Origin: an uncultured Bacteroidota bacterium | GTDB lineage: Bacteria > Bacteroidota > Bacteroidia > B-17B0 > Aurantibacillaceae | NCBI GenBank assembly: GCA_937873155.1 | Contig: CALMVZ010000026.1 | Coordinates: 186,001-250,000, forward strand | Direction of reading: 5' to 3' | Length of the DNA stretch: 64,000 nucleotides | Shown here: positions 1-64,000 of the stretch, one piece after another | Layout: the number at the start of each line of letters is the position of its first letter | Position numbering within the stretch: the stretch's first letter is position 1 | Notes under the pieces: model-generated | Seen by the model: the letters and a program-made list of their open reading frames with translations, nothing else | Told to the model about the DNA's origin: nothing | Database searches by the model: none | Made by a program: the position numbers and the translations under genes

Positions 1-1142
1 AAGCGCAAACAGCAACCAGTATAGCTAATGGAAATTGGACAAATCCATTAACATGGAATTGTACTTGTGTGCCTATTAATGGCTACAGTGTTACCATAAA
101 CCATAGTGTTACGTTAAATACAAGCATGGTATTCAATACGGGGGGTATCACAATTAATAACACGGGTTCTTTAATTCAGGATGCATCATTAAACCGTGAT
201 ATCTGGATCAACGGTGGTTATTTTAGTAACAGTGGTCTTGCTAATTTCAGATATTTCCTAGTGTCCGCGGGTAGTTTAAATAACTTCAGTAGTTTTACAG
301 TTTCTGCATTGACTAATTCTGTTGCTTTCGCTAATGGAGGTTCTATCACAATGGATAGTATGTTTGTTGCGGGTAACCTTAATAATTCACCAATGGGAAA
401 GATCATAGGAGATAGTTTAACTGTTGGTGCCGGCGTTACTCTAAGTAACTTTGGTAGAGTGATCATAACCGCGCAAACCAATAGTGGAACTGTAACTAAT
501 GTTAACTATATGTCAAGTTCGTATTATACAAATTCCGGAACGTATACTAATTCAGACTCTTTAATGATCGGTGCAAGTTTCTGGAATAAAGGAAAGTTCA
601 ACAATAATGCAGGAGCAAAAGTTAGAATTACTAAAAATTTCCATAATTATCATCCATCTAAAACTGCCTGTTTTGACAATAATGGAAATGTAACTATACT
701 GGATAGCTGGTATAATACAGATTCTGTTACCGGTGGTTCAAGTGGTTATTTTCAAGTGCAGGATACTTCTGCAAACTCTGGTTTTATGAAAAAGAATTTT
801 ACATTCTGTGATTTGACACCTGCAACTTCAAACGTTGATTTAAACTCAGGTTCAATTGCAAGCGGTATTAATTTTTCATGTTCTGTTGGCATTAAAGAAA
901 ATGAATTGGCAGAAGCAAAACTTTATCCAAATCCTTCAGGCAGTATTTTTAATATCAGATCAGATATTGCAGAGTTAAGTGTTGTTATTTCGGATATAAG
1001 CGGAAGAATTGTCTTTGAAAAAACTATTTCCCGAGGGGATCATGAGATAGAACTAAAATATCCGGATGGTGTTTATTTAGTGAAACTCACAGATAAACAA
1101 AATGGAAATTCAGTTACAAAACGACTAGTTATCCAAGACTAA
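1..1142 (+). CDS. T9SS-sorted secreted surface protein, 5' end cut by the window edge
   Basis: The reading frame is open from base 3, so the gene begins before the window. The first visible residues, AQTATSIANGNWTNPLTWN, look like the start of a mature secreted protein just after signal-peptide cleavage, so perhaps only the signal peptide is missing. A GTG at 69 is inside the protein and is not the start. The middle is rich in Asn, Ser, Thr and Gly with loose beta-type repeats (NSGTYTNSDSL). The last 75 or so residues form a type A T9SS sorting domain: LYPNPSGSIFNI, then ISDISGRIVFE, GVYLVKL and KRLVIQD. Family knowledge: such domains direct export across the outer membrane and attachment to the surface or release. 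The specific function of the body is unknown; an adhesin or structural role is inference. Confidence 0.85.
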   Translation, partial: AQTATSIANGNWTNPLTWNCTCVPINGYSVTINHSVTLNTSMVFNTGGITINNTGSLIQDASLNRDIWINGGYFSNSGLANFRYFLVSAGSLNNFSSFTVSALTNSVAFANGGSITMDSMFVAGNLNNSPMGKIIGDSLTVGAGVTLSNFGRVIITAQTNSGTVTNVNYMSSSYYTNSGTYTNSDSLMIGASFWNKGKFNNNAGAKVRITKNFHNYHPSKTACFDNNGNVTILDSWYNTDSVTGGSSGYFQVQDTSANSGFMKKNFTFCDLTPATSNVDLNSGSIASGINFSCSVGIKENELAEAKLYPNPSGSIFNIRSDIAELSVVISDISGRIVFEKTISRGDHEIELKYPDGVYLVKLTDKQNGNSVTKRLVIQD

Positions 1143-1143
1143 A

Positions 1144-1884
1144 ATTATTTTACTGGTTCCTGAAATATTTAAACCTCTTAATATTGTTGCAGCACAAAGC
1201 ACAAGATTAGGAGGCTTAAGTATTTTTCCCTATAACGAATTAAACCTTGGATTTTCTTCCGGTGATGATATGGAGATCATCAAAAAGAACCGAAAGTTAT
1301 TTTTTGATGCGGTTGGAATTTCTGAAAGTAACATTGCATGGAGTAAATTAATTCATGGCAATAAAGTTCTGGTTGCTGATAAACCGATCAAAGGTGAAGG
1401 ATGTGATGCTGTCATCACCAATAAACCAAATGTATTTGCCTGTGTTTCTATTGCCGATTGTACGCCTGTTTTAGTTTATGATCCAAAGCAAAAAGCTGTA
1501 GCTGCCATTCATGCCGGTTGGAGAGGAACCTCGGCTAAAATAGTGATTGAAACTTTAAAAGCAATGCTAGCTAATTACGGAACCAGGGGAGAAGATTGTT
1601 TAGCCTTCATTGGTGCATGTATAGGTGAAAAGAATTTTGAAGTAGGTGAGGAAGTCGCGATTCAATTCAGTGATGATGTAAAACACTTTGATGAACAAAA
1701 GCAGAAATATTTTGTGGACCTGAAAAAAGAGAACAAAAAACAATTGATACAGTCCGGCCTTTTCGAAAAGAATATTGAGATTTCCAATTACTGTACGATA
1801 GATGATAACGATAAATTTTTCTCGTATAGAAAAGAAAAGGGAGTAACTGGAAGAATGTTGGCGGTGATTGGGTTTAAGGAGTGA
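1144..1884 (+). CDS. pgeF: YfiH/LACC1-family (laccase-domain) multicopper-like oxidase or purine nucleoside phosphorylase
   Basis: The family's metal and active-site motifs are all visible: IHGNKV, ADCTPVLVYD and HAGWRG supply the His, Cys and His ligands. Members were long called polyphenol oxidases; several act on purine nucleosides, and E. coli YfiH (PgeF) corrects misincorporated Ser in peptidoglycan. The first ATG is at 1270, but the codons before it encode the conserved family N-terminus (AAQSTRLGGLS, YNELNLGFSSGDD), so coding extends to about 1144. The upstream in-frame stop is at 1126-1128, and there is no in-frame ATG, GTG or TTG between it and 1270. I place the start at ATT 1144 (ATT 1147 and CTG 1153 are alternatives). 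It starts 2 bases after the preceding stop and converges with pdxJ. Confidence 0.85.
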   Translation: MILLVPEIFKPLNIVAAQSTRLGGLSIFPYNELNLGFSSGDDMEIIKKNRKLFFDAVGISESNIAWSKLIHGNKVLVADKPIKGEGCDAVITNKPNVFACVSIADCTPVLVYDPKQKAVAAIHAGWRGTSAKIVIETLKAMLANYGTRGEDCLAFIGACIGEKNFEVGEEVAIQFSDDVKHFDEQKQKYFVDLKKENKKQLIQSGLFEKNIEISNYCTIDDNDKFFSYRKEKGVTGRMLAVIGFKE

Positions 1885-1897
1885 TCTGGAAAGTGGT

Positions 1898-1967
1898 TTC
1901 GACAAGCTCAACCACCGGAATACAAAAGAATTTCTTTTAAAAAGAGGCGGTGCCTGAGCTTGTCGAA
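1898..1967. repeat. Inverted pair of a 13-mer interspersed repeat between convergent genes
   Basis: TTCGACAAGCTCA at 1898-1910 and its reverse complement TGAGCTTGTCGAA at 1955-1967 form a 13-bp inverted repeat with a 44-base loop, between the stops of the laccase-domain gene and pdxJ. The same 13-mer occurs at 17751-17763 (inside polA) and at 32568-32580. A stem here could act as a two-way terminator, but there is no clear T-run, so that is inference. Confidence 0.7.
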
Positions 1968-1974
1968 GGCACTG

Positions 1975-2694
1975 CTAACGTAATTCCCTCAAATACATCT
2001 GCACCGTATTTTCCAAACCAAAATAAAGTGCATCGCTGATGAGTGCGTGGCCGATAGAAACTTCCAATAAACCGGGAATATTCTCTTTGAAGAATTTTAA
2101 ATTCTCTAAACTCAAGTCATGGCCGGCATTAATTCCCAATCCTAATTTTTGAGCAACAGTCGCTGCTTCAGTATAAGGTTTTATTACCTCGTCTCTCTTT
2201 GTAGAATATAAACGAGCAAATTCTTCAGTGTATAATTCGATCCTGTCAGTTCCTGTTTCTTTCGCACCTTCGATCATTTTCACATTTGCATCAACAAATA
2301 TCGAGGTGCGGATCCCTGCTTTTTTAAATTCTGCGATCACCTCTTTCAGATAATCTTTGTGCTTCACAGTATCCCATCCGTGATCGGAAGTGATCTGTCC
2401 GGTTGCATCAGGAACTAACGTAACTTGCTCAGGCTTTACTTGTAATACAAGATCCACAAATTTTTTTTCTTTCGGATTTCCCTCTATGTTAAATTCGGTC
2501 TTAACAATCTTTTTCAAATCATAAACATCGGAATAACGAATGTGCCGTTCGTCAGGTCTTGGGTGAACAGTGATGCCTTGCGCGCCAAACCGTTCAATAT
2601 CAATAGCTGCCTTGATAAGATCAGGGGTGTTGCCTCCGCGTGCATTGCGGATGGTAGCGATCTTGTTGATATTTACACTTAGCTTGGTTGCCAT
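1975..2694 (-). CDS. pdxJ: Pyridoxine 5'-phosphate synthase
   Basis: Condenses 3-amino-2-oxopropyl phosphate with 1-deoxyxylulose 5-phosphate to give pyridoxine 5'-phosphate, the last ring-forming step of DXP-dependent vitamin B6 synthesis, in the cytoplasm. The 239-residue length fits the family's TIM barrel. Motifs include [17 protein letters not shown] at the N-terminus, [13 protein letters not shown] with the catalytic His, FNIEGNP with the catalytic Glu, and [12 protein letters not shown] with the second active-site His. The start is the ATG at 2694, with a -7 box (TAGTTTTG on the minus strand, 2705-2712) ten bases upstream. Divergent from the CBS-domain gene; no other B6 gene is in the window. 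Confidence 0.97.
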
Positions 2695-2704
2695 ATTTAT
2701 TATA

Positions 2705-2731
2705 CAAAACTAAGGAAAAGTGTTAAATTTG
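2705..2731. promoter_or_regulatory. Divergent Bacteroidota-type -7 boxes for pdxJ and the CBS-domain gene
   Basis: On the minus strand TAGTTTTG (2705-2712) matches TAnnTTTG and lies 10 bases before pdxJ. On the plus strand TAAATTTG (2724-2731) matches the same consensus and lies 13 bases before the CBS-domain ATG. No TTTG -33 box is seen at the usual distance for either. Confidence 0.6.
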
Positions 2732-2744
2732 CTAGTATAAATTT

Positions 2745-3407
2745 ATGTTAGTTTCCGACCTTATAACCGACGAAATACCGCCCCTGAAGATAACAGATAC
2801 TGTTGAAATGGCTCTCGACTGGATGGAGCAATTCAAAGTTTCGCATTTGGCATTGGTAAGTAACCGTCAGTTAATGGGTGTTGTTACAGAAAGCGATCTT
2901 TTAGATTACAACAAACCGGAAGAGAGTTTCGAAACCGCAAAACTTCCTGTTCTGAAACCGATCATTCACCATTACCAGCACACTTACGAATTATTGAAGT
3001 TGATGTCTTCATTGAATTTAACTTTGATACCGGTGTTGGATGAAAATGAATTTTACAAAGGATGTATCACATTAAAAGGCATTGTACAGAATCTCTCGAA
3101 CATGGCTTCCGTACAAAATCCCGGTGGCGTGATCGTTTTAGAATTGAATCAGAATGATTATTCAGTGACACAGATCGGAAATATCATTGAAGGCAACGAT
3201 GCCAAAATTTTAAGTTTAAGTGTTTCTTCAATACCTGACAGTACAAAAATTGAAGTGACTATAAAAGTGAACCGCGAAGATCTGTCACGTATCCTACAAA
3301 CGTTCGGACGTTATAATTATACTGTAAAGGCATCTTATAATTATGGTGATTATGAGAATGACTTAAAAAATAAACTGGATGAGTTTTTGCATTTCCTCAA
3401 TATTTAG
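2745..3407 (+). CDS. CBS-domain protein, AcuB-like
   Basis: A 220-residue soluble protein with two CBS domains: roughly residues 5-57 (MLVSDLITDEIPPLKITDTV, with SHLALVSNRQLMGVVTESDL) and 70-120 (HTYELLKLMSSLNLTLIPVLDE). A C-terminal segment from about 135 resembles an ACT-like or AcuB C-terminal region. CBS pairs usually bind adenosine nucleotides and regulate a partner; no enzyme domain is present here, so the regulated target is unknown. The downstream outer-membrane protein gene begins 29 bases before this gene's stop, suggesting translational coupling. The neighbouring pair CBS protein and BamA-like protein is seen, but its meaning is not known to me. Confidence 0.85.
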   Translation: MLVSDLITDEIPPLKITDTVEMALDWMEQFKVSHLALVSNRQLMGVVTESDLLDYNKPEESFETAKLPVLKPIIHHYQHTYELLKLMSSLNLTLIPVLDENEFYKGCITLKGIVQNLSNMASVQNPGGVIVLELNQNDYSVTQIGNIIEGNDAKILSLSVSSIPDSTKIEVTIKVNREDLSRILQTFGRYNYTVKASYNYGDYENDLKNKLDEFLHFLNI

Positions 3408-4809
3408 GCATGCGCTCATTTTCATCTTTGTAAGCCTAGATCTTTTTCTTTTTTCGCAAAGCGACTCTGTCAGCTACACATTAAGAGTAGGGAATATTTC
3501 CATTACAGGAAATAAGGTCACCAAAGGAAGTATCATCACACGGGAATTATCTTTTAATTCAGGCGATACTCTGAATTCAAACGATATTGGTGAGATCGCC
3601 TTACGTTCGCAGCAAAATATTTTCAATACACAGTTATTTATTTACGATTCTGTAAAGTATGTGATCGATGCAAATGCAGGAACCGTTGATTTTAATATCA
3701 AGGTAAAAGAACGTTGGTATATTATCCCAACTCCTATTTTTGAGATCCAGGACAGGAATTTTAATCAATGGTGGAGAACAAAAGACCTGTTCCGGATAAA
3801 TTATGGCTTAGCGTTAGGCTGGGATAATTTTACAGGGCATAAAGATAATCTCACTTTAATTTTCAGGAGAGGTTATTCTGAAAAATATGGCGTTTCTTAT
3901 TCAATTCCTTATGTGAACAAAGCACAAACTATTGGTGTGAATGCCTCTTATGGTTATAGCAGAAATAATGAAGTTAATTATGCTACAGAAAACAATGTGC
4001 TCTTATTTCACCGCGATTATAAAAAATATATGCGCGAGTTGCATGAGGCAAAATTTGGTGTGAGTATCCGGAATTATTTGTACCGGAAAAGCACGGTGGA
4101 ATTATTATACAACCAATTATTCATAAATGATACCATCAACAAATTGAACCCCGATTTTTTTGGTAACGACAGAACTAAAGTAGGGTATTTCAGTTTGCAA
4201 TATAGATACGTTTTCGATAAACGCGATAGTAAACCTTATCCGTTAAAAGGCTGGACTGTTGAACTTGGAATTGTAAAAGATGGATTAAATTTTGTTTACG
4301 ATGAGTCGCTGAATAATTTATATTCCACTTTATCACTGAAAAAATTCTCTCAATTCACGGAACGTTTTTATATGGCTAATCAAATAAAAGGACGTTATTT
4401 GAATCCTGACTACATGCCTTATTATTTCAATCACGCGCTGGGTTATAATAATGATTTCATAAGGGGATATGAATATTACGTGATCGACGGCCAAAGTTTT
4501 GCTTTGTTAAAGAATTCGCTTAAGTACAAATTAATTAAACAACGCGTTGCAGAAGTAAAAGTCCTCAACAAACGTTTCTCCCAATTCAGTACAATCCCTT
4601 ATGCAGTTTACTTGACCTTGAACGGAGATGCCGGTTATGTGGAAGATAAATTTTATGGCAAGAAAAATCCACTGAGCAATAGCTGGCAATATGGTTATGG
4701 CGTTGGTCTGGATTTCGTCACCTTTTATGATGTGGTGGTACGCTTTGAATATACTTTCAATAAACAAATGCAGCATGGATTCTTCATTAGCATGAGTGCA
4801 GGAATTTAA
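3379..4809 (+). CDS. BamA/TamA-like outer-membrane protein with one POTRA domain
   Basis: 476 residues. An N-terminal signal peptide (FIFVSLDLFLFSQSDS) is followed by a POTRA-like domain of about 75 residues (VGNISITGNKVTKGSIITRE, then FNIKVKERWYIIPTP), then a long aromatic-rich beta-barrel region with alternating strands (YRYVFDKRDSKPYPLKGWTV, GYNNDFIRGYEYYVIDG). This is the architecture of the surface-antigen/Omp85 superfamily, with fewer POTRA domains than BamA itself. It is probably an outer-membrane assembly or translocation factor, or an orphan Omp85 protein. The ATG at 3379 overlaps the upstream gene by 29 bases and is the only start that keeps the signal peptide. Its stop overlaps the convergent porin stop at 4806-4809. 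Confidence 0.8.
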   Translation: MSFCISSIFRHALIFIFVSLDLFLFSQSDSVSYTLRVGNISITGNKVTKGSIITRELSFNSGDTLNSNDIGEIALRSQQNIFNTQLFIYDSVKYVIDANAGTVDFNIKVKERWYIIPTPIFEIQDRNFNQWWRTKDLFRINYGLALGWDNFTGHKDNLTLIFRRGYSEKYGVSYSIPYVNKAQTIGVNASYGYSRNNEVNYATENNVLLFHRDYKKYMRELHEAKFGVSIRNYLYRKSTVELLYNQLFINDTINKLNPDFFGNDRTKVGYFSLQYRYVFDKRDSKPYPLKGWTVELGIVKDGLNFVYDESLNNLYSTLSLKKFSQFTERFYMANQIKGRYLNPDYMPYYFNHALGYNNDFIRGYEYYVIDGQSFALLKNSLKYKLIKQRVAEVKVLNKRFSQFSTIPYAVYLTLNGDAGYVEDKFYGKKNPLSNSWQYGYGVGLDFVTFYDVVVRFEYTFNKQMQHGFFISMSAGI

Positions 4810-6167
4810 TTCAATCTAAAATTCATAGCTAGCGTTATCCTATCTTCTGTTTTTTGCAAAGATGGTTTCCAGGGAACTAATGTCGTGGGCCCATTTCTCC
4901 AGCCGCTTGGCGAAGTGGTTCCGCCATGCCCGGCAAAATAAGGGATGTTAGCTTCGCGATGACCGTATTCGATCCTGAATGTAAAATAATCATTTGGCAT
5001 GATGTCAAGTGTGATTGTTGCCTGGATAATTTCAATTGGTTTGTAGGGTTCCAGCGTAAATGAATTAGTGTAATCGTTTGGCGCAACCGGCGAAGGCGAG
5101 AACGCAAGATAGTTACCGCCATTTGAGATGTAGTCACCACGAAGGCTTAAAGCTATTTTATTTTTATTGAACCAGGTCCTGTTTGTAATAGAAGTTCCAT
5201 ACATGAAATGTTGTTTTGATGTTATAGTATCACCGACGTTCATTCCTTTTTGAAAACCATAATGTGAATTGATACTAATACCCATTTGTGAGATTCCTTT
5301 TGATTCCGAATGATTATAATAACGAGCGACAATACTGTTATCGTGGTGAAAACGTAATCTGTCCGATTGATAGCCATTTGTATCGGGATTTTGTGTATCC
5401 TGGCCGAGATAATAATTCATTACCAATTGTAAGTTTTGGTTCGGCCTCCAATAGGTCGAGCTTCCTAATCCTGGTTGTTTACTAAAACTGTTGTAGGTTT
5501 GCCAACCGTTCAATACCCATAATTCCTGCTTCATTTTTTTTGAAGGGAAAAGCTGAAGTCTTAAGCCCTGAAAATAAAACGGGGTAAAATCACAAACCAT
5601 TGAACGTTGATAGCACCAGTTGTCTTGCAACAAATAACTTTCCAAACCTATATAACTCATAAAAATGCCCATCTCAACGTTTACGCCATGCCATTTATTG
5701 AAGTGATAGCCGGCTGATGCCTCACGTATATATTTTAAGTTCGCGGTTCCGGTATTACGACCGCGATCAACGCTTGCGTCTGATTCCTGGACTATATGTT
5801 GCATGGCCCCATACTGAACTAATAAACGGCCGATACAATTTTTATAATTAGATTCAACACCTATGCTTGCAAGATTAATGATGGTTTCTTTGTGACGCCC
5901 GATAGATGAGGAAATGGTTTGAGTATTATCAACAGGGTCAGCTAAATTGTAGTTAAAGTATGCATCCATATACACAGTCCCTGCTAAGATAGATTCTCCT
6001 TTTTTATCTTTCAGGACAAGAGGAGGATCCTTTACACGGCTTTGTCCGTTCACCCAATTAAGGTCCATCCCACCGAACGGAATTTTTCCTGTATTAGAAA
6101 CAGAGTCTTTTTGCGAAAGGGCCGGAAGTATATTCAACATAACAAGTAATACTGCTAATGTTCTCAT
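4806..6167 (-). CDS. Outer-membrane beta-barrel porin, BBP2 (OmpL-like) family
   Basis: 453 residues with an N-terminal signal peptide (MRTLAVLLVMLNILPALSQKD). The rest is a barrel-type pattern typical of the putative beta-barrel porin-2 family: AGTVYMDAYFNYNLADPV, FSYIG-type strands such as MGIFMSYIGLESYLLQDNW, then FYFQGLRLQLFP, LWVLNGWQTYN, and a final strand ending TLAMNFRLN. Expected to be a passive outer-membrane channel. Its start codon overlaps the kup stop by four bases (ATGA type), so the two are translationally coupled. That context suggests it passes K+ or small ions to Kup; this is inference, since the family has no fixed substrate. Confidence 0.8.
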   Translation of the reverse strand: MRTLAVLLVMLNILPALSQKDSVSNTGKIPFGGMDLNWVNGQSRVKDPPLVLKDKKGESILAGTVYMDAYFNYNLADPVDNTQTISSSIGRHKETIINLASIGVESNYKNCIGRLLVQYGAMQHIVQESDASVDRGRNTGTANLKYIREASAGYHFNKWHGVNVEMGIFMSYIGLESYLLQDNWCYQRSMVCDFTPFYFQGLRLQLFPSKKMKQELWVLNGWQTYNSFSKQPGLGSSTYWRPNQNLQLVMNYYLGQDTQNPDTNGYQSDRLRFHHDNSIVARYYNHSESKGISQMGISINSHYGFQKGMNVGDTITSKQHFMYGTSITNRTWFNKNKIALSLRGDYISNGGNYLAFSPSPVAPNDYTNSFTLEPYKPIEIIQATITLDIMPNDYFTFRIEYGHREANIPYFAGHGGTTSPSGWRNGPTTLVPWKPSLQKTEDRITLAMNFRLN

Positions 6168-8101
6168 GGAATTCGTTTTAACGGTATACTTTTAGGTGGT
6201 GCAATCAGAACCGGTACTTGCTCGACTTTTACATTACTCGCATCAAGGCCAAAAGCTTTTTCTTCCGACAAGCTATATTCTTTCAAAAGAAAATAGCCAT
6301 TCAATATTATTTTCTGGAACAAAGGAAATTCATTTTCAAGGGCAAGATATTTCTTCAGGACAACAAATTTAAAATCGCCTGCAATGTGATTTTTATGTAG
6401 AGACGGATAACGGCTCAGCAGATCAACTTCATTTTTTTCCTCTAATTCCATGAGTATATGCCTGAAATACCTGTTTATACTCGGAATCTCACGAAAGCCT
6501 AATCTAAGATCGATCCTGATTATTTTTTTTGATATGATCTGGTTAACACTAAATTCCTGCGTGTGAGGTTCATCGGTTACATCTATATGAATGAGCCAAT
6601 ATATATCCGCTTTTTTTGGTTTTTTCCGAAGAATGGAATAAATTATTTTTTCTTCTATCTCATCCGGGTTATTCGCGCTGGTCAGATAAACCAGGTGTGT
6701 TGCATATTTTTCGATCGACTTATCTGAACCCAATTCCTGTATAAGCGGAAGATTATCTTTCAAAGAAACGAATTCTGTATACCTGTAAAGTAACTTTCTT
6801 GCTTTAAACCAAACCGTCATAACACTTATGATCACGAGCGCGATAACTAATGTCACCCATCCGCCATGTGGAAATTTACTGAGGTTCGCAATGAGAAAAG
6901 AAATTTCTATAGCCATGTAAACGAAAAGCAAAGTATAAATAAGCGGTTTGGGATAATGTTTTACGAGCAGGTAATTGACGAGTAGGATTGTGGTCATTAT
7001 CATTGTGATGATAATAGAAAGCCCGTAGGCAGCCTCCATGTTCGAAGATTCTTTAAAATAAAAAACAACACTGATACATCCTATACACAAAAGCCAATTG
7101 ATTGAAGGAATGAATAGTTGTCCGCGTAAAACGGTGGGATATTTGATCCGGACCTTTGGCCATAGATTTAAACGCATTCCTTCATTAATTAAAGTGAATG
7201 AGCCGCTGATCAAAGCCTGGCTTGCAACGATAGTCGCCGCTGTTGCAATACCAATTCCAACAGGCAAGAACCAATGCGGCATGATGGAGTAGAAAGGATT
7301 TTCTCCATTCAATAACTGACCTTGTTTTCCTAAAAGCCACGCGCCTTGTCCGAAATAATTTAATATTAACGCTGTTTTTACAAACCACCACGATACGCGT
7401 ATGTTTTGCTTTCCGCAATGACCCAAGTCAGAGTATAATGCTTCTGCTCCTGTTGTTGCTAAAAATACGGCGCCTAACAACCAAAAACCCTGCGGGTAAT
7501 TGACCAGTAAATTGTAAGCGTAATACGGATTAATGGCTTTGAGAACAGAAATATTCTGAGAGATTGAGACAACACCAAGAACAGAGAGCATGGAGAACCA
7601 GGTTAACATAACCGGGCCGAAAAATTTCCCCACAAAATTAGTTCCGAATTGCTGAATGGCGAACAGCGAAAATAAAATGATGACGATGATCGGAATGGTC
7701 TTTATATCAGCATTTAAAACCTGCAACCCTTCAACTGCCGATGCAACAGAAATCGGAGGTGTAATCAAGCCATCGGCTAACAATGTACTTCCGCCGATAA
7801 TCGCCGGAATGATCAGCCATTTTTTCTTGGTTCGTTTTAGTAAAGCATACAGTGCAAAGATCCCGCCTTCACCTTTGTTGTCGGCGCGTAAAGTAAGTAT
7901 CACATATTTAATGGTTGTTTGTAGAGTTAGTGTCCACAATACGCATGACAAACCGCCCAATACCAAAGTATTATTTATTGCTTGTTCGCCGATTATGGCT
8001 TTTAAAACGTACAGCGGGCTGGTTCCGATATCACCATAAATAATTCCAAGTGCAACCAGCAATGAGGCAATAGTTATCCTGTTCGAGTGCATAGCATTCA
8101 A
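6164..8101 (-). CDS. kup: Low-affinity potassium transporter, Kup family
   Basis: 645 residues of the Kup/HAK/KT family. These are inner-membrane K+/H+ symporters with about 12 membrane helices and a soluble C-terminal domain. The N-terminus carries the family signature ALGIIYGDIGTSPLYVLKA, followed by ADNKGEGGIFALYALLKR, STLLADGLITPPISVASAVE and TGAEALYSDLGHCGK. The hydrophobic core runs to about residue 430, and the remaining 210 residues are polar. It lies 28 bases downstream of the KdpE-like regulator and overlaps the porin gene by 4 bases. The order sensor, regulator, transporter, porin suggests K+ limitation or osmotic control. Confidence 0.95.
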   Translation of the reverse strand: MNAMHSNRITIASLLVALGIIYGDIGTSPLYVLKAIIGEQAINNTLVLGGLSCVLWTLTLQTTIKYVILTLRADNKGEGGIFALYALLKRTKKKWLIIPAIIGGSTLLADGLITPPISVASAVEGLQVLNADIKTIPIIVIILFSLFAIQQFGTNFVGKFFGPVMLTWFSMLSVLGVVSISQNISVLKAINPYYAYNLLVNYPQGFWLLGAVFLATTGAEALYSDLGHCGKQNIRVSWWFVKTALILNYFGQGAWLLGKQGQLLNGENPFYSIMPHWFLPVGIGIATAATIVASQALISGSFTLINEGMRLNLWPKVRIKYPTVLRGQLFIPSINWLLCIGCISVVFYFKESSNMEAAYGLSIIITMIMTTILLVNYLLVKHYPKPLIYTLLFVYMAIEISFLIANLSKFPHGGWVTLVIALVIISVMTVWFKARKLLYRYTEFVSLKDNLPLIQELGSDKSIEKYATHLVYLTSANNPDEIEEKIIYSILRKKPKKADIYWLIHIDVTDEPHTQEFSVNQIISKKIIRIDLRLGFREIPSINRYFRHILMELEEKNEVDLLSRYPSLHKNHIAGDFKFVVLKKYLALENEFPLFQKIILNGYFLLKEYSLSEEKAFGLDASNVKVEQVPVLIAPPKSIPLKRIP

Positions 8102-8129
8102 TTTTTAGTTTTAAAATATTTGAATTTTT

Positions 8130-8816
8130 TTATTTTTTTCCTACAAACCTGTAACCGACTCCGGATTCGGTTAGCAAGTGCAAAGGCCTGTTAGGATTGT
8201 CTTCTATTTTTTTTCGTAATTGTGCAATGTAAACTCTTAAGTATTGGGATTCGGCTACATAAGTAGGTCCCCAGATCTCCTTTAATAAATAATTATGTGT
8301 AAGGACTTTCCCTTCATTCTTCACGAATAAAGCAAGTAAAGTATATTCTGTTGCTGTTAATTTTACGGTTTCATTATTTTTCTTTACGGTTCTTGTAATG
8401 AGGTCTATTTGCAGATCATCAAAGTCAAATACCGGGTTATTCTCTTCAAAGCTACTTTTACGTAAGGAAGAACGGATGCGCGCGAGAAGTTCACCGGTGC
8501 GGAATGGTTTCACTAAATAATCATTAGCACCGTTGTCGAGTGCAGAAACAATATCTTCTTCTCCGCTTTGTGCAGAAAGAATAAGAATGGGTTTAGAATA
8601 CCATTCACGTAATTTTTTCAGAACAGTATGGCCGTTTTCATCAGGCAGGCCAAGGTCAAGAATAATAAGATCGGGAGGATGATTAGCCGCTGCCAAAAGA
8701 CCCAATTTAGCAGTGGCCGCTTCTTTCACAGTAAAGTCATGGCTCTGCAAAGTGATCTCAAGCAGTTTCCGGATCTGATCCTCGTCATCTATCACTAATA
8801 TTTCTCCGAGACTCAT
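8130..8816 (-). CDS. kdpE: OmpR-family response regulator, KdpE-like
   Basis: 228 residues: a receiver domain (1-115) with acidic pocket DDED near residues 10-13, phospho-acceptor Asp54 in LIILDLGLPDENG, and the conserved Lys in NDYLVKPF. A winged-helix DNA-binding domain follows (about 125-225, LTATEYTLLALFVKNEGKVL, LRVYIAQLRKKIE, ESGVGYRFVG). The sequence is closest to KdpE by pattern. The gene overlaps the kinase by four bases. In classical systems KdpE activates kdpFABC; no kdpFABC is visible and the next gene is kup, so kup is the likely target (inference). Confidence 0.9.
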   Translation of the reverse strand: MSLGEILVIDDEDQIRKLLEITLQSHDFTVKEAATAKLGLLAAANHPPDLIILDLGLPDENGHTVLKKLREWYSKPILILSAQSGEEDIVSALDNGANDYLVKPFRTGELLARIRSSLRKSSFEENNPVFDFDDLQIDLITRTVKKNNETVKLTATEYTLLALFVKNEGKVLTHNYLLKEIWGPTYVAESQYLRVYIAQLRKKIEDNPNRPLHLLTESGVGYRFVGKK

Positions 8817-9895
8817 TTTTCAGATTTTAAATAAGAAGTTTCAGTAGGAATTTCTATCAGGAACGAAGCTCCTCCAACTTCGTTATTTGTTAATGTTATA
8901 GTGCCGCCGTTTGCTTCCACAAAACCTTTAACAATAGAAAGTCCAAGTCCGGTACCGCCTGTTTTGGAATCTTTTAAGCGATAGAACTTATCAAATACTT
9001 TATCCATTTCTTTTTTCGGGAAACCCTTTCCGTTGTCATCAACAGATATCATGAGCGCTTCAGGCGTTTCTTTTTTATCCATATAAACATTCACAATGAT
9101 CTCGGAACCCGGAGGTGTATAAACTGCTGCGTTAGTTATGAGATTATTCAAAACCTGCTGCATTAATCCAAAATCCAATTTCACTAAAGGGAGGTCACTC
9201 TCAAAAACCGTTCTTATTTTGTGATCTTTAAGAACATCATCTAACTGGTTGATAACAGAATGAACTAATTCATTAACATCACACCAATCCTTTTTAGCTT
9301 CAATGAAACCGGATTCGAGACGTGACATGCTCAATAGATTTTCAACCTGTTTATTCAAACGTAAAGATGCTTCCGAGATCTCTGAGACTAGTTTTTTTCT
9401 ATTTTCTTCAGAGATCTTATCATTCAAAATGTTATCCGATGCACCGATGATCGTAGAAATCGGAGTGCGCAATTCGTGTGACAAAGAATTTAGCAAAGTA
9501 TTATAAAGAACAACTGCATTGGCTTTCTTTTCTTCTTCAGCTGCAATTTTAGCGATCTGCCGAATCTTATAGGTTAATACCGCATTTACAGAAGCAATTA
9601 AGAAATACATCAGGAACATAATAACATCCTCGGTCAATTCAATATGAAACGTAAAGCGGGGAGGGATGAAAAAGAAATTCCAGATCAAAGCACTTAGAAA
9701 TGCCGCGACGAGAACCGGCAGAATATCAAATAGCATTGCCACGACGGAAACAGTAACTAAGAGTACAAAAGCAGTTACCCTATATCCAACAATACCTGAT
9801 AATACAAAACAGATGGCGGAGACTAAAAGTACCAGCGCCACTACAATTAAGTACTGTTTTGATTTCGGGGTCTTGCTGGAGATAAATTGCTTCAC
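8813..9895 (-). CDS. Sensor histidine kinase, short KdpD-like (DUF4118, HisKA, HATPase)
   Basis: 360 residues, far shorter than full KdpD of about 900. It has the four-helix DUF4118 membrane domain (about 15-105), a short coiled linker, a HisKA domain with His140 in SLSHELRTPISTIIGA, and an HATPase domain with N box LNNLITNAAVYTPPGS, G1 DDNGKGFP and G2 GGTGLGLSIVKG. The N-terminal KdpD sensor and USP domains are missing. The start is GTG at 9895 (KQFISSKTPK), with TACATTTG on the minus strand at 9915-9922 as a likely -7 box. Autophosphorylation and transfer to the KdpE-like partner are expected. What is sensed is unknown without the N-terminal domains; turgor or membrane state is a guess. Confidence 0.88.
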   Translation of the reverse strand: MKQFISSKTPKSKQYLIVVALVLLVSAICFVLSGIVGYRVTAFVLLVTVSVVAMLFDILPVLVAAFLSALIWNFFFIPPRFTFHIELTEDVIMFLMYFLIASVNAVLTYKIRQIAKIAAEEEKKANAVVLYNTLLNSLSHELRTPISTIIGASDNILNDKISEENRKKLVSEISEASLRLNKQVENLLSMSRLESGFIEAKKDWCDVNELVHSVINQLDDVLKDHKIRTVFESDLPLVKLDFGLMQQVLNNLITNAAVYTPPGSEIIVNVYMDKKETPEALMISVDDNGKGFPKKEMDKVFDKFYRLKDSKTGGTGLGLSIVKGFVEANGGTITLTNNEVGGASFLIEIPTETSYLKSEK

Positions 9896-9989
9896 CTAAT
9901 TATATTAAGCGCAACAAATGTACAGCCCTTAATGTAAATAGGGTATAAAAAGAAGTGTTAAAAGTATAAAGATTTTATAAAGATTCATT

Positions 9990-10583
9990 TTACCAAACGT
10001 GAGATATCTTATCCGGATGCTTTATAAAATAAGAGATCTCAGCCGGTTTTAAATATTCTTCATTTATATTCGGCCTTTTTTTTACATAGCCGGGAATAGA
10101 ACGGATGAACCTCGCATGCTTTAATAAGCCTTCTCCTAAACCATGCTTAATAGCTAAAAGATCGGCACCCCGTTCAATTCTTCTCCGGGCGCGGTGAACC
10201 ATGAACGAAGCTACTTTTTTGATCAGTTCTTTCCGGTTACATTCATTGAACTGGTATACATGTGCCAGCTCATGCCCGATAACACTGATCCGCATATCTT
10301 CAGTCAGATTACTGAATAACGCTTCCTTTTCGGGTTCAGGGGCTTTATCTAATAATGTAATAACATAAGTTCTGTTCTTCTTCGACCGGAAATAACTAAG
10401 CAAAGAAGGCTTGGTGCAATAAGGCATTTTAGCATGATGTGCTATCCGGAATTTTATTTTTACGTCTTTCAATTCCGGATAATAACTTAAAGCTGTAAGA
10501 ATTTCTTTTTCATATTCAGCCGGAATTTTTTTATTGGCCCCGAATTCTTTTTTCAGATGCTCAATATTTAGTGCATTTGTCAT
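9990..10583 (-). CDS. Small HExxH zinc-metalloprotease-like protein
   Basis: 197 residues, no signal peptide. It carries a gluzincin-like zinc site: His104-Glu105-x-x-His108 in ISVIGHELAHVYQF, and an ExxAD motif 29 residues later (Glu137 in RRIERGADLLAIKHG), the arrangement seen in M48-type peptidases. There are no membrane helices, so it is not a full HtpX. Residues before the site (VKIKFRIAHHAKMPYCTKPS, YVITLLDK) look like a small beta sheet. It may be a cytoplasmic protease or an inactive relative; the substrate is unknown. It follows the DUF892 gene by 32 bases on the same strand and may be co-transcribed with it. Confidence 0.7.
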   Translation of the reverse strand: MTNALNIEHLKKEFGANKKIPAEYEKEILTALSYYPELKDVKIKFRIAHHAKMPYCTKPSLLSYFRSKKNRTYVITLLDKAPEPEKEALFSNLTEDMRISVIGHELAHVYQFNECNRKELIKKVASFMVHRARRRIERGADLLAIKHGLGEGLLKHARFIRSIPGYVKKRPNINEEYLKPAEISYFIKHPDKISHVW

Positions 10584-10615
10584 AATAAGGAATTTTAATG
10601 TTTAGTACTTTTCCC

Positions 10616-11194
10616 TCATACCTGACTAACGTTTATATTTATAATAGCTAATTCTTCTAAATTCGCATCGGCCGCTTTTTCCTGTTGCAGCAATTCTTGC
10701 AGGATCACAACAGCACTATCCAAATTCAAAGTCTTGGCATAAAAACATAACATGCTGTACGAGGCGATCTCATAATGTTCCACTTTACGTACTGCGGCTA
10801 TTAAACCTGCATCGCGTTGAGGGCCTTCAACAGTTTCCTTTATGATCTCTTCACCTTCTTTTATCAATCCTTCCATAGCCTCACACCGCTTAGCCGAAGG
10901 TTTTTTGCCAATTATGGAGAACACGACTTCTAATCTTACGACTTGCTCATGTGTTTCCGTTAAATGGCTTTCAAGCGCATTAACAAGCGCCCTGGAAGAA
11001 GCATGCTTGATCATCATCGGCATGATCCTTATCAAAGCTTTTTCTTCCCAATACATATCTTTTAAAGCATTCTCGAACAATTGGGTCATAAGTTCTCTTT
11101 TCATAACCGACCGGTTCATCTCAATAGAACTCATGTCATCGTGTAATGACGAATACGTATCAGCATCATCTCTTTGCATCTTAACAGTTTTCAT
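10616..11194 (-). CDS. DUF892 (YciE/YciF-type) ferritin-like stress protein
   Basis: 192 residues with the DUF892 fold: a four-helix bundle with motifs LFENALKDMYWEEKALIRIM, ESHLTETHEQVVRLE, IGKKPSAKRCEAMEGLI, VRKVEHYEIASYSML and LLQQEKAADANLEELA. The Glu and His residues in HLTETHEQ and KVEHYE are the family's candidate di-metal ligands. Family members are induced by osmotic and general stress, but their enzymatic role is unsettled. TAATTTTG on the minus strand (11211-11218) is a plausible -7 box. Divergent from the catalase operon, which supports a stress context. Confidence 0.88.
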   Translation of the reverse strand: MKTVKMQRDDADTYSSLHDDMSSIEMNRSVMKRELMTQLFENALKDMYWEEKALIRIMPMMIKHASSRALVNALESHLTETHEQVVRLEVVFSIIGKKPSAKRCEAMEGLIKEGEEIIKETVEGPQRDAGLIAAVRKVEHYEIASYSMLCFYAKTLNLDSAVVILQELLQQEKAADANLEELAIININVSQV

Positions 11195-11389
11195 AAGTGT
11201 GATCTTATTACAAAATTACAATTGTTGGAAAAGGAATTACAAGGTTTTCGGTAGTGCTGTCCTTTTATCATACAGGAACCAATTATTAGGCTTTAAAAAA
11301 ATGCAAACTCGGGCTATGAAAAACCCCCTTTCACCGATATCGGTCAATAGGAGATGAATTGTCGGGTAAATTGCTTAAAAATAAAAACT

Positions 11390-13528
11390 ATGGCTAAAAA
11401 GAAAGAAAAACCGGAAAACGATAAAATAAAAGACCTGCAACAATTCACTGAGAATGGGGATGGCGAATTCCTGACCACGAACCACGGTGTAAAGATCAAT
11501 GATAACCAGAATTCTTTAAAATCAGGGGAACGAGGTTCAACATTACTTGAAGATTTTATTTTGCGTGAAAAAATAACGCATTTCGATCACGAAAGAATTC
11601 CTGAACGGATTGTTCACGCGCGAGGATCTGCAGCCCACGGTCATTTTGAATTGTATGAAAAAATGGGCAAGTACACTAAAGCCGGTTTTTTAAACGATAC
11701 TAAAATTAAAACACCTGTCTTTGTTAGGTTTTCTACTGTTGCAGGTTCACGCGGTTCAAGTGACCTTGCAAGAGATGTGCGAGGTTTCTCAGTGAAATTC
11801 TATACACAGGAAGGAAATTATGACCTTGTTGGAAATAATATGCCTGTATTTTTTATCCAGGATGCCATGAAATTCCCTGATTTAGTTCATGCCGTAAAAC
11901 CCGAACCGGATAATGAGATTCCTCAGGCCGCATCAGCACACGATACATTTTGGGATTTTATTTCTTTAATGCCGGAATCCATGCACATGATCATGTGGGT
12001 GATGAGCGATCGTGCCATTCCAAGAAGTTTACGGATGATGGAAGGTTTCGGTGTTCATACTTTCCGTTTTATAAACGATAAAGGGAAATCAACTTTTGTG
12101 AAATTCCATTGGAAACCATTGTTAGGAATTCATTCAGTGGCTTGGGATGAAGCACAAAATATTTCGGGAAAAGATCCTGATTTCCATCGCCGAGATCTTT
12201 GGGAAGCAATTGAAAGTGGTTCTTTTCCGCAATGGGAATTGGGCGTGCAATTAGTTGATGAGAAGGATGAATTCAAATTTGGTTTCGATCTTTTGGATCC
12301 TACAAAATTAATTCCTGAAGAATTAGTGCCGGTGAAAATAATTGGCAAATTGACTTTGAACCGCAATCCCGATAATTTTTTCGCGGAAACGGAACAAGTT
12401 GCTTTTCATCCCGGACATTTAGTTCCCGGTATTGATTTCACTAATGATCCTTTATTACAAGGACGTTTGTTTTCTTATACCGATACACAATTATCCCGTT
12501 TAGGAAGTCCGAACTTTCACGAGATCCCGATCAATCGTCCAATAGTTGACATTCACAACAACCAACGCGACGGACATATGCGTCACGCCATTAATAAAGG
12601 CAAGACTGCTTACGAGCCGAATAGTTTGGGCGGCGGTTGTCCCTTCCAGGCTATGATGAAGAATTTTGGATTCACATCTTTTCTCGAAAGAATTGATTCC
12701 AAAAAGATCCGTAACCGGAGTAAGAGTTTTGTGGATCATTTCAGCCAGGCCACGATGTTCTTTAATAGTCAAAGTGATGCAGAGAAAAACCACTTGATAA
12801 ATGCTTTACGTTTTGAATTAGGAAAAGTACAAACACCTGAGATCAGGCAGCGTATGGTGAATCTGTTAACGCAAGTGGATACGAATTTAGCAAATCGTGT
12901 CGGAGAGGCTTTAGGGATTACACCAAAAACACCGGAGCAACCAATGAATCACAGTATTCCTGCAGATGAGGATCGGAAAGAATTGCAATCAAAAAAAGTA
13001 AAACCGCCGGTTGAATCTTCAAAAGCTTTAAGCATGAAAAATACAATTAAGGATTCTATTGAAACCCGTAAGATTGCAATTCTTGCTGCAAATGGTGTTG
13101 ATGATAAGTCGTTGAACAGTATGAAAAAAACTTTAGAAGGCAATGGTGCTGTTGTAAAGATCATTGCTCCTAAAATGGGAATGATCACTTCTGCAAAGGG
13201 AGCTAGGATAACTGTGGATGAAAGTTTCTTACAGGCCGCCAGTGTACTTTATGATGCTGTATTTATTGCAGGCGGACAAAAAAGTGTGGATGCTTTAAAA
13301 GCAGAAGCGGATGCTATTCATTTTGTGAATGAAGCTTATAAGCATTGTAAAGCAATTGCTGCTTCAGGCGAGAGCGTTGAATTTTTAAAACTCTCATACA
13401 TTGATGTAAATGCAAAAGACGAAGGCCTGATCATTGAAAAGAATGGGGGAATTGAAAAGTCATTTGTTAAAGCAATTGCACAGCATCGGTTTTGGGATAG
13501 GGAAAATGCAAGAAAAGTTCCTGCTTAG
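11390..13528 (+). CDS. katE: Large-subunit (clade 2, HPII-type) heme catalase
   Basis: Degrades hydrogen peroxide to water and oxygen in the cytoplasm. About 712 residues, the long clade 2 form. The catalytic His is in VHARGSAAHGHFE, the active-site Asn in GNNMPVFFIQDAMKFPD, and the heme-ligand Tyr in RLFSYTDTQLSRLGSPNF. From about residue 560 on there is a flavodoxin-like/DJ-1-PfpI-type C-terminal domain (KIAILAANGVDDKSLNSMK, AVFIAGGQKSVDALK), as in E. coli HPII. I start at ATG 11390 (MAKKKEKPEN); an ATG at 11354 would add 12 unlikely residues. A palindrome CCGATATCGG lies at 11334-11343. The next two genes follow at 0 and 1 base. Confidence 0.95.
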   Translation: MAKKKEKPENDKIKDLQQFTENGDGEFLTTNHGVKINDNQNSLKSGERGSTLLEDFILREKITHFDHERIPERIVHARGSAAHGHFELYEKMGKYTKAGFLNDTKIKTPVFVRFSTVAGSRGSSDLARDVRGFSVKFYTQEGNYDLVGNNMPVFFIQDAMKFPDLVHAVKPEPDNEIPQAASAHDTFWDFISLMPESMHMIMWVMSDRAIPRSLRMMEGFGVHTFRFINDKGKSTFVKFHWKPLLGIHSVAWDEAQNISGKDPDFHRRDLWEAIESGSFPQWELGVQLVDEKDEFKFGFDLLDPTKLIPEELVPVKIIGKLTLNRNPDNFFAETEQVAFHPGHLVPGIDFTNDPLLQGRLFSYTDTQLSRLGSPNFHEIPINRPIVDIHNNQRDGHMRHAINKGKTAYEPNSLGGGCPFQAMMKNFGFTSFLERIDSKKIRNRSKSFVDHFSQATMFFNSQSDAEKNHLINALRFELGKVQTPEIRQRMVNLLTQVDTNLANRVGEALGITPKTPEQPMNHSIPADEDRKELQSKKVKPPVESSKALSMKNTIKDSIETRKIAILAANGVDDKSLNSMKKTLEGNGAVVKIIAPKMGMITSAKGARITVDESFLQAASVLYDAVFIAGGQKSVDALKAEADAIHFVNEAYKHCKAIAASGESVEFLKLSYIDVNAKDEGLIIEKNGGIEKSFVKAIAQHRFWDRENARKVPA

Positions 13529-13810
13529 ATGAGTTTAATTGTTGTCATCGGTGTTTTAGCCAGTATTTGTACAGGTATTTCTTTATTACCGCAATTGGCT
13601 AAACTGGTAAAAGAAAAACGACCGGAGAATATTTCACTGGGCATGGTATCAATATTGATGGTCGGGCTCGGGCTGTGGGTGTACTATGGTTTTTTAAAAG
13701 AAGACTGGATCATCATTGTTTCTAATTCTTTTTCATGGCTCGTCAATTCTGTTATAATTGTTCTCACAATGAAATATAAAAACAAAGCTCCTTATAGAAA
13801 GCGGTATTAA
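13529..13810 (+). CDS. SemiSWEET/PQ-loop small membrane transporter
   Basis: 93 residues with three membrane helices: residues 3-22, 38-58 and 64-82. The PQ motif is in ISLLPQLAKLVKEKRPENIS, and SFSWLVNSVIIVL forms the last helix, matching the bacterial SemiSWEET/MtN3 half-transporter fold, which dimerises. Known family substrates are mono- or disaccharides, but small PQ-loop proteins vary, so the substrate is open. The ATG begins on the base after the catalase stop, and the next gene begins one base after its own stop. This indicates one transcript with catalase and the FAD oxidoreductase. Confidence 0.88.
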   Translation: MSLIVVIGVLASICTGISLLPQLAKLVKEKRPENISLGMVSILMVGLGLWVYYGFLKEDWIIIVSNSFSWLVNSVIIVLTMKYKNKAPYRKRY

Positions 13811-13811
13811 A

Positions 13812-15017
13812 ATGCGTTTAAGAACATTCGACTCTTTTTGGCTTTTACGTGATGGTACGCCTCACAGTTATCCTTCGTTGCACAATAGGAACGAAGCTTG
13901 TCAAATTGTTGTTGTTGGAGGAGGGATCTCAGGCGCTCTGATCAGCCATGCGCTGATGGAAGAGAATTACAATGTTATTCTTATCGACAAACGTGATATT
14001 GCTACCGGTAGTACAGCAGCAAGTACGAGTATGCTGCAATATGAAATTGATAAGCCGCTTTATAAATTGGCTGAGAAGATAGGAGAAGAAGCAGCTGTTG
14101 AATGTTATAAAGCCGGTGTGAATGCAATTTATGACTTAGGTAAATTAACACTTGAACTTAAACTTGATTGCGGTTTTGAAGCAAAACAATCCCTTTTTGT
14201 GGCTTGCAAGGAAAAGCATGCAGAGTGGCTGGAGAGAGAATTTGAGATCAGGAAGAAGCATGGTTTCGAAGTGCAGTGGCTGAAACCTGAAGATGTTAAA
14301 AGAGATTATGGTATTAATTGTTTTGGCGCCATACTTTCAAATGCAGGTGGTGGGATCGATGGTTACAAGTTTACACATGAACTGATAGCTTACAATGCCA
14401 AACGAGGGATGAAAGTATTCGATCAAACGGCAATAGAAAAAATTGATTACGAAGGAAAAGGTGTCACCATTCACACAGAAAGCGGCTGTACTATCGATTG
14501 TGAAAAAATTATTTTTTGTACAGGTTATGAAGCAACGGAGATGCTGAAGGAAAAAGTCGCTTATGTGTTTTATACGTATGCCTGCATCAGTGAAAAAGAA
14601 ATTGTGATCCCTGAAAAATTAAAGAATACATTGGTTTGGGATACTGCCTGGCGTTATACTTACATGCGTTATATAGATGACGGACGGTTGCTGATCGGCG
14701 GCGAGGATGCGGCTGGATTCTTCCCTTTTCTTCAGAACTGGATAAAAAAAATAAAAGCAAAGAAATTGCAAAAGCGTTTAAAAGATATGATGCCCGGCGT
14801 TGAATTCATCATGGATTATAGCTGGGGCGGAAAATTCGGGATCACCGGTGATGGTTTGCCTTATATTGGAAAATCTCCTGAATTTGAGAAAGCTCTTTTT
14901 GTTTTGGCGTATGGCGGAAATGGTATTGTCTTTTCTGTACAGGCGATGCAGATCATAATAGACCTTTTAAAGGGAAAAGAGAATAGTTTGAGCCGGCATT
15001 ACAGATTTGGGAGGTAA
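13812..15017 (+). CDS. FAD-dependent oxidoreductase, DAO family
   Basis: 401 residues. An N-terminal Rossmann FAD-binding motif (VVVGGGISGALISHALMEEN, then DKRDIATGSTAASTSMLQYE) and C-terminal FAD contacts (GDGLPYIGK, AYGGNGIVFS) mark a D-amino-acid-oxidase-type (glycine/sarcosine/amine) flavoenzyme. These oxidise amines or amino acids and often reduce O2 to H2O2. No Rieske domain is fused at the C-terminus. The close placement behind catalase is consistent with a need to remove the peroxide it makes (inference). The substrate cannot be read from the sequence. Confidence 0.88.
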   Translation: MRLRTFDSFWLLRDGTPHSYPSLHNRNEACQIVVVGGGISGALISHALMEENYNVILIDKRDIATGSTAASTSMLQYEIDKPLYKLAEKIGEEAAVECYKAGVNAIYDLGKLTLELKLDCGFEAKQSLFVACKEKHAEWLEREFEIRKKHGFEVQWLKPEDVKRDYGINCFGAILSNAGGGIDGYKFTHELIAYNAKRGMKVFDQTAIEKIDYEGKGVTIHTESGCTIDCEKIIFCTGYEATEMLKEKVAYVFYTYACISEKEIVIPEKLKNTLVWDTAWRYTYMRYIDDGRLLIGGEDAAGFFPFLQNWIKKIKAKKLQKRLKDMMPGVEFIMDYSWGGKFGITGDGLPYIGKSPEFEKALFVLAYGGNGIVFSVQAMQIIIDLLKGKENSLSRHYRFGR

Positions 15018-15070
15018 AAACCTCACCCGTCCGCCAAAGGCAGAGGTCCTCTCCTTTGAGAAGAGGATAA
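15018..15070. repeat. GC-richer intergenic repeat with hairpin
   Basis: A CCTCACCCGTCCGCC stretch is followed by CCTCTCC-TTTGA-GAAGAGG, an imperfect hairpin, just after the FAD oxidoreductase stop. CCTCACCC...CCTCTCC segments are a common dispersed repeat in Bacteroidota genomes from general knowledge. Only one copy is seen in this window. It may help terminate the operon. Confidence 0.4.
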
Positions 15071-15072
15071 TC

Positions 15073-15103
15073 TTTGAATAAGAAAGAAAAAACATTAAAT
15101 TTG
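15073..15103 (+). promoter_or_regulatory. Complete Bacteroidota promoter (-33 TTTG, -7 TAAATTTG)
   Basis: TTTG at 15073-15076 and TAAATTTG at 15096-15103 are separated by 19 bases, matching the Bacteroidota sigma-ABfr consensus in both boxes and in spacing. The next ATG is at 15120, so it should drive the 38-residue membrane protein. Confidence 0.75.
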
Positions 15104-15119
15104 AATAAAATAACAGTCT

Positions 15120-15236
15120 ATGTCAGAAATGTCATTATCAGATCAACAGGTTATAATTGGTTTTGCCATCTTTATAGTAAGCATGATCGTTTCGGCGTTC
15201 ATTTTCCGTACCAATAGCGGGAAGGATAACGTTTAA
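15120..15236 (+). CDS. 38-residue single-pass membrane protein
   Basis: ATG at 15120 and TAA at 15234-15236 give 38 residues: a short polar N-terminus (MSEMSLSDQQ), one membrane helix (about residues 11-30, VIIGFAIFIVSMIVSAFIF) and a positively charged tail (RTNSGKDNV). A promoter matching both consensus boxes lies just upstream. This supports a real small gene rather than chance. Function is unknown; small single-helix proteins often associate with membrane enzyme complexes. It is followed by a GATAGCTATC palindrome at 15269-15278. Confidence 0.6.
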   Translation: MSEMSLSDQQVIIGFAIFIVSMIVSAFIFRTNSGKDNV

Positions 15237-15268
15237 TTAACTAAGTTAAATATGGTTGTCGCGACTCC

Positions 15269-15278
15269 GATAGCTATC
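15269..15278. repeat. GATAGCTATC palindrome, copy 1 of 3
   Basis: Perfect 10-bp palindrome with extended context TCCGATAGCTATCAGGA. The same core is at 20709-20718 and 55418-55427, always between genes. Confidence 0.6.
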
Positions 15279-15321
15279 AGGATTTTTCTACACGCGATTG
15301 CAAATCCGTGATATGAATGTT

Positions 15322-15894
15322 TTAATTTCCTGTTAAATGTTTAAATGCAGGTTTGATAGAGCTAATTATTTCTTTAGAAATAGTTTCACTAATTATCCCG
15401 CTTACAGTCATATCAATACATTTTCCAGCAAACATTTGATACCATTTCTTTTTACCAAGAAAATATAATTCTTTAAGTTCATTCATTTCATTAACTAAGT
15501 CATCATATATAATCCGATGTCCAGTCTTGAGTTCCTCCATGTCTTTTAGAATTTGATCAAGCTTTGAATCTGAGTTCTGTTTTTCTTCTACAGTAAAATT
15601 ATCTTCATTTAACGGAACGCCAAGCCTGGATAGCTCCTGTGCTAAAAAATACTGTATATATTCATGTGCAAAATTAATTTGACATGTTTCGGGATCCGTA
15701 CAATTTGGTTTATGACGATCGTATACACGATTGTTAACTTCCAGAATTACATTTAGAAACTTGATTTTATCAGTTTGTAAATCAATGTCATCAACCTGAT
15801 CTTTCGCAGAGTTTATTATTTTTTTATAATCAGAAACACTCCCTCTTATTTGTCTCTCGGCAAAAACTTTAGCAGTTTTTGATATAATGTCCAT
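15322..15894 (-). CDS. Hypothetical protein with coiled-coil region
   Basis: 190 residues, not recognised. There is no signal peptide. The N-terminal half is helical and contains two cysteines in KPNCTDPETCQINFAHEY; a charged helical stretch follows from about residue 105 to 150 (EEKQNSDSKLDQILKDMEEL, DDLVNEMNELKELYFLGKKK) that could form a coiled coil. The C-terminus is mildly hydrophobic (MTVSGIISETISKEIISSI). It ends transcription-wise before a palindrome-containing gap. It lies 17 bases downstream of polA on the same strand; the gap is AT-rich. No function is assigned. Confidence 0.65.
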   Translation of the reverse strand: MDIISKTAKVFAERQIRGSVSDYKKIINSAKDQVDDIDLQTDKIKFLNVILEVNNRVYDRHKPNCTDPETCQINFAHEYIQYFLAQELSRLGVPLNEDNFTVEEKQNSDSKLDQILKDMEELKTGHRIIYDDLVNEMNELKELYFLGKKKWYQMFAGKCIDMTVSGIISETISKEIISSIKPAFKHLTGN

Positions 15895-15911
15895 AATTTT
15901 AATTTATAAGA

Positions 15912-18779
15912 TTAATGCGCCTCCAGCCAATTCGGGCCGGTGCCCATGCCAACTTCTACGGGTACTTTTAAGGGGATGGCATCGCGCATGTGTTTTTCGA
16001 TGATCGGTTTTAATTTTTCAAGTTCGGGTTTGTAAATATCAAATACCAATTCATCATGCACCTGTAAAAGCATTCTCGATCTAATATCCATCGCTTTAAA
16101 TTCTTTATCGATGTTGATCATCGCTACTTTGATCATATCGGCAGCAGAACCTTGTATCGGGGCGTTAATGGCGTTACGTTCTGCAAAACTGCGTACGGTT
16201 GCGTTGTTCGAGGTAATATCTCTCAGCCAGCGTTTACGTCCTAAAATAGTTTGTACATAACCGTTGTCGCGAGCGAAGTTCACTTGCTCGTCCATGTATT
16301 TTTTAATACCGGCGTATTCCTTAAAATAATTATCAATGAGTTGTTTGGCTTCAGTACGGGAAATTCCCAAGTTCTCTGCTAAACCAAAAGCGCCTTGTCC
16401 GTAAATAATTCCAAAGTTCACGCTCTTTGCTTTGTAACGCATATCTTTTGTCACTTCGCTTTCAGCAATACCATATACTTTAGCAGCAGTAGCGGTATGA
16501 ATATCTTTTCCGGCATTGAAAGCTTCGCACATTCCCGGATCGCCGCTCATAGAAGCTACAACACGTAATTCAATTTGCGAGTAATCGGCACTTAGTAAAA
16601 CATGATCTGCATCGCGTGGAATAAATGCTTTTCGTATTTGTCTGCCGCGTTCTGTACGGATGGGAATATTTTGTAAGTTAGGGTTATCACTGCTTAATCG
16701 ACCGGTAACCGCTACAACCTGATTAAATGAAGTGTGAAGTCGGTTTGTTACTTTACTTACCATATCAGGCAAGGCATCCACGTATGTACTTTTTAATTTT
16801 ACTAGTTCGCGGTAATCTAAAATTTTCGCGATGATTGGATGTTTTCCCTCGAGTTTTGCTAAAATATCTTCACTCGTAGCGTATTGTCCTGTTTTAGTTT
16901 TTTTAGGATTCTCTACAATTTTTAAATACTCAAATAAAATTTCTCCAACTTGTTTTGGTGAAGAGATATTGAATTTCGTTCCGGCTAATTCCTGGATCTC
17001 TGCATCCACTTTGGTAATATCTTCTGCGAGTTGTGCTGAAAAGTCTTTTAAATTCTTTACATCCAGATTGATGCCTTCACGTTCCATATCAGCAAGCACT
17101 TTGATCAACGGCACTTCAACTTCCGTGAATAATTTTTCAGTCTGTGTTTCTTTTAATTTCGGAACAAAAATATCTTTCAACTGGATCGTTACATCAGCAT
17201 CTTCAGCAGCGTAATCTTTAATTTGTTCGATAGGCGCGTCACGCATGCTGGTTTGGTTCTTGCCTTTCTTACCAATCAGGGTTTCAATGCTCACAGGTTC
17301 GTAATTCAAATACGTCTCCGATAGCACATTCATGTTATGGCGCATATCAGGCTGAATTAAAAAGTGCGCGACCATCGTGTCCCAGAATTTATTTTTAATG
17401 ATCACGTTGTAATTCTTCAGAACCTGGTAATCGTATTTAATATTTTGGCCCACCAATATTTTATTCTCATCCTCAAACACCGGGCGGAATTTTTCCACAA
17501 TTGCCTGTGCTTTATCTTTTTCAGCAGGAATTGGAACGTAATACGCTTCGTGAGCTTTTACAGCGAACGATAATCCAACTAATTCTGCTTCGATAGTATC
17601 TAATCCGGTTGTTTCAGAATCGTAACAATATTCTTTAGCGGATTTTAAAACAGAGATAAGATCATTTATTTTTTTGTCGTCATCCGCTAAAATATAATTG
17701 TGTTCGGTATCAGCAATGGTCTTGAAATTAGTTTCAGTTTCGTCGGTGACTGAGCTTGTCGAAGTCCCATTAGCGTCATTAAAAAAATCCGCTGTGCTGA
17801 ACAGATCACCTTGTCCTGCCGAAGATTTTGCTTTGTAAGAGTTGGCTTCTTTTGAAACAACTTCACTTGCCAATTTTTCAGTGCCGCCAATATCTTCTCC
17901 CAATAATGTTTGTGCAAGCCTTCGGAATTCTAATTCTTTGAACAGTTCGCGTACAGCATCTTTATTTAATTCCTTGCGAACCAATTTCTCTTCTTCAAAT
18001 TCAATAGGACAATCTAAAATGATAGTCGCCAGCCATTTTGATTTGATGGCGAGTTCCTGGTTATTCTCAACCTTTTCTTTTAGTTTTCCTTTTAATTTAT
18101 CGGTGTTCTTATAAAGATTCTCAATGCTGCCGAATTCTTTTATTAATTTAATAGCAGTTACTTCACCAACTCCGGGGATGCCCGGAATATTATCTGAAGA
18201 ATCTCCCATCAAACCTAAAATATCAATGAGTTCGCTCACGTTACGGATGTCCCATTTCTTACAAACCTCTTCAACACCTAAAATTTCAGCGCCGTTCCCT
18301 AAACGAGCAGGTTTGTAAATAAACGTATTTGCATCCACTAACTGGCCGTAATCTTTATCAGGCGTCATCATGTAAGTAGTATAGCCTAATATTTCTGCAC
18401 GTCGTGCTAGAGTTCCGATAAGATCATCCGCTTCGTAGCCGGGAACACCGATCGTTTGAATGTTGAACGCATGAACAAGATCAATTATCAATGGAATACT
18501 TTTGCGGAGATCTTCCGGCATTTCTTCACGGTTAGCTTTGTAGGCCTCAAATTCGGTATGGCGTTGAGTAGGGGCATCGGTATCGAATACAACTGCGATG
18601 TGAGAAGGCTTTTCTTTATTTAGAATTTCAAGAAGCGTATTTGTAAAACCAAATATCGCGGAAGTATTGAATCCTTTTGAATTGATGCGCGGATTATTAC
18701 TGAATGCGAAATAAGCACGGTAAATAAGCGCGAACGCATCGAGTAAGAATAATTTTCTGTCAGTATCTTTTGTAAGCAT
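15912..18779 (-). CDS. polA: DNA polymerase I
   Basis: 955 residues with all three enzyme domains. The 5' nuclease is at about 1-290 (LFLLDAFALIYRAYFAF, GVPGYEADDLIGTLARR, GDSSDNIPGIPGVG). The 3'-5' exonuclease is at about 365-545 with its acidic residues intact (CYDSETTGLDTIE, VGQNIKYDYQ, DYAAEDADVTIQ), so it should proofread. The polymerase has motif A DYSQIELRVVASM, motif B KAKSVNFGIIYGQGAFG and motif C QVHDELVFDI. It is used for repair and Okazaki-fragment processing. The linker at about residues 339-344 is encoded by a copy of the 13-mer repeat seen elsewhere in the window (17751-17763). The gene follows a secreted-protein gene by one base. Confidence 0.97.
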   Translation of the reverse strand: MLTKDTDRKLFLLDAFALIYRAYFAFSNNPRINSKGFNTSAIFGFTNTLLEILNKEKPSHIAVVFDTDAPTQRHTEFEAYKANREEMPEDLRKSIPLIIDLVHAFNIQTIGVPGYEADDLIGTLARRAEILGYTTYMMTPDKDYGQLVDANTFIYKPARLGNGAEILGVEEVCKKWDIRNVSELIDILGLMGDSSDNIPGIPGVGEVTAIKLIKEFGSIENLYKNTDKLKGKLKEKVENNQELAIKSKWLATIILDCPIEFEEEKLVRKELNKDAVRELFKELEFRRLAQTLLGEDIGGTEKLASEVVSKEANSYKAKSSAGQGDLFSTADFFNDANGTSTSSVTDETETNFKTIADTEHNYILADDDKKINDLISVLKSAKEYCYDSETTGLDTIEAELVGLSFAVKAHEAYYVPIPAEKDKAQAIVEKFRPVFEDENKILVGQNIKYDYQVLKNYNVIIKNKFWDTMVAHFLIQPDMRHNMNVLSETYLNYEPVSIETLIGKKGKNQTSMRDAPIEQIKDYAAEDADVTIQLKDIFVPKLKETQTEKLFTEVEVPLIKVLADMEREGINLDVKNLKDFSAQLAEDITKVDAEIQELAGTKFNISSPKQVGEILFEYLKIVENPKKTKTGQYATSEDILAKLEGKHPIIAKILDYRELVKLKSTYVDALPDMVSKVTNRLHTSFNQVVAVTGRLSSDNPNLQNIPIRTERGRQIRKAFIPRDADHVLLSADYSQIELRVVASMSGDPGMCEAFNAGKDIHTATAAKVYGIAESEVTKDMRYKAKSVNFGIIYGQGAFGLAENLGISRTEAKQLIDNYFKEYAGIKKYMDEQVNFARDNGYVQTILGRKRWLRDITSNNATVRSFAERNAINAPIQGSAADMIKVAMINIDKEFKAMDIRSRMLLQVHDELVFDIYKPELEKLKPIIEKHMRDAIPLKVPVEVGMGTGPNWLEAH
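17751..17763 (-). repeat. 13-mer interspersed repeat inside polA
   Basis: TGAGCTTGTCGAA on the plus strand is an exact copy of the 13-mer at 1898, 1955 and 32568. Here it encodes part of the Ser/Thr-rich linker GTSTSSVTD between the 5' nuclease and the 3'-5' exonuclease, and the frame stays open. Confidence 0.7.
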
Positions 18780-18780
18780 T

Positions 18781-19332
18781 TTATTTTGTTTTAGCCCAGT
18801 CGTTATAGTGGTTCACGATCTCTACTACTTTTTCTATTTCAAATTTTTTGCCTTCATCGGCGTTTGATAAGATTTCCGGGTTATCTTTCATCACCTCACC
18901 AAACTGTTTCCTGAATTTATTTTCTTTCAGTTTGGTGTATTCGGATTCATCCGCTTTTGCGAAGTAATATTCTGTTTTAGTGGTGATCTCGTTCATCTGT
19001 TGAACTTCTACCATTACTTCCAGTAACAATAAATTTCCTTTCGAGAGAACTTTATAGAAAGTGGGTTCGCCATCTAATTTAGAAGAGATGAAATGTTTGT
19101 TCTCAAAGCCATAACCTTTTACTTTATCAGGTTTATAATTTTTCTGAACGCCGTTGGCATCCTTAAAACTAACCCTGTTGAAATTATCGAAATCCTTTTT
19201 TGGGTTCATTTTTATTTCACCTTTTAAAGTGTCGCCGGTCATGTTGATCATGTAGCCTTTTACCATGGTGATCTGGGAAAATGTTGCACAAAAAGAGAGG
19301 GATAGGGCAGAGGTCAGGAGTACTTTTTTCAT
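18781..19332 (-). CDS. Secreted or periplasmic hypothetical protein
   Basis: 183 residues with a clear signal peptide (MKKVLLTSALSLSFCATFSQ). After it comes ITMVKGYMINMTGDTLKGEI, a pattern of short beta strands (GYMINMTGDTLKGEIKMNP, VSFKDANGVQKNYKPDKVKG) common in small Bacteroidota envelope proteins of unknown role. A charged helical tail follows (LKENKFRKQFGEVMKDNPEI). It lies one base upstream of polA on the same strand. The close spacing suggests a shared transcript, although the functions look unrelated. No function is assigned. Confidence 0.75.
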   Translation of the reverse strand: MKKVLLTSALSLSFCATFSQITMVKGYMINMTGDTLKGEIKMNPKKDFDNFNRVSFKDANGVQKNYKPDKVKGYGFENKHFISSKLDGEPTFYKVLSKGNLLLLEVMVEVQQMNEITTKTEYYFAKADESEYTKLKENKFRKQFGEVMKDNPEILSNADEGKKFEIEKVVEIVNHYNDWAKTK

Positions 19333-19658
19333 AGTATAAATATTAGCCGAAACAAGTCGGGCTAGTAAAGAAAATGAATTTATTTCGCGTTAAAAAGGGC
19401 TGTTAGTAAGTTATGAAGAAGAAGATCTGACTTCTTTTCTAATGTAATTTTTTTGATAATGAACCCTGAAAGGGTGGTATAATTATAAAAAACAAAAAGA
19501 AAGAGATGGAAAACCCCGAAGGGGGTGAAATAATCAAACTGCAAGAATGTCACCCTTATGGGGTTTTGAATTTTATATTCCATTGTTTTATAATAATATC
19601 ATCCCTTCGGGATTAAAAAGATGGTAATAAGGAGTAAAGGGTTGTCGCAATGAAAAGA
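19333..19658. repeat. Intergenic REP-like palindrome array (four units)
   Basis: No gene seen. Four related 13-bp palindromes lie here: ACCCTGAAAGGGT (19463-19475), CCCCGAAGGGG core (19514-19524), an imperfect CACCCTTATGGGG (about 19551-19563) and ATCCCTTCGGGAT (19601-19613). They are flanked by AT-rich spacers and by TGA/TCA trinucleotides. The same family fills 61820-62405. The array lies between the convergent-end side of the hypothetical gene's promoter region and the 3' end of the M28 peptidase gene, so it may mark or stabilise transcript ends. Confidence 0.65.
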
Positions 19659-20663
19659 TTACTCTTCGTTGTAGATAACCTCCATAAGGGTTTGTCCAAC
19701 CGCTTTCAGGGTCTTTTTATCAATTGTGCTAAGGTCATCATTAGTAGTATGATGCTGCGGGAAGAATTGATTAGTCAGATAATTGTAATGCAAAATATCT
19801 ACCGCGGGGATCATAGCAATTTCGTTGATAGGCACATGATCGTCAGTCATTTTACCGGCTTCTTCATAAATGAAATAATTAGAGTAGCCAAGTTTATCGG
19901 CTGCATTCCAGATCTTGTTCACTACATCATTAGCATAAAAAACAGATTCACCTTCGCGGGGGAAAACCGCATCTTTAGCTCCAACCATGTCCAACAAAAT
20001 CGCATATTTCGCTTTATAGTTCGGCTTGTGTAAGTTTTGTGCCCAATATGCGGAGCCTAAACACCAGCTGTACTGATCGCCGTTATCACCATAATCTTCA
20101 AGGTCAAATAAAATGATATCGACTCCGACTTTTGGCGCTTTTTCTTTTATTAAACGCGCAACTTCCATTAATACACCAACACCGCTGGCACCATCATTCA
20201 CACCCGGACAAGGTTTAGTACGATTTGCAACAACAGGATCTTTATCAGCGAAGGGACGGCTGTCGTAATGCGCGGTTAAAAGTATTCTTGTTTTAGCTTC
20301 CGGATTAAAAGTAGCGATCACATTGTCAACGCGCCATTGCTTTCCGTCAAAGGTATTCATATTACCGCCTTGCACTTTTACATCAGCGCCTAAAGCTTTA
20401 AAATGTTTTTGGTAATACGCTACAGCTTTATCATGGGCTTTGCTTCCGGGAACCCGCGGGCCCATATCAGCTTGTGCTTTTACATAAGCGAAAGCAGAAT
20501 CAGCATTGAATTCGGGTGGAACAACGTGTGGTTTTTCCGTAACTGTATTTGTTTTTGGAGCTTCACCTGTTGTTGTGTTCTCTACAACCGGTTGTTCAGG
20601 TGTACAAGAGTAAAAAACCGCAATAGTGGCTAATACAAAAAATATTTTCGAACTTAATTTCAT
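19659..20663 (-). CDS. M28-family zinc peptidase lipoprotein (glutaminyl-cyclase-like)
   Basis: About 334 residues. The N-terminus MKLSSKIFFVLATIAVFYSC is a lipoprotein signal with the lipobox Cys at residue 20; ATGs further upstream run through a palindromic repeat and are unlikely. The two-zinc M28 ligands are visible: TAHYDSRPF (His), NDGASGVGVLMEVARL (Asp), FDLEDYGDNG (Glu), DMVGAKDAVFPRE (Asp) and FFPQHHTTNDDLSTID (His). The last pattern resembles glutaminyl-peptide cyclotransferases as well as aminopeptidases, so either activity is possible. It is probably anchored to a membrane facing the periplasm. It lies 68 bases downstream of cysS. Confidence 0.88.
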   Translation of the reverse strand: MKLSSKIFFVLATIAVFYSCTPEQPVVENTTTGEAPKTNTVTEKPHVVPPEFNADSAFAYVKAQADMGPRVPGSKAHDKAVAYYQKHFKALGADVKVQGGNMNTFDGKQWRVDNVIATFNPEAKTRILLTAHYDSRPFADKDPVVANRTKPCPGVNDGASGVGVLMEVARLIKEKAPKVGVDIILFDLEDYGDNGDQYSWCLGSAYWAQNLHKPNYKAKYAILLDMVGAKDAVFPREGESVFYANDVVNKIWNAADKLGYSNYFIYEEAGKMTDDHVPINEIAMIPAVDILHYNYLTNQFFPQHHTTNDDLSTIDKKTLKAVGQTLMEVIYNEE

Positions 20664-20708
20664 CATTTTAACCATTATCACTTTTTTCATTATCGAATTG
20701 CCGGTCCC

Positions 20709-20718
20709 GATAGCTATC
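20709..20718. repeat. GATAGCTATC palindrome, copy 2 of 3
   Basis: Perfect core within CCCGATAGCTATCGTG, in the gap between the cysS stop and the M28 peptidase start. Because it is present, longer versions of the M28 gene starting upstream would translate it (IAIG), which argues for the start at 20663. Confidence 0.6.
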
Positions 20719-20731
20719 GTGAGTCGCATTG

Positions 20732-22198
20732 TCAAATCGACCATGTTGCGCCTTCTTTGCTGTCTTTCACTTGTATCCCTGCTTCAGTTAGTTTATTGCG
20801 AATCTCATCGGAAGTTGCAAAATCTTTATTTGCTTTTACTTTTGCGCGCAGATCTAATACCAGTTGCATTACTTTTTCCAAAGCCCGGTTCGCTTTTCCA
20901 TTCTCTTCTTCAGCTTTCAATCCCATCACATCAAATACAAAATGTTTGTAAATGCGTTTTAAAGAATCAATATCCGTTTGAGTTAAAGTAATACGTTTAT
21001 CATTGGCAGAGTTGATGATGCCGATCGCTTCAAATAAATTCGCGATGAGAACCGGTGTATTGAAATCATCATCCATGGCATCGTAACATTTCTTTTCAAG
21101 TGCAGCAATATTTTCTTTTGATGCAGGTGAGGCCGTGAGTGTTTGTAAAGTTTTGTAGCTTTCCATTAAACGGTTGTAAGCTTTTTCAGAACCTTGTAAT
21201 GCTTCATCACTGAAATCCAAAGTACTTCTGTAATGCGTTTGCATCATGAAGAAACGAACGCACATCGGGTTGTAGCCTTTACTTAATAATTTATGATCAC
21301 CGCTGAATAATTCCATTGGTAAAAAACTGTTTCCTGCACTTTTACTCATGCGCGCACCATTTACAGTGAGCATGTTTGTGTGCAGCCAGTAGGTTGATGG
21401 GCTTTTTCCGCAATAAGCAATATTTTGCGCAATTTCATTGGTATGATGTGTCGCCTGCAGATCCATTCCGCCGCCGTGGATATCAAATTTCTCTCCCAGG
21501 TATTTTGTGCTCATAGCAGAACATTCAATATGCCACCCCGGGAATCCCATTCCCCAGGGTGAAGGCCATTGCATTAAATGTTCAGGCTTTGCCTTTATCC
21601 AAAGTGCAAAATCCAATCTTCCTTTTTTTTCATCCTGACCGTCAAGCTCACGGGTATTCTCTAACAGATCATCTAATTTTCTATTGGTGAGTTCGCCGTA
21701 GTTGTTTGACTTCGCGTATTTCTCTACATCAAAATAAACGGTTCCGTTAATTTCGTAAGCGAATTTATTTTCGATTATTTTTTTCGTGATCTCCTGTTGT
21801 TCGATAATGTGACCGGTTGCCGTTGGTTCAATATTCGGAGGCAACGTGTTGAATAAAGCCATCACATCACGGAACCCTACAGTATATTTCTGTACGATCT
21901 CCATAGGTTCCACCTGGAGCAATTTAGCTTTCTTTGCGAATTTATCATCACCTTCATCACGGTCACCTTCTAAATGCCCTGCATCGGTTATATTACGCAC
22001 GTAACGCACTTTGTAACCCAAATGGACCAAATACCTGTAAATAATATCGAACGACATAAAGGTCCTGCAATTACCTAAATGCACATCGCTGTAAACTGTT
22101 GGCCCGCAAACATACATCCCGACTAAAGGTGGATTCAATGGCACAAATTTTTCTTTTTTGCGTGTCAGGGTGTTGTATAAATGCAGGTTATGTTCCAT
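20732..22198 (-). CDS. cysS: Cysteinyl-tRNA synthetase
   Basis: Charges tRNA-Cys in the cytoplasm; class I synthetase of 488 residues. The HIGH-type motif is in GPTVYSDVHLGNCRT and the KMSKS-type motif in NGARMSKSAGNSF. Zinc-binding residues are in MYVCGPTVY, HIECSAMS and the following HTNEIAQN region. The start is the ATG at 22198 (MEHNLHLYNTLTRKKE); a longer frame to 22252 adds a hydrophobic stretch not seen in the family. The upstream edge overlaps a terminator for the preceding gene, so cysS probably has its own promoter. Confidence 0.97.
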   Translation of the reverse strand: MEHNLHLYNTLTRKKEKFVPLNPPLVGMYVCGPTVYSDVHLGNCRTFMSFDIIYRYLVHLGYKVRYVRNITDAGHLEGDRDEGDDKFAKKAKLLQVEPMEIVQKYTVGFRDVMALFNTLPPNIEPTATGHIIEQQEITKKIIENKFAYEINGTVYFDVEKYAKSNNYGELTNRKLDDLLENTRELDGQDEKKGRLDFALWIKAKPEHLMQWPSPWGMGFPGWHIECSAMSTKYLGEKFDIHGGGMDLQATHHTNEIAQNIAYCGKSPSTYWLHTNMLTVNGARMSKSAGNSFLPMELFSGDHKLLSKGYNPMCVRFFMMQTHYRSTLDFSDEALQGSEKAYNRLMESYKTLQTLTASPASKENIAALEKKCYDAMDDDFNTPVLIANLFEAIGIINSANDKRITLTQTDIDSLKRIYKHFVFDVMGLKAEEENGKANRALEKVMQLVLDLRAKVKANKDFATSDEIRNKLTEAGIQVKDSKEGATWSI

Positions 22199-22240
22199 AA
22201 AATTTAAGCGTATCAAATAACGGAATAAATACAGACAAAA

Positions 22241-22263
22241 AAAAGACGGCATTGCCGTCTTTT
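22241..22263 (-). terminator. Rho-independent terminator of the first YwqK-type gene
   Basis: Stem AAGACGGC-ATT-GCCGTCTT followed on the minus strand by a T-run (the A-run at 22237-22244 of the plus strand). It lies 57 bases after the stop of the 22320-23198 gene. Confidence 0.85.
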
Positions 22264-22319
22264 AGAAATATTATGTTTTTAGTTTGTTTACTGATAGTTC
22301 GACTAACTCACTAGAAGTA

Positions 22320-23198
22320 TTACTTTTCTACTTCAGTATCGCCCGCGTAAGAACCGTTCTTATAAACTGAGATACGTTCCAGGATACCATTATCATTGTA
22401 CATATAAGCTTTGCCATCCATTAAGCGGTTGTCTTTAAAGATGCCATCTTTGGTCACTTGTTTGTTCTTATTGTAAAGTGTGTGTTTTCCGTTCAGCACC
22501 GTCGGGCCTTTAGCATCCATTGGCTTCTCGTCTTTTTCAACTATAGGGGCAGGAGCTGTCTTTTCTTCTTTCTTAACGATCTTATCTTTATTCTCATAAG
22601 TTTTAATTGAAGCTACATCAACATTACCGTTATTATAAGTTTTCTCAGCTTTGATTTTTCCGTCTTCGTAATATTCTTTAATGGTACCTGATTCTTTTCC
22701 TTCTTTGAAATTACCTTGTACTGCAACCTGGCCGTTTTCATATTTGTAAGTTTGTTGACCATCGCGTTTACCGCCTTCGTTGAATTTGAATTCGTGCTGA
22801 ACTTCTCCGGTAGCATAATATTGTTTCATTTCACCAACCCAGCGGTTGTTCTTCCAGTTTCCTTCTTCTGAAACTTTTCCGTTCTCGTGATACATGATTG
22901 CGTATCCGTCAGGGCGTCCGTTAGCGTAAGTAACCTTGTTCTTCATCTGGCCATTACAATAGTACATGATCCAGATATCAGTTTTGCGATTCTCTTTATA
23001 AGCTCCTTCTTCAGCTTTTTGTTCAGGCTTATAACAATCTCCTTCTTTATCTCTTCCGAATACGATCCATTTACCTTGCTTCTTACCTGCAATGTCAATC
23101 AGATTGATAGTCTCATTATTGTACTTAATGGAAGTCTGTGACTGTGCATTAAGTGCAATACCGGCGAAAAATAATATCGGGATGAGTAAATTCTTCAT
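22320..23198 (-). CDS. Secreted MORN-like repeat protein, YwqK antitoxin family (copy A)
   Basis: 292 residues with a signal peptide (MKNLLIPILFFAGIALNAQS). It has about seven MORN-2-like repeats of the form Y-ENG-x-x-xEGxxKxxxxxGxxK, for example YHENGKVSEEGNWKNNRWVG and YYEDGKIKAEKTYNNG. The family name 'toxin-antitoxin YwqK' comes from B. subtilis, but here the protein is exported and nothing toxin-like is nearby, so a surface or periplasmic structural role is more likely. It has a complete promoter (TACATTTG at 23204-23211, -33 at 23231-23234) and its own terminator. It is a tandem paralogue of the next upstream gene. Confidence 0.88.
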   Translation of the reverse strand: MKNLLIPILFFAGIALNAQSQTSIKYNNETINLIDIAGKKQGKWIVFGRDKEGDCYKPEQKAEEGAYKENRKTDIWIMYYCNGQMKNKVTYANGRPDGYAIMYHENGKVSEEGNWKNNRWVGEMKQYYATGEVQHEFKFNEGGKRDGQQTYKYENGQVAVQGNFKEGKESGTIKEYYEDGKIKAEKTYNNGNVDVASIKTYENKDKIVKKEEKTAPAPIVEKDEKPMDAKGPTVLNGKHTLYNKNKQVTKDGIFKDNRLMDGKAYMYNDNGILERISVYKNGSYAGDTEVEK

Positions 23199-23203
23199 TA
23201 TAC

Positions 23204-23234
23204 CAAATGTAGTAAATGAAGATCGAAATCCAAA
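23204..23234 (-). promoter_or_regulatory. Complete Bacteroidota promoter for YwqK copy A, nearly leaderless
   Basis: On the minus strand, -33 TTTG (23231-23234) and -7 TACATTTG (23204-23211) are spaced by 19 bases. The ATG at 23198 is only 5 bases past the -7 box, so the mRNA would have almost no leader. Confidence 0.75.
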
Positions 23235-23294
23235 GTAAAAAACACTAAAAAAATTACAAGTAATTAACTTAAAATCAACACTTTGGTTGGTATA

Positions 23295-23318
23295 AAAAAA
23301 GGCGACATTCGTCGCCTT
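23295..23318 (-). terminator. Rho-independent terminator of the second YwqK-type gene
   Basis: Stem AAGGCGAC-ATTC-GTCGCCTT (plus strand) with an A-run at 23294-23300, giving a T-run on the minus strand. It ends transcription from the 23344-24249 gene. The stem differs from the paralogue's terminator by paired changes that keep complementarity. Confidence 0.85.
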
Positions 23319-23343
23319 CAGATATATTTTTGTCTATGAAATC

Positions 23344-24249
23344 TTAGTTTTCTACCTGCGTGTCGCCTACGTAAACACCATTTTTATAAACAGCTATACG
23401 GCTTAAGATGCCATTATCGTCGTAGATATAGGCCTTACCATCCATTAAACGGTTGTCTTTGAATATACCGTCTTTAGTGATCTGTTTGTTCTTGTTGTAA
23501 AGAGTCGCCTGGCCATTCAGAATCACAGGTCCTTTAACCGCCTCATTCGGTTTTTCATCTTTACCTATTACAACTTTTGGAGCGTTGTCAGCAGGTACAT
23601 CTGATTTAACTACCAATGGTTTTTTAGGTTGGAATTCCTTTATCGAAGCTACATCAACAGCACCATCATTAAATGTCTTTTCAGCTTTAACGTCTCCGTT
23701 TTCGTAATATTCTTTGATAACACCGGTTTCTTTTCCGTTAGCGAAATTACCTTCAACTGCTATTTGTCCGTTCTCGTAAAAATATTTTTGGTTACCATCG
23801 CGTTTACCGTTCTGGTTAAATGTAAACTCATGTTGTACTTGTCCGTTCTCGTGGTATAATTTGTAATTACCTACCCAGCGGTTCGCTTTCCAGTTTCCTT
23901 CTTCGGAGATCTTTCCATTCTCGTGGTACATGATCGCATATCCGTCAGGACGGCCGTTAACAAAAGTTAACTTATTTTTCATGTTCGAGTTGCAATAATA
24001 TTCGATCCAGATACCGGTTTTACGGTTATCAGAGTATTTTCCTTCTTCAATTTTTTGGTCAGGTTGGTAGCAGGTTCCGGGCTTGTGCTTGCCTTTTATA
24101 ATCCATTTACCTTGTTTTTTACCTTGAGCATCTGTCAGATTTATAGTGTCTCCGGCAGCTAATCCTTTAGGTCCGGGCTCAAAACTTTGCGCCTGAGAGA
24201 GGGAAGTGAGATACAAAAACGAAATAAGTATTAAAGTAAATTTTCTCAT
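23344..24249 (-). CDS. Secreted MORN-like repeat protein, YwqK antitoxin family (copy B)
   Basis: 301 residues, a close paralogue of the downstream copy: signal peptide MRKFTLILISFLYLTSLSQA, then the same series of repeats (GKHKPGTCYQPDQKIEEGKY, YHENGKISEEGNWKANRWVG, YYENGDVKAEKTFNDG). The C-terminal block LYNKNKQITKDGIFKDNRLM matches the other copy almost exactly. The main difference is a linker after VDVASIKEF and the region PADNAPKVVIG. The -7 box TATATTTG lies on the minus strand at 24258-24265. Tandem duplication, including promoter and terminator, is the simplest history. Confidence 0.88.
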   Translation of the reverse strand: MRKFTLILISFLYLTSLSQAQSFEPGPKGLAAGDTINLTDAQGKKQGKWIIKGKHKPGTCYQPDQKIEEGKYSDNRKTGIWIEYYCNSNMKNKLTFVNGRPDGYAIMYHENGKISEEGNWKANRWVGNYKLYHENGQVQHEFTFNQNGKRDGNQKYFYENGQIAVEGNFANGKETGVIKEYYENGDVKAEKTFNDGAVDVASIKEFQPKKPLVVKSDVPADNAPKVVIGKDEKPNEAVKGPVILNGQATLYNKNKQITKDGIFKDNRLMDGKAYIYDDNGILSRIAVYKNGVYVGDTQVEN

Positions 24250-24379
24250 TCTATAATCAAATATAGTAAAATTAGTTTTTCCGTTAAGTTTCTTTTAGAT
24301 TAATCTCAGCTTTTATTCGATTAACCTATGACATTATGATGACACCTGTTTGTACGGGCTGAAACAAGATTTAGTTACA

Positions 24380-25333
24380 TTATCTGTGGACTAAATGTGT
24401 TAAGTTTTTTAACATGTTTTCCACCAAAAGCGGGAGATTATAATGTTCCTTCCAGCCCCAATCTGCGCGGGCTGCAGCGTCGTCGATGCTTGCTGGCCAG
24501 CTATTTGCGATATTCTGGCGAAAGTCGGGTTTGTAAGTTATTTCGAATTGTGTAATATGTTTTTTGATCTCAGCTGCGATTTGAGCGGGGGTAAAACTGA
24601 GTCCGGATAAATTATAAGCGGTTCTGATCCTAATGTTCTCTGAAGGGGCATGCATCAGTTCTAACGTAGCGCGGATAGCGTCTTCCATGTGCATCATCGG
24701 TAAAGCCGTATTTTCCGATAAAAAGCACTCATATTTCTGATGTTTTAAAGCTTCATAGAATATATGTACCGCGTAATCTGTAGTTCCGCCACCTGGTGCC
24801 GATTTCCATCCTATTAACCCCGGATACCGGATGCTTCTGACATCAACTCCGTGCTTATTAAAGTACCAGTTGCACCAGCCTTCACCAGCCTGCTTACTTA
24901 TACCATAAACTGTTGATGGTTCCATAACGGTCTGCTGGGGTGTATTTATTCTTGGTGTAGTTGGCCCGAAAACGGCAATGGAACTAGGCCAATACACTTT
25001 ATCAATATGTTTTTCTTTAGCCAGGTCGAGCACATGAAATAAACCTTCCATGTTCAGTTTCCAGGCAAAGGCAGGATTTTGCTCTCCTGTTGCAGATAAT
25101 AAAGCAGCTAAAAGATAGACCTGTTTGATATCATGTTTTTTAATGATGTCGAATAAAGCATTCTTATCTAAAATATCGAGTTTTTCGAAAGGATTATTTG
25201 GTAAAGCAGGGATCGGTTTCAGATCTGAAACTATAACATTTCCGGAAGTGTAGATCTTACTTAAGGCCTCTGCTAATTCAATACCTATCTGGCCACCGGC
25301 CCCAACAATCAATATTTTACCTAAAGTACTCAT
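24380..25333 (-). CDS. SDR-type L-threonine 3-dehydrogenase (epimerase-like)
   Basis: Oxidises L-threonine to 2-amino-3-ketobutyrate with NAD+, the first step of threonine breakdown to glycine. 317 residues from ATG 25333 (MSTLGKILIVGAGGQIG); a TTG two codons earlier is less likely. The NAD-binding GAGGQIGIELAEAL is at the N-terminus, the SDR catalytic Tyr-x3-Lys is in STVYGISKQAGEGW, and TDYAVHIFYEAL and SWPASIDDAAARADWGW match the extended-SDR threonine dehydrogenases known from Bacteroidota and Archaea. No 2-amino-3-ketobutyrate ligase gene is adjacent. It could be another sugar-nucleotide epimerase-like enzyme, but the signature favours threonine. Confidence 0.85.
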   Translation of the reverse strand: MSTLGKILIVGAGGQIGIELAEALSKIYTSGNVIVSDLKPIPALPNNPFEKLDILDKNALFDIIKKHDIKQVYLLAALLSATGEQNPAFAWKLNMEGLFHVLDLAKEKHIDKVYWPSSIAVFGPTTPRINTPQQTVMEPSTVYGISKQAGEGWCNWYFNKHGVDVRSIRYPGLIGWKSAPGGGTTDYAVHIFYEALKHQKYECFLSENTALPMMHMEDAIRATLELMHAPSENIRIRTAYNLSGLSFTPAQIAAEIKKHITQFEITYKPDFRQNIANSWPASIDDAAARADWGWKEHYNLPLLVENMLKNLTHLVHR

Positions 25334-25368
25334 GATCAAGATCAGTTTATAATATTACTTAATTAACC

Positions 25369-25376
25369 TACCTTTG
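25369..25376 (+). promoter_or_regulatory. -7 box (TACCTTTG) upstream of trhO
   Basis: TACCTTTG matches TAnnTTTG and lies 78 bases before the trhO ATG, giving a leader of about 75 bases. No TTTG -33 box is seen at the expected spacing. Confidence 0.5.
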
Positions 25377-25454
25377 CAAACGTAAATATAATTTTTGAAA
25401 TAGTATAACTTGTCCCGTAGGGATCACCATGTGACATAATATACCTATTAAAAA

Positions 25455-26516
25455 ATGGCACAATTAAGTAACAGGATCGCGAAAGACGAACTAAAAAAAC
25501 GTCTGAAGGAAGAAACTTTTCCACGTAAAACATTATCGTTCTACCGGTATGTGAATATTCAGGATCCGCAGCAAACACGAGACGAACTATACAAGATCTT
25601 TGATGCATTAAATTGTTTCGGACGGATCTATGTGGCACATGAAGGCATCAATGCGCAGATGAATGTGCCCGAACATAACTGGAATGAATTTGTGAAGCAA
25701 CTTTACGCAGTAGCTTATTTTAAAGATGTTCCTTTTAAAATGGCGGTGGATGGGAATGGAAAATCATTCTACAAACTCGTCATAAAAGTAAAGAAGTACA
25801 TTGTTGCAGACGGGATCAATGATAAAAATTTCGATGCTTCCAACACCGGAAAATATCTGAACGCAAAAGAATTCAACGCGGCCATTGAAGATCCCAACAC
25901 AATTGTTGTTGACATGCGCAATCATTATGAAAGTGAAGTCGGGCATTTCGACCGTGCATTTTGTCCGGATGCAGATACCTTCCGTGAAGAATTGCCATTG
26001 GTAATTGATCATTTAAAAGGGATGGAAGATAAAAAGGTGGTGATGTATTGTACCGGCGGGATCAGGTGCGAAAAGGCCAGCGCTTATTTTAAATTCAAAG
26101 GTTTTAAAGATGTAAATCATTTACAAGGCGGCATCATTCAATATGCGGAAGAAGTAAAAAAACAAGGACTCGAAAGCAAATTCAGAGGTATAAATTTTGT
26201 GTTTGATGAACGTATTGGTGAACGGATCACAGATGATATTTTATCGAATTGCCATCAATGCGGGAAGCCGAACGACCGACATGTGAATTGTAAAAATGAC
26301 GATTGCCACCTGTTATTTATACAATGCCCTGAATGTGAAGAAAAAATGCAGGGATGTTGCACTCCTAAATGCATGGAAATAGCGGCCTTACCTATTGAGG
26401 AACAGCGTAAATTGAGAAAAGGGCGCATTAAAAACGGGCCTGAATGCCTGTCAGTTTACAAAAGCAGATTGCGTCCAAATCTTTCTGAAATTATAAAAAA
26501 AGGTTTATCTTTATAG
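25455..26516 (+). CDS. trhO: tRNA uridine(34) hydroxylase (rhodanese family)
   Basis: Hydroxylates U34 of certain tRNAs to ho5U with O2, upstream of cmo5U and mo5U formation. 353 residues with the YceA/TrhO layout: an acylphosphatase-like N-terminus (RYVNIQDPQQTRDELYKIFD, YVAHEGINAQMNVPE), a rhodanese domain with the active-site Cys in VMYCTGGIRCEKAS, and a cysteine-rich C-terminus (NCHQCGKPNDRHVNCKNDDC, CPECEEKMQGCC), as in longer family members. It starts a plus-strand run of five genes with short gaps. Confidence 0.95.
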   Translation: MAQLSNRIAKDELKKRLKEETFPRKTLSFYRYVNIQDPQQTRDELYKIFDALNCFGRIYVAHEGINAQMNVPEHNWNEFVKQLYAVAYFKDVPFKMAVDGNGKSFYKLVIKVKKYIVADGINDKNFDASNTGKYLNAKEFNAAIEDPNTIVVDMRNHYESEVGHFDRAFCPDADTFREELPLVIDHLKGMEDKKVVMYCTGGIRCEKASAYFKFKGFKDVNHLQGGIIQYAEEVKKQGLESKFRGINFVFDERIGERITDDILSNCHQCGKPNDRHVNCKNDDCHLLFIQCPECEEKMQGCCTPKCMEIAALPIEEQRKLRKGRIKNGPECLSVYKSRLRPNLSEIIKKGLSL

Positions 26517-26538
26517 GGCTTATTTAAAAAGCGGAAAC

Positions 26539-27078
26539 ATGAAAAAAGTTTTGATCCCTACCGTGGTTATTTTGATGGCGGCTTTGTATTTCGGCTGCGC
26601 TAAAAAGAAAGAGGTTATTGAGTTCGATGTAGCATATAGTACTGATCTTGCTATTCCGACATTGACAACCGGAGTGACCTATACTTTTACTTCTCCCGAT
26701 GTTATGACTGCGATTGGCGAGAAATTGGCGAGTAACGGAACGAATGCTGACCGCGTTGGTGAAGTTTATTATAAAGATTTCAGCCTTGCTGTTAAAACAC
26801 CTTCGGCAGGAAACGTTGGTTTCATCAAATGGACTAAATTTTTCATTAACGCGGTAAAGCAGCCTGAACAACAAGTGGCGTGGAGATACAATGAAGGATC
26901 TTATACAATCAGTCCAACTGCAAAATCAACAACACTGCGTTTGAATGAACCCAATCTGAAGAACCGTTTTATGGAGAATTCAGTTTATTTTAAATATTAT
27001 TTAGAATCTCTTACAGCTACTTCACCAATGACCTTAACTGCGATGCACACTATTCATGTTAAGGCCATAAGCGAGTAA
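26539..27078 (+). CDS. Hypothetical lipoprotein
   Basis: 179 residues. The N-terminus MKKVLIPTVVILMAALYFGC is a lipoprotein signal with the lipobox Cys followed by AKKKEV. The rest is a mixed beta-type sequence with no recognised motif (ITLDL-type strands such as TGVTYTFTSPDVMTAIGEK). It lies 22 bases after trhO and 6 bases before homogentisate dioxygenase on the same strand, so it is probably co-transcribed. No function is assigned. Confidence 0.75.
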   Translation: MKKVLIPTVVILMAALYFGCAKKKEVIEFDVAYSTDLAIPTLTTGVTYTFTSPDVMTAIGEKLASNGTNADRVGEVYYKDFSLAVKTPSAGNVGFIKWTKFFINAVKQPEQQVAWRYNEGSYTISPTAKSTTLRLNEPNLKNRFMENSVYFKYYLESLTATSPMTLTAMHTIHVKAISE

Positions 27079-27084
27079 CATACC

Positions 27085-28242
27085 ATGCCGATCTATCATA
27101 AATTAGGTAATTTCCCCCAGAAAAGGCACACCATTTTTCAGTCGCCGCAAGGAAAACATTATTACGAGCAATTATTTGGCACAGAAGGTTTTCATGGATT
27201 CTCTTCGCTGCTATATCATGTTCACCGCCCTACACAAGTAAAAGAAATTTTAAGATCATATTCTGTTGCTCCGAAAGTTGCAGTAGAAAAAAACATAAAA
27301 GCATTATTGCTGAAAGGATTTGAAGTAAAAGCAACTGAGGATTTTTTAGACAGCCGTAAAACAGTTCTATTAAATAAAGATTGTCACATTGGCTTAGCGG
27401 CGCCGAAGCAAAGTATGAAAACATACTTTTATAAGAACGCTGATGCTGATGAAATGCTTTTCATTCACAAAGGCAAAGGCGTTCTCCGCACATTCATGGG
27501 AAATATTCCTTTCGAGTATGGTGATTATTTAGTGATCCCGCGCGGTATGATCTATCAAATGGAATTTGAAAGCTCCGATAACAGGATTTTTTATGTAGAG
27601 AGTTTTCATCCGTTATATACACCGAAGCGTTATAAGAATGCAAGCGGACAACATTTAGAACATTCTCCGTTTTGTGAGCGTGATTTTAAATTGCCATCTG
27701 AATTAGAAACATTTGATCAAAAGGGCGATTTCGTTATTAAAATAAAAAAGGAAGGAATGATGCATGAAGTGCTTTATGCGTCGCATCCTTTTGATGTTGT
27801 TGGTTGGGATGGATATAATTTCCCGTGGGCATTTTCAATTCATAATTTCGAACCGATCACAGGCCGTGTTCATCAGCCGCCGCCTGTTCACCAAACTTTC
27901 GAAACACCGGCATTTGTTGTGTGTTCATTCTGTCCGCGTTTATACGATTATCATCCGAAAGCAATTCCTGCGCCATATAACCACAGTAATATCGACAGCG
28001 ATGAAGTGTTGTATTATGTGGATGGTGATTTCATGAGCCGCAATGACATTAAACAAGGACATATCACTTTGCACCCGAAAGGAATTCCACACGGGCCTGC
28101 TCCCGGAGCTATGGAGCGCAGCATCGGGCATAAAGAGACCCAGGAATTAGCAGTGATGGTGGATACGTTCCGTCCTTTAATGGTTACAGAAGACGCACTT
28201 GGTATTGACGACGGTAAATACTACAAGAGTTGGGTGGAGTAA
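27085..28242 (+). CDS. hmgA: Homogentisate 1,2-dioxygenase
   Basis: Opens the ring of homogentisate with O2 to give maleylacetoacetate, in tyrosine and phenylalanine degradation. 385 residues, a cupin-type iron enzyme. Characteristic segments are MPIYHKLGNFPQKRHTIF at the N-terminus, GDYLVIPRGMIYQMEF, VVGWDGYNFPWAFSIHNFEP and PPPVHQTFE. The iron-ligand region is in APYNHSNIDSDEVLYYV and KGIPHGPAPGA. No other tyrosine-degradation gene is in the window, so the rest of the pathway must lie elsewhere. The downstream TPR gene starts 13 bases before this stop. Confidence 0.93.
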   Translation: MPIYHKLGNFPQKRHTIFQSPQGKHYYEQLFGTEGFHGFSSLLYHVHRPTQVKEILRSYSVAPKVAVEKNIKALLLKGFEVKATEDFLDSRKTVLLNKDCHIGLAAPKQSMKTYFYKNADADEMLFIHKGKGVLRTFMGNIPFEYGDYLVIPRGMIYQMEFESSDNRIFYVESFHPLYTPKRYKNASGQHLEHSPFCERDFKLPSELETFDQKGDFVIKIKKEGMMHEVLYASHPFDVVGWDGYNFPWAFSIHNFEPITGRVHQPPPVHQTFETPAFVVCSFCPRLYDYHPKAIPAPYNHSNIDSDEVLYYVDGDFMSRNDIKQGHITLHPKGIPHGPAPGAMERSIGHKETQELAVMVDTFRPLMVTEDALGIDDGKYYKSWVE

Positions 28243-29543
28243 AGATCCGCATACTCGTTTTTTTGCTGACACTTTCAATAGCAAGATCCCAGACGGGAAA
28301 TACAAATACAGTTTATTTTAATGTGGTGGATTCGCCGAATGATTCAGTAAGGATCAAACATCTTGAGCACAATCTTAAAGTATCGATAGAAAAAAAGGAA
28401 ACAGAGATCACCGCAAATTGTTTTGATGAACTTATCATTTTTATTGAGAAGACAAAAAATGCCGAAATGATAAACCGGCTGGTGATCCTTGTTGAGGTAG
28501 CCTTTACAAATAAAGGAGATTATAAAAAATCTCTTCAGTTTTTTTTCAAACTCAAGGCTGTTTCTGAAAGATTAAAATTCGCTGAACAGGAAGCTGATGT
28601 TCTTGATGCGGTTGGAGTGATCTATTGGCTACAGGGCGATTTTAAGAACGCACTTAATTTTTATGAGGAAGGTATAAGAAAACGCGGAAAGAATGCATTG
28701 CCAAACGATCTGCAGGGCTCATACAATAATATTGGCCTCGTTTACCGGCAAATGGGGGATTACAAAAAAGCTATCGAATATTACACACGTTCATTACAGA
28801 TCTGTATAAAAAACAGAATTGACGGCGGGACCGCAAACGCTTATAATAATATCGGTGCTTTATACCAGATCCAAAAGGATTATTACAAAGCGCTTTATTA
28901 TAATGAGAAAGCTCTGACCATCCGCGAACATTCAAAAGATAGCCTGGGCATTGCTATTTCATTAGGCAATCTTGGCCTTATTTATCTCGACATGGAAAAT
29001 TATAAGGAAGCGGAACCTTTTTTATTACGTGGTTTTAACATTTCAAGAAGGCTGAACGATCTGGAAGGTGTGAAAGAAATGGCAGAAGGTTTAAGCCGTT
29101 TATACCAGGCGATAAAAAGGCCGGATGAGGCATTGGTGCATTACAAAAAATATATTGCTGCGCGCGACAGTTTAACCAACGAAGCAACACACCAGGAAGC
29201 GTTAAGAAAAGAAATGGAATTTAAATTTGAACAGGAAGAACAAAAAAGGGCACTCGAATCGGCCGCTGAGAAAAAAAGACAGCAGCAATATACTTACATG
29301 GTCCTTGTTGTATTATTCATCGTTCTGATCTTCTCTTTTTTATTGTACCGCCGTTTCAATCTTACAAAAAAACAAAAGTCAATAATTGAAGATCAAAAGA
29401 AGCTGGTAGAAGAAAAACAGAAAGCGATCACAGACAGCATTCATTACGCTAAACGTATTCAAACCACACTATTACCAAGCGAAAAGTTCGTGGAAAAAGT
29501 CATTAACCGTCTCACCAATAAGAACGATAAGCCTAAATCGTAA
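28230..29543 (+). CDS. Secreted or membrane TPR protein with truncated signalling linker
   Basis: 437 residues. A signal peptide (VKIRILVFLLTLSIARSQ) is followed by about six tetratricopeptide repeats (GSYNNIGLVYRQMGDYKKAI, NAYNNIGALYQIQKDYYKAL, GNLGLIYLDMENYKEAE). A coiled coil precedes one membrane helix (YMVLVVLFIVLIFSFLLY), and the last 60 residues are cytoplasmic with KAITDSIHYAKRIQTTLLPS. That motif normally joins a TPR sensor to a SpoIIE-type phosphatase in this phylum; here the protein stops right after it. The TTG at 28230 overlaps hmgA by 13 bases and is the only start keeping the signal peptide. Confidence 0.8.
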   Translation: MGGVKIRILVFLLTLSIARSQTGNTNTVYFNVVDSPNDSVRIKHLEHNLKVSIEKKETEITANCFDELIIFIEKTKNAEMINRLVILVEVAFTNKGDYKKSLQFFFKLKAVSERLKFAEQEADVLDAVGVIYWLQGDFKNALNFYEEGIRKRGKNALPNDLQGSYNNIGLVYRQMGDYKKAIEYYTRSLQICIKNRIDGGTANAYNNIGALYQIQKDYYKALYYNEKALTIREHSKDSLGIAISLGNLGLIYLDMENYKEAEPFLLRGFNISRRLNDLEGVKEMAEGLSRLYQAIKRPDEALVHYKKYIAARDSLTNEATHQEALRKEMEFKFEQEEQKRALESAAEKKRQQQYTYMVLVVLFIVLIFSFLLYRRFNLTKKQKSIIEDQKKLVEEKQKAITDSIHYAKRIQTTLLPSEKFVEKVINRLTNKNDKPKS

Positions 29544-29552
29544 AATTATTAG

Positions 29553-29560
29553 TACTTTTG
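29553..29560 (+). promoter_or_regulatory. -7 box (TACTTTTG) directly before der
   Basis: TACTTTTG matches TAnnTTTG and ends 7 bases before the ATG, implying a very short or absent 5' leader. No TTTG -33 box is obvious. Confidence 0.55.
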
Positions 29561-29567
29561 CGCCGTA

Positions 29568-30881
29568 ATGCCAAACATTGTTGCCATAGTGGGAAGACCG
29601 AACGTAGGAAAATCTACCTTGTTCAACCGTATCACAGAAACCCGTCAGGCTATTGTTGATGAGGTGGCCGGCGTTACGCGTGATCGTCATTATGGTAAGG
29701 CAGAGTGGAATGGTGTAGAATTTACACTTATCGATACAGGCGGATACATTCACGGAAGTGAAGATGTATTTGAAGCTGAAATTCGGAGGCAGGTTCAAAT
29801 TGCAATTGATGAGAGCAGCGTGTTGATGTTGGTAGTTGATATTGAAGCAGGGGTTACTGAATTTGATAAAGTGGTGGCTAATCTTGTCCGTAAGAGTAAG
29901 AACAAAAAAGTAATGATCGTCGCTAATAAAGCGGATAATCATGAACGGTCTGCATATGCTGCAGATTTTTACCAATTAGGTTTAGGAGAAGTTTATCCTG
30001 TATCAGCGATCAGCGGAAGCGGAACAGGTGACTTAATGGATGCATTAGTAAGTTTGTTACCGCCTGATGAAGGTGCTTTGAATCCGGAAGTATTGCCGCG
30101 TATTGCGATCATCGGCCGGCCTAACGTTGGAAAATCATCTTTAACGAACGCGTTATTAGGTGAAGAGCGAAATATTGTAACACCAATTGCGGGAACAACA
30201 CGAGATACAATTGATTCCCGTTATACAAAGTATGGTTATGATTTCTGGCTGATCGATACAGCAGGAATGCGTAAGAAAGCAAAAGTGCATGAGGATCTGG
30301 AATTTTATAGCGTGATGCGTGCTATCAATGCAATCGAACATAGTGATGTTTGTGTATTGATGATTGATGCAACCTCAGGAATTGAAGCGCAGGACGTATC
30401 TATTTTGGGATTAGTAGAGCGTAGTCATAAAGGGTTAATGATCGTGGTGAATAAGTGGGATCTTGTAGAAAATAAAACAGCTAATAGTACTAAAGAATAC
30501 GAAGAACGTATCCGCGAAAAGATCGCACCATTCAAAGATGTACCTATTTTATTTGTTTCCGTTCACGACAAACAACGTTTAATGAAAGTGGTAGAAACCG
30601 CAATGTTGGTTTACGCCAACCGCACTCGCCATATCTCTACAAGTAAGTTAAATGATTTCTTTTTACCGTTGATCGAGAATTACGGTCCGCCTGCTATTAA
30701 AGGTAAATATGTAAAAGTAAAATATGTGATGCAGTTAAAAGGTCAGCCCACTTTTATTTTATTCTGCAATCTCCCTCAATATATCAACGAATCTTACAAG
30801 CGTTTTTTAGAAAATAAATTACGTGAGCAATGGGATTTTAGCGGCGTGCCTATTGTACTTTCTTTTAGAAAGAAAAATTAA
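29568..30881 (+). CDS. der: Ribosome-associated GTPase Der
   Basis: Essential GTPase needed for assembly of the large ribosomal subunit. 437 residues with two tandem G domains: the first starts [17 protein letters not shown] with IDTGGY and VANKAD; the second starts [19 protein letters not shown] with [17 protein letters not shown] and VNKWDL. A C-terminal KH-like domain follows from about residue 355. All G1, G3 and G4 motifs are intact. It has its own -7 box and is the last gene of the plus-strand run with trhO and hmgA, although it may be independently transcribed. Confidence 0.97.
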
Positions 30882-30945
30882 AAGATACAACTCTTTTACA
30901 AATTCCTGTAACACATTCTTACTGCCAATAGTTCATATTTAAGGG

Positions 30946-31401
30946 ATGAAATTGTCCGTTCTTAAATTTGTAGTTCTTGTATTATTCTTATCGTCTTGTT
31001 TGGTTCAATCGCCTAAGTACACATCGCTTGACCAGGTTATGGCATTAGAATTAGGAATGACCAAAGAACAGGTAGATAAGAGTTTAAACATTATTCCATA
31101 CGACCTGAAAGCGTATACGGATACCAGTGAAGTTTTTATTTATGTATACCGCACTATGGAAAGACGCACATTTTCACTTTATACTGAAAAGAAGAATGGA
31201 AGGGACGCGCTTGGTAAATACGTTCAATTATTCGTAACCTATTCTAAAAAAAATGGTAAAGTTGTGAAAATAGAATCCTGTAGCGACTGTCCGAACGATC
31301 TTTCACGTGATATTAAAATAGATTACGAAAAAATAATTTTATTTACCACCGCAACTTTACCGGCGATTATGATCTATTTTGGATTGAAAGAGGGGAATTA
31401 A
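30946..31401 (+). CDS. Hypothetical small lipoprotein
   Basis: 151 residues. N-terminal lipoprotein signal MKLSVLKFVVLVLFLSSC with lipobox Cys, then LVQSPKYTSLDQVMALELGM. The phrase LELGMTKEQVDKSL resembles the start of BamE/SmpA-like small lipoproteins, which often carry a GM-x-x-x-V motif, but the remainder does not clearly fit. A near C-terminal hydrophobic stretch (IILFTTATLPAIMIYFGL) could be a membrane helix. No function is assigned. It is convergent with hemW one base away. Confidence 0.75.
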   Translation: MKLSVLKFVVLVLFLSSCLVQSPKYTSLDQVMALELGMTKEQVDKSLNIIPYDLKAYTDTSEVFIYVYRTMERRTFSLYTEKKNGRDALGKYVQLFVTYSKKNGKVVKIESCSDCPNDLSRDIKIDYEKIILFTTATLPAIMIYFGLKEGN

Positions 31402-31402
31402 A

Positions 31403-32524
31403 TTACATAAACAACTCCATAGCAATTTTATCGGCCATTAGTTTTCCCATTTTTGTGAGGGAATAATTCGAATCGGTTCTCTGAAGATCTGTTGGCATAA
31501 ATGCCTCGCTGGTTTCGGTAAAATGTTCTGCAAATTTATTTCCGAATTCTGATCTGATATAATTGAGATCACATCCCCATTTGGTGCGGAGGCGGGTTAA
31601 AACATATTCATTATATCGGTTCAGCTTGCTTAATGTTTCGGTTTCAAAAAATTCAGTACCGCTATTAATAGCATTCACATAAATGGCATTATTCGAAATA
31701 TTCCATTGCCGTGATACGCCATTGAATGAATGCGCTGATGGACCGATGCCTAAATATTTAGCACCTTTCCAGTAATTAGTATTATGTACCGCTTCAAAAC
31801 CTTTTTTAGCGAAGTTGGAAATTTCGTAATGTTCAAATCCGTTTTTCTGAAGTGTCTCCATTAACATAATAAATTGCTGCGAACTTTTTTCATCATCAAC
31901 TGCGATTTCTTTTCCCTTACTAACGGCATGACCTAATTCTGTTTTTTCTTCAACGGTTAAATTATAGGATGAAATGTGCTGTACTCCTAAACTCAAAGCT
32001 TTTTCTAATGATTTTTTCCAACTTTCTACGGTTTGGAATTTAGAACCATAAATAAGATCGATACTGATATTATTAAAACCAGTTTCCTGCGCGAGTTTCA
32101 CGCAAGTTTCACTTTCGGCTGCTGTATGTGCACGGTTCATCCACTTCAATTCGGCATCATCAAAACTTTGCAGACCAATACTCAAACGGTTCACCCCAAG
32201 TTCTTTTAATTCCAGTAATTTCTCTTTGGTAAGGTCATCCGGATTGCACTCTAAAGTAATTTCCGCGTTTTTATTCCATGTAAAATCTTTAGCGAGTGCT
32301 TTGAAAATTCTCACTAATTCAGTTTTATCTAACACACTTGGTGTTCCCCCGCCAAAATAAATACTGTCAATGTGCTTCTCTTTCAAAAAATCTTTTTGCA
32401 ATTCAATTTCCTTGCAAATGGCATCTACCAAAACACCTTTCGTTTTTAATTGTGTAGAAAAATGAAAATCACAATACACACAAGCTTTGCGACAAAATGG
32501 AATATGTAAATAGATGCCTTGCAT
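31403..32524 (-). CDS. hemW: Radical SAM heme chaperone HemW
   Basis: About 373 residues. The radical-SAM cluster motif is in PFCRKACVYCDFHF, with a Phe two residues after the third Cys, as in HemW rather than the coproporphyrinogen oxidase HemN. Other motifs are IYFGGGTPSVLDK, ITLECNPDDL, RLSIGLQSFDD and the C-terminal NEYVLTRLRTKWG. Family role: delivers heme to membrane proteins. I start at ATG 32524 (MQGIYLHIPFC). An upstream in-frame ATG at 32590 would translate a repeat (LSLSKDH) and lies before the -7 box TATCTTTG at 32543-32550, so it cannot be the start from that promoter. Confidence 0.93.
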   Translation of the reverse strand: MQGIYLHIPFCRKACVYCDFHFSTQLKTKGVLVDAICKEIELQKDFLKEKHIDSIYFGGGTPSVLDKTELVRIFKALAKDFTWNKNAEITLECNPDDLTKEKLLELKELGVNRLSIGLQSFDDAELKWMNRAHTAAESETCVKLAQETGFNNISIDLIYGSKFQTVESWKKSLEKALSLGVQHISSYNLTVEEKTELGHAVSKGKEIAVDDEKSSQQFIMLMETLQKNGFEHYEISNFAKKGFEAVHNTNYWKGAKYLGIGPSAHSFNGVSRQWNISNNAIYVNAINSGTEFFETETLSKLNRYNEYVLTRLRTKWGCDLNYIRSEFGNKFAEHFTETSEAFMPTDLQRTDSNYSLTKMGKLMADKIAMELFM

Positions 32525-32542
32525 TTTTTTGTATTGTTCGTT

Positions 32543-32550
32543 CAAAGATA
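32543..32550 (-). promoter_or_regulatory. -7 box (TATCTTTG) for hemW
   Basis: TATCTTTG on the minus strand (plus-strand CAAAGATA) lies 18 bases before the hemW ATG. The 13-mer repeat at 32568-32580 sits at the position expected for the -33 region. Confidence 0.55.
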
Positions 32551-32567
32551 CGGAGTCATGGTGATCC

Positions 32568-32580
32568 TTCGACAAGCTCA
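32568..32580. repeat. 13-mer interspersed repeat upstream of hemW
   Basis: TTCGACAAGCTCA, identical to the 13-mers at 1898, 1955 (inverted) and 17751 (inverted). Translated on the minus strand it gives LSLSKD, a familiar false N-terminus in Bacteroidota gene calls. Confidence 0.7.
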
Positions 32581-32600
32581 AGAGAACCACAAAACAAAAA

Positions 32601-32640
32601 ACCCAGACTTTATAGGTCTGGGTCTTTATTATATTTTAAG
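32601..32640 (-). terminator. Rho-independent terminator for the Spy-like gene
   Basis: Stem ACCCAGAC (32601-32608) and GTCTGGGT (32616-32623) with a 7-base loop; on the minus strand it is followed by a T-rich run (plus-strand AAAACAAAAA). It lies 22 bases after the 32646 stop. Confidence 0.8.
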
Positions 32641-32645
32641 ATAGA

Positions 32646-33050
32646 TCAATCAGTGTGAGTTTGACGTCCTTGCTTCTCATCAACTTTTTTCTTATGGTCA
32701 GCCCACTTTGGTTGTTGTTCAGCTGTTAAGATGCCATTTACATTTGCAAAATACTTGTCGTTATTAGCTTTAACCTGAGTATGGATAGCTTTTTTCTCAG
32801 CTTTATCAGTTGAAGCTTTAGCTTTATCTCTTAACGGCTTGTTAGCATTGATACGCTCCATAGTAAATTGTTTGAACTTTACTTTTTGCGCATCTGTTAA
32901 GTTTAAAGTAGTCACTGCCCTTGCAGTTTCTTTGTCAGCTTTTTGCTCTACCGTCATTTCAGTTGACGCCGCAGCAGTTTTGTTGTTTTGTGCTACTGAA
33001 GTTAGAGTTAATGCACCGAAAACCGCAATTGTTAAAAATAATTTTTTCAT
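32646..33050 (-). CDS. Spy/CpxP-like secreted protein with LTxxQ-type motif
   Basis: 134 residues with a signal peptide (MKKLFLTIAVFGALTLTSVA-QN). The mature part is helical and charged. LNLTDAQKVKFKQFTMERIN and GILTAEQQPKWADHKKK are LTxxQ-type motifs typical of periplasmic Spy/CpxP-related proteins, which act as ATP-independent chaperones or metal-response proteins in enterics. The role here is inferred only from pattern. It has a good terminator and no close partner gene, so it is probably monocistronic. Confidence 0.75.
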   Translation of the reverse strand: MKKLFLTIAVFGALTLTSVAQNNKTAAASTEMTVEQKADKETARAVTTLNLTDAQKVKFKQFTMERINANKPLRDKAKASTDKAEKKAIHTQVKANNDKYFANVNGILTAEQQPKWADHKKKVDEKQGRQTHTD

Positions 33051-33178
33051 TTTATTGGTTATTTGAGTTTATACTTTGATTGCAAATATTAAGCTAAGTT
33101 TAAAAAAAAAGTCGGGTTTTGCAATTTTTAAGAGTTATAATGATTGAATAAGCCCTTTCGGTTACTAAACCCCTTTTT

Positions 33179-35530
33179 TTACCTATTTAAAGACAGCTTT
33201 TTAACGATTCTACCCTCATTTGTACTGAGTTCAATAAAGTAAATACCTGCCTGTAAATGATGCAACTGCAGGGTTTTGCCCGGCTCATTCGCTTCCAGTT
33301 TATCGGCTTTTATTACTTCTTGTCCTAAGCCATTAAATAGCTTAACAGTATACATGGTTTCGCCGGTATTCTTTAAAGTTATTTGTCCATTACTTGGGTT
33401 AGGGAAGATAGCCACATTATCTTCAATAGTGATCTGGTCAACGCCGGCTGTAACGGTATTGATCTTTCTTACTAAAAAGTCATCAATATAAAAACCATCA
33501 AGATTATAGCCGCCATCTGTGGTCAAAATAAACCGCACTAAAAGATTTTGCCCCAGGTATCCGTTCAGATTGATCTCTTCTTTCACAAATAATTCCTGAA
33601 GTCCATCATACATTGGAGTTGTTCCACCAAATGAAGCCGGTGCAGTTTCGTATTTACCGCAAATAGGGAACCATGATGATCCGCCGTTAGTACTTCCCTG
33701 GATAACTACTTCATCATAATTTTTCTCTAATGCAAATCTGGTCCAGTATTGCATATGCGCATAACTTGCGCCGGAAAGATTTAAGCTGCTGGTTAAACGA
33801 ACCGTTTTGTTTTGGTTGCTTGAATAATTTCCACTAGGACTATCAGTGATACTTGCGGGCGCAGAGTGGAATTTTGTTGTTGAATTTCCCCAGCCGCCTG
33901 CGATCCAATTTGTAGCGATGGTATTACATGGGTCATTTAAAACTGTTACAGTAGGCCCGTAAACTTTACTGATAGTATCACGGTGAACATAAAAACCATT
34001 ATCGATAGCAAGAATATATTTCACAGTTTGTCCTGGCGTTAAACCACCACTTAATGTAAATGAGATAGAATCGGATTTAGTTTGATTCAATAACATACCT
34101 GTATAAACTTTCGGAGACCCTGTAGTAGCAATTCCTAAACCTACCGGTGCAATGGATACTGTAAAATTTCCGTTTTGTAAACCTAAACGCTGAATGTCGT
34201 ATTGAATGTAACCGGTTGTGTTAAAAAAGAAATGGTCGCGCTGATCAGTTACATGCGCAAAGTTCGTAACGAGTTTAGCCAGATTTAAATTTTGATTGAA
34301 AGTGGTTTTACAAATATCAATGATACGCGATGTTGCCGGCCAGAATCCGTCGTTTGATGAGCCGGCTTCAGGTGTCATTGCTAAAATTTTTGGTTTTGAA
34401 GTTTGTTCACCGTACATCCAATCATCACTATCGCCATTGGTAACGTATTGCACGGTTTGATCTCCTGTTCCATATAAGAAACGGCTGGTCTCACACATTA
34501 AAATACTCCAGTTCACAAAAGTTGTTGAATCGGGAGTATATAAACTTGGTAAATAACCCCACGGATAAATCAATAAATTACTATAAGTATGAGCATTTAA
34601 AGCGGTTTGAAATTGACGCGCATTGCAAAAATTGCGGATGGCTTGTGTTTCCGGTTCTGAGAATGCTGCAGTTCCGCGATAGGTATCGGAACTTGAATTC
34701 GGAGAAGATCCCACATTATCATAACCCCAGAAATATCCATAATTACGGTTAAGATCAACGCCAAAAGTACTACCGTTATTTCTCCTGTTCTTACGCCACA
34801 TGCCACCGCCGCCAGGATTTGTTAAGCGGTTATATTCATAACCATCCGGATTTACACATGGAACAAAGAACATTTCGGTATTATCCACTAAGAATTTTAC
34901 ATCCGGATTTGTTGCGTAGTTCTCTAACAGATACCACATATAAAAAATTAGTTGCGAAATGGAAGCCGCTTCCCGTGCATGATGCATTGCATTATAAAGA
35001 ACTTCAGGTTCGCTTTCATCAATGTTAGGGTTATCAGAAATTTTTAAATACCAGATGCTACGGCCTTCAACACTTAGCGGACTTAACGCTGCTTTAGCTG
35101 TGATTAAAGTTGGATAGAGCAAAGTCATGCTGTCTAAAATATTCTGCATTTCATTCAGTGTAAAATAACCACCCATTGTACCCAAATGGAATTTGGATGG
35201 TTTTACAACTGTCGGGTCATTGCATAATCCTGCCAGCGAAACTTTATTTTCATAATCCTGTTTGATGCGGTTCTCGTAAAAAGACGCCATATCACTGATG
35301 AGGACATTATAACTGATATTGTTCTGTTTTAAAACAGCAACTTCCGAATCTGAGATCTCAGTGATCACGGAAGTACCCTTCCTTTCGGCATGATCGATAG
35401 TGATACCAAGTTGTGACAGTTGCGGAATTAATCCTTCACCACCGGTAATTTCTATTTTATGATATTTCTCGGTTTGTGAATTAGCAGTAAAGAATGCTAA
35501 AAATAAAAAGGTAGATAAAATTTTCTTCAT
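33179..35530 (-). CDS. T9SS-secreted M14 zinc carboxypeptidase
   Basis: 783 residues. Signal peptide MKKILSTFLFLAFFTANSQT, then a prodomain-like region, then the M14 catalytic domain (about 120-420). Zinc ligands are His and Glu in NAMHHAREAAS and a later His in ALNAHTYSNLLIYPWG; the catalytic Glu is in MTPEAGSSNDGFW. A beta-sandwich region follows (LNLSGASYAHMQYWTRFALE, with acidic LDGFYIDDF), and the protein ends in a type A T9SS domain (IFPNPSNGQITLKN, GIYFIELSTNEGRIVKKLSL). It probably trims peptides outside the cell as a nutrient enzyme. A single gene with no close operon partner. Confidence 0.93.
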   Translation of the reverse strand: MKKILSTFLFLAFFTANSQTEKYHKIEITGGEGLIPQLSQLGITIDHAERKGTSVITEISDSEVAVLKQNNISYNVLISDMASFYENRIKQDYENKVSLAGLCNDPTVVKPSKFHLGTMGGYFTLNEMQNILDSMTLLYPTLITAKAALSPLSVEGRSIWYLKISDNPNIDESEPEVLYNAMHHAREAASISQLIFYMWYLLENYATNPDVKFLVDNTEMFFVPCVNPDGYEYNRLTNPGGGGMWRKNRRNNGSTFGVDLNRNYGYFWGYDNVGSSPNSSSDTYRGTAAFSEPETQAIRNFCNARQFQTALNAHTYSNLLIYPWGYLPSLYTPDSTTFVNWSILMCETSRFLYGTGDQTVQYVTNGDSDDWMYGEQTSKPKILAMTPEAGSSNDGFWPATSRIIDICKTTFNQNLNLAKLVTNFAHVTDQRDHFFFNTTGYIQYDIQRLGLQNGNFTVSIAPVGLGIATTGSPKVYTGMLLNQTKSDSISFTLSGGLTPGQTVKYILAIDNGFYVHRDTISKVYGPTVTVLNDPCNTIATNWIAGGWGNSTTKFHSAPASITDSPSGNYSSNQNKTVRLTSSLNLSGASYAHMQYWTRFALEKNYDEVVIQGSTNGGSSWFPICGKYETAPASFGGTTPMYDGLQELFVKEEINLNGYLGQNLLVRFILTTDGGYNLDGFYIDDFLVRKINTVTAGVDQITIEDNVAIFPNPSNGQITLKNTGETMYTVKLFNGLGQEVIKADKLEANEPGKTLQLHHLQAGIYFIELSTNEGRIVKKLSLNR

Positions 35531-35609
35531 CAGGTAAATTTTAGATGAATGAAATTACAGAATTTAATCTGTAAAAACAACATCTGAACTTGCCTAAATC
35601 GATGAATCT

Positions 35610-37718
35610 CTAATAATTCATGTTTAAATTATACATCACGAAGCTCCACATATCACCAAATTCATCTATTTGCTTCGATGTAGGCTTTCCGGCACCATGC
35701 CCGGCATTCACATCAATTCGGATCAAAGCAGGATTTAAACCATCCGTATTTTCCTGCAAAGTAGCTCCGAATTTAAATGAATGCGCCGGTACAACACGAT
35801 CATCGTGATCGCCTGTTAAAATCATTGTAGCCGGATAAGAACCTTTTTTTACATTGTGTAAAGGCGAATATTTTAAAAGACATTCAAATTCTTCTTTGTT
35901 GTCACTGTTACCATAATCTACACTCCATGCGCGGCCAATAGTGAATTTGTGAAAACGTAACATATCTAAAACACCTACAGTCGGAAGCGCCACTTTTGCA
36001 ATTTTTGGTTCTTGTGTTATCACGGCGCCAATTAATAATCCGCCATTGCTTCGCCCATGGATCGCTAATTTATCATGATTGGTATAACGCTCCTGCACCA
36101 GCCATTTTGCAGCGAAAATAAAATCATCAAATACATTTTGTTTCCTGCATTTTGTTCCGGCTTTATGCCAGTCTTCTCCGTTCTCACCACCACCGCGGAT
36201 ATTGGCAACTGCATAAATCCCACCGGCTTCCAAGAACATCGCGTTACTTGCACTGAAATTCGGGGTGACAGAAATATTGAATCCGCCATAACCATAAAGA
36301 AAACATGGATTGTTGGCATTCTTTATCATTCCTTTTTTGTAGGTGATGAACATCGGAATTTTTGTTCCGTCTTTACTCTCATAAAAAACTTGCTCGGTGG
36401 TATATTCATCCGACTTAAAATCAATCTTTGGCTTGAAAGTTAATTTGCTGGTATCTCTTCCTTCTTTCGGGAATGTGTGAATATAATTTTTAGATGGGGA
36501 AGTAAATTGTACTACTGAATACGTAAAGAATTTAGAAGGACGTTCGGCATGCAGCTCATTTAATTTACAATAATCAGGAAGAGGAATTTCTTTTTCAAAT
36601 GTGCCATCGATCTTAAATAAATATAAATGGGAAGAGACATCTTTCAAATAATTTCCCAGGATTTTATTGTTACAGAAGGCAATGCTTTCCAAAAGATCAG
36701 CTTTTTCTCCTATCACATCTTTCCAACTGTCACCTTGTGGTTTGTTCATGTCGATCTTCACTAATTTATATTTTGGTGCTAACCAATTGGTGCGTACAAA
36801 CAAATTGGAACCTATATTCTCTATCACCTGGAAATCGTATTGGAAAGTCTGACTGATCATCACAAACTCGCTGTTGCCTTTGGAAAGATCTTTTACCATT
36901 ACCATTTCACCGCTGGTACTTTCGCTGGTATAAAGAATTAAAAAACGTTCATCGTGCGTAGTTTGTACACCGAAATTCCAGTTTGGGTGATCTTTAGCTT
37001 CGTAAATCAATTGGTCTTTATCCTGCGTCGTTCCAACAGTGTGAAAATATACTTTGTGATATTCGTTCTTCGCTGTATACGTTCCGTTTTTTGGCTCATC
37101 ATATCTGCTGTAATAAAAACCATTTCCTTTCCACGCAATACCTGAGAATTTTACCCACTTGATCACATCCGGCAGATCTGTTTTTTTCGAGATATCCATC
37201 ACATGAATTTCCACCCAATCACTGCCTGCTTTAGAAATTCCATAAGCCAAATGCTGAGAATTCTTTGAAATAGAAATTGTATTTAAAGAAGTTGTCCCGT
37301 CATTTGATAAAGTATTCGGGTCTAAAAGAATTTCACCTTTGTCGCAGCACGTATCTTTTTGAGTGTACAACACACTTTGATTTTGTAAACCGTTATTCTC
37401 GTACCAGAAAAAACGATCACCGCGTTTAAATGCAGGCGATTTTTTTTCGTAATCCCATAATTCTTTTAAGCGCCCTTTTATTTTATCACGGAACGGAATG
37501 GTGCTTAAATAGGAATTGGTTACCTTGTTTTGTTCAATTACCCATTTCTTTGTTTCCTCGCTGTTGTCATCCTCCAGCCAACGGTATGGATCTTCAATTT
37601 TCTTTCCGAAATAATCATCTGTCTGCTTTACTTTTTTTGTAACCGGGTAAGAAAAATTCACAACCTGCGCCTGTATTACAGAACCGCTGATAAAAAGAAA
37701 AAATAAGAGTTTCCGCAT
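35610..37718 (-). CDS. Prolyl oligopeptidase, S9 family
   Basis: 702 residues with a signal peptide (MRKLLFFLFISGSVIQAQ). It has the N-terminal seven-bladed propeller (DPYRWLEDDNSEETKKWV, WKGNGFYYSRYDEPKNGTY) and the C-terminal alpha/beta hydrolase. The catalytic triad is visible: Ser in HGRSNGGLLIGAV, Asp in ILTGDHDDRVVPAHSFK and His in NAGHGAGKPTSK. It cleaves after proline in short peptides, here probably in the periplasm. There is no T9SS domain, so it is not sent to the surface by that route. Divergent from the AlkD-like gene. Confidence 0.95.
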   Translation of the reverse strand: MRKLLFFLFISGSVIQAQVVNFSYPVTKKVKQTDDYFGKKIEDPYRWLEDDNSEETKKWVIEQNKVTNSYLSTIPFRDKIKGRLKELWDYEKKSPAFKRGDRFFWYENNGLQNQSVLYTQKDTCCDKGEILLDPNTLSNDGTTSLNTISISKNSQHLAYGISKAGSDWVEIHVMDISKKTDLPDVIKWVKFSGIAWKGNGFYYSRYDEPKNGTYTAKNEYHKVYFHTVGTTQDKDQLIYEAKDHPNWNFGVQTTHDERFLILYTSESTSGEMVMVKDLSKGNSEFVMISQTFQYDFQVIENIGSNLFVRTNWLAPKYKLVKIDMNKPQGDSWKDVIGEKADLLESIAFCNNKILGNYLKDVSSHLYLFKIDGTFEKEIPLPDYCKLNELHAERPSKFFTYSVVQFTSPSKNYIHTFPKEGRDTSKLTFKPKIDFKSDEYTTEQVFYESKDGTKIPMFITYKKGMIKNANNPCFLYGYGGFNISVTPNFSASNAMFLEAGGIYAVANIRGGGENGEDWHKAGTKCRKQNVFDDFIFAAKWLVQERYTNHDKLAIHGRSNGGLLIGAVITQEPKIAKVALPTVGVLDMLRFHKFTIGRAWSVDYGNSDNKEEFECLLKYSPLHNVKKGSYPATMILTGDHDDRVVPAHSFKFGATLQENTDGLNPALIRIDVNAGHGAGKPTSKQIDEFGDMWSFVMYNLNMNY

Positions 37719-37729
37719 AGTAAAATTTT

Positions 37730-37737
37730 TAAATTTG
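37730..37737 (+). promoter_or_regulatory. -7 box (TAAATTTG) for the AlkD-like gene
   Basis: TAAATTTG matches TAnnTTTG and ends 13 bases before ATG 37751, in the 32-base gap to the divergent S9 peptidase gene. No TTTG -33 box is seen. Confidence 0.5.
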
Positions 37738-37750
37738 TGCTGAAGAATTT

Positions 37751-38515
37751 ATGAGTAATAATAATAATTATATACATCACATACAACAAAGCTTAATTAA
37801 CAATGCTTCCAGATTAAATGCACAACAAATTCAGGGGATTGCTAATTACATGGGAACCAAACATAAGATCATTGGTGTAGGAACTGTAACCCAGCAGCAA
37901 TTAGCAAAGAAGATCTATGATCTGAAAATAGAAGAGATGGAACTTTATAAACTAATGCATGATGCTTTCACAACAAGCAATGTTTACGAAATCAAAAACG
38001 CAGCGCTTCTTTTAGCAGAATACAATTTTAAAAAAGGAGATAAGAAATTATTGTATAAGATATTGACATCATGGGTTGATCATGTTGATAATTGGGGGCA
38101 TTCAGATACGCTCTCAAAACTTCTGACCCGTTTTTTGGAAATGGAAGAGCATCAGAAACAATTCTTGAAGCTTCTTCAAAAATGGAATAAACATAAGAAT
38201 CCATGGCTCAGAAGACAGTCGATGGTGGCATTACTTTATTATGCGAGAACAAAAAATCAACACCCCCCGTTCAAAACCATTATTTCCCTGGTTTCAACGC
38301 AGTTAGAAGCGCAGGAATACTATGTTCAGAAAGGTTTGGGCTGGACTTTACGCGAATCTTATAACGTTTATCCCGAATTAACGTATAAATTCGTGTCTGA
38401 CAATTTTCATAAAGTGTCGCCGGTAGCTTTTACCGCGGCCATTGAAAAGATGTCGGAAAAAGAAAAAACCATTTTAAAACAAAAGCGTAAAGCCCACAGG
38501 GCTAAAAAGAAATAA
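37751..38515 (+). CDS. AlkD-like DNA alkylation repair protein (HEAT repeats)
   Basis: 254 residues, all-helical, with the HEAT-repeat pattern of the AlkD/AlkC family: AYNFKKGDKKLLYKILTSWV, VDNWGHSDTLSKLLTRFLEM, NPWLRRQSMVALLYYARTK and VQKGLGWTLRESYNVYPELT. The trailing WTLRE segment and the NWGHSD motif are typical of family members that remove bulky or cationic alkyl bases. The C-terminus is strongly basic (LKQKRKAHRAKKK). Whether it is an active glycosylase needs the active-site residues aligned; the family assignment is sound. The gene three bases downstream begins with GTG and may be coupled. Confidence 0.85.
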   Translation: MSNNNNYIHHIQQSLINNASRLNAQQIQGIANYMGTKHKIIGVGTVTQQQLAKKIYDLKIEEMELYKLMHDAFTTSNVYEIKNAALLLAEYNFKKGDKKLLYKILTSWVDHVDNWGHSDTLSKLLTRFLEMEEHQKQFLKLLQKWNKHKNPWLRRQSMVALLYYARTKNQHPPFKTIISLVSTQLEAQEYYVQKGLGWTLRESYNVYPELTYKFVSDNFHKVSPVAFTAAIEKMSEKEKTILKQKRKAHRAKKK

Positions 38516-38518
38516 TAC

Positions 38519-39460
38519 GTGAAATTCAGATCCTACATAATTTCTCTTATTAGTTTCCTCCTGCTTGTTCCATTTAAAGGGACCTCACAAAAATTATCTG
38601 CTAAAGATTACATAGAGCATTTTAAAGAAGATGCTGTAAAGGAAATGTGCCTCAATAAAATTCCGGCAAGCATTGTATTGGCACAAGCAATGTTCGAAAG
38701 TGCGAATGGGAACAGTGAACTCGCAAAAAATGCCAATAACCATTTCGGAATAAAATGTAAAAAAGAGTGGGGCGGCGAATCTTACGCAAAAGATGATGAA
38801 GAAGCTCAGGAATGTTTCCGTAAATACGGTTCTGTTCTTGAATCGTATACCGATCACAGCCTGTTCTTAAAGACCCGTCCGCGTTATGCTTTCTTATTTG
38901 ACATTCCGGTTACGGATTATAAAGCCTGGTGTTTAGGATTGAAAGAGGCCGGCTATGCCACCGATCCGAAATACGCGAAACGTTTGATAGATATCATTGA
39001 GAAATATAAATTGCATGAACTGGATAAACATCCGTTGATAGAAAAACCTGAATTCCCGGGAATGGAAATTGAAATGCCGGAATTGGATATCAGGGAAGTG
39101 TATAGGTTCAACCGTGGTAAATTCATTATCACCAAACAAGGCGATTCATTCTTTAAGATTTCTTCAGAATTCAATATTGAACTCGAAAAATTAATGGAGT
39201 TCAACGATCTGAACCGTGGCGATAAGATCGAGATAGGCCAGAAACTATTTTTAGAGCCAAAACGTGAAAAAGCAAAGGAACCATACCATGTAGTTCAAAA
39301 AGGAGAAACTTTAAGGGCAATTTCGCAAATCCATGGTATAAAACTGGCAATTTTGTGTAAAAACAACCATTTAAAGCCCGAAAATGAGCTAAAACCCGGT
39401 GAAATTTTATACCTGCGCGGGAAAAAACCTTTTGAGGCCCTCCACCTTACCTCAGACTAA
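38519..39460 (+). CDS. Secreted glucosaminidase (GH73) with two LysM domains
   Basis: 313 residues from the GTG at 38519. Signal peptide MKFRSYIISLISFLLLVPF, then a GH73 N-acetylglucosaminidase domain of about 150 residues with the catalytic Glu region in ASIVLAQAMFESANGNSELA and the motif NHFGIKC, then two C-terminal LysM domains (about 205-245, FNRGKFIITKQGDSFFKISS, and about 260-305, YHVVQKGETLRAISQIHG). It binds and cuts peptidoglycan, for growth, division or release. It starts 3 bases after the AlkD-like gene's stop. Confidence 0.92.
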   Translation: MKFRSYIISLISFLLLVPFKGTSQKLSAKDYIEHFKEDAVKEMCLNKIPASIVLAQAMFESANGNSELAKNANNHFGIKCKKEWGGESYAKDDEEAQECFRKYGSVLESYTDHSLFLKTRPRYAFLFDIPVTDYKAWCLGLKEAGYATDPKYAKRLIDIIEKYKLHELDKHPLIEKPEFPGMEIEMPELDIREVYRFNRGKFIITKQGDSFFKISSEFNIELEKLMEFNDLNRGDKIEIGQKLFLEPKREKAKEPYHVVQKGETLRAISQIHGIKLAILCKNNHLKPENELKPGEILYLRGKKPFEALHLTSD

Positions 39461-39524
39461 GCCAAGATAGGTTAGTTTTTTGGCCGTTTTTCCCTAAAAA
39501 CCCCTCATTTTTCGGTAAATCTTA

Positions 39525-39532
39525 TATCTTTG
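39525..39532 (+). promoter_or_regulatory. -7 box (TATCTTTG) for the PpiD-like gene
   Basis: TATCTTTG matches TAnnTTTG and ends 19 bases before the ATG at 39552. The upstream -33 box is not clear. Confidence 0.55.
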
Positions 39533-39551
39533 CAATCTTAATTTTTGACAA

Positions 39552-41801
39552 ATGAGCGTATTAGAAAGCATTCGTAGCCGCACCGGTCTTTTGGTGGGTT
39601 TAGTTGGTTTAGCCTTAGCTATTTTTATTCTTGAAAGTTTATTGGGTTCGGGCAGTACATTGTTCGGTTCTCAGAACACAACTGTTGGTACCATTGCAGG
39701 TTCGAACATTGAATATTCACAGTATTCAAATAAAGTAAATGAGCAGATCGCAATGGTAATGCAAAATAATCCGAATGCGAATGTGGATGATAATATGCGT
39801 ACCCAGATCAACGATATCGTTTGGAATCAGTTCATTTCTGATAAAGTAGTAAAACCCGAATATAAAAAAGTTGGTGTTTCAGTTTCTGAAGATGAATTGT
39901 ATGATCTTATGTTGGTTCATCCCCATCAAATGGTTTTACAACAGTTAACTGACAAGAACACAGGCCGTGTTCACGAGGTAGTTGCAACACCTGATGGGAA
40001 TCTGGACCTTATAAAATTAAATCAGTGGGTTAACGGAATGAATCCGGATGCGGAACGTTTCTGGATGAATTTAGAAACAGGAATTGCCGAATCACGTTTA
40101 GCAGAGAAATATGCTACCATCATTAAAAAAGGTTTATACGTAACAACTGCTGAAGCAAAAGAAGCCTACATTGCCCAGAACAAAACAATGAATGTTGGTT
40201 TTGTTATCAAGCGTTACGCTACAGTTTCTGATTCTGCAGTAAAAGTTACCGATGATGAAATTCAAAAATATTATAACGATCATCAATACGAATTCAGAAG
40301 TTATGAAACCACACGTAACATCGATTACATCAGTTTTGATGTGGTGCCAAGTGATAAAGATATGGCAGACCTTGAAGCCGATGCAAAACGTGCTGCTGAA
40401 GATTTTAAAACTAAGACAGCAAAAGAAGATTCATCTTTCATCGCACAGGAAAGTGAAGGCGGACAAATGGTGATCAGCGATCTTACCAAAAAAACAATGA
40501 TCATCCGCGATTCTTCAGTTTATACAGATCCTGCAGGAACAGTTTACGGTCCTTATAACGAAGGCGCTTATTTCAAGATCTATAAATTAGAAGCGATCAA
40601 TAACGTTGCTGACAGCGGTAAAGTAAGACACTTGCTCGTAGCTTATAAGGAAGCCGAGAGATCCCAGGTTACACGTACGAAAGAGCAGGCAAAAAAGTTA
40701 GCAGATAGTTTATTGACTTTGATAAAAGGAGGCGGAAGCTTTGATGCGTTAGTAGATGCTTACAGTGATGACGGAGGAAAACAAAAACCGAACGTTAACT
40801 TTTCAGATCCTGCTATCAAGGAGCAATTACCTCAAATTCTATTTGATGTAAAAGACACAACTGTATGGAGAGGTAAAGGCGGAAATTACGGATGGATCAA
40901 GGCAGAAGGGTCAGGAATGGCCCAGGCATTTTCTGAAGGAGCTACTCAGAATAAAAAAGGAGCTTTGTTCATTAAAGAATCGCAATTCGGTTACCACATC
41001 ATGGAAGTACTGGATGTTTCAAAAACAGGTTTCAATACTTACCGCGTAGCGCAGATCTTTAAACTGATCGCACCAAGTGCAGAAACAACAAAACAATATT
41101 ATAAAGCCGCAAGTGATTTCTCAGGACAAAATAATACGTCTGAGTTATTTGAGAAAGCCATCGACAAACAAAAATTAAATAAGCGTATTGCCGAGAATGT
41201 AAAAGAGAACGATAAAACTTTACCCGGTTTAGAAGGAGCAAAAGAACTTGTAAAATGGGTTTACACTGCAAATAAAGGTGATGTGTCTCCCCAGGTGTTT
41301 GAATTTAAAGATAAGTTCGTTGTTGCGCGCGTAACCGGAATTAAAGAAAAGGGAACTTTACCTTTAGAAGAAGTAAAAGAAGAAGTAACTAATAAAGCAC
41401 GCCAGGCAAAAAAAGCTGCTGAGTTCGTAAAAGAATTTACTGCTAAGGCAGGATCAGCTACTAAACTCGATGATGTTTCAGCTAAGATGGGAATCAAAAT
41501 TGAGACCAGCGAGAAATTAAATTTCGCTGCATTCAACGTTGGCGCAATGGGCCGTGAAGATGCTTTGGTTGGGACAGCTGCTGCTTTAAAAACAGGAACA
41601 GTTTCAAGACCGGTAATTGGTGATAATGGTGTTTTTGTTGTTGCAGTTGCAGAGATCGATCCGGGCCCTCCGGTAACGGATAATTACAAAGCTATGAAAC
41701 AACAAGCTGAACAAATGTTAGGTGGCCGTTCTGATTACGAAGTGTATAATGCACTCCGCGAAAAAGCGAACATTGAAGATCACCGAGCAAGATTTGAATA
41801 A
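39552..41801 (+). CDS. Membrane-anchored peptidyl-prolyl isomerase, PpiD/SurA-like
   Basis: 749 residues. One N-terminal membrane helix (LLVGLVGLALAIFILESLL) anchors it, with the rest in the periplasm. A SurA N-terminal-like chaperone region follows (GSNIEYSQYSNKVNEQIAMV) and a parvulin domain sits at about residues 340-450 (VRHLLVAYKEAERSQ, ADSLLTLIKGGGSFDALVDA, YGWIKAEGSG, FGYHIMEVLDV). A long, SurA/PpiD-type helical C-terminus completes it. Family role: folding of secreted and outer-membrane proteins at the Sec exit. A hairpin terminator follows at 41811-41837. Confidence 0.92.
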   Translation: MSVLESIRSRTGLLVGLVGLALAIFILESLLGSGSTLFGSQNTTVGTIAGSNIEYSQYSNKVNEQIAMVMQNNPNANVDDNMRTQINDIVWNQFISDKVVKPEYKKVGVSVSEDELYDLMLVHPHQMVLQQLTDKNTGRVHEVVATPDGNLDLIKLNQWVNGMNPDAERFWMNLETGIAESRLAEKYATIIKKGLYVTTAEAKEAYIAQNKTMNVGFVIKRYATVSDSAVKVTDDEIQKYYNDHQYEFRSYETTRNIDYISFDVVPSDKDMADLEADAKRAAEDFKTKTAKEDSSFIAQESEGGQMVISDLTKKTMIIRDSSVYTDPAGTVYGPYNEGAYFKIYKLEAINNVADSGKVRHLLVAYKEAERSQVTRTKEQAKKLADSLLTLIKGGGSFDALVDAYSDDGGKQKPNVNFSDPAIKEQLPQILFDVKDTTVWRGKGGNYGWIKAEGSGMAQAFSEGATQNKKGALFIKESQFGYHIMEVLDVSKTGFNTYRVAQIFKLIAPSAETTKQYYKAASDFSGQNNTSELFEKAIDKQKLNKRIAENVKENDKTLPGLEGAKELVKWVYTANKGDVSPQVFEFKDKFVVARVTGIKEKGTLPLEEVKEEVTNKARQAKKAAEFVKEFTAKAGSATKLDDVSAKMGIKIETSEKLNFAAFNVGAMGREDALVGTAAALKTGTVSRPVIGDNGVFVVAVAEIDPGPPVTDNYKAMKQQAEQMLGGRSDYEVYNALREKANIEDHRARFE

Positions 41802-41810
41802 CAAATTTTA

Positions 41811-41837
41811 AGCCCTGTGAAAGCGGGGCTTTTTTTT
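41811..41837 (+). terminator. Rho-independent terminator after the PpiD-like gene
   Basis: AGCCC...GGGGCT stem with a loop TGTGAAAGC followed by eight T's. It starts 10 bases past the stop and ends just before the ferredoxin ATG. Confidence 0.85.
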
Positions 41838-41842
41838 AACCT

Positions 41843-42172
41843 ATGAGCGATATCACTATCCAAATACAAAATCCGGATAATTCTTTAACTCCGTTACAGG
41901 CACCAACCGATATGGGTTTAAGCCTGATGGAATTTTTAAAAGGAAATGAATATGATATTTTAGCAACCTGCGGTGGAATGGCGTTGTGCGCTACGTGTCA
42001 TGTTGAGGTTGTAAAAGGTTTTGAGAATTTGAACGAGATCAGCAATGATGAATACGCAATGCTGGATACACTTCCGAATATTACGGATACTTCACGTTTA
42101 TCCTGCCAGTTAAAATTATCTCCGGAAATGGATGGAATGGTGGTGAAGATAATGGGTGATGGGTTGAGTTAA
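41843..42172 (+). CDS. 2Fe-2S ferredoxin, adrenodoxin-like
   Basis: 109 residues. The cluster ligands are visible as Cys-x5-Cys-x2-Cys in ATCGGMALCATCHVEVV and a fourth Cys in RLSCQLKLSPEMDG, the pattern of adrenodoxin/ISC-type vertebrate-like ferredoxins. It carries electrons for iron-sulfur assembly or hydroxylases; the partner is unknown. It lies behind a strong terminator, so it has its own promoter, which I cannot place clearly. Its stop is followed by a repeat-rich gap with a near-copy of the 13-mer (TGAGCTTGGCGAA). Confidence 0.9.
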   Translation: MSDITIQIQNPDNSLTPLQAPTDMGLSLMEFLKGNEYDILATCGGMALCATCHVEVVKGFENLNEISNDEYAMLDTLPNITDTSRLSCQLKLSPEMDGMVVKIMGDGLS

Positions 42173-42232
42173 TGGGTGAGCTTGGCGAACCTTGAGGAGG
42201 TGGGAAAAAAATGACGCTGAGCCTGCCAAGCG

Positions 42233-43402
42233 TTAGGGATACATCATAGTTGCCGCATCAATACACATCGAAACATCTTCCGGACAATGATCAGCTGAGG
42301 TTTTAGGCCTTCTGGTTCTTCCTAATTTAACGATCACTAATTTTTTAGCCGGAACACAAATAGCATACTGGCCTAAAATTCCACGCGCATAGAAGATATG
42401 ATCACCTTTATGTTCTGTCAGCCACCAATTATAACCATACGTTTTGTTTGGTGTGCCATCGTCCTCTTTACAATTATAAGGAATGATACTATTCGCAACG
42501 AAATCTGAATCCACAATTTGTTTTCCGTTCCACTTGCCGTTATTTAGGAATAACATTCCGATCCTCGCGAAATCGGTTGCGTTACTATTCAAACAGCAAA
42601 ATCCTTTTTCCTGGCCGTTTTTTTTATCCAAACTCCACCAGGCCGGTTGCTGACATTCTAAGTCAGTCCATAAACGATCGCTTAAATATTGAGATAAAGT
42701 TTTTCCTGTTGCTTTTGCGATACAAATGCCTAACAAGGCAGAATTCCCGCTGAGGTAACGGAAAACTTTTCCGGGCTCTTCTCCCATTATGTAAGGGAGG
42801 CAAGCACCTAAAACATCGGATCCGTAATAGCCTTCTGCTGGATATGCAAATGGATTGACATAACTTTCATTAAAATCAATTCCCGAAGTCATCGTAGCTA
42901 AATTCCGAAGCGTAACTTTAGCTTTGTCACCTTCTTTAAATTCAGGAATGAAATCTGAGACCGGTTGATCTAAACTTTTCACGTAACCATCTTTTAAAGC
43001 ACATCCTAATAAAATAGCGCAATATGTTTTAGCTATACTGAATGAATTGGTATGGGAAGTATCACTATAACCATCCCAGTATTGTTCGTGCAAAAGACTA
43101 TCGTTTTTTATAATAACAAAAGCATGCGCGTCATATTTATCTAGTAGTGCTTCAGTTTCAGTTGGAAGTTTTGTGGTGTTGTAAAGTTTAGAATGGAGTA
43201 GTGGTTTGCCATTCTTTGCCTCCACTTTTCTATTCTCAAAGATCAAATACTCAGTTGCACTTGGGCCGCTTCGTCCTGAAAGATAAGTGTTCCAAAGTCC
43301 TTTATACAAATAGATTCTTCCTGAAAATAAAATGATCAGGTTGATACCAACTATAATTGTTAGCACCAGGTATAAAATGAATTTGAAAGTTTTCCTAAAC
43401 AT
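42233..43402 (-). CDS. Serine beta-lactamase-like (class C fold) hydrolase
   Basis: 389 residues with an N-terminal membrane helix (FILYLVLTIIVGINLIILF). The serine SxxK motif is in NSFSIAKTYCAILLG, and the second motif Tyr-x-x-Gly-Asn in FRYLSGNSALLGICIA replaces the usual YxN. Later segments include YGYNWWLTEHKGDHIFYARG and GQYAICVPAKKLVIVKLG. These define the beta-lactamase/DD-peptidase/esterase superfamily, in which most environmental members are not antibiotic-degrading. The real substrate is unknown. It lies 6 bases downstream of lipB on the same strand. Confidence 0.85.
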   Translation of the reverse strand: MFRKTFKFILYLVLTIIVGINLIILFSGRIYLYKGLWNTYLSGRSGPSATEYLIFENRKVEAKNGKPLLHSKLYNTTKLPTETEALLDKYDAHAFVIIKNDSLLHEQYWDGYSDTSHTNSFSIAKTYCAILLGCALKDGYVKSLDQPVSDFIPEFKEGDKAKVTLRNLATMTSGIDFNESYVNPFAYPAEGYYGSDVLGACLPYIMGEEPGKVFRYLSGNSALLGICIAKATGKTLSQYLSDRLWTDLECQQPAWWSLDKKNGQEKGFCCLNSNATDFARIGMLFLNNGKWNGKQIVDSDFVANSIIPYNCKEDDGTPNKTYGYNWWLTEHKGDHIFYARGILGQYAICVPAKKLVIVKLGRTRRPKTSADHCPEDVSMCIDAATMMYP

Positions 43403-43408
43403 CCTTAC

Positions 43409-44134
43409 TTAATTAACGTTGGAAACCTCGACAATATTGCACTCGAAAAGTGCAGCGAAATGTCTTTTCAGTTTTCCTTTTATTTCTTTCATGTCTACTT
43501 CTTTAACTCCAAGTTCTTTATTCAAACTGGTCACGGATTTATTTTCGATACCGCAAGGAATGATGTTATTGAAATAATCGAGGTTTGCATTCACATTAAA
43601 CCCCCAGCCGTGCATGGTCACCCAACGGCTGCAACGAACACCGAATGCACAAATTTTTCTTGCTTTAGCAGGATCGTTAACATCTAACCAAACACCGGTC
43701 TCCCCATGACTTCTTTCACCTTTGATCCCGTATTCAGCTAAAGTTAAGATAATGGTCTCCTCAAGAAGGCGCAGATATTTATGAATGTCAGTAAAGAAAT
43801 TATCCAGATCTAAAATTGGATAGGCAACTAATTGCCCTGGGCCGTGGTACGTTATATCACCACCACGGTTGATCTTATAATAAGTAGCATTCTTTTCTTC
43901 TAAAGATCTTTCGTTCACCAATAGATTTTTTTCGTTACCGCTTTTACCTAAAGTATAAACGTGAGGATGCTCAACAAATAATAAATAATTGTTAGTAGGA
44001 TGATCAGTGTTGTTATTACGGTTGGAAATTTTTTCCCGGACGGTCTTATTGAACAAATTTTCCTGGTAATCCCAGCAAAGTTTGTAATCCATTAAAGCAA
44101 GGTCTTCAAATATTACCTTTTTATTTTTAGGCAT
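43409..44134 (-). CDS. lipB: Octanoyl-ACP:protein N-octanoyltransferase
   Basis: Transfers the octanoyl group from ACP to lipoyl domains, the first step of lipoate synthesis, in the cytoplasm. 241 residues. Motifs: the substrate-tunnel block RGGDITYHGPGQLVAYPI, the catalytic Lys in ARKICAFGVRCSRWVTMHGW, and the catalytic Cys in NIIPCGIENKSVTSL. There is no lipA in the window. The gene overlaps the upstream PGI/PMI-type gene by 8 bases. Confidence 0.95.
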   Translation of the reverse strand: MPKNKKVIFEDLALMDYKLCWDYQENLFNKTVREKISNRNNNTDHPTNNYLLFVEHPHVYTLGKSGNEKNLLVNERSLEEKNATYYKINRGGDITYHGPGQLVAYPILDLDNFFTDIHKYLRLLEETIILTLAEYGIKGERSHGETGVWLDVNDPAKARKICAFGVRCSRWVTMHGWGFNVNANLDYFNNIIPCGIENKSVTSLNKELGVKEVDMKEIKGKLKRHFAALFECNIVEVSNVN

Positions 44135-45113
44135 TAAATTTAGAAAGCTCTTTCTTCAGGTGATCGATGATGTTCACCTCAACAGGATCGATACCCCTTA
44201 ATTCTGCAATGTAAACACTGATCCAGTCACCGATATTAATGAGGTACATGAATTCTTCAACTTTTGAATTTCCTTTTGCAGTAATATCAGTTACTCCAGA
44301 AGAATATTTTTCGAAAACAGGTTTACAAACTTCGTAACGCTTTTGAGTACGTTTATAATCAAACGAAGTACGGAATGTAATAACTGAAATATCATCGTTC
44401 TTTGTGGTCCACCCAACTAATTCGTTATGGTTCATTTCAGGAAACACATGATGCCAGCAAAGCATTTTACTGTTCTCGTTTATTTGCTGGCGGAAACGAA
44501 CGCTCACACCTTCACAACTTCCCAATGAATAAATAACAGGAATTTTGTTCAATAGAATTTGTGCAATATGTTTAGCCTGGGTTGTTATATTTGAATTTTC
44601 TTTTTCTAATAATGCGATACTGTTCTTCACATCAGTTAATAAAGATGCAGGGGCAAAACCATTATGAACGAATACTTTTATTAATTGAACTAAAGAATAA
44701 CCTATACAAGAGCGTGGTGGATTTCCGCCAGGAATTTTTATAACGTCTAAATTATTTTGTTTCGCTGATTCCTCAACTTTACCGCCGCTGGTGATACAAA
44801 CGATCTGTGCTTTTTTGTTTAAAGCCTGTTGCATGGCCTCTAAAGTTTCTTCAGTATTGCCTGAATAAGAAGAAATGATAACTAAAGTATTCGGACCAAC
44901 ATAAGCCGGTAAAAAATAATCTTTATTAACTAATACCGGAACTTTGCATGAATCTGTAACCAGTTCGGAAATAATTGTTCCGCCAATACCTGAACCTCCT
45001 AAACCGGTAACAACAATGTTATGGATATTGTGTTTTGCTGAAAGTTTTGCAGCATTTGCAATATCAAGCGACTCACGCAATTGATCCGGAAAATTCTCAA
45101 TTAATTTTTTCAT
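44127..45113 (-). CDS. Bifunctional phosphoglucose/phosphomannose isomerase
   Basis: 328 residues with two SIS-type sugar-isomerase folds: VTGLGGSGIGGTIISELV and LVIISSYSGNTEETLEAM in the first, and VIYSLGSCEGVSVRFRQQIN and WHHVFPEMNHNELVGW in the second. This matches the PGI/PMI family, which interconverts glucose-6-, fructose-6- and mannose-6-phosphate for glycolysis and sugar-nucleotide synthesis. The Glu/His of MNHNELV supplies the catalytic base region. It precedes lipB by an 8-base overlap, so the two are expressed together despite unrelated functions. Confidence 0.9.
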   Translation of the reverse strand: MKKLIENFPDQLRESLDIANAAKLSAKHNIHNIVVTGLGGSGIGGTIISELVTDSCKVPVLVNKDYFLPAYVGPNTLVIISSYSGNTEETLEAMQQALNKKAQIVCITSGGKVEESAKQNNLDVIKIPGGNPPRSCIGYSLVQLIKVFVHNGFAPASLLTDVKNSIALLEKENSNITTQAKHIAQILLNKIPVIYSLGSCEGVSVRFRQQINENSKMLCWHHVFPEMNHNELVGWTTKNDDISVITFRTSFDYKRTQKRYEVCKPVFEKYSSGVTDITAKGNSKVEEFMYLINIGDWISVYIAELRGIDPVEVNIIDHLKKELSKFNA

Positions 45114-45150
45114 AAGGGAGATAAAGGTATAAAATTTAAATAACGGAGTT

Positions 45151-45702
45151 TTACAGTAATCCTTTTTCTAACAAAATTTTGGTTTTAAGAATGGCGGCAA
45201 CTGTGATAGCATCCATTATCTTTCCTTCCATCACCCAATTGTAAGCTTCGTCGATGTGAATCTTTTTTAATTGAAGAACTTCACTTTCTTCAGGCTCAGA
45301 TTCTTCAAAGGTCAATCCGGTCGCAACAAAAACGATTGCCAATTCATCGGTAGCCGAATTACTCAAATGCATCCGCATGATCTCCTTATAGTTTTTGGCG
45401 ACAATACCGGTCTCTTCTTTTAACTCCCTTTTGGCTGATTCAACCGGCTCAACATCGTGAGCCCCGCCGCCTTCAGGGATCTCCCAACTGTATTCATTTA
45501 CGGGGTAGCGCCATTGTCCAACCAGCCATGTATTTAACTCATTATCAAGTGCTAAGACTCCGATTGCCAGTCCTTTAAAGTGCACGACACTATATGTCCC
45601 GGGTTTGTTTGCCGGGTTCAAAACATCGTGTTTGGTGACCTTGATCCAAGGGGACTCATAAACCTTTTCGGAGCTATTGGTTATCCAGGGATTTTCTTCC
45701 AT
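45151..45702 (-). CDS. NUDIX hydrolase, ADP-ribose pyrophosphatase-like
   Basis: 183 residues. The NUDIX box runs from GGGAHDVEPVE through SAKRELKEETGIV, with the metal-binding Glu residues present. The upstream strand WLVGQWRYPVNEYSWEIPEG is typical of the ADP-ribose/sugar-nucleotide subgroup. It probably hydrolyses ADP-ribose or related sugar nucleotides. It lies 37 bases upstream of the PGI/PMI gene and is divergent from the giant adhesin gene, with the promoters of both in the 128-base gap. Confidence 0.88.
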   Translation of the reverse strand: MEENPWITNSSEKVYESPWIKVTKHDVLNPANKPGTYSVVHFKGLAIGVLALDNELNTWLVGQWRYPVNEYSWEIPEGGGAHDVEPVESAKRELKEETGIVAKNYKEIMRMHLSNSATDELAIVFVATGLTFEESEPEESEVLQLKKIHIDEAYNWVMEGKIMDAITVAAILKTKILLEKGLL

Positions 45703-45830
45703 AAACTAATTAATTAAACGACTACACTAAGTACGAAATACATTTCCAACAGTCAAAATGTTAATTATATGGTTATGTGCTAGGTTTTTAGTAACTTTTA
45801 ACACGTAAATTCGTAAAACTTTTAAAGTTT

Positions 45831-48800
45831 ATGGCCCTCTGTGTGAAAAGACTATTACTGTTTATAACGATTGCATTTTTCTGTTTTACAGGTACTTATG
45901 CGCAAACGTTATATTGGGTTGGTGGCTCGGGTAGCTTTAATGATCCTAATCACTGGTCGTTAGTAAGCGGAGGTAAAAACTCGAATATTGTTCCTAACGC
46001 ATCAACCGATGTGGTTTTTGACGATAAAAGCGGTGAAAATTTTGTGGCTATTGAACTTCCGGTGTATGCATCCGTTAGATCTTTTAAAACTGTGAATGCA
46101 AAAACCAGGATCCGGTTTGAGAATTATACACCTTCATCTTTAAACGTTGCTTCATCTTTCCAATTATCGTCTGTTACTTCATTTGAATTTACCGGCGATC
46201 TTATTTTCCGATCGAAGGATAAGCAACTGAACAAAATTAATTTCAATTTAAATCAGTTAAAATGTAATGTCTTTTTCCATGAAGGGGAGTACAACATTTT
46301 GCCTATATTCATGAATGATAATACCAAGATCTCGTTTAAAGACGGGAACTATCATTTCAAATATTCATCGCTTACTGCAGGAAATGTTTCTGTAAAAGGA
46401 AATAATACCAATATTTCAATAGATACTTCTTATTTTAATATTAAAAATTCATTTATCATTGAGGATGATCCCGGTTTCTCAGCTAACAAATTCGGGTTCT
46501 ACGCACCATTCTCAAATACGAACTCAGTTAAATTAAAAAATTTAAATTTCAGTTCTAACTCAGCGAAATTAGTAGATAATAAGCTGAATGCTGTTTGCCA
46601 GGGATCAATTACTACCTTCCCTGAATGTGCAGGCGCTTGTACAGGTTCGTTCACTTTAACAATTGATGCCACTTGTACAGGTACCTATAACTTAGTTGTT
46701 GGCGGAGATCCAAGTTGTTCTGCAACACAAAATAACATTGCAACGAATAATTTATTGCCAGGTAGTACTTATACCGTTGGCGGACTTTGTTATTGTCCCG
46801 CTGCCCAATATGTAGCTACAGTGTTTGATATTAGTACTTTTATTCCGATCCCATTAACTGTAAACGGATCTGCAACAAGTAATTTTAATTTCCAGCCGCC
46901 TTCTTATGCTTTAACTACATTGGCATCAGTACCACCGAGTTGTAATTTAAGTTGTAACGGATCAATGACCTTAAATGTTGGTGGTGGAACTTTTCCTTAC
47001 ACTATTACTGTCACATCTCCTTTCGGTCCGCCAACGCCTTCTGTTATTAATACGGCGGGGGGATTTACCGTGGGTGGAATGTGTGGAGGAGCGGTTTATT
47101 CTTTTACCATCGTTGATAAAAATGGTTGTTCAGGTGTTCAAACCAAAAGTTTAGCCCCACCACCTCCATTATTAGCTAACGGATCAACACAAAGTATTAC
47201 TTGTTTTGGTGCTTGTACAGGTTCCGCACAAGTTATGCCAACCGGAGGTAATACCGGTGGTTATACTGTGAACTGGAGTAACGGTACAACTCAAACAATT
47301 ACAGCCGGAGGCACTTCTTCGGTAACAAGTTTATGTGCAACGGTCAGTCCTATCACAGCAACGGTTACAGATAGTAAAGGATGTACTGCAATTTATACTT
47401 CACCCGTTCCGCAACCGGCGGCACCCTTAACTGCAACACAATCCCAAACTAATGCAACTTGCGGAGGAACATGTAATGCAACAGCATCAGTCAATGTAAG
47501 CGGCGGAACACCGGGATACAGTTATACATGGACGCCTGCGCCCGGTGGCGGACAAGGAACTCCGCTTGCAACAGCATTGTGCGGATCAAATGTTCCGGCA
47601 CCACCAAATTATACGGTCACGATACAAGATATTAATCAGTGTATTATAACGAGAACATTTGCGATAACGCAACCGGCACCATTAGTGGTTGCTCCAACTT
47701 TTACAAATGCAGCTTGTAACGGAACCTGTAATGGGGCGGCTAATTCAAATCCAAGTGGGGGTAATCCGGCTTATTCATATACATGGGCTACACCGATACC
47801 AAGTACTATCACTACACAAAACGTTACGGGGTTATGCGCCGGTGTATACACTTTAACAGTAAGTGATGCTTCAGCTTGTGTGACTTCATCGATAGTAACA
47901 ATTACTCAGCCTCCTCCTATTACATTGACAATCTCGCAAACAAGTGTTACCTGTAACGGCCAATGTACAGGTTCAGCAACAGCAACAGCAACAGGTGGAG
48001 CGGGCGCATTTACTTATACATGGTCACCATTTGCATTACCAATGATTGGTCAGGGTACGGCGACCGTTAGTAACATGTGCGCAGGACTTTACACTCTGAC
48101 TATTGCGAATGGGATCTGTACTGTTCCGCCACAAACTTTTTCAATAAGTCAACCCTTGCCAATTTTACCTAATGTAACAACAACATCCATAACTTGTAAT
48201 AGCTTATGTAACGGTGTAATCAATTCTGCACCTACAGGAGGAACAGGTCCGTATAATTATACTTTAACCGGAACATCTTTTAATGCAACTATTTCAAACT
48301 CGGCAACAGCTTCCTTTACCAGTTTATGCGCAAGCGCAACGGCCGGAATTTATACCTTAACCGTTGGTGATGTAACCAGCGGCTGTACACGTACGGTAAC
48401 AATTAATCTTGCACAACCTAACGCACTTAACCTGACAGCAACAACAACATCTATTAGTTGCGGCGGCGGATGTAATGCTTCATTAGCAGGAAGCGCTTCA
48501 GGTGGAACGCCTGCCTATTCTTATACGTGGACAACGCCAACAGCAACATTAACTACTCCAACTATCAATGGACAATGTGTCGGAACTTATACATTGCTCG
48601 TAAGGGATGGCAATGGCTGTACCACACAAACTGTTGTTACCATAGCAGCACCTTCTACAATTACTGTAACACTTGCACCAACTTCACCAAGTTGTTTTGG
48701 CAGTTGTAACGGATCTATTACGTCAACTGTAACAGGAGGTACTCCTACATATACTTATAACTGGTCGAGCGGACCAAGCGGTACAGGCGGTCCGACTTTA

Positions 48801-51800
48801 ATTAACGGATTGTGTGCAGGAAATTATTCATTAACTATTACTGACGCGAATGGTTGTCAGCAAATAGGAACGACAACAATAGTACCAACACCGTCTATTG
48901 TTGTTAGTACAACAGTTGTTCCTACAAATTGTGCCGGAAGTTGCGACGGACAAGCTTTTGCTAATGCTTCAGGCGGTACTCCTCCTTTTGTTTATTCATG
49001 GAATACAGTTCCGGTAACAACCAATACGACCGGAATAGCATCTAATTTATGCAGCGGGAATTATGTCGTAACAGTTACTGATGCGAATGGTTGTGTCAGT
49101 AATGCGAACGTTACTGTAGTTTCTCCTCCAGTATTATCAGTAGCAGTAAATAGTGTGGTGCCAAGTTGTAATATTTGTATTGGTGCAGCAACAATAACAC
49201 CGGCCGGAGGTAATCCGGGTTATTCTTATACATGGACGCCTGCCCCTGGTTCAGGTCAGGGTACTCCAACACCGGGTGCATTATGTGTGGGAGTTTATAC
49301 AGTGAATGTTGTAGATACAAAAGGTTGTGCTGCAACCAGAACTATAAATGTTGCACAAAGTGTTGTAGTCAGTATTACAACAACAGGAACTTTATTGACT
49401 TGTAACAATGTTTGTACAGGAATTGCAAATGCAAATCCCACCGGTGGAACACCTGCATACCAATTTACATGGTCGCCTGCCCCTGGTTCAGGTCAAGGTA
49501 CACCAACAGCATCCGGATTATGTCCCGGAAGCTATACTGTAACAGTTCAGGATGCGAGTGGTTGTGTGAATACGAATACAGTAGCATTCGCAAATCCTCC
49601 TGCAATAAATGTTACATCAACAATTACTAATTCTGCCTGTAATGGAAATTGTAATGGCGCGATCAGCGTAACTGCTACCGGTGGAACAGGCGCACTTTCT
49701 TATACATGGACTCCTGCGCCAGGTACAGGACAAGGCACGCCGAATGCAACAGGATTATGTGCGGGTGTTTATACCTTAGATATAAGAGACGTGAATAATT
49801 GTTTAAGCTCACAAACTTTTACGGTAACAGAACCATCAGCACTTAGTGCAACATTTACACCTGTCAGTCCTTCAACTTGCGGAGGGACGAACGGATCGAT
49901 AACTGCAAATGTTAGTGGAGGGGCCGGCGGTTACACTTATACATGGACACCATCAGCGCAAACTACTTCTGTTCTTACAAATGTCGGTGCAGGAACATAT
50001 ACATTAATTGTAAGGGATCTTGCAGGTTGTACGCAATCCATCATTGCAACGTTAAGTGATCCTACAGGACCAACAGTAACTGTTACTTCATCATCGGTTA
50101 CTTGTCCGGGAGCATGTAATGGTTCTGCAACGGTAACTGTTGTCGGAACAAATCCAATTAATATTAACTGGGCGCCTCCAATATCTTCAACCAATTCAGT
50201 TGTGGCAGGGTTATGCCAGGGAACTTTTGCGGTGAATGTCAGTGACGCAACAAATTGTTTGATCAGCCAAACCCTTGCTATTGCACAACCACCAACATTC
50301 AGTTTAAATCCGGTTGTCACAAATCCGAATTGCGGTGTAGCTTGTGATGGAACTATTACAACATCTCCCGCAGGAGGGACTTCTCCATATTCATTCACAT
50401 GGACACCCGGACCTGTCAATTCTCCAACTTTAAGTAATATTTGTGGTGGAAATTACACTGCTAATATTACTGACGGAAATAATTGTTCGTACTCTCAAAC
50501 TTTTGTTGTTACACAACCTTCATCAATTACAGTAACATTCACAAAACGTGATGCGTTATGTAATGGCGTTTGTTCAGGAACTGTAGGAGCAATTGCGTCA
50601 GGTGGAGCCGGAGGTTATACTTATTCATGGACACCCGTTGGTTCTTTCACAGGATCGATTTTAAATAACCTTGTTAATCTATGTGCGAACATTTATACAA
50701 TTACGGTAACCGATGCGAATGGATGTACAGCAACTGCTACTGTTCAAATTGATGAACCCGCCCTGATCAGTGCTTCTTTAAACTTTGCAGATGTATTGTG
50801 TAATTCACAATGCAATGGCAGTGCAACCATAACGGCAGGAGGCGGTACACCTAACTACGGATACTCTTGGACTGGTTCTGCTTCTACAAGTAGCATCGTT
50901 ACAGGTTTATGTGCAGGAAATTATTCCGGCACTGTTACCGACGCGAACGGATGTACACTAACACAAAGTTTTGTTATTAATTCACCTGCAGGAATTGCTG
51001 TAACAGTTACACCAACCGATCCGACTTGTAATGGCGTTTGCAATGGTAGTATCACAACAATTGCTACCGGCGGTACGGGCGTATTAACTTATTCGTGGAT
51101 CGCAACAGGTTCCGGACAAAATCCAACCGGATTATGCGCAGGAAATTATACTGTAATTGTTGAAGATGCCAATGGTTGTACCGGACAAAATGTAACTGTA
51201 TTAACTAACCCGGCTGCAATATTAGCTAACGTATCATTCACAAATCCTTCATGTCCTGGCGCATGTAACGGAACAGTGATAAGTACACCTGCTAACGGTC
51301 AAATACCTTATACCTATACATGGACAACTGCACCGCCTGTAAATACACCGAGTGTGACAGGATTATGTTCGGGTACATATAGTGTTTTTGTGATGGACAA
51401 CAAAGGATGTTTAGATACGCAACAAGTTGTTTTAACCGGTCCGGCTACATTAACGATCAATCCTTCATCCAGTCCGGCATCGTGTGGTGTTTGTAATGGT
51501 TCATTAAGTATAATTCCATTGGGTGGAACACCAAATTATAATTTAACCTGGAATCCTCCTGTGGCTACAGGAACTGCGGGCGTGAGTCTTTGCGCTCAAA
51601 TTTATACTATTACGCTTACCGATGCTAACGGCTGTTCAAGTAACTTTTTCGTTCCTCTAAGTAACTCTAATGGTCCGAGTGGGGCTACAGTAACATTTAC
51701 TGATGTAACTTGTAACGGATTGTGTAACGGTGCTGCTTCAGTAACAAATCCGGTCGGAGGAACTCCTGGCTATACTGTAACTTGGGTAACACCGGTATCA

Positions 51801-54497
51801 CCAACTAATCCTGTTACCGGATTATGTGCCGGAGCTTATACTGCACAAATAACAGACGCAAATAATTGTATCTTGTTCTTATCAGTACCGATAAATGAAC
51901 CGGCGATTTTATTACCAGGTACAACTGTGAATCAACCTTTGTGTAGTGGTAATTGTAATGGAACTATTACCGCATCTCCAACAGGTGGTACTGCCGCGTA
52001 TACTTATAGCTGGAGTACAGGTGCAACTACTTCATCGGTCACAAATATTTGTCCCGGTAATTATACTTTAACTGTAACAGATGCACAAAGTTGTGTCGCC
52101 ACACAAACATTTAATTTACCGGGAACAGTAAATATTACGGCAAGCAGTGTAGCTATAAATAATAATTGCTTCGGAAATTGTAATGGAAGTTTATTGGCAG
52201 CGGGTGTTGCCGGAGGGTTACCGCCGTATACTTATAATTGGAGTGATCCTTTAGGTCAGTCTACTGCCCAGGCATTTAATTTATGTAATGGAAATTATTT
52301 TCTTGTGATCACCGATGCCCAAGGTTGTTTTGATACATTGCGAGGAACTATTACTTCTCCTGCAGCTATCACATTGACTTCTTCAGTAGTTCAACCTTCT
52401 TGCGGGATATGCAACGGTACATCAACAGTAAGTGCTTTAGGCGGAACTGCTCCTTATACTTATACCTGGAGTAGTGGCAGTGCAACAGCTAATGAGGTTA
52501 ATTTGTGTGCCGGTGTTTATATGGTTACAATTACCGATGCTAACGGATGTTTACAGAACATTAACGTCCCTATTAATAACTCAAGTACACTTACCGAAAC
52601 AATTACCTCAACAAATGAAACTTGTTTTGGCCAGTGTAATGGTTCAGCCACTGTAACTGCAAGTGGCGGAACGCCTCCGATCACTTATAATTGGCTTTCA
52701 CCTTCTTCAACATTGCAAACTGTCGGTTCGTTGTGCGGAGGAAGCACATATTTTGTCCAGATGACCGATGCCGCAGGTTGTGTGATAAACGGCTCTGTAA
52801 ATATTTCATCTGCAAGTGATCTTACTGTTACTCCTTTTGTAACGCAACCTCCATGTAGTTCTCCAACCGGTTCTATTTCATTAACTGTAACAGGAGGAGC
52901 CGGTGGTTATGTTTATTTATGGTCGCCCGGCGGAGCAACCACTTCAAGTGTGACCGGACTAGGCGTTGGAACTTATGGTGTACTTGTAACAGACGCAGCA
53001 GGATGTTCGAAAACAATGGTATTCCCGTTAACAAATGCGAATGCGCCGGTATTTAATTTCTCGGCAACTAATGCATTATGTAACGGAACCTGTAATGCTG
53101 TTGCAACATTATCTGTAACTTCAGGAACCGCACCATACACTTTCAACTGGAGTGCCGGAACTATAGCAAGTGGCGCAAATACAAGTACAGCAAGTGGATT
53201 ATGCAGCGGTGTTGTTACTGCAACTGTAACGGCAAGCGACGGATGTTTGTCGGTTAAAAGTTTGACTTTATCACAACCACCTCAATTATTAATGAGCTTA
53301 CCAAATATAAATACACCCGATTGTAACAATCAATGTAACGGATCAATTACATTAATACCAAGTGGTGGTGTGTTACCTTATACTTATACATGGACCCCTG
53401 CTGCAAGTACAAATCCGATCATAAATCTATGTGCCGGTACTTATTCAGGAACAGTTACCGATGCGAATGGTTGCTCGATCTCAACCACACATACATTAAT
53501 AAATCCTCCTGTACTTACTTTATCAGCTAATATTGTTAATTCAACTTGTAACACAGCTAATGATGGTGCTATCACAACAACCGTGAGCGGAGGTTTACCT
53601 GTTTATACTTATACATGGACGGGCCCGGGTACATTTACAAGTACTTCTTCATCATTAACAAATGTCTTATCCGGAACCTATTCATTAACGTTGATTGATT
53701 TTGCTGGCTGCAGAAAAGATACCGCCTTAATTATAGTACCAACGGTTTCAGTAGTTGCTGCTGCCGGCCAGGATTCTTCGTTCTGTCAAAGTGGTACTTA
53801 TTTACTCGATGGTTCATCATCGAGCGGAGGCACAACCTATCAATGGTTCTTATTACCAAGTGCAACTTCATTCACTAATACTTTAGTTACGACAGTAACA
53901 CCGCCTGTAGGTACTTCAACTTATGTTTTAGTAGCTACTAACGGAACCTGTATACACAGAGATACAGTTGAGATCACATCTAACACTCTTCCTGTGGTAG
54001 ATGCCGGTCCGAACTATACTATAACAATATTCACTTCAACAGTTATCGGAGGTAGTCCAACCAGTGCAACAGGCGTTACTTATACATGGATCCCGTCAAA
54101 CACATTAGATAACGGAACGGTACCAAATCCGACTGCATCCAATACGGTGAACACATCTTATACTGTAATGGTAACTGATGCGAATGGTTGCGTTGGTTCA
54201 GATACAATGCATGTACATATCTTCCCTGAAATATTCATACCAAACGGATTCAGTAATAATGCGGATGGTAAGAACGATTTCTGGGTGATCGATAATATCC
54301 AGCAATTCCCGAATTGTGTTGTTGAGATATATAACCGTTGGGGTGAGATGTTATTCAGATCGGAAGGATATACCACGCCATGGGATGGTAAATACAAGAA
54401 CAAGGACCTGCCTGTAGGCACCTATTATTATATAATTGATCTGCATCACGAGAACTTCCCTAAAGCATATACAGGGCCATTAACTATATTCAGATAA
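45831..54497 (+). CDS. Giant SprB-repeat adhesin with T9SS type B sorting domain
   Basis: 2888 residues. Signal peptide (LLLFITIAFFCFTGTYAQ), then an N-terminal domain with LYWVGGSGSFNDPNHWS (about 27-355). Next come about 29 SprB-type repeats of roughly 78 residues (about 360-2642), each like CNGxCNG, GGTPxYTYTW, GLCAGxYT, VTDANGC. Two Ig/PKD-like domains follow (about 2643-2800), then the type B CTD (IPNGFSNNADGKNDFWVID, NRWGEMLFRS, GTYYYIID). Family knowledge: F. johnsoniae SprB is the gliding adhesin moved along the cell by the gliding machinery. SprF-type partners help it exit, and the next gene is such a partner one base away. Repeats 13, 26 and 29 lack cysteines 2 and 3. Confidence 0.93.
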   Translation: MALCVKRLLLFITIAFFCFTGTYAQTLYWVGGSGSFNDPNHWSLVSGGKNSNIVPNASTDVVFDDKSGENFVAIELPVYASVRSFKTVNAKTRIRFENYTPSSLNVASSFQLSSVTSFEFTGDLIFRSKDKQLNKINFNLNQLKCNVFFHEGEYNILPIFMNDNTKISFKDGNYHFKYSSLTAGNVSVKGNNTNISIDTSYFNIKNSFIIEDDPGFSANKFGFYAPFSNTNSVKLKNLNFSSNSAKLVDNKLNAVCQGSITTFPECAGACTGSFTLTIDATCTGTYNLVVGGDPSCSATQNNIATNNLLPGSTYTVGGLCYCPAAQYVATVFDISTFIPIPLTVNGSATSNFNFQPPSYALTTLASVPPSCNLSCNGSMTLNVGGGTFPYTITVTSPFGPPTPSVINTAGGFTVGGMCGGAVYSFTIVDKNGCSGVQTKSLAPPPPLLANGSTQSITCFGACTGSAQVMPTGGNTGGYTVNWSNGTTQTITAGGTSSVTSLCATVSPITATVTDSKGCTAIYTSPVPQPAAPLTATQSQTNATCGGTCNATASVNVSGGTPGYSYTWTPAPGGGQGTPLATALCGSNVPAPPNYTVTIQDINQCIITRTFAITQPAPLVVAPTFTNAACNGTCNGAANSNPSGGNPAYSYTWATPIPSTITTQNVTGLCAGVYTLTVSDASACVTSSIVTITQPPPITLTISQTSVTCNGQCTGSATATATGGAGAFTYTWSPFALPMIGQGTATVSNMCAGLYTLTIANGICTVPPQTFSISQPLPILPNVTTTSITCNSLCNGVINSAPTGGTGPYNYTLTGTSFNATISNSATASFTSLCASATAGIYTLTVGDVTSGCTRTVTINLAQPNALNLTATTTSISCGGGCNASLAGSASGGTPAYSYTWTTPTATLTTPTINGQCVGTYTLLVRDGNGCTTQTVVTIAAPSTITVTLAPTSPSCFGSCNGSITSTVTGGTPTYTYNWSSGPSGTGGPTLINGLCAGNYSLTITDANGCQQIGTTTIVPTPSIVVSTTVVPTNCAGSCDGQAFANASGGTPPFVYSWNTVPVTTNTTGIASNLCSGNYVVTVTDANGCVSNANVTVVSPPVLSVAVNSVVPSCNICIGAATITPAGGNPGYSYTWTPAPGSGQGTPTPGALCVGVYTVNVVDTKGCAATRTINVAQSVVVSITTTGTLLTCNNVCTGIANANPTGGTPAYQFTWSPAPGSGQGTPTASGLCPGSYTVTVQDASGCVNTNTVAFANPPAINVTSTITNSACNGNCNGAISVTATGGTGALSYTWTPAPGTGQGTPNATGLCAGVYTLDIRDVNNCLSSQTFTVTEPSALSATFTPVSPSTCGGTNGSITANVSGGAGGYTYTWTPSAQTTSVLTNVGAGTYTLIVRDLAGCTQSIIATLSDPTGPTVTVTSSSVTCPGACNGSATVTVVGTNPININWAPPISSTNSVVAGLCQGTFAVNVSDATNCLISQTLAIAQPPTFSLNPVVTNPNCGVACDGTITTSPAGGTSPYSFTWTPGPVNSPTLSNICGGNYTANITDGNNCSYSQTFVVTQPSSITVTFTKRDALCNGVCSGTVGAIASGGAGGYTYSWTPVGSFTGSILNNLVNLCANIYTITVTDANGCTATATVQIDEPALISASLNFADVLCNSQCNGSATITAGGGTPNYGYSWTGSASTSSIVTGLCAGNYSGTVTDANGCTLTQSFVINSPAGIAVTVTPTDPTCNGVCNGSITTIATGGTGVLTYSWIATGSGQNPTGLCAGNYTVIVEDANGCTGQNVTVLTNPAAILANVSFTNPSCPGACNGTVISTPANGQIPYTYTWTTAPPVNTPSVTGLCSGTYSVFVMDNKGCLDTQQVVLTGPATLTINPSSSPASCGVCNGSLSIIPLGGTPNYNLTWNPPVATGTAGVSLCAQIYTITLTDANGCSSNFFVPLSNSNGPSGATVTFTDVTCNGLCNGAASVTNPVGGTPGYTVTWVTPVSPTNPVTGLCAGAYTAQITDANNCILFLSVPINEPAILLPGTTVNQPLCSGNCNGTITASPTGGTAAYTYSWSTGATTSSVTNICPGNYTLTVTDAQSCVATQTFNLPGTVNITASSVAINNNCFGNCNGSLLAAGVAGGLPPYTYNWSDPLGQSTAQAFNLCNGNYFLVITDAQGCFDTLRGTITSPAAITLTSSVVQPSCGICNGTSTVSALGGTAPYTYTWSSGSATANEVNLCAGVYMVTITDANGCLQNINVPINNSSTLTETITSTNETCFGQCNGSATVTASGGTPPITYNWLSPSSTLQTVGSLCGGSTYFVQMTDAAGCVINGSVNISSASDLTVTPFVTQPPCSSPTGSISLTVTGGAGGYVYLWSPGGATTSSVTGLGVGTYGVLVTDAAGCSKTMVFPLTNANAPVFNFSATNALCNGTCNAVATLSVTSGTAPYTFNWSAGTIASGANTSTASGLCSGVVTATVTASDGCLSVKSLTLSQPPQLLMSLPNINTPDCNNQCNGSITLIPSGGVLPYTYTWTPAASTNPIINLCAGTYSGTVTDANGCSISTTHTLINPPVLTLSANIVNSTCNTANDGAITTTVSGGLPVYTYTWTGPGTFTSTSSSLTNVLSGTYSLTLIDFAGCRKDTALIIVPTVSVVAAAGQDSSFCQSGTYLLDGSSSSGGTTYQWFLLPSATSFTNTLVTTVTPPVGTSTYVLVATNGTCIHRDTVEITSNTLPVVDAGPNYTITIFTSTVIGGSPTSATGVTYTWIPSNTLDNGTVPNPTASNTVNTSYTVMVTDANGCVGSDTMHVHIFPEIFIPNGFSNNADGKNDFWVIDNIQQFPNCVVEIYNRWGEMLFRSEGYTTPWDGKYKNKDLPVGTYYYIIDLHHENFPKAYTGPLTIFR
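46908..53757 (+). repeat. SprB-type repeat array, about 29 units of ~78 codons
   Basis: Tandem protein repeats of 73-88 residues. Neighbouring units share some DNA: a 21-bp identity starting GCCTGCCCCTGG lies at 49238-49258 and 49475-49495, exactly 237 bases (79 codons) apart, showing recent unit duplication. Most other units have drifted at DNA level while keeping the four-Cys pattern. Confidence 0.85.
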
Positions 54498-54498
54498 G

Positions 54499-55413
54499 AT
54501 GAAAAAGATACTTATACTCATATTTGGCATAATGGTATTGGCTGATGTAAAAGCACAACAGCTTCCGCAATACACACAGTATATGCTTAACGAATTTGCA
54601 ATTAATCCGGCTGTTGCAGGTAAAGAAGAATTTGCGGATGTGCGTTCAAATAACCGTTATCAATGGATAGGAATTACAGATGCTCCGAGAACTTATATAT
54701 TAACTGTGAATGGCCCGCTTAAAATAAAGAACATGGGATTGGGCATGCATTTGTTCACGGATATAGTTGGCCCCACAAGAAGAGTCGGTTTGAATTTCTC
54801 GTACGCATACCATATTAAGCTGAACGAAGAAGTAAAACTATCATTAGGTTTGACCGCTGGTATCTTGCAATGGGGGATCGATGGCCATAAACTGATCTTG
54901 CATGATGCGGGAGATGATAATTTACTTACCCAATATCAAACTGTTTATGTACCTGATTTTGGTGCCGGTATTTTAGTACATCATAAAAAATGGTATTTCG
55001 GCATAGCTGTTCCGCAGATGTATCAAAGCAGGATCAATCTGTATCCGGGATCGGACAACAGTTCAACTTTGGTGACACATTTTAATGTTAATGCTGCTTA
55101 TAAGTTCGATCTGGGTGAGGATTTTAAAGTTGAACCATCCTTCTTAGTAAAATATGCAACTCCTGCGCCTTTTAAATTAGACGTTGGCGCCCGTGTTATT
55201 TATAAAGAACAAATTTGGTTAGGTGGTGCATACCGTCATAATGATGCTTATACCGCATTACTTGGATTTATGTATAAGAATTATTTAATGATCGGTTATT
55301 CTTACGATTTCCCGACTACCAATATCCGTAAATACAGTTCCGGCACTCACGAAATCATGCTGGGCTTGAGATTTTCGCGTAAACAACACCGCAATTGGGT
55401 TACCGAGCAGTAA
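54499..55413 (+). CDS. PorP/SprF-family T9SS outer-membrane partner protein
   Basis: 304 residues with a signal peptide (MKKILILIFGIMVLADVKAQ) and the family opening QLPQYTQYMLNEFAINPAVAG, then a beta-barrel pattern (LGLTAGILQWGIDGHKLIL, PDFGAGILVHHKKWYFGIAV, LMIGYSYDFPTTNIRKYSS, HEIMLGLRF). PorP/SprF proteins hold and export specific T9SS type B cargo, and are usually encoded next to it. This one begins one base after the adhesin's stop, so it is almost certainly the adhesin's dedicated partner. Confidence 0.95.
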   Translation: MKKILILIFGIMVLADVKAQQLPQYTQYMLNEFAINPAVAGKEEFADVRSNNRYQWIGITDAPRTYILTVNGPLKIKNMGLGMHLFTDIVGPTRRVGLNFSYAYHIKLNEEVKLSLGLTAGILQWGIDGHKLILHDAGDDNLLTQYQTVYVPDFGAGILVHHKKWYFGIAVPQMYQSRINLYPGSDNSSTLVTHFNVNAAYKFDLGEDFKVEPSFLVKYATPAPFKLDVGARVIYKEQIWLGGAYRHNDAYTALLGFMYKNYLMIGYSYDFPTTNIRKYSSGTHEIMLGLRFSRKQHRNWVTEQ

Positions 55414-55417
55414 TCCC

Positions 55418-55427
55418 GATAGCTATC
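55418..55427. repeat. GATAGCTATC palindrome, copy 3 of 3
   Basis: Perfect core within CCCGATAGCTATCGCC, 5 bases after the PorP/SprF stop. The position suggests a transcript-end role, but no T-run follows directly. Confidence 0.6.
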
Positions 55428-55501
55428 GCCACGTAATTCTGCGTTTTAGTTTTTTTAATAAATGCATTTCGGGTAATTGCTTAATTTTATGAGAATTTAA
55501 A

Positions 55502-57142
55502 ATTCTGAGAAAGCTTTCTTATATACTTCTTACCGGCTTAAGTTTGGTGTTTTGGCGTTGTGCCCAGGTGATGCCTTTAAATGGTGGCGAACGCGACCTG
55601 CAGCCTCCAAAACTCATCGAAGCTATTCCGGCAAACGCATCTTTGAACTTTAAGGGACGGACCATTGAGTTCAGGTTTGATGAATTTGTGCAGGTTAGGG
55701 ATATAGCTAATCAATTAGTGATAACGCCCCAGGTAAAAGAATTGCCTTATGTGGAAGCAAGCGGTAAAAAAATTACTGTAAAGTTCGGCGAAGATCTGTT
55801 ACCTAATACTACTTATCGTATGTTCTTTGGGAACGCAATTGCAGATATGCATGAAGGTAATGCATATCCGAATTTCGAATACGTTTTTTCAACGGGTAAT
55901 GTCATCGATTCTTTATTTATTGATGGAAAGGTTATCAACGCCTTTAATTTAAAGCCGGAAGCGGCAGTTACTGTCGGTTTATATGACCAGCATGAAACAG
56001 ACAGTGTGATCTATAAAAAGAAGCCGCTTTATTTTACAAAAACAGGTGGCGATGGTTCGTATAAACTATCATACTTGCCTAAATCTGCATTCAGATCCTA
56101 TGCATTCAACGATATAAATAAGAACTTACTGTACGATGGAGGAGAAGAAAGTGCGGGATTTGGTCCTGTAAAAATAGAGACAGGCACTGATACAATACTT
56201 AATATGATGGTATTTAAAGAAGAAACCCCGAAAGTGTTTTTAAAGAAAGCATCATCACCATTTTATGGGCTGGCATATGTTATTTATAATAAGGAACAGA
56301 ATAATGTTGTATCAGCCTATTACAGGAACCAAACTAAAGACATTAGTTTTAATAATGGTGTGAACGATAGTATAAGGATCTATTACCGGAATATTTATGA
56401 TACGCTTCGGTTATTAGTTCATCATCCCGAAAGAAACAGAACAGACACCATTTCAATGCCTGTGTCATCAAAAGAACGGTTTGAAAGGAATAAAGAAGAA
56501 AAGAAGATCTATCTGAATATTGAGTTGACTCCTTTGGATGGAACAAGATTGGACCACTTTACTAAACCTGTTTTAGTTTTTAATAATTGGATGGATGAGA
56601 GTCAAACTAACATTGCAAAAATGATCTTGCAGTATAAAGCTGATTCACTCATTAAAGCAGGGCTAATACTCGACCAAAAGAACACTAATATGTTCAATAT
56701 CGAGAATAAATTACTGCCGAACACTAATTATGATATCATATTAAAGCAAGGAGCATTCAAAACTGTTCATGGGATAGAAAGTGACTCCATCAGGATCTCA
56801 TTCAAAACATCTGAACCTTCCGATTATGGGATCTTAAATGCTAAACTGTTCCTTCCTAAAAAAGAAAATTACATTGTACAGGTAGTGAATGATAAAGAGG
56901 CTGTGGTAACAGAACAATATCTTGAAATGAGTCTTACTACAAGTACAGAACAGTCGTTACAATTTAAAAATTTACGTCCCGGAAATTATTTTTTGAAAGT
57001 AATTGAAGATAAAAACCAAAATAAAAAGTGGGATACAGGTCATATTCTTGATCAAAAACAGCCCGAAATAATTTATTTTAATACTATTGCCATTAAATTA
57101 CTGGCCGATTGGGACTCTGAAACAGTTTGGAAGGTTGAGTAG
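55502..57142 (+). CDS. Ig-like (Big_5) domain lipoprotein of uncertain start
   Basis: About 546 residues. The N-terminus reads as a lipoprotein signal, LRKLSYILLTGLSLVFWRC, then MPLNGGERDLQPPK and a Big_5-type Ig-like domain (IPANASLNFKGRTIEFRFDE, VITPQVKELPYVEASGKKIT). Later parts are beta-rich with carboxypeptidase-regulatory-like phrases (YLPKSAFRSYAFNDINKN). Such proteins are common in this phylum; the function is unknown. The first TTG is at 55544, inside the signal peptide. The signal continues back to CTG 55505 or ATT 55502, with an in-frame stop at 55490. An out-of-frame ATG at 55489 would fit if a 16-base insertion were removed (see findings). Confidence 0.8.
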   Translation: MLRKLSYILLTGLSLVFWRCAQVMPLNGGERDLQPPKLIEAIPANASLNFKGRTIEFRFDEFVQVRDIANQLVITPQVKELPYVEASGKKITVKFGEDLLPNTTYRMFFGNAIADMHEGNAYPNFEYVFSTGNVIDSLFIDGKVINAFNLKPEAAVTVGLYDQHETDSVIYKKKPLYFTKTGGDGSYKLSYLPKSAFRSYAFNDINKNLLYDGGEESAGFGPVKIETGTDTILNMMVFKEETPKVFLKKASSPFYGLAYVIYNKEQNNVVSAYYRNQTKDISFNNGVNDSIRIYYRNIYDTLRLLVHHPERNRTDTISMPVSSKERFERNKEEKKIYLNIELTPLDGTRLDHFTKPVLVFNNWMDESQTNIAKMILQYKADSLIKAGLILDQKNTNMFNIENKLLPNTNYDIILKQGAFKTVHGIESDSIRISFKTSEPSDYGILNAKLFLPKKENYIVQVVNDKEAVVTEQYLEMSLTTSTEQSLQFKNLRPGNYFLKVIEDKNQNKKWDTGHILDQKQPEIIYFNTIAIKLLADWDSETVWKVE

Positions 57143-57425
57143 AAAATCAGCACTATCTGCATCAAAAATTAAAATTAATTTCTGAAAATTATTTTTTGAG
57201 ATGCTCTGTGTGTATAGTAAAATCAATGGTTGCAGAGGTTTCATGAAAAAATTAAAAACAAATTCAGAAAATAATTTCATTGCAGAAATAATTTTGATCA
57301 AAGCCCGTATTTCGCGCTATTAACAATATCAACAATTTTATGTTGAAAAAATAATAAGCTTATTTTAAGCAGTGAGCAAGAAAATTGTTTACTTCGTATT
57401 AACAAAAACTCAAAAACAAGAAACC
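57143..57425. other. AT-rich gap, no gene seen
   Basis: Between the Ig-like lipoprotein and the small basic protein. It contains runs such as AATTATTTTTTGAG and AATAATTTCATTGC, which partly pair with each other. I see no stop-free frame of size, no RNA gene and no clear consensus promoter for the small gene. Confidence 0.5.
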
Positions 57426-57521
57426 ATGGCAAAAAAAGCAACAAAAAGAAAAGCTGCTCCAAAGAAAAAAGCGGCTAAGAAAAAAGCAACTAAGAAAAAA
57501 GCTGCTAAGAAAAAGAAATAA
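57426..57521 (+). CDS. 31-residue lysine-rich histone-H1-like protein
   Basis: ATG 57426 to TAA 57519-57521: MAKKATKRKAAPKKK followed by alternating AAKKK and ATKKK blocks, with 19 Lys or Arg of 31 residues. It resembles the AAKKK-rich C-terminal tails of bacterial histone-H1-like (Hc1) DNA-binding proteins, and short versions are known in this phylum. It probably binds DNA or RNA by charge. A strong terminator follows 20 bases later, which supports a real monocistronic gene. Too short for most automatic gene callers. Confidence 0.75.
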   Translation: MAKKATKRKAAPKKKAAKKKATKKKAAKKKK

Positions 57522-57540
57522 TTTCTTTTCTAAGAAAGAG

Positions 57541-57562
57541 CCCCGCCAAGCGGGGTTTTTTT
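57541..57562 (+). terminator. Rho-independent terminator after the H1-like gene
   Basis: CCCCGCCAAGCGGGG stem followed by seven T's, 20 bases after the stop codon. Confidence 0.9.
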
Positions 57563-57686
57563 ATGCCCATACATTTTTATGTCTTCCGGAAAGAGACCAC
57601 TACATGGAAAAAAACATCCATTCTTGTATTAAATTCACGAATTAATTTATCTTTACAACATATAACACAACCTAAAACCAAACCAA

Positions 57687-58214
57687 ATGAAAGCATTATA
57701 TTCTTTAATTACAGCTTTAGCGTTAGTAGTAACGTTACAAAGCTGCGGTGGTAAAAAAGAAGAGCAGGCAGCTGTTGAAGCGCCGGCTGGTATGATCACC
57801 CTTGACCTAAGTAAATACGGAAAACCCTTCACCATCTTTGTTCCGGATTCAACAACCGGTAAAATGGAGATCGTTGAACAAACCTGGGGCGCACTTGAAA
57901 TACGAATCGGAAAGAATTTTCAATTATCAATAACCGAAGATCCGGGCGATATTGAATTACGCAAAAATGACATTAAAGCAGATGAGGTGAACAAATTCAA
58001 ATCATTCGTTGTTGAAGAGCCAACTACCATCATGTGGGAAAGTGAGATCACTAAACCTGAGTTCCACTTTTACAGTATCCAGAAATTAGGCAATTCAACT
58101 TATGTATTCGAAGACATTAAAAGCAGCGAAGCAGAACCCTTCTCAAAAGAAAGCGTTCAGAAAATGTTGGATTCAGCAAAAGGCCTGAAAGAGGTTAAGA
58201 AAGAAGCAGCTTAA
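57687..58214 (+). CDS. Hypothetical lipoprotein
   Basis: 175 residues. Signal MKALYSLITALALVVTLQSC with lipobox Cys and then GGKKEEQAAVEAP, a typical spacer. The rest is an alpha/beta sequence (MITLDLSKYGKPFTIFVPD, LEIRIGKNFQLSITEDPG, VNKFKSFVVEEPTTIMWESE) with no recognised motif. A -7-like TATCTTTA lies about 30 bases upstream. It ends at a strong hairpin shared with the convergent gldC. No function is assigned. Confidence 0.78.
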   Translation: MKALYSLITALALVVTLQSCGGKKEEQAAVEAPAGMITLDLSKYGKPFTIFVPDSTTGKMEIVEQTWGALEIRIGKNFQLSITEDPGDIELRKNDIKADEVNKFKSFVVEEPTTIMWESEITKPEFHFYSIQKLGNSTYVFEDIKSSEAEPFSKESVQKMLDSAKGLKEVKKEAA

Positions 58215-58232
58215 TTAAAGCGATGACCATTA

Positions 58233-58275
58233 AAAAGCCCTGAAGCGTACTTGTTCTGCTTCAGGGCTTTTTTAT
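58233..58275. terminator. Bidirectional terminator between the lipoprotein gene and gldC
   Basis: Stem AAAAGCCCTGAAGC (58233-58246) and GCTTCAGGGCTTTT (58258-58271), with T-runs on both strands. It ends the 57687-58214 gene in one direction and gldC in the other. Confidence 0.88.
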
Positions 58276-58595
58276 TTAAGGACTCCCATTTTTTGCCCGA
58301 TATCGGAGAACAATGCTTTTACTGCTTTTGCGGTGGCCTCATCATTAGTGGCTCTTATGTATGTATCGGTTAAGGTCATAACATTCTGAACATAGAACTT
58401 CTTCATCTCATCAATACTCATGTCTTTTGTCCAAAGATCGATTCTCATCGTGTTATTTTCATGAGCATCCCACAAAGCGATCATTACACTTTTACTTGCA
58501 CTTTTCTCGCCGGCATCTTTCGCTTCCCATTCAATATTAACCGGTAAATGATTGTCATCAACCGTTACTTTAAAACTAATTTCACTTGTCTTCAT
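58272..58595 (-). CDS. gldC: Gliding motility protein GldC
   Basis: 107 residues, matching the short cytoplasmic GldC family by TSEISFKVTVDDNHLPVNIE, MIALWDAHENNTMRIDLWT and DMSIDEMKKFYVQNVMTLTD. In F. johnsoniae GldC assists gliding and T9SS function, but its mechanism is unknown. It lies 100 bases downstream of gldB on the same strand, so the two are likely co-transcribed. The gap includes an AT-rich stretch and a short CGGCCTACGGCC palindrome. Confidence 0.93.
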   Translation of the reverse strand: MKTSEISFKVTVDDNHLPVNIEWEAKDAGEKSASKSVMIALWDAHENNTMRIDLWTKDMSIDEMKKFYVQNVMTLTDTYIRATNDEATAKAVKALFSDIGQKMGVLK

Positions 58596-58694
58596 CTACG
58601 AATTACGAATTTGATACGAATATACGAAGGAAAGTTATAGGTTATAATGTTATAGTGTTGTCAGTTACTATTAACCTTACAACCGATAACCGGC

Positions 58695-59708
58695 CTACGG
58701 CCTATACTTACTTTTACTTAAGATCTTCAGGGCATCTTTTTCAGCCATTAATTGTTCCAGGGTCACAGATTCATTATTCTTCATGTAACTTCGTACAACC
58801 TGCCAGCCTATCCACATCGCAATACGGGGCGGGCATTCTTTACTGATCGCACCGGTGTACGGACCATCATTTGTCAGCTCAATAACAGTCTTCATATTGT
58901 TATCATATAAACGGTTGTTGGCAGCCATGTAACCCCATAGGTTTTTTTCGAACTCTTTACAATAATTCATTTGAGCTGTTGAATAGCCTATTTTAATGCT
59001 ATCATGTATATCAGGCAAGAGTGCATCGCAAGCATAGAATATACGTCCGAACAGGATCATATTATTTAAAACATTGTTTATTGAGTCGGTGTTATCAAAT
59101 TCGCTGATCAGCCATCCGCGTACCATGTCCGGAACCATGTATTCTTTATTTAATAGCCGTACCTGGTAATGGGGCCACTGGAGCATTTTATAGAAAGGAT
59201 GCTCTTTACCTAAATACATGTCCAAACTCACAGCCATCACCGAATCCGGATACGCGAAATTATAATCGAATCCGCTCATGCACGTGGTAAAATGTTTCGG
59301 TAGTTTACGTTTCGGAAAATGAAATTTAAAGCGTTTCATGGCATCGGTCATGCCGTTCTCAAGATCCTCTATATCCTTATCCGAAATTGTTTTTTGTGTT
59401 TCAAGGTAAGCATCGTGCATGTCCTTATTAGTAACGAAAGCCAAAACGCTGTTCGTATCCTCGGGATTACCCCTTCCTTTAATAGTATTCACGAACATAT
59501 AATAAAATGCACCGTATTTTTTTTCAATGGCGGGTAGTTTAGATGTTATATTATTCCCATTTATAGCAAAGAATTCTTTTTCGAACCTGTCGAATTTAAC
59601 AGTTGGAACATTGATATCTGTTACATCAACATCCAGCTTATCATGTGTGCAGGCCGCTAAAAGAGCTGAGATAAACACGGTTATAAACAACTTATTAAGA
59701 TGCTTCAT
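58695..59708 (-). CDS. gldB: Gliding motility lipoprotein GldB
   Basis: 337 residues. The signal MKHLNKLFITVFISALLAAC has the lipobox Cys; GldB is an essential gliding lipoprotein in Flavobacteria. Family segments: VPTVKFDRFEKEFFAIN, YYMFVNTIKGRGN, MSGFDYNFAYPDSVMAVSLD and DMVRGWLISEFDNTDSI. It is divergent from the outer-membrane barrel gene at 59757; the 48-base gap holds overlapping -7 boxes for both. Confidence 0.93.
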   Translation of the reverse strand: MKHLNKLFITVFISALLAACTHDKLDVDVTDINVPTVKFDRFEKEFFAINGNNITSKLPAIEKKYGAFYYMFVNTIKGRGNPEDTNSVLAFVTNKDMHDAYLETQKTISDKDIEDLENGMTDAMKRFKFHFPKRKLPKHFTTCMSGFDYNFAYPDSVMAVSLDMYLGKEHPFYKMLQWPHYQVRLLNKEYMVPDMVRGWLISEFDNTDSINNVLNNMILFGRIFYACDALLPDIHDSIKIGYSTAQMNYCKEFEKNLWGYMAANNRLYDNNMKTVIELTNDGPYTGAISKECPPRIAMWIGWQVVRSYMKNNESVTLEQLMAEKDALKILSKSKYRP

Positions 59709-59720
59709 TAGGAAATAATT

Positions 59721-59738
59721 TTATCTTTGTAAAGATAA
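59721..59738. promoter_or_regulatory. Symmetric divergent -7 region for gldB and the barrel gene
   Basis: TTATCTTTGTAAAGATAA is nearly a perfect palindrome. Read forward it gives TATCTTTG (59722-59729) for the plus-strand gene; read backward it gives TATCTTTA for gldB. Divergent initiation from one site is plausible. Confidence 0.55.
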
Positions 59739-59756
59739 TTTTAAAATACGTAAGTC

Positions 59757-60620
59757 ATGAAAAAGATTTTTTCAATTGCAACAGCAGTTTTGTTAATTGT
59801 AAATACCGTAGTAGCCGGAGAAGGTGATGACGATAAGAAATTCCGTTTCGGGTTAAAAGTAACTCCTACGCCGGCATGGTTACGGAGTACAGATGCTAAA
59901 GTTGTAGATAAGAATGGTCTGAAATTTGGTTTCGGATTTGGCTTACAAACCGAATTCAGAATTACCAATACTGCACATTTTGTTACCGGTATTGGCGGTG
60001 ATTTTTTAGGTGGTAAACAGATCTACAAGAACGGGCAAGGCTATGTTTTAACAAAAGACAACGCTTATTCAGATTCAAAAAACACGGATTTCGGGAAAGG
60101 TGCAAACGGACTTTATAATTCAAATAATAACGGTGATAAGTTTTATGAAATAAAAACTCGTAGTATTAAAACCACTTATATTACCATTCCGGTTTTATTG
60201 AAGCTAATGACCAAAGATATTTCGGGTTTTAAGTACTACGGTGTATTTGGTGGCGATATTGCCATTCAAACCAAATTCCGTTGTACCGACGAGTTAACTG
60301 AGCTAACCTATAACACTGCAATCAATACTTGGGAAACGGGCGGTAGCGTTACAGTCACTGATATGCGTCCGACCGGCGATTTAATTCCATTCAACGTTGG
60401 TTTAAACGTTGGTTTGGGATTTGAATACAATCTATCAGGTTCAACCTCTTTGTTCGTTGGCTTTAATTATTGCCGTGGCTTTATTAATCAATATCAACCA
60501 ACTTCCGAAATAATGGTCGATCAGATTAAAACAAATATGAACATGGGCACAGTCCCTACAAAATCTAAACAAAGTGCCATGGCCGATGCCGTTCAGATCA
60601 ATATAGGAATGTTATTCTAA
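59757..60620 (+). CDS. Outer-membrane beta-barrel protein, PorT-like
   Basis: 287 residues. Signal peptide MKKIFSIATAVLLIVNTVVAG, then an eight-strand-type barrel pattern: FRFGLKVTPTPAWLRST, LKFGFGFGLQTEFRITN, TTYITIPVLLKLMTKDI, FNVGLNVGLGFEYNLSG and a final strand QINIGMLF ending in Phe. The PorT family is needed for T9SS in some species, but many proteins share this general barrel pattern, so the T9SS role is not proven. The next gene's terminator and promoter separate it from nadE. Confidence 0.75.
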   Translation: MKKIFSIATAVLLIVNTVVAGEGDDDKKFRFGLKVTPTPAWLRSTDAKVVDKNGLKFGFGFGLQTEFRITNTAHFVTGIGGDFLGGKQIYKNGQGYVLTKDNAYSDSKNTDFGKGANGLYNSNNNGDKFYEIKTRSIKTTYITIPVLLKLMTKDISGFKYYGVFGGDIAIQTKFRCTDELTELTYNTAINTWETGGSVTVTDMRPTGDLIPFNVGLNVGLGFEYNLSGSTSLFVGFNYCRGFINQYQPTSEIMVDQIKTNMNMGTVPTKSKQSAMADAVQINIGMLF

Positions 60621-60637
60621 TTGAAGATATTTTCAGA

Positions 60638-60665
60638 TCCTCCGCCCCAGGCGGGGGATTTTTTA
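60638..60665 (+). terminator. Rho-independent terminator after the barrel gene
   Basis: Stem TCCTCCGCC and GGCGGGGGA around CCA, followed by a T-run. It is directly followed by the -7 box for nadE. Confidence 0.88.
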
Positions 60666-60671
60666 TTTTTA

Positions 60672-60679
60672 TACCTTTG
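60672..60679 (+). promoter_or_regulatory. -7 box (TACCTTTG) for nadE, leaderless
   Basis: TACCTTTG ends only 5 bases before the GTG start at 60685, so transcription should begin at or next to the start codon. Confidence 0.65.
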
Positions 60680-60684
60680 TTTCA

Positions 60685-61461
60685 GTGAAGAAAAAAGAAA
60701 TAATCGATCATATCAGTACATGGCTTAAAGACTATTGCGAAAGGTCAAGGACCAACGGATTTGTGATTGGAATAAGTGGCGGTATTGATAGCGCAGTAAC
60801 CTCTACATTGTGCGCAATGACCGGAAAAAGATTAATTGTCCTTAACCTTCCGATCAAACAACATCAGAACGAATATTACCGCAGTGTTGAACATATTGAA
60901 TGGCTCAAAAAGAATTTTAAGAATGTAGAATCGGAAACCGTTGAGCTCAGCGATATCTTCAAAGGTTTCGAAAAAGATCTGCCGGATAGCATACAGGATT
61001 TCCTTACCATGGCGAATGTTCGTTCGAGGGTAAGGATGATCACACTCTATGCTTTTGCATCTCATCATAAATTATTAGTGGCAGGTACCGGAAATAAGAT
61101 CGAAGATTTCGGGATCGGCTTCTTTACCAAATATGGCGATGGGGGAGTAGACTTAAGTCCGATCGCTGACCTGACAAAATCGGAAGTATACGCTTTGGCA
61201 GCTGAATTAAATATTGTTGAAAGCATCCAAAAAGCAAGGCCAACTGATGGCTTGTATGCCGATGACCGTACTGATGAAGACCAGATAGGAGCAACTTATC
61301 CTGAATTGGAGTGGGCCATGGATCATATTGAAAATAACAAGACCGAACCGTTAAACGACCGCCAGAAAATGGTGATGGAGATATATAAGTCGCGCAACCG
61401 CGCCAACAAACACAAGATGGAACCGATTCCGGTTTGTATAATTCCCAAAGAATTAAAATAA
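60685..61461 (+). CDS. nadE: NAD+ synthase, ammonia-dependent type
   Basis: Makes NAD+ from deamido-NAD+, ATP and an amine donor. 258 residues from GTG 60685; the length fits the short ammonia-dependent form without a glutaminase domain. The ATP-binding P loop is in VIGISGGIDSAVTSTLC, with further contacts in LVAGTGNKIEDFGIGFFTKY, DLSPIADLTKSEVYALA and DGLYADDRTDEDQIGATYPE. The gene sits near gldB and gldC, an arrangement I recall from other gliding Bacteroidota, but this is not checked here. ybaB follows 57 bases later. Confidence 0.95.
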   Translation: MKKKEIIDHISTWLKDYCERSRTNGFVIGISGGIDSAVTSTLCAMTGKRLIVLNLPIKQHQNEYYRSVEHIEWLKKNFKNVESETVELSDIFKGFEKDLPDSIQDFLTMANVRSRVRMITLYAFASHHKLLVAGTGNKIEDFGIGFFTKYGDGGVDLSPIADLTKSEVYALAAELNIVESIQKARPTDGLYADDRTDEDQIGATYPELEWAMDHIENNKTEPLNDRQKMVMEIYKSRNRANKHKMEPIPVCIIPKELK

Positions 61462-61518
61462 CAAACCAATAAACCGATAACCAATAATTTATACCATGTT
61501 CGGAAAAACGGGAGATAT

Positions 61519-61800
61519 ATGGGCAAACTTCAGGAAATGAAGAAAAAAGCCGATGAGATTAAAGTGAAATTAGATAATACTATTCTTGTTGCTGAAGGAG
61601 CAAGCGGTGATATCAAAGTTGAGATCACCGGCAACCGTAAAATTAATTCGATCACGATCGCACCTTCCTTGCAACATAGCGATAAAGCTACTCTTGAAAA
61701 AGAACTTCTCACCACTATCAACAACGCCATCCTTATGGCCAACGTTGCCAACGAAGACGAAATGAAAAAAGCGGCTTCGGGTTTATTACCTGGTCTCTAA
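61519..61800 (+). CDS. ybaB: Nucleoid-associated protein YbaB/EbfC, apparent frameshift at the N-terminus
   Basis: A small DNA-binding dimer. From ATG 61519 there are 93 residues: GKLQEMKKKADEIKVKLD, VEITGNRKINSITIAPSLQ and ANEDEMKKAASGLLPGL. Family members usually begin MFGKLGDMMGKLQEM. Here an upstream ATG at 61496 gives MFGKTGDI and then runs out of frame: the distance is 23 bases instead of 24. One missing base (GATATGATG reduced to GATATATG) explains it. Translation could still start at 61519 with eight residues lost. The 3' end of the gene is duplicated downstream. Confidence 0.88.
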   Translation: MGKLQEMKKKADEIKVKLDNTILVAEGASGDIKVEITGNRKINSITIAPSLQHSDKATLEKELLTTINNAILMANVANEDEMKKAASGLLPGL

Positions 61801-61986
61801 TATTTATTCTTCATTCACAATCCCGAAGGGATGACATTTCTTGAAAAAGAACTTCTCACCACCATCAACAACGCCATCCTTATGGCCAACGCTGCCAATG
61901 AACACGAAATGAAAAAAGCGGCTTCGGGTTTATTACCTGGCCTCTAATATTTATTCTTCATTAACAATCCCGAAGGGATGACATTA
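61693..61986 (+). repeat. 147-bp tandem duplication of the ybaB 3' end
   Basis: Unit 1 (61693-61839) starts in codon CTT of LEKELLTT and includes the ybaB stop and the first palindrome. Unit 2 (61840-61986) repeats it with about six substitutions, in the same frame, encoding LEKELLTTINNAILMANAA and so on to a second stop after GLLPGL at 61945-61947. The stop in unit 1 keeps unit 2 from being read as part of the main protein. Confidence 0.9.
61840..61947 (+). pseudogene. Untranslated copy of the last 35 codons of ybaB
   Basis: An in-frame copy of the YbaB C-terminus (LEKELLTTINNAILMANAA, EHEMKKAASGLLPGL) with Val to Ala and Asp to His changes relative to the functional copy. It has no start codon of its own at its 5' end, so it is a remnant rather than a gene. 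Confidence 0.8.
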
Positions 61987-62181
61987 TTATAGAAAACGGA
62001 CGCCTATTAAAATCAGAACCCCGAAGGGGTGATATTCGCGCCATAATCATTTCACCCCTTCGGGGTTTGCATTGCACAAATTGTTATTTTGTTCTATAAT
62101 CATTTCACCCCTTCGGGGTTTGTAATGCACAAATTATTATTTTGTTCTATAATCATACCATCCCACCGGGATTTTAATCAC

Positions 62182-62251
62182 ATTTTTATTCCGATCACCA
62201 AAACATCATCCGTTTGTTCCTCATCCTGTTCGGGTCATTGGAAGAATATTC
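62182..62251 (-). pseudogene. Untranslated copy of the 3' end of the SpoIIE-type gene
   Basis: ATTTTTATTCCGATCACC at 62182 repeats the segment at 62410, and the match continues over the AAAACATCATCCGTTTG block, with a few substitutions and a small indel near 62232. In the functional gene this encodes the C-terminus EEQTDDVLVIGIKI; here it is cut off from any start. Confidence 0.75.
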
Positions 62252-62393
62252 CCACAACATTCATAATCCCGAAGGGATGACATTTTTATAGAAAACATAT
62301 CAGAACAAATGTAACCCTGAAAGGGTGACATTCACATATTTCATCCCTTCGGAGTTTTCTTTGCACAGGTCCTCTTGTTCTATAATTATCACA

Positions 62394-63566
62394 TTACTTC
62401 GGGATTAATATTTTTATTCCGATCACCAAAACATCATCCGTTTGTTCTTCATCCTGTTTCCAGTTATTGAACGAATATTCTAAAAAAGCCTCCTGCTCAT
62501 TTATTTCCATTTCTGAAGCTGTTCTGATAAGTTCCTTAAAATTCACTTTGTTCAACTTTTTATTATTCTCCCCTCCGAATTGGTCAACATAACCATCGGT
62601 ATACAAATAAATGTGATCGCCTTTTTGCAATTGAACAATTGTTGTATCAAACACCTTATTAACACCTGAATAAAACCCAAGCGGATACCTGCTGCCTCTT
62701 AATTCATTTATCCCTCCAGCATTTGCAACAATGATCGACCGAAATGCACCCGAAAATTTTAACTCATTAGTTGTTTTATTGATCTGTATCAAGCCAACAT
62801 CCATACCATCATTAAACGGTTCGTTCGAATTCTTCGAAAATGATTTTTCCAGTTCTTCATCCAAAGCTTGCAAGATCAATCCGGGTTCGGAGATCTTTTT
62901 ATTTAAGAACACTTCCTTGAAAGCAGAATTCGCCACCATGCTCATCATCGCACCCGGAACACCATGACCGGTGCAATCCACAGCAGCTGCATATTTGAAA
63001 TTCGCATCTTCATAAAACCAATAGTAATCACCGCTTACTATATCTTTTGGTCTGTATAATAAGAACGATTCCTCAAAAACCTGTTTGATGCTTTCAGAAG
63101 TTTGCAAAATTGACTCTTGTATCCGTTTAGCATAAACGATACTTGAAGTGATATCTTTATTCTGTTCAGTTAATTTTTCATTTTGTTCAATTAACTTCCG
63201 TTCACTGTTCTTTTTTTCAGTGATGTCGTAACCAATGCCAATTAACTGCTCGTCGTTTAAGTACGACACACTCCATCGTACCCATTTCTGTCCGCCATAG
63301 GAAGTTTTGAGTACATGCTCAAATGTTTGTGTACTTGTATTTCCATTCCTGAACAGGTTCAACAATTTTCGTTTCACTTCAATACCTTCCGGTTTCGAGA
63401 AACGTGTGGCTTCCCACCAATTGTTACCTAATAGCTCATCAGGTTTATAGCCTAATAAGTTTTGCGCAGCCTTACTGACATAATCAGCACTTCCATCGTT
63501 GTTTACTACAACGATCAAAGCATTTAATTTGTCCAGGATCTGCTCCTGTATGTCAAGAGTTACCAT
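62394..63566 (-). CDS. PAS-SpoIIE (PP2C-type) serine phosphatase
   Basis: About 390 residues from ATG 63566 (MVTLDIQEQ); a TTG at 63617 would add 17 residues and is less likely. A PAS domain at about 10-120 (LIVVVNNDGSADYVSKAAQN, NNWWEATRFSKPEG) may sense a small molecule or redox signal. A helical linker DITSSIVYAKRIQESILQ leads to the SpoIIE domain with metal motif AVDCTGHGVPGAMMSMVAN and IYLYTDGYVDQFGG. It probably dephosphorylates an anti-sigma antagonist or similar partner. The start has a promoter match on the minus strand at 63709-63738. Its 3' end is duplicated in the adjacent gap. Confidence 0.9.
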   Translation of the reverse strand: MVTLDIQEQILDKLNALIVVVNNDGSADYVSKAAQNLLGYKPDELLGNNWWEATRFSKPEGIEVKRKLLNLFRNGNTSTQTFEHVLKTSYGGQKWVRWSVSYLNDEQLIGIGYDITEKKNSERKLIEQNEKLTEQNKDITSSIVYAKRIQESILQTSESIKQVFEESFLLYRPKDIVSGDYYWFYEDANFKYAAAVDCTGHGVPGAMMSMVANSAFKEVFLNKKISEPGLILQALDEELEKSFSKNSNEPFNDGMDVGLIQINKTTNELKFSGAFRSIIVANAGGINELRGSRYPLGFYSGVNKVFDTTIVQLQKGDHIYLYTDGYVDQFGGENNKKLNKVNFKELIRTASEMEINEQEAFLEYSFNNWKQDEEQTDDVLVIGIKILIPK

Positions 63567-63708
63567 GTGAATGGATTTTAGAGGTTTTACAATAAGATTA
63601 AAAGAAAAAAGAGGCAATAATTAACACATACGATACGAAGGGCGATTGATAAATCGCAACGTATTGCTCAGAATAATAATATTTGTGTTAAATGTCATTT
63701 TGTGGGAA

Positions 63709-63738
63709 CAAATGTAGAAGTTTTTTAATGAATGCAAA
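63709..63738 (-). promoter_or_regulatory. Bacteroidota promoter for the PAS-SpoIIE gene
   Basis: On the minus strand, -7 TACATTTG (63709-63716) and -33 TTTG (63735-63738) are spaced by 18 bases. It lies about 140 bases before the chosen start, leaving a leader of that length. Confidence 0.65.
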
Positions 63739-63779
63739 AATTATTTTGAATTCCTTAATGAAACAGAGCTCAACTGTTA

Positions 63780-63868
63780 GGGCTAAAGCCCATAAATCTT
63801 GATTTGCATATTAACCCCGGACTTAAGTCCGGGGTTAGTTGATATGAAATACAGACGGGCTTTAGCCC
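63780..63868. repeat. Nested symmetric inverted repeat around a 24-bp palindrome
   Basis: GGGCTAAAGCCC at 63780-63791 and its reverse complement GGGCTTTAGCCC at 63857-63868 flank a perfect 24-bp palindrome at 63813-63836 (half AACCCCGGACTT). Each arm is also mostly palindromic itself. It lies in the 291-base gap between the S9 peptidase tail and the PAS-SpoIIE promoter. Confidence 0.75.
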
Positions 63869-63908
63869 TGACTTCGTAAAGTGATCTTGCTTCAGAAATT
63901 CCTGAAAG

Positions 63909-64000
63909 CTACTTCAAAAGCTTCTCACGGAGGAATTGCACCACAGCCCACTGCTGGTAATCCACATTCGTCTTCTTTTTGAAACCGTGGCCTTCGTCTT
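63909..64000 (-). CDS. C-terminal tail of an S9-family peptidase (cut by window edge)
   Basis: Reading from the window edge on the minus strand gives DEGHGFKKKTNVDYQQWAVV, then QFLREKLLK and a stop at 63909-63911. The DEGHGF motif with the catalytic His, followed by a helix and a short C-terminus, is the signature of S9 prolyl oligopeptidase/dipeptidyl peptidase-type alpha/beta hydrolases. Only 30 codons are inside the window; the rest lies beyond the edge. Confidence 0.75.
   Translation of the reverse strand, partial: DEGHGFKKKTNVDYQQWAVVQFLREKLLK

Follow-up and report, generated by a model that had tools for sequence, protein, structure and literature searches.

How are the cysteines of a giant bacterial surface protein joined, and do they brace single repeats or tie neighbouring ones together? 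The question is raised by one cysteine-rich adhesin gene of the window, the whole 64,000-nucleotide stretch of DNA analysed (Table 1). The encoded protein is organized into a signal peptide, an N-terminal region without any Pfam or NCBIfam match in profile searches, about 30 SprB repeats, two further Ig-like domains and a type B sorting domain. The SprB model PF13573 reaches its score over the adhesin against a cut-off of 28 bits, with 18 tandem stretches individually above that cut-off, and the CHU_C/TIGR04131 C-terminal sorting domain together with a signal peptide (read by eye) marks the protein as a type B substrate of the type IX secretion system (T9SS). A preliminary description of this DNA had counted about 29 repeats, nearly all with four cysteines (C1–C4), between 46908 and 53757. 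That number is borne out (29 repeats, R01–R29, with C1 running from aa 371 to 2573), but the array extends beyond it on both sides, with one divergent repeat (R00) preceding and two domains (D30 and D31) following. D30 scores 26.4 bits against PF19081, slightly below the cut-off of 27.3.

The R00 region was matched by the repeat profile in the orthologues L013, L014, L016, L018, L019 and L020, and extra cysteines like those of R00 are visible in orthologues. In the window, R00 has four of them (aa 256, 282, 296 and 322), which probably form two further disulfides in this cap domain. Over all 32 domains there are 31 C1 and 31 C4, the first domain lacking C4 and the last lacking C1. Of the 124 cysteines of the protein, 62 + 54 are thereby assigned to C1/C4 and C2/C3, and eight are left over: aa 4 and 18 (signal peptide), aa 145, the four in R00 and aa 2829.

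Table 1. Features of the adhesin locus, with window coordinates, strand, and matches, model scores or cysteine positions.
Feature	Position	Strand	Matches, scores or cysteines
SprB-repeat, type B T9SS surface protein, 2888 aa, 124 Cys	45831..54497	+	PF13573 472.5 bits; CHU_C PF13585 87.3 bits; TIGR04131 61 bits
R00, divergent first Ig-like repeat, aa ~253-345 (approximate boundaries)	46587..46865	+	C1 46626, C2 46638, C3 46788; without C4
Repeats R01-R29	46902..53756	+	C1 A-B loop, C2 strand B start, C3 E-F turn, C4 F-G turn; strand places from R12-R15 model
R12-R15, modelled four-repeat segment, 307 aa	49599..50519	+	AlphaFold2, mean pLDDT 95.5, pTM 0.70
R13, two-Cys repeat	49839..50063	+	C1 49878, C4 50028; without C2 and C3
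R26, two-Cys repeat	52815..53039	+	C1 52854, C4 53004; without C2 and C3
R29, two-Cys repeat	53508..53756	+	C1 53547, C4 53709; without C2 and C3
D30, Ig_7-like domain (approximate boundaries)	53757..53987	+	C1 53784 in A-B loop, C4 53949 in F-G turn (C-terminal model)
D31, last Ig-like domain before sorting signal (approximate boundaries)	53988..54227	+	C4 54189 in F-G turn; A-B loop without Cys
Type B T9SS C-terminal sorting domain (CHU_C)	54228..54494	+	one Cys, aa 2829
PorP/SprF-family carrier	54499..55413	+	TIGR03519 290.7 bits, cut-off 90.55; no Cys
Gliding motility lipoprotein GldB gene	58695-59708	-	TIGR03514 221.7 bits, cut-off 190

Within the array, 26 of the 29 repeats carry C1–C4, and in the remaining three (R13, R26 and R29) C2 and C3 are both missing while C1 and C4 are kept, exactly as first noticed; no repeat has only one of C2 and C3 (0/29). 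R13 reads CGGTNGS with NVGAGTY, R26 CSSPTGS with GLGVGTY, and R29 CNTANDG with NVLSGTY. Three C2 losses and three C3 losses would fall on the same three of 29 repeats by chance with a probability of 1/3654 (2.7e-4). The CNGxCNG spacing ascribed to C1 and C2 applies to most repeats but fails in R10, R20 and R24, where the two are spaced as CxxC instead of CxxxC. The three two-Cys repeats share 41, 39 and 32% pairwise identity against a mean of 35% over all pairs, and are not a close subfamily. Their array positions are the same in the four nearest orthologues (L009, L010, L011 and L012), indicating inheritance within the species and not three fresh events; this species alone is therefore weak evidence of repeated co-loss.

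Co-occurrence of C2 and C3 was accordingly read across relatives. SprB matches occur in 260 of the 296 genomes of the class searched. Every cysteine was masked before profile building and search to avoid bias, and cysteines were read back afterwards. With 80 of 90 related loci kept, 1474 profile matches yielded 1283 full and 1240 unique repeats from the window and its relatives, including short overlapping pieces of other arrays of the same genome (L001–L008), which lie outside the second set. That second set used wider cysteine zones and was extended by 40 regions of 39 genomes in the class, chosen by hand, not at random, among top-scoring sites where the open frames are long; its 2801 aligned matches (2692 in the E-value table) gave 2689 with both halves and 2653 unique domains. 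The 3-kb pieces L108–L137 and the carriers L089–L107 lie outside both repeat sets.

Among the 1240 unique repeats, 520 have both C2 and C3, 705 have neither, 15 were called C2-only and none C3-only. On inspection by eye, none of the 15 apparent exceptions is real: in 14 rows (L033, a poor match, among them) the profile had put the single cysteine of a shortened loop into the C2 column, and in the other (L022) C3 is shifted by an insertion and not truly absent. Across these homologues, C2 and C3 occur together or not at all. The 2653-domain set comprises 1669 two-Cys (1,0,1) and 779 four-Cys (2,1,1) domains, the remainder showing other patterns, and contained 32 candidates for C2/C3 discordance. 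Reading by eye accepted about six: five with a C2-like cysteine without C3 (CxxC twice in L150 and once each in L159 and L036; CC in L154) and one, L169, with a canonical C3 without C2, where another cysteine is present in the C–E loop. Five more have a cysteine close to, but off, the C3 column (L032, L037, L039, L160 at 1611, and L161), four are first domains whose C3 landed in the C4 zone (L014, L016, L019 and L026), and five are incomplete or wrongly placed alignments (L139 twice, L147, L149 and L166). The other 12 are repeats that have lost C1 and keep C2 and C3 (L035 twice, L177, L160 three times, and L144, L168 and L148 twice each), which makes the two cysteine pairs independent of each other.

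In a mean-field coupling analysis, C2–C3 (columns 18 and 53) ranks first of 2701 column pairs, at 12.9 against 5.4 for the next. The C2–C3 bond predicted in the preliminary description is thus strongly supported, by co-occurrence in hundreds of repeats and by the top-ranked covariation. Of 115 open reading frames with at least five domains, 55 mix four-Cys and two-Cys domains, 60 are without any four-Cys domain, and none is entirely four-Cys. Two-Cys domains outnumber four-Cys domains in the wide set, so C2–C3 may have been gained as an extra staple by four-Cys repeats and not lost from the others. A few distant repeats carry CxxC variants of the A–B loop without C3, reading CNGCTDG, CPTCTDG and CIGCKDG (L150, L159 and L036); these perhaps form a different local bond.

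The second predicted bond, C1–C4, had been placed inside one repeat, which was also the starting assumption of our analysis and was dropped after a scan of cysteine losses. The two cysteines do pair, but C1 of domain n goes with C4 of domain n+1. Over 2312 contiguous domain pairs, the comparison of C1(n) with C4(n) gave both present in 2237, C4 alone lost in 41, C1 alone lost in 34 and both lost in none, against 2275, 3, 23 and 11, respectively, for C1(n) with C4(n+1). When array ends were removed, double losses at offsets k from −4 to +4 numbered 0, 1, 0, 2, 0, 11, 0, 2 and 0; the 11 at k = +1 compare with 0.20 expected (p = 3e-19), whereas within the array interior 41 losses at k = 0 are single and none is double. 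Six proteins account for the 11 double losses, which form seven clusters at 60% and four at 45% identity.

Most of the remaining C1 losses are accompanied by a cysteine elsewhere at the joint. Of the 34 contiguous pairs in which C1(n) is lost, 11 also lack C4(n+1) and 18, from eight proteins, have a cysteine in the linker, 12–14 residues beyond C4(n). A cysteine at +11 to +15 after C4(n) is found in 18/34 pairs with C1(n) lost, against 5/2278 with C1(n) kept. Residual mismatches are L161, which keeps C1(n) while C4(n+1) is lost, and L144 and L022, in which C1(n) is absent and C4(n+1) kept with no counted linker cysteine; L022 has a cysteine a few residues upstream. In three of the 34 pairs without C1(n), C1 seems to have been misplaced (L037 at 502, L148 at 2309 and L062 at 1503), and where C4(n+1) is missing but C1(n) present, two of the three pairs (L061 and L087) have C4 a few residues later; all were kept in the counts. 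As controls, the linker cysteine also accompanies loss of C1(n+1) in 13/56 pairs, six of these 13 being a C1(n+1) displaced just outside its zone and four belonging to one repetitive array, L149, and C1 loss is high in domains without a detected predecessor (67/367), of which 59, with three more, are isolated matches. Little can be learned from the 153 isolated matches, of which 59 lack C1 alone, 5 lack C4 alone and 3 lack both.

The L149 array itself (frame from codon 401, aa ~217–640) consists of repeats without C1 that have cysteines in strand F (TYCVTITDANGC), past the start of strand G (TASDC) and in the linker (PPPC). Judged by its sequence, this is a third cysteine layout in the same fold.

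Bonding of C1(n) to C4(n+1) also bears on the array ends, where the first domain would need no C4 and the last no C1. The window array fits this: of the two cysteines R00 carries C1 alone and D31 C4 alone, and every domain between has both. In the detected runs, many of whose ends mark only undetected neighbours, C4 is lost in 28/214 first, 1/213 last and 13/2073 interior domains, and C1 in 5/214 first, 27/213 last and 28/2073 interior domains. The domain that directly precedes the sorting signal has C4, and lacks any cysteine 48–69 residues ahead of C4, in 33/33 open reading frames placed by a text motif, which come mainly from two clades, with 45 frames unplaced and uncounted. Exceptions near that zone are a cysteine 47 residues before C4 in L029 and 42 residues before it in L013 and L019.

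The predicted fold agrees with this arrangement. AlphaFold2, using 78 rows from 201 four-repeat runs found, predicted R12–R15 as tandem Ig-like beta-sandwich repeats arranged end to end (Table 1), with strands that we name A, B, C, E, F and G. In a model of the C-terminal part (pLDDT 89.3, 21 rows), D30 and D31 are strand-rich with C4 in the F–G turn. Most couplings between strands A and G are in parallel register (2–69, 7–73, 9–73, 12–75 and 15–78; edge exceptions 1–78 and 1–75), so that A and G end at the same level, where C1 lies, and also start at the same level, where C4 lies. By this register, C1 and C4 of one domain would lie at opposite domain ends, about eight strand residues apart, and model and covariation together place C1(n) so as to face C4(n+1). 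The C1(n)–C4(n+1) coupling ranks second of 6084 between neighbours and is the strongest that does not join like columns; C1–C4 inside one domain ranks only 679th of 2701. With the cysteine columns left out, 16 of the 50 strongest neighbour couplings still connect the lower end of domain n with the upper end of domain n+1, against 2.7 expected and 4, 3 and 5 such couplings in the reverse, n+2 and n+3 controls. In the smaller first set, also without cysteine columns, the end-to-end count was hardly higher than its distance-two control (8 vs 6 of 50).

The adhesin is very probably a rod stapled at 31 joints, with C2–C3 pinning the C1-bearing loop in 26 repeats. This reading builds on the observed cysteine pattern, co-loss, covariation and domain order, and extrapolates from them to oxidation in the cell and to a mechanical role in stiffness. 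The picture of separate, disulfide-stapled beta units in the preliminary description gives way to a chain whose joints are stapled, as C1(n) goes with C4(n+1). The rod would consist of 32 Ig-like domains (R00, R01–R29, D30 and D31) on a type IX secretion anchor. C1 in the A–B loop at the lower (C-terminal) end of each domain would meet C4 in the F–G turn at the upper (N-terminal) end of the next and form an interdomain disulfide, so that all 31 joints would be stapled. C1 of R00 is predicted to bond C4 of R01 (47127); within the modelled segment the predicted staples are C1(R12)–C4(R13), C1(R13)–C4(R14) and C1(R14)–C4(R15); and at the far end C1 of R29 would bond C4 of D30 (53949), and C1 of D30 (53784) C4 of D31 (54189). 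C2 in the A–B loop and C3 in the E–F turn, both at the lower end, would add an optional intradomain disulfide in 26/29 repeats, and probably in R00 too, which would pin the loop bearing C1. The resulting stiff, unfolding-resistant stalk would keep the N-terminal region away from the cell. If this is true, a simple sequence rule gives the disulfide map of a very widespread bacterial surface protein family, explains why the first and last domains differ, and predicts stiff stalks resistant to protease and force.

The joints might instead hold free thiols or metal ligands, the cysteines being kept paired for that purpose and no covalent bond being formed. In favour of this account, no known periplasmic thiol oxidase was found: DsbA, DsbB, VKOR and Thioredoxin_4 have no match in the genome, which is rated 100% complete, and this counts against easy oxidation. 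In a survey of the class, VKOR occurs in 4/99 genomes, and the DsbA family, its role aside, in 56/99. Two cysteines per joint are, however, few for a metal site, as far as cysteines alone are considered as ligands. Disulfides in the periplasm, those of SprF and PorG with GldK, have moreover been demonstrated experimentally in F. johnsoniae (PMC12635249), and the adhesin is exported out of the cell; on balance we regard unbonded cysteines as unlikely.

The genome without those oxidase matches still encodes a surface protein with more than 100 cysteines. For the class as a whole, we see an even chance that giant adhesins of the SprB/GhpA type are rods stapled C1(n)–C4(n+1) at every joint, in which the add-on C2–C3 would tune stiffness domain by domain and an unrecognised oxidant, acting during export or on the cell surface, would form dozens of bonds in each molecule without known Dsb or VKOR enzymes, in this genome at least. 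With the known enzymes not found here, the question arises of what oxidises about 60 bonds per molecule, as does that of whether the protein is folded and stapled before it passes the T9SS channel or afterwards.

Two other bond maps are less probable still. A backward staple, in which C4(n) bonds C1(n+1) and strands G(n) and A(n+1) form a hairpin, would span only 25 residues; 12 pairs lose both of these cysteines (p = 5.5e-11), and their coupling (67–14) ranks 11th of 6084. Some of the k = +1 double losses alternate along the array and so also fit this map. Nine of its 12 double losses, however, come from the alternating arrays L174 and L175, one from L154 and two from the look-alike pair L168/L148, and it leaves 73 single-loss pairs (44 + 29) against 26 for C1(n)–C4(n+1), 18 of those 26 with a linker cysteine. 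No antiparallel G(n)–A(n+1) coupling is seen, the best ranking 477th of 6084. The flanks of the 11 double losses at k = +1 are both intact in four cases, one intact in four and none in three, and the four with both intact speak against a backward staple, which would leave these flanks unpaired in L035 (two places), L177 and L160; they fit C1(n)–C4(n+1) only. We consider the backward map highly unlikely. No better chance is given to a map with both bonds (C2–C3 and C1–C4) inside each repeat as a separately stapled unit, for although C1 and C4 occur together in nearly every repeat, R13, R26 and R29 keep both and three isolated domains lack both, interior repeats lose them singly and never together, the first and last domains keep one alone in the window and in orthologues, and the parallel A and G strands set the two at opposite domain ends.

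In the L174 and L175 arrays, C1 and C4 are lost alternately along the chain, and with C1(n)–C4(n+1) staples every second joint would be unstapled.

Tandem Ig/FnIII rods (titin I-band, contactins and fibronectin) resemble the window adhesin in fold and end-to-end arrangement (Foldseek, VIA). Disulfides in such rods, where present, are mostly intradomain, in contrast to the conserved pair predicted to join neighbours here. The open-licence PMC literature searched yielded no precedent for disulfide bonding in SprB repeats or from one tandem Ig-like adhesin domain to the next. Among the structural matches listed, the best for the R12–R15 model is the Aureispira grappling hook protein GhpA (cryo-EM entries 9flu, 9flw, 9g8b, 9fls and others; Foldseek E 8.7e-10), with VIA Z scores of 11.1–11.7 over 283–292 residues at an rmsd of 13.8–15.4 and a profile match of the repeats at E 8.1e-14. 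In the few GhpA domains displayed, a C1-like cysteine (ICEGT, ICSNE, ICEGE) and a C4-like cysteine (DGC, QGC, NGC) recur as in the window repeats; GhpA is longer (5898 aa vs 2888) and lacks the C2–C3 pair in the stretch seen. The GhpA models released in 2024 may already hold the answer on joint disulfides, and the original GhpA paper, reportedly that of Lien et al. 2024, may already show the joints. GhpA forms a heptamer (PMC13319060); the likeness of the window adhesin to it concerns the fold and cysteines of its repeats.

The name SprB suits the window protein as an SprB-repeat, type B T9SS protein but is doubtful in the sense of a gliding adhesin, as the adjoining carrier has no cysteine. 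Likeness to the F. johnsoniae SprB system extends to the repeat family (PF13573), the type B sorting domain and a PorP/SprF-type carrier gene directly downstream. The adhesin stop and carrier start lie one base apart, and the carrier probably serves the adjoining adhesin. Compared at family level, the window system differs in the extra C2–C3 pair of most repeats and in a carrier without a Cys-X-Cys tail. In F. johnsoniae, the Cys-X-Cys motif of the SprF tail is needed for gliding (PMC12635249). A gliding SprB in the strict sense would have a carrier with such a C-terminal tail, bonding to GldK; with no cysteine at all in the window carrier, the adhesin is not expected to be attached to a gliding track in the F. 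johnsoniae manner. The genome search found 19 PorP/SprF proteins, and C-X-C is absent from the last 60 residues of every one. Static type B adhesins exist (PMC12618676), and the window protein is more plausibly a static surface adhesin than a gliding one.

Seven of the 19 PorP/SprF proteins of the genome have a cysteine four or five residues from the C-terminus (for example SCPKF and NCPRL). They recall PorG of P. gingivalis, which has a single cysteine (PMC12635249), and by analogy might ride on a track. The gliding gene for GldB lies near a carrier that is itself without the gliding cysteine motif.
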